DNA of 10,795 bases from an uncultured Holophagales bacterium (GTDB taxonomy: Bacteria > Acidobacteriota > Thermoanaerobaculia > UBA5066). Under the pieces are notes generated by a model. The model saw only the letters and a program-made list of their open reading frames with translations, had not been told where the DNA came from and made no database searches. Shown piece by piece: positions 1 to 10,795 of this stretch. The stretch lies in NCBI GenBank assembly GCA_937864895.1, contig CALMDF010000155.1, positions 1-10,795 of the forward strand, given 5' to 3'. The position numbers and the translations under genes were made by a program. How positions within the stretch are numbered: the first letter of the stretch is position 1; every line of letters begins with the position of its first letter.

Positions 1-731
1 GCCCCGGCAGGACGCACCCGAGGCAGACGCCGAAGCCGCAGGCCATCTCCGACTCGAGCGCGAAGGAGCCCTCGACGCCGGCGGTCTCGAGGATTCCGGC
101 GAGCGTCCGGAACATCGGCGTCGGGCCGCAGGCGAAGACCCGCCGGTAGCTCGTCCCCGCTTCGAGCGCGGCGGCGAGGATGTCGGTGACGCGGCCCTTT
201 TTCCCGAGGGAGCCGTCGTCCGTCGCGTAGCGGCAGCGGTGGGCGCCGAGGAATCGTTCGAAGTCCGGCCGCTTCAGGACTTCGCTCTCGTTCCTTCCGC
301 CGTAGAAGAGGTCGGCGGGAATCCCCCTCTCGGCGAGGCGGCGCGAGAGGAGGACGAGGGGAGCGAGGCCGATCCCCCCGGCCACGAGCGCGACCCGGTC
401 CGACTGCTTCAGGTCCTCCATCGGGAACGGCACCCCGAGCGGCCCGAGGACCGGGATCGGCGTCCCTTCCGCGAAGCGCCCGAGAGCCTCCGTTCCGACG
501 CCGACGGCCCTCACGACGAGCTCGAAGCCGGGAACGCCGGCCACCGTCGCCACGTCCGCGACGGAGAAGGCGCGGCGGAGGTAGGGCCTCAGGCCGTCGC
601 CGGCCTGGATCATGACGAACTGCCCCGGCTTCGCTGCCGCGGCGATCGAGCCGGCCTGCAGGAAGACGGAGAAATGGGCCGCGTCGTAGCGGACGGTGCG
701 GAGGATGCGGAGAGCTTCGTTGACCACCATG
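1..731 (-). CDS. pyrK: Dihydroorotate dehydrogenase electron-transfer (FAD/2Fe-2S) subunit PyrK, partial at C-terminus
   Basis: The reading frame is open from ATG at 731 down to the window edge, giving 243 residues; the end is missing. PyrK passes electrons from dihydroorotate dehydrogenase (PyrD type B) to NAD in pyrimidine synthesis. Visible motifs in order: an FAD-binding segment LRRAFSV near residues 51-57, GGIGLAPL near 118-125 typical of the nucleotide-binding half, ACGPTPM near 200-206, and a [2Fe-2S] loop CGFGVCLGC at 231-239 with three cysteines. The fourth expected cysteine lies beyond the edge. An in-frame TAA about ten codons upstream leaves ATG 731 as the only reasonable start; no strong Shine-Dalgarno is seen. 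It is divergent from the next gene with 31 bp between starts. pyrD would be expected just beyond the left edge. Other members of the ferredoxin-reductase family are possible, but the cysteine loop and overall order favour PyrK. Confidence 0.88.
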
Positions 732-762
732 CGGAAGACGGCGAGACTCGCGGTCGCGGATT

Positions 763-2457
763 ATGAGCGAGGCCCTCCGGCGCGGCCACCCCGCGCTTCT
801 CGGTGCGATCGCGGGCGTCGCGCTCGGCGACGTCCTCCTGGCCCTGAACCCGCACCTCCTCGCCCCGGCGCCGCTCCTGCGCGTCCTCGCCGGGTGCGCC
901 CTCTTCGGGGCGCTCGCGCTCGCCCCGTTCGGCCTGCTCGTCAAGGAGCCCGGCACTCCGTCCCCGGGCTTCTGGGGGGCCGCCACCCTCCTCCTCCTCC
1001 TCCTCGCCGGCTTCGCCGAGGTCGAGCGACGCACCTACTACACGTTTCTCGGGAACGGCACCCGGCGGCTCCTCGTCGGGGTCGCTCTCGTCGGCGCCGC
1101 CTCGGCGCTCGCGCTCCTCCTTGCCGCCCGCGTACGGCCCAAGGGCCGGAACGCGGCGCTGGTCCTCTTCGGGCCGCTGGCCCTCCTCTCGGCCGTCCCC
1201 CTCCTGGCCCGCCGCGGCCCGGAGCGCGCGGCCCTGGCCCCGGAGCGGGCGATCCCGAGGACGGCGACCCGGAGCCTCCTCGTCATCGGTCTCGAGGGGG
1301 TCTCCTGGGACCTCCTCTCCCGCGCCGTCTCCGAGGGGACGCTCCCCGTCTTCGCCCGACTCCTCGACGAGGGAGCGGGGGGGCCCCTCGGGACGCTCGT
1401 GCCTCACGATCGGGCGGCCCTCTGGACCACGGTGGCGACGGGGAAGCTCCCGAGAAAGCACGGCGTCGTCACCGGGAGGTCGATGGAGACCCCTCTCGGG
1501 GTCCTCCGCCTCCTCCCGCGCCTCCCCGGCTTCACCGGGCCGATCCGGCCCTTCCCGGTCCGGGAGGTCCCCGACGACGAGTCCCCCCGGCGGAGCCTCG
1601 CGTTCTGGGAGATCCTCGCCGCGCGCCGGCACGAGGCCGCCGTCCTCGGCTGGCCCGCGGCGAGCCCGCCGCGCCCGGGTCTCGTCCTCTGGGCGACGGA
1701 GGAGTTCTTCGCCGCCGACGAGGACGACCCCACCGACGGCGACGCGCTCCCGGCCGAGGCCGCGGCGCGGGCGAGGCTCCTGCGCCTCGGCGCGGCGAAC
1801 CTCGACCGGCCCCTCGTCCGTTCGCTCGAGCCCGGAGCGATCCCCGACGAAACGAAACGCCTGGCCGGGTCCGCCGCGGGCGCCGCCCGGGACCTCGGCA
1901 TCGCGGGGGCGACTCTCGCCGCGGTCCCGACGGGTTCCGGAAACGTCTCGGCGCTCGTCCTCTCCGGTCTCGCGGGGCCCGCGCGGGTCTACGGGCCCGC
2001 GGCCGAGCCCCGGCGGTACTTCGGCAGGCCCGAGGGAGACGTCGAGACCCGGGAGAAGGCGCTCCTCGCGTACTACCGGTTCCTCGACGACACGATCGGC
2101 GACCTCCTCGAGCGGGAAGGACGCGACCGGACGATCTGCGTCTTCTCGCCCGTCGGGTTCGGGCCCGCTCCCCTCCTGTCCGGGCTCGTGGACCTCCTCA
2201 GGGGCCGCGCGCCGGCCGCCTCTCCCGCCGCCGGCGCCGACGGGTTCCTCGTCCTGTGGGGATCGGGGATCCGGTCCGACGTGAGGCTCACCTCGGCCGA
2301 GGTCGTCGACCTCGCACCCACGCTCCTCGCCCTGGCCGGCGAGTCGATCGCGCGCGACATGGACGGCCGCGTCCTCGCCGAGGCGTTCGACGAGAGGTTC
2401 GCCCAGGGGACGAGCATCCCGGTCGTCACGACCTTCGAGCCGGACGGGCCGCAGTGA
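763..2457 (+). CDS. Membrane-anchored alkaline phosphatase/type I phosphodiesterase superfamily protein, probably catalytically inactive
   Basis: The protein has 564 residues. The N-terminal third holds about five hydrophobic segments (near 10-28, 38-60, 69-85, 102-122, 131-148). From about 168 comes a domain with the order of the type I phosphodiesterase/nucleotide pyrophosphatase family: VIGLEGVSWD (174-183), WTTVATGKLPRKHGV (221-235), YYRFLDDTIGDLL (437-449), FSPVGFGP (461-468), GADGFLVLWGSGI (491-503) and VVDLAPTLLALAG (514-526). In active relatives these blocks carry GLDG, a Ser/Thr nucleophile, D...H, SDHG and a late His. Here the aligned residues are E178, R217, A404/R408, P463/V464 and A490, so binding of two metal ions looks impossible. 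The fold assignment is firm and inactivity is inferred from hand alignment. The gene is coupled to the following glycosyltransferase by a GTGA overlap. No clear ribosome site precedes ATG 763. The active domain probably faces the periplasm. Confidence 0.82.
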   Translation: MSEALRRGHPALLGAIAGVALGDVLLALNPHLLAPAPLLRVLAGCALFGALALAPFGLLVKEPGTPSPGFWGAATLLLLLLAGFAEVERRTYYTFLGNGTRRLLVGVALVGAASALALLLAARVRPKGRNAALVLFGPLALLSAVPLLARRGPERAALAPERAIPRTATRSLLVIGLEGVSWDLLSRAVSEGTLPVFARLLDEGAGGPLGTLVPHDRAALWTTVATGKLPRKHGVVTGRSMETPLGVLRLLPRLPGFTGPIRPFPVREVPDDESPRRSLAFWEILAARRHEAAVLGWPAASPPRPGLVLWATEEFFAADEDDPTDGDALPAEAAARARLLRLGAANLDRPLVRSLEPGAIPDETKRLAGSAAGAARDLGIAGATLAAVPTGSGNVSALVLSGLAGPARVYGPAAEPRRYFGRPEGDVETREKALLAYYRFLDDTIGDLLEREGRDRTICVFSPVGFGPAPLLSGLVDLLRGRAPAASPAAGADGFLVLWGSGIRSDVRLTSAEVVDLAPTLLALAGESIARDMDGRVLAEAFDERFAQGTSIPVVTTFEPDGPQ

Positions 2458-4286
2458 CGGCCGCCCGCCGCACGGCGGCCGCCGTCCTCCTCCTCCTCGC
2501 CCTCGGGTGCGCCCTGCGCCTCGTGAACTGGCGCGGAGCCCCTCCGGGACCCTGGGTCGACGAGGCGCTCGCCCTCCGCGCGGCCCGGGCCGCCGCGGCG
2601 GGCAGCGCGCCCCTCGTCGGGACCTCGCCCCTCCAGCCGCCCGACGCCGGGTTCGTGAACTCCTGGCTCACGAACCCCTCGCTCCTCGCCCTGTCCGCGA
2701 TCGACCGGGCCGCCGGCGGCGGAATCGCCTCCGTCAGGGCCATGTCGATCCTTCCCGCCCTCGTCCTCCTCTTCGCCCTCGTGGCGCTCGCGGCCGAGGC
2801 GACGGACCGCCGTCCCTTTCCGCTCCTCGTCGCGAGCCTCCTCGGCGCCTCGTCGTCCTGGCTCCTCGTCACGGGCCGCTGGGGATGGAACGCCGTCGCC
2901 ACCTCCGCGGTCGCGACCCTCGCCGCCTGGCTCGCCCTGCGTGCCTTGCGGACGGGCTCCGTCCCGTCGGCCGTCCTCTCGGGCGGGCTCCTCGGCGCCT
3001 CCTTCTGGGGCTACGTCGCTGCCTGGGCGCTCCTCCCGCTCCCTCCGCTCGTCCTCGGCGCCGCCCTCCTCGCGCGCGACGGGAGCGCGGGCGCCCGGCT
3101 CCGCGTCCGGGTCGCGGCAGCGGGGCTCGCCGCCTTCCTCCTCGTCCTCGCACCCCTCGCCCTCCACTATGCGGCCCACCCCCAGCGCGCCTTCGCGAGG
3201 ACGAGCGAGCTCTCCGCCGCGCGCGAGGGGGCCGGTGGCGTCCTCCCCGCCCTCGGCCGGAACGCGGCCGCCTACGCGAGGCTCTTCGCGGTCGGGGGCG
3301 ACCCGAACGAAAGGCACGGTGACCCGTCCCGGCCGCCCCTCCCGGTCGCGGTCACGGGCCTCGCGCTCCTCGCGGCCGCGGACGGCTTTCGCCGTCCCGG
3401 GGCCGCTCGCCTGCTCGCGGCCGCCGCGGGGCTCTACCTCGGAGCCGCCCTCCTCGCCGTGGAAGGGTCCGCGAACGCCTACCGCGCCGTCCATGCCGCG
3501 CCGTTCCTCGTCGTCCTCGCCGCGCTCGGCGCCGAGCGGCTCGCCGGGCTCCCCGGCGCGGCGCGCCGCACCCTCGCGACCGCGACCCTCTCCGTCGTCC
3601 TCCTCGCCTCGTCGGCGCTCGACGCCGCGGGCTTCCTCCGGTGGCTCTCGTCTCCCCGTCTCTACGGCGCCTTCGGCGGGCCCGAACGGGACCTCGCCGA
3701 CGCCGTCGCCGCCGAGCTCGCGGCCGGGGGGCCGGCGGATGTTCTCCTCGGGCCCGGGGCGGCGCGGAACACCTTCGTCGTCGACGCCCTCCTCCAGGAC
3801 CCGCGGAGCCCGGCGCCCGCGATCCGGCAGGGCCCCGGTCCGGCGGCCCTGCGCTGGGTCCCCTCGCGCGACGTCCTCTTCGCGGACGAGACGACGGCGG
3901 AGGCGGTCGCCGCCGCCCGCGAGCTCGGCGCGTCGGCGGTCGCCGCCGGTGGCGCGCTCGCCGGCCGTCCCGGCTGGAGCCTCTGGCGCGTCCCCGGGGC
4001 GCAGGCGGCGGCCGCGGGGAGGGCCGTTCTCGACCGCTTCCCGCTCGTCCCCGCCCGCGCGAACGGGAACTTCGAGGTTTCCGAGGAAGGGCTCTTCACG
4101 TTCGCGAGCCGGGGCGGCCTCGAGGCGACTCTCGACGGTGGCGTCGTCTTCGACGCGTCCCGCCCGGCCGGCGCGCTGACGGCGCGCCTTTCGCCGGGGC
4201 GCCACGAGCTCTCGGTCCGCCGCCTCGCGCCGGGGGCGTCCCTTCGCGTCACCGGGCCGGACGGGTTCGTCCTCCCGGCCCCCTGA
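2454..4286 (+). CDS. GT-C fold membrane glycosyltransferase (GT39/ArnT-like) with C-terminal beta domain
   Basis: GTG 2454 gives 610 residues and overlaps the previous stop by four bases (GTGA), so translation is probably coupled; the frame is open further upstream but that part is only a shadow of the preceding gene. TM1 (about 7-23) is followed by PPGPWVDEA (30-38), whose Asp-Glu pair matches the first-loop catalytic motif of polyprenyl-phosphate-sugar-dependent GT-C enzymes. SVRAMSILPA (93-102) matches the conserved Arg-containing turn before the next helix. About ten hydrophobic helices follow up to residue 392. The remaining 220 residues are soluble; 536-600 is beta-rich (GNFEVSEEGLFTF, LDGGVVFD, LSPGRHELSVRRL) and resembles the second half of a PA14-like sugar-binding fold. 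The likely role is transfer of a sugar from a lipid carrier to an envelope glycan, lipid or protein; the substrate cannot be read from sequence. Confidence 0.8.
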   Translation: MTAARRTAAAVLLLLALGCALRLVNWRGAPPGPWVDEALALRAARAAAAGSAPLVGTSPLQPPDAGFVNSWLTNPSLLALSAIDRAAGGGIASVRAMSILPALVLLFALVALAAEATDRRPFPLLVASLLGASSSWLLVTGRWGWNAVATSAVATLAAWLALRALRTGSVPSAVLSGGLLGASFWGYVAAWALLPLPPLVLGAALLARDGSAGARLRVRVAAAGLAAFLLVLAPLALHYAAHPQRAFARTSELSAAREGAGGVLPALGRNAAAYARLFAVGGDPNERHGDPSRPPLPVAVTGLALLAAADGFRRPGAARLLAAAAGLYLGAALLAVEGSANAYRAVHAAPFLVVLAALGAERLAGLPGAARRTLATATLSVVLLASSALDAAGFLRWLSSPRLYGAFGGPERDLADAVAAELAAGGPADVLLGPGAARNTFVVDALLQDPRSPAPAIRQGPGPAALRWVPSRDVLFADETTAEAVAAARELGASAVAAGGALAGRPGWSLWRVPGAQAAAAGRAVLDRFPLVPARANGNFEVSEEGLFTFASRGGLEATLDGGVVFDASRPAGALTARLSPGRHELSVRRLAPGASLRVTGPDGFVLPAP

Positions 4287-4289
4287 CCG

Positions 4290-5216
4290 CTATTCGGCGA
4301 GCGCCCTGCGGAGCGTCTCGTGGAAGAGGCGCGGGGCTTCCAGGGGCGCGTCGTGCCCCGTCCCGCGGACGACGAAAAGCCGCCCGCCGGGGACCTTCGC
4401 GAAGGCCGTCCGCGCGTCGGCGAGGAGGCAGATCTCGTCCTCGGAGCCGTGGATGAAGACGGTCCCGGCAGGGAGCCCGGCCTCGCGGCCCCGAAGGCCG
4501 TCCCGCTCGTTCAGGGCCGCGACGCTCGCGACGACGTTCTCCTTGCGGTACTGCCGCCCGAGGGCGTCGACGAGGAAGCCCGCGGCGGGAAACGGCTTCC
4601 TGAAGAAGAGAAGGTCGTAGAGCCGGCGCGCGCCGGCCCGGTCGCCGGGGGAGAGGCTCCGGCGGAGCGTCGCCTCGGCCGCCGGGTCGGGCTTCGTGAA
4701 CCCCGCCGCGTCGACGAGGACGAGCCGGCGGACGCGATGCGGCTCGGCGAGGGCGAAGGCGCCGGCCGTCCAGCCGCCGAGTGAGTGGCCGACGAGGTCG
4801 ACCCTCCCGACGCGCAGGGCGTCGAGGAGCGCCGAGACGGCGGCGACGCGCCCGGGGATCCCCCAGCCGCTCGCGGCGGACGGCTCGTCGCTCCGTCCCG
4901 ACCCGGGGGCGTCGGGGACGATCACGGTCCGGCCGCTTCTCGAGAGGTCGAGCGCGGTCTCGATCCAGTAGTGCGACGCGGCGCCGAGCCCGTGGAGGAG
5001 GACGACCGGGACCTCGGCCGAGCGGGGCCCGAGCTCGAAGGCGTGGAGGCGGGAGCCGTCCGGACCCGGGACGAACGTCGAGTTCGCGCCGGCGAGGCGG
5101 TAGGCGAGCCCCCCGGCGCCCTCGAGGAGGCCGATCGGATCGGCGAAGAAGGCGCCCGCCCCGAACGCCAGGAGGAAGAGGACGGCCAGGGCGAGGGCCG
5201 GGAGCGCCCGCCTCAC
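4290..5216 (-). CDS. Alpha/beta hydrolase, membrane-anchored
   Basis: The protein has 308 residues and starts at GTG 5216, one base after the TGA of the upstream E1 gene, so the two are co-transcribed. Residues 4-23 form a hydrophobic N-terminal helix, likely a signal anchor placing the enzyme on the outer face of the inner membrane. The alpha/beta hydrolase order is complete: oxyanion loop HGLG (75-78), PDAPGSGRSD (101-110), nucleophile elbow GHSLGG with Ser145, acid Asp260 in HGSEDE, and His288 in GTGHDAPLEAP. The lid region (about 183-240) contains RRLYDLLFF, common in esterase/MhpC-like members. The substrate is unknown. The family also includes the catalytic half of AcoC, the acetoin dehydrogenase E2, but no lipoyl domain is present here. 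It converges with the glycosyltransferase with just three bases between stop codons. Confidence 0.88.
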   Translation of the reverse strand: MRRALPALALAVLFLLAFGAGAFFADPIGLLEGAGGLAYRLAGANSTFVPGPDGSRLHAFELGPRSAEVPVVLLHGLGAASHYWIETALDLSRSGRTVIVPDAPGSGRSDEPSAASGWGIPGRVAAVSALLDALRVGRVDLVGHSLGGWTAGAFALAEPHRVRRLVLVDAAGFTKPDPAAEATLRRSLSPGDRAGARRLYDLLFFRKPFPAAGFLVDALGRQYRKENVVASVAALNERDGLRGREAGLPAGTVFIHGSEDEICLLADARTAFAKVPGGRLFVVRGTGHDAPLEAPRLFHETLRRALAE

Positions 5217-5217
5217 T

Positions 5218-7353
5218 TCAGTACGCGAGGAGGTCCCTGAGCGCGGCTTCGATGTCCGCGCTCTGCGGGAGCGTCGCGTCCTCCAGCTGCGGCGCGTAGC
5301 CGCAGAAGACGTCCTTCGCCCCGAGGCGCCGCACCGGCGCGTCGAGCTGCTCGAAGAGCTCGTCGGCCGCCCGCGCGGCCACCTCCGCCCCGAAGCCGTG
5401 CGCCTGCCAGTCCTCGTGGACGACGAGGAGGCGGTTCGTCCGCTTCACGCTCTCGGCGATCGCGTCGAAGTCGTACGGGGCAAGCGTCCGAAGGTCGATC
5501 ACCTCGACCTCCTTCCCCGAGTCCTCGGCGATCTTCCGAGCCGCCACGAGGCTCCGGAAGACCGTCGCGCCGTACGTCACGAGCGTCGCGTCCTTCCCCG
5601 GCCGGACGGTCTTCGCCTTGCCGAAGGGCACCATGAAGTCGGGCCCGGGGTACTGGCCCTTGTTGTGGGTCTGGCGGTAGAGGTGCTTGTGCTCGAGGAA
5701 GAGGACCGGGTCGTCGCACCGGATCGCGGTGCGCAGGAGTCCGTTCGCGTCGAGGGCATTCGACGGGAAGGCGACGCGCAGTCCGGGGATGTGCGCGAAC
5801 GCGACCTCGCCCGACTGCGAGTGGTACGGGCCGCCCCCGGTCAGGTAGCCGCCGATGGCGACGCGGACGACGACGGGGCACTTCCACGTGCCGCCGGAGC
5901 GCCAGCGCACGGTGGCCAGCTCGTCGCGCAGCTGCTGCATGGCGGGCCAGATGTAGTCGAAGAACTGGATCTCGACGACGGGCTTGAGCCCGCGCGCGGC
6001 CCAGCCGAGAGCCGTCCCGACGATCGTCGCCTCGGCGAGCGGCGAGTTGAAGACCCGGTCGCCGCCGAAGGCCTTCTGCAGGCCCGCGGTCACCTTGAAG
6101 ACCCCGCCCTTCCCCTTGCACTCGGCGAGGACCTCGGCGCGGGTGGCGTCGGCCACGTCCTCGCCGAAGACGACGATGCGCCCGTCGCGCCGCATCTCGT
6201 CCTTCAGGGCGGCGTTGATGAGGTCGACCATGGTCGTCGGGCTGCCGGAGAACGCCGGGGACGCCTCGGTGTCGAAGGCCGGCGACGTCGGGTCGACGTC
6301 GGGGGAGGTGACGTTCGAGAGGAGCTCGCCGGCTCCGGGTTGCGGGCTCGCGACGGCCTCGTCCGCCGCGGCACTCACCTCGGCGTCGACCTCGGCCTTC
6401 AGCGTCGCGAGCGCGGCGGCGTCGAGGATCCCGTGCTCGAGGAGGAGAGCCTCCATCCGGACGACGGGGTCGAGCCCGGCGTCCTTCTTCCGCTCGTCTT
6501 CCGTGCGGTAGAGCCGGTCGTCGTCGGAGAGGGAGTGCGAGTAGGGGCGGATGACGTGGGCGTGGACGAGGGCCGGCCCCTTGCGCTCGCGGCAGTAGGC
6601 GAAGGCCCACTGCAGCGCGTCGTAGGAGGCGAGGAAGTCGCAGCCGTCCGTCTCGGCCAGGAAGAGCCCGGGGAAGCCGCGGACGACCTTCGAGATCGAC
6701 CCGCCCGGCGTGTTCACCTCGACCGGGGTCGAGATGGCGAGCTTGTTGTCCTCGACGAGGAAGAGGACCGGAAGCTTGCGCGTGCAGGCGACGTTCAGCG
6801 CCTCCCAGAACTCGCCCTCGGAAGTGGCGCCGTCGCCGATCGTCACGACCGAGACCTCGTCCCGGGCGAAGCCGGAGGTGGCCGCGAGGAAGCCCTTCGA
6901 GGCGGGGCGGGAGAGATAGAGGCCCGCCTCGGCAACGCCGACGCCCGGGAGGCACTCGGAACCCGTGGGGGAGGACGTCGTGAAGACGTTGAGGCGCCTC
7001 GAGCCCCAGTGCGACGGCATCTGCCGGCCGGCGGAGGCCTCCGAGGCCTTCGCGCCGACGGCGGTGAGGAACATCTCGAGGGGCGTCACGCCCAGGCCGA
7101 GGCAGAGCGCGCGGTCCCGGTAGTAGGGGAAGAGCCAGTCGGACCCCGGGTTCATCAGCAGGGCGGCGGCGGTCTGGACGGCCTCGTGCCCGGCGCCGCT
7201 GATCTGGAAGAAGATCCGGTTCTGCCGCTTGAGCTGGATCTCCTTGTCGTCGATCCGCCGGGACGTGTAGGCGATCCGGAACGCCCGGACGAGGTCGTCG
7301 GGCGACAGGCCGTGGAACGGCATCGGGGAAGCGGGAGTGTCTTCGGTCGCCAT
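5218..7353 (-). CDS. 2-oxoacid dehydrogenase E1 component, fused alpha and beta subunits (thiamine diphosphate dependent)
   Basis: This enzyme decarboxylates a 2-oxoacid and passes the acyl group to a lipoylated E2. Residues 1 to about 335 are the alpha half: GAGHEA (54-59), [15 protein letters not shown] (129-143), the ThDP motif from GDG (173-175) to N203, and a loop with [13 protein letters not shown] (272-284). A linker rich in Ala/Ser/Pro (about 328-370) leads to the beta half: FGEDVA (396-401) with the catalytic-type Glu, [17 protein letters not shown] (434-450), [11 protein letters not shown] (506-516) with an active-site-type His, and a transketolase C-terminal domain from about 585. 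The fusion architecture is known for branched-chain-type E1 proteins in several phyla, so 2-oxoisovalerate is a reasonable substrate guess. ATG 7353 was chosen over ATG 7359 because GAGG sits 6 nt before the former but abuts the latter. No E2 or E3 gene is in view. Confidence 0.9.
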
Positions 7354-7359
7354 CGGCAT

Positions 7360-7363
7360 CCTC
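7360..7363 (-). promoter_or_regulatory. Ribosome binding site for the fused E1 gene
   Basis: On the minus strand GAGG is followed by ATGCCG and then ATG at 7353. The 6-nt spacing suits initiation at 7353 rather than at the ATG at 7359, which directly abuts the GAGG. Confidence 0.5.
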
Positions 7364-7380
7364 GGGTCTGGGAAAGGGTT

Positions 7381-7396
7381 CGGGGCGGCCGCCCCG
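7381..7396. repeat. Perfect 16-bp GC palindrome in the E1 leader
   Basis: The 16 bases are exactly self-complementary (cggggcgg followed by ccgccccg). They lie in the 103-bp gap between the response regulator stop and the E1 start, 28 bp before the E1 ATG. No T-run follows on either strand, so this is not a classic intrinsic terminator. It could be an operator or an RNA hairpin, or simply reflect local high GC. Confidence 0.45.
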
Positions 7397-7456
7397 GGAG
7401 GGAGGGGAGAGTAGCAGAGCGCCCCGGGCCACCCGCAGGGGCGGAGGCGGGCGCCT

Positions 7457-8899
<1,443 letters not shown>

Positions 8900-8914
8900 A
8901 GGGGGTTGCAAAGT

Positions 8915-8920
8915 CTAATA
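8915..8920 (-). promoter_or_regulatory. Possible -10 element upstream of the response regulator
   Basis: The minus strand reads TATTAG in an otherwise GC-rich 70-bp gap, 15 bp before ATG 8899. No good -35 is present at the usual spacing and no Shine-Dalgarno precedes the ATG, so a short-leader or leaderless transcript is possible. Weak evidence. Confidence 0.25.
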
Positions 8921-8969
8921 CAGGGGAAGCCGGTGGCGGTCTGCCCGAATGGGAAGGCCCGGGAAGGGG

Positions 8970-9962
8970 CTACCCCGTCGGCCCCGGAGACGGAACGGCG
9001 GGGTCCGGAGCGCTCCAGTCCGTGTGGGGCGCCCGGTTCAGGACGAACCAGTCCCACAGGAGCTCGCGGTACCGCCGTTCCCGCACCCCCTCCCGCTCGA
9101 AGAACGGGGTGAGGGCGGCGTTCAGCTCCCGGAGCCGGTAGAAGGGGACCGTGGGGAAGTAGTGGTGCTCGAGGTGGTAGCTCGACCAGAGGTAGACCGC
9201 CTCCCAGAAGCGCGACCGGGCCATCCTCGTTCCCCACTTCGCCGGCTCTCCCGGGACGACGTCGTAGTGCTGGCCCAGCCGGTTCAGCGCGAAAGCGGGG
9301 GGGAAGACGAGGAAGACCGGGACCGCCCAGAGCCAGACGAGCCGCTCCCAGCCCCCCAGGTGGAGGATGGCGGCCGCCACGGCGAGGTGGAGTCCGGTCG
9401 CGGCGAGCCGCTCGAGGGCGATCGTCCGCCGGAGGGGAGCGGGGTAGGTCGCGGTCTCCTCGCGGGCCGCGCGGAAGTAGATGGCGAAGAGGGCGGGCGT
9501 CGCGTAGAGGAGCTTCAGCCAGCGGGAGTTCCGCTTCGGCGACAGGTGGGCCCGCTTGGGGTCGTCGGCCGTCGAGCCGAGCTCGGCGTGGTGGTCGAGG
9601 TGCCAGCGGGTGAACTGGGACGGCGAGATCCCCGACGGCAGGGCGTAGAGGAGGCCGAGGAGGCGGTAGGCGAGAGACCGGTCCTCCCGGAAGACCGCCC
9701 TGTGGACGACCTCGTGGAGGAGGATCGTCCCGTCGAAGACGCAGAGGCCGAGGACGATCGCGGCCGCGCCGCGCACCCAGGCGCTCTCGAAGACCCAGCC
9801 CGCGGCGAAGGCCGCGGCGAAGAGGAGTACCTGCCGGAGGACGACGGCGAAGTGCCGCACCGGCTCCTTCCGGTGGAGCTCCCGGAGGACCTCGTGCGGC
9901 ACGGCGGCGGAGAGCCGCCGCTTCAGGTCGCCGATCGAACGGTGGTAGTGCCCGGCCTTCAT
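8970..9962 (-). CDS. Fatty acid desaturase family membrane di-iron enzyme
   Basis: The protein has 330 residues, normal for the family. The three histidine clusters that hold the two iron atoms are all present: HEVVH (83-87), HLDHH (121-125) and HLEHH (263-267), plus an extra H232 in LGQHYD just before the third box. Hydrophobic segments lie near 40-58, 64-82, 97-112, 150-165, 186-204 and 206-228, consistent with a polytopic membrane enzyme with the clusters on the cytoplasmic side. It should introduce a double bond or hydroxyl into an acyl chain or related lipid; the position and substrate cannot be told. ATG 9962 is preceded by a G-rich stretch rather than a clean ribosome site. It is divergent from the PspA-partner gene across 82 bp and lies 70 bp upstream of the response regulator on the same strand. 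Confidence 0.9.
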   Translation of the reverse strand: MKAGHYHRSIGDLKRRLSAAVPHEVLRELHRKEPVRHFAVVLRQVLLFAAAFAAGWVFESAWVRGAAAIVLGLCVFDGTILLHEVVHRAVFREDRSLAYRLLGLLYALPSGISPSQFTRWHLDHHAELGSTADDPKRAHLSPKRNSRWLKLLYATPALFAIYFRAAREETATYPAPLRRTIALERLAATGLHLAVAAAILHLGGWERLVWLWAVPVFLVFPPAFALNRLGQHYDVVPGEPAKWGTRMARSRFWEAVYLWSSYHLEHHYFPTVPFYRLRELNAALTPFFEREGVRERRYRELLWDWFVLNRAPHTDWSAPDPAVPSPGPTG

Positions 9963-10019
9963 CCGACCCCGACTTTACGACGGGGCGCGCCGGGAGCGAT
10001 TTTCGACGGGACCGCTTGA

Positions 10020-10025
10020 TAAGAT
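10020..10025 (+). promoter_or_regulatory. Possible -10 element for the PspA-partner operon
   Basis: TAAGAT lies 19 bp before ATG 10045 in the AT-richest part of the 82-bp divergent gap. No convincing -35 is seen at 16-18 bp. Its last three bases overlap the left arm of the inverted repeat at 10023-10040, so a protein bound there would block the promoter. Weak evidence. Confidence 0.3.
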
Positions 10026-10040
10026 CCCGAATTCGGAATC
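10023..10040. repeat. 18-bp imperfect inverted repeat upstream of 10045
   Basis: The arms GATCCCGAA and TTCGGAATC pair at eight of nine positions with no loop, around a perfect 10-bp core ccgaattcgg. It ends four bases before ATG 10045 and occupies the place where a ribosome site would be. Dyads of this size are typical of operators for dimeric repressors; an RNA stem covering the start region is the alternative. Confidence 0.5.
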
Positions 10041-10044
10041 CTTT

Positions 10045-10710
10045 ATGAGTGAAAAGAAAAACTGGGGCTCGACCGTCCTCGGCTGGTTCGTCGTGAAGGA
10101 GGGAGGGGAGGACCCTTCCGCCCTCGTCGAGCCGGACGCCTTCCCGCGAGAGGGGGACCCGGCGGCGTCCGCGCCGCCCGAGCCCCCGCCGGTCGCCTTC
10201 GTCACGGAGCCGCCGAAGGCCGTCGGGGGGCAGGTCGATTTCGACGGCGTCCTCGACGCCGCGGGGGTGGACGCCTCCGAGCGGGACCTCTTCGCCAAGG
10301 CCCAGACGCTCCTCGGGAGCCTCCCGCCGGGGACCGACCCGGCCGTCAGGAAGCAGATCGTCGAGGCGTCGCTCAAGGCGTTCGGCGTTCCGGTCGACAA
10401 GATCATCGAGGCGGGGGTCGAGTCGATCCAGGCGCTCGAGGCCTACCTGAGGAAGACGGCGGCCGACACCGCGACGACGGCGCGCGACGTCCAGGCCCTC
10501 GTCGCGGACTACGAGCAGAAGATCGCCGAGGTGCGGCAGATCCTCGACCGGAAACTGCAGGAGCAGGCCGCCGTACAGACGAGCTGTAACTCGAAGAAGC
10601 TCGAGGTCCAGAGGGTCCTCGAGTTCTTCGGGCAGGAGGAGGTGGCGCGGGTGGTCAAGGAATCGCCGAAGCTCATCGAGCCGACGCCCGCGCCCGAGAG
10701 GAAGGACTGA
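10045..10710 (+). CDS. Unrecognised helical/coiled-coil protein, possible PspA partner
   Basis: The protein has 221 residues and matches no family I recognise. Visible parts: a short amphipathic N-terminus with WGSTVLGWFVVKEG (7-20), a Pro/Ala/Glu-rich flexible stretch (about 28-60), a helical section (64-128) including DVLDA-like and VRKQIVEASLKAFGV segments, a likely coiled coil from about 130 to 195 with charged heptad-like spacing (YEQKIAEVRQILDRKLQEQ), one cysteine at 181, and a short Pro-rich acidic tail. There is no signal peptide or transmembrane helix, so it is cytoplasmic, perhaps membrane-associated through its N-terminus. The PspA-like gene starts three bases after its stop, so they form one transcript and may act together. 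Codon use resembles neighbours except for an A-rich start (AGTGAAAAGAAAAAC), which may help initiation without a Shine-Dalgarno. Confidence 0.8.
   Translation: MSEKKNWGSTVLGWFVVKEGGEDPSALVEPDAFPREGDPAASAPPEPPPVAFVTEPPKAVGGQVDFDGVLDAAGVDASERDLFAKAQTLLGSLPPGTDPAVRKQIVEASLKAFGVPVDKIIEAGVESIQALEAYLRKTAADTATTARDVQALVADYEQKIAEVRQILDRKLQEQAAVQTSCNSKKLEVQRVLEFFGQEEVARVVKESPKLIEPTPAPERKD
10702..10706 (+). promoter_or_regulatory. Ribosome binding site of the PspA-like gene
   Basis: AAGGA within GAGAGGAAGGA lies 7 nt before ATG 10714 and inside the last codons of the upstream gene. It is the clearest Shine-Dalgarno in the window, suggesting the PspA-like protein is made in larger amounts than its upstream partner. 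Confidence 0.6.
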
Positions 10711-10713
10711 AGC

Positions 10714-10795
10714 ATGGCCAACGTCGGTTTCTTCGCGCGGCTGGGCAACCTCTGGAAGGGGTTCCTCTCGATCTGGATCTCGGACGTCGAGAAGG
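10714..10795 (+). CDS. PspA/IM30 (phage shock protein A-like) family protein, partial at N-terminus only
   Basis: Only the first 27 codons are in the window. They read MANVGFFARLGNLWKGFLSI followed by WISDVEK, an amphipathic helix with a Phe-rich start and a Leu/Trp face like the N-terminal membrane-binding helix of PspA/IM30-type proteins, including variants starting with FSRLGNL-type segments. PspA proteins form oligomers on the inner face of the membrane and help keep it sealed under stress. The gene follows the previous stop by three bases. The assignment rests on a short segment, so a different coiled-coil protein with a similar helix is possible. Confidence 0.6.
   Translation, partial: MANVGFFARLGNLWKGFLSIWISDVEK

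Follow-up and report, generated by a model that had tools for sequence, protein, structure and literature searches.

A putative membrane pseudo-phosphodiesterase with a replaced active site, conserved in a family of Acidobacteriota

The window, which is the whole 10,795-base contig analysed here (its source assembly is 3.1 Mb in size and 75% complete), encodes a predicted membrane protein whose domain of the nucleotide pyrophosphatase/phosphodiesterase (NPP) type has lost the nucleophile and all six metal ligands of the two-metal enzymes, and which is nevertheless maintained throughout the close family (Table 1). As far as alignments can tell, its reading as a pseudoenzyme is well supported. 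The explanation that we prefer, giving it a little less than an even chance, is that the protein is a pseudoenzyme retained to bind or sense a phospho-ligand of the cell envelope or to act as an adaptor for it, and that in this family it probably works with the ArnT-fold glycosyltransferase encoded by the overlapping gene.

Table 1. Positions of the pseudo-phosphodiesterase gene, its replaced sites and its neighbours in the window
Feature	Positions	Strand	Basis or remark
pyrK (dihydroorotate dehydrogenase electron-transfer subunit), truncated at the end of the contig	2-730	-	Divergent neighbour
Pseudo-phosphodiesterase gene	763-2457	+	564 aa; five TM helices and NPP/AP-fold domain
Five predicted membrane helices, residues 8-148	784-1206	+	AlphaFold2 helices and hydropathy peaks
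AP/NPP-fold domain, residues 172-530 (bounds of the sequence-only reading)	1276-2352	+	Pfam and Foldseek
E178, replaces metal-ligand Asp	1294-1296	+	MAFFT and hhalign
D216-R217; R217 replaces the Ser/Thr nucleophile	1408-1413	+	MAFFT family rows
A404...R408, replace the D...H metal-ligand pair	1972-1986	+	MAFFT and hhalign
P463-V464, replace D-H of S-D-H-G	2149-2154	+	MAFFT and hhalign
A490, replaces the late metal-ligand His	2230-2232	+	MAFFT and hhalign
GT-C glycosyltransferase-like gene (ArnT fold)	2454-4286	+	Start codon overlaps the pseudoenzyme stop by 4 nt

Architecture and replaced active site

The start at 763 is backed by residues S2 and H9, both invariant across the 11 family rows of alignment A1. 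The AlphaFold2 model, for which a 20-sequence alignment was the input (pLDDT 84.6, pTM 0.87), predicts the five N-terminal membrane helices that the sequence-only reading had proposed, at residues 8-28, 35-52, 68-91, 98-124 and 129-148, followed by an alpha/beta domain; hydropathy peaks begin at residues 10, 42, 69, 103 and 131, with an extra stretch at 458 within the alkaline phosphatase (AP) domain. The predicted topology would place this domain outside the cytoplasm, facing the periplasm.

The phosphodiesterase/AP fold had been recognized from the sequence, and both kinds of search bear it out. The sole Pfam match, PF01663, spans residues 172-470 and scores 56.8 bits (cut-off 23, E 3.7e-15). 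In the PDB, Foldseek ranks the Xanthomonas NPP first for the model (7mw8; E 2.5e-9, TM-score by target 0.46, rmsd 9.4) and places more NPP, phosphonate monoester hydrolase and ENPP entries after it; as modelled, the fold class is clear and the overall superposition loose. By sequence score and by fold the protein is thus a member of PF01663. A single-sequence search of the PDB with the 564-residue protein returned just two chance matches (E 0.12 and 0.13) and a profile was required: that of alignment A1 gave 13 matches at E 0.01, to entries named as NPPs, phosphonoacetate hydrolase and alkaline phosphatase/PhoK. The structural motifs TGKLPRKHG, LDDTIGDLL and DLAPTLLALAG, said earlier to be kept, are all present.

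The protein therefore shares its domain fold and sequence blocks with NPP (type I phosphodiesterase/nucleotide pyrophosphatase; Xac NPP, PDB 2gsn/7mw8; PF01663); unlike NPP, it has all seven nucleophile and metal-ligand residues replaced and carries five N-terminal membrane helices in addition. For the MAFFT alignment of the AP domain, 70 of 80 loci from named genomes were combined with five paralogues from the window's own genome, the other 10 loci being excluded because their match spans two frames. In this alignment the canonical D-S-D-H-D-H-H faces E-R-A-R-P-V-A in the window's protein (0/7), and 27 of the 70 loci carry all seven canonical residues at exactly these columns. Taken as a two-metal enzyme with a Ser/Thr nucleophile and D, D-H, D-H and H ligands, an NPP is consequently not what the window's protein is. 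When hhalign compared the profile of the family (A1) with one built from 16 intact relatives (A3), the residues paired in the same way (probability 100, E 6.1e-53). The seven letters that the sequence-only reading had named, E178, R217, A404, R408, P463, V464 and A490, thus stand at the numbers it gave, opposite the canonical residues. A misplaced alignment was ruled out for the family, since MAFFT with mixed relatives and hhalign with separate profiles pair the same residues. In the subgroup L081/L092, an Asn (L081) or Ser (L092) lies one residue before the nucleophile column, and there the alignment could be off by one.

Among the 27 intact loci, one is labelled acidobacterial (L091, Bryobacteraceae), one is unplaced (L112) and the rest are named for other phyla. 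Three of the five same-genome paralogues keep six of the seven residues and two, partly covered, keep four; the PF01663 paralogue at L003 reads D-T-D-H-D-H at the six columns covered. Two further arrangements were seen in passing. The locus L074 (Candidatus Eisenbacteria) has two consecutive PF01663 genes, at 7-1347 and 1393-2628 (100.5 and 62.7 bits), and in L112 a second PF01663 open reading frame follows the match, as is probably also the case in L058, L062, L077 and other loci with two-frame matches.

Conservation, selection and graded loss of the site

An orthologue was found in 13 of 13 other genomes of the same family searched, with a best E of 2e-74 or lower (the copies in G003 and G010 are cut by contig ends and that in G004 was matched in two pieces), and identity is 47-74%. 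The named same-family relatives are metagenome-assembled genomes of Acidobacteriota, three of them labelled Thermoanaerobaculia. Residues were counted over the window and 13 family loci, two of them partial, L050 and L051 covering five columns. Among the sequences that reach the position, column 178 is E in 11/12 and D in one (L041), R217 is present in 12/12 and D216 in 11/12 (Ser in L049); P463 occurs in 14/14, position 464 is V or A in 14/14, and columns 404, 408 and 490 hold no D, no H and no H, respectively (0/14 each). D178 in L041 is the sole canonical residue at the seven columns in the whole family and the lone exception to the conservation of the substitutions within the clade; at the level of sequence, these columns give no sign of other Asp, His or Ser residues taking over the metal site. 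K228 and H233 are invariant across the 20 rows of alignment A1.

NG86 gave dN/dS values of 0.09-0.24 for eight close pairs among the relatives, whose identity is 80.7-94.2% and three of which are partial; the window's copy is in none of them. In the five full-length pairs the values were 0.11-0.19 for the AP domain and 0.30-0.37 for the membrane part. Pairs that include the window's copy gave 0.31 and 0.32 (AP domain 0.25-0.27, membrane part 0.46-0.50), and the window/L012 pair 0.51 (AP domain 0.42, membrane part 0.80); either the gene is under weaker constraint across this distance or dS comes out too low. NG86 ignores base composition, which may lower dS here. Compared with their neighbours, the pseudo-phosphodiesterase genes of L039/L040 have a dN/dS of 0.16 (pyrK 0.10, glycosyltransferase 0.28) and those of window/L039 one of 0.31 (pyrK 0.05, pyruvate dehydrogenase-type E1 0.19, alpha/beta hydrolase 0.32, glycosyltransferase 0.41); the gene is thus under less constraint than housekeeping genes but under more than the glycosyltransferase gene beside it. 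The view that the protein is maintained and not decaying is borne out by these values and by its presence across the family. Close homologues with an intact site, which would have exposed a decaying copy, did not appear: the intact copies found are distant, with at most 33% identity to the query, mostly over the AP domain alone.

Across the wider set, the number of canonical residues kept is seven in the intact relatives (27 loci; six in L109), four in L070 and L142, three (D178, D404 and H408 each) in L096, L110, L115, L117, L118, L143, L146 and L147, zero to two in 21 distant acidobacterial loci and zero or one in the close family. R217 is found in 13 of the 21 distant acidobacterial rows and is missing from 8, His is kept at 464 in 5 of the 21 and at 490 in one, and D216 occurs in none of the nine distant rows of alignment A1. 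A profile of the membrane domain matched 11/11 family loci that reach it and 21/21 distant loci at E 1e-26 or lower, some of these rows having also built the profile; it was weak in 9 of the 10 loci with three or four residues (E 2e-14 to 8e-7; L146 not found) and marginal in the intact Calditrichaeota protein L090 (E 0.02). Hydrophobic stretches occur near the N-termini of the intact relatives L084, L090 and L109, but the tblastn synteny search found none of the searched neighbour genes beside them; hence none of the intact copies found can be called an orthologue, and an intact starting state is deduced from the enzymes of the superfamily. In a 59-row tree computed with the seven columns removed, rows group by site state; this quick tree has no root and 17 of its 56 inner branches are open, and it serves only to show that states follow groups. 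In 92 of 297 genomes drawn from the phylum, the A1 profile has a match with E no higher than 1e-25; since many of the listed matches span the AP domain alone, this figure is an upper limit for genomes with the orthologue.

A different replaced site, E-P-N-A-P-H-L/F, accompanies hydrophobic N-terminal stretches in L094 (Aminicenantes) and L101 (Clostridiales). Since these two loci carry another replaced site, site loss may have occurred more than once.

Neighbouring genes in the family and beyond

Synteny counts come from tblastn with chosen proteins; conservation-based gene calling gave some wrong-strand open reading frames (for example c27, opposite the glycosyltransferase). Besides the window, 10 of the 12 other family loci long enough to show it have the 4-nt overlap with the GT-C gene, and tblastn recovers the gene in 11 of 12 such loci (weakly placed in L051, absent at L046). 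It was not found by tblastn beside distant, intermediate or other-phylum loci. Pfam names no family for the window's GT-C-like protein, even at E 1; an NfeD identity was set aside, as it came from one weak match in one of five homologues. The model of this downstream protein (pLDDT 86.9) has undecaprenyl phosphate-bound ArnT (5f15) as its best Foldseek match (E 8.6e-7), with oligosaccharyltransferases next. It thus resembles this GT-C aminoarabinose transferase in predicted fold, and differs from it in sharing 15% identity, in the loose superposition (rmsd 10.8) and in having no Pfam match. GT-C enzymes are expected to carry an acidic residue in the first periplasmic loop. In the first loop of the downstream protein D36 is invariant and E37 is present in at least 90% of 11 rows, so that both the fold and the acidic residue of the GT-C class are found there.

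Eleven family loci extend 3 kb or more upstream, and 10 of them carry divergent pyrF-pyrD-pyrK genes there (L049 lacks them in 3.4 kb). Of the 18 distant loci that reach 2 kb or more upstream, 10 have pyrF and/or pyrD, with pyrK in L082 only; of the five intermediate loci that reach 5 kb or more (L070, L096, L110, L115 and L117), three have pyrD and pyrK. For the loci having them, these shared pyr genes support orthology with proteins that are only about 30% identical. Downstream, the arrangement changes from group to group. Of the 19 distant loci whose downstream sequence extends for 1 kb or more, 16 have bactofilin and ParB genes directly after the match and on the other strand, the exceptions being L060, L061 and L081; in the close family, tblastn found neither gene within 4 kb downstream. 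In the intermediate group, PyrR-, PyrB- and PyrC-like genes follow on the same strand in 6/6 loci (L070, L096, L110, L115, L117 and L118), where the membrane AP-fold gene may head a pyrimidine operon. Pfam, run on one representative each, gave phosphoribosyltransferase, carbamoyltransferase, amidohydrolase/dihydroorotase-like, bactofilin, ParB, OMP decarboxylase and DHO dehydrogenase.

The 16 distant loci with bactofilin and ParB, which range from L052 to L087, have a fixed neighbourhood, many with a ParA-like ATPase, GidB and YidC further on, as named by Pfam on one representative each. Elsewhere in the window, positions 5218-7359 on the minus strand encode a 713-aa E1 of the pyruvate dehydrogenase type that unites the alpha and beta parts in a single chain (72-88% identity in seven relatives' loci), and positions 10045-10710 on the plus strand a 221-aa open reading frame with no Pfam match (57-80% identity in four relatives' loci).

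The partnership with the coupled glycosyltransferase suggested by the sequence-only reading is therefore upheld in part: the kept overlap and the ArnT fold of the neighbour speak for it within the family, but one family locus lacks the gene and the wider orthologues have other neighbours. Because neighbours change between groups, service to the glycosyltransferase cannot be the general function of the pseudoenzyme, of which that enzyme would be a lineage-specific client.

A proposed sensor or adaptor at the envelope, and the alternatives

The nearest working precedent is PbgA/YejM (LapC), a ligand sensor in the membrane that has an AP fold. In PMC12444477 it is described as having a five-helix membrane domain and a periplasmic AP-superfamily domain in which the cation ligands of LtaS/EptA are not conserved, and as binding LPS and controlling LpxC turnover as a LapB antiadaptor; the relevance of its reported phosphatase activity is called unclear (PMC12444477). 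PMC7576196 reports Mg-dependent phosphatase activity for YejM, which earlier authors had judged to be no metalloenzyme, and aligns it with the LtaS/EptA branch, with a retained Thr and a reported Mg site. The likeness of our protein, five transmembrane helices followed by an AP-fold domain, appears in the model and in the fold search, the periplasmic side being deduced, and it is one of functional analogy. No YejM chain occurs among the 13 PDB matches of the A1 profile (E 0.01), nor among the best 50 of 335 Foldseek matches at E 0.001; these comparisons assign the family to the NPP branch, away from the branch of YejM, LtaS and EptA. LpxC was found in 14/14 family genomes searched. A LapB zinc-ribbon search matched 13/14, but also Gram-positive controls, and this count was discarded as evidence. 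Among open-licence papers we found none whose title or abstract opening treats this family.

In the explanation that we prefer, the product would be an inner-membrane five-helix protein with a periplasm-facing NPP-type domain devoid of the nucleophile and the six metal ligands, and two-metal binding and phosphodiester hydrolysis would have been lost with them. With an arginine fixed at the nucleophile position, the former pocket might accommodate an envelope ligand that carries phosphate, for instance a lipid- or polyprenyl-linked phosphate, and the protein would serve on the periplasmic side as sensor or adaptor; in the close family it would probably present or gate the lipid-phosphate substrate of the ArnT-fold glycosyltransferase. 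The lack of R217 in 8 of the 21 distant rows, as aligned, counts against this explanation, as do the higher dN/dS values of pairs with the window's copy and the loose Foldseek superpositions. A broader proposal, which we hold doubtful, is that a phylum-wide orthologous five-helix family has been turned stepwise from an NPP-type enzyme into a non-catalytic envelope regulator, a second and independent invention of the YejM principle, with an arginine fixed at the nucleophile site and, in one lineage, overlap with an ArnT-like glycosyltransferase gene.

Other explanations draw on the same neighbourhoods. The bactofilin and ParB genes beside most distant loci, together with the incomplete conservation of R217, would suit an envelope scaffold tied to cell-shape or chromosome-segregation genes, the dead domain being a protein-protein platform and the glycosyltransferase a later, family-specific companion; yet the gene pair is convergent with ours, forms no operon with it, may be only positional and was not found within 4 kb downstream in the family, and we regard this as unlikely. 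Rather less probable again is descent from a nucleotide phosphodiesterase of the pyr locus that now senses a nucleotide or nucleotide-sugar: it would account for the pyrF, pyrD and pyrK genes upstream in the family and partly in distant and intermediate loci, and for the pyrR-pyrB-pyrC-like genes downstream in all six intermediate loci, but pyrFDK lie on the other strand, the prediction puts the AP domain outside the cytoplasm, and synteny alone does not show function.

The protein might also still be an enzyme, with metal-free or one-metal chemistry through residues such as D216, R217, K228 and H233. The near-invariance of the first two in the family, the strict invariance of the last two in alignment A1, the YejM precedent of reported Mg-dependent activity (PMC7576196), the one-residue shift that could hide a nucleophile in L081/L092 and the single His retained at 464 or 490 in a few distant rows are all compatible with this. 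However, residues matching K228 and H233 are invariant in intact enzymes too, and are thus probably structural, the other ligand columns have neither Asp nor His in the family, and D216 is missing from every distant row of A1, which together leave such an activity improbable. Simple decay of a redundant enzyme gene is largely contradicted and scarcely credible: other PF01663 proteins are encoded in the same genome, the copy at L003 with canonical residues at all six covered columns, and pairs with the window's copy reach 0.31-0.51 in dN/dS, but the low values in relatives, the open frames and the gene's presence in every other family genome led us to reject it.

Within one phylum, relatives display intermediate stages of site loss, and several of these stand next to the same pyr genes, which makes the path from enzyme to non-enzyme traceable and open to testing. 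Should envelope-lipid sensing prove true, this would be a second AP fold turned envelope regulator, and one found beyond the proteobacteria, where YejM is studied. A replaced site kept under selection in Acidobacteriota suggests that the protein serves these bacteria as a binder or adaptor and not as an enzyme.
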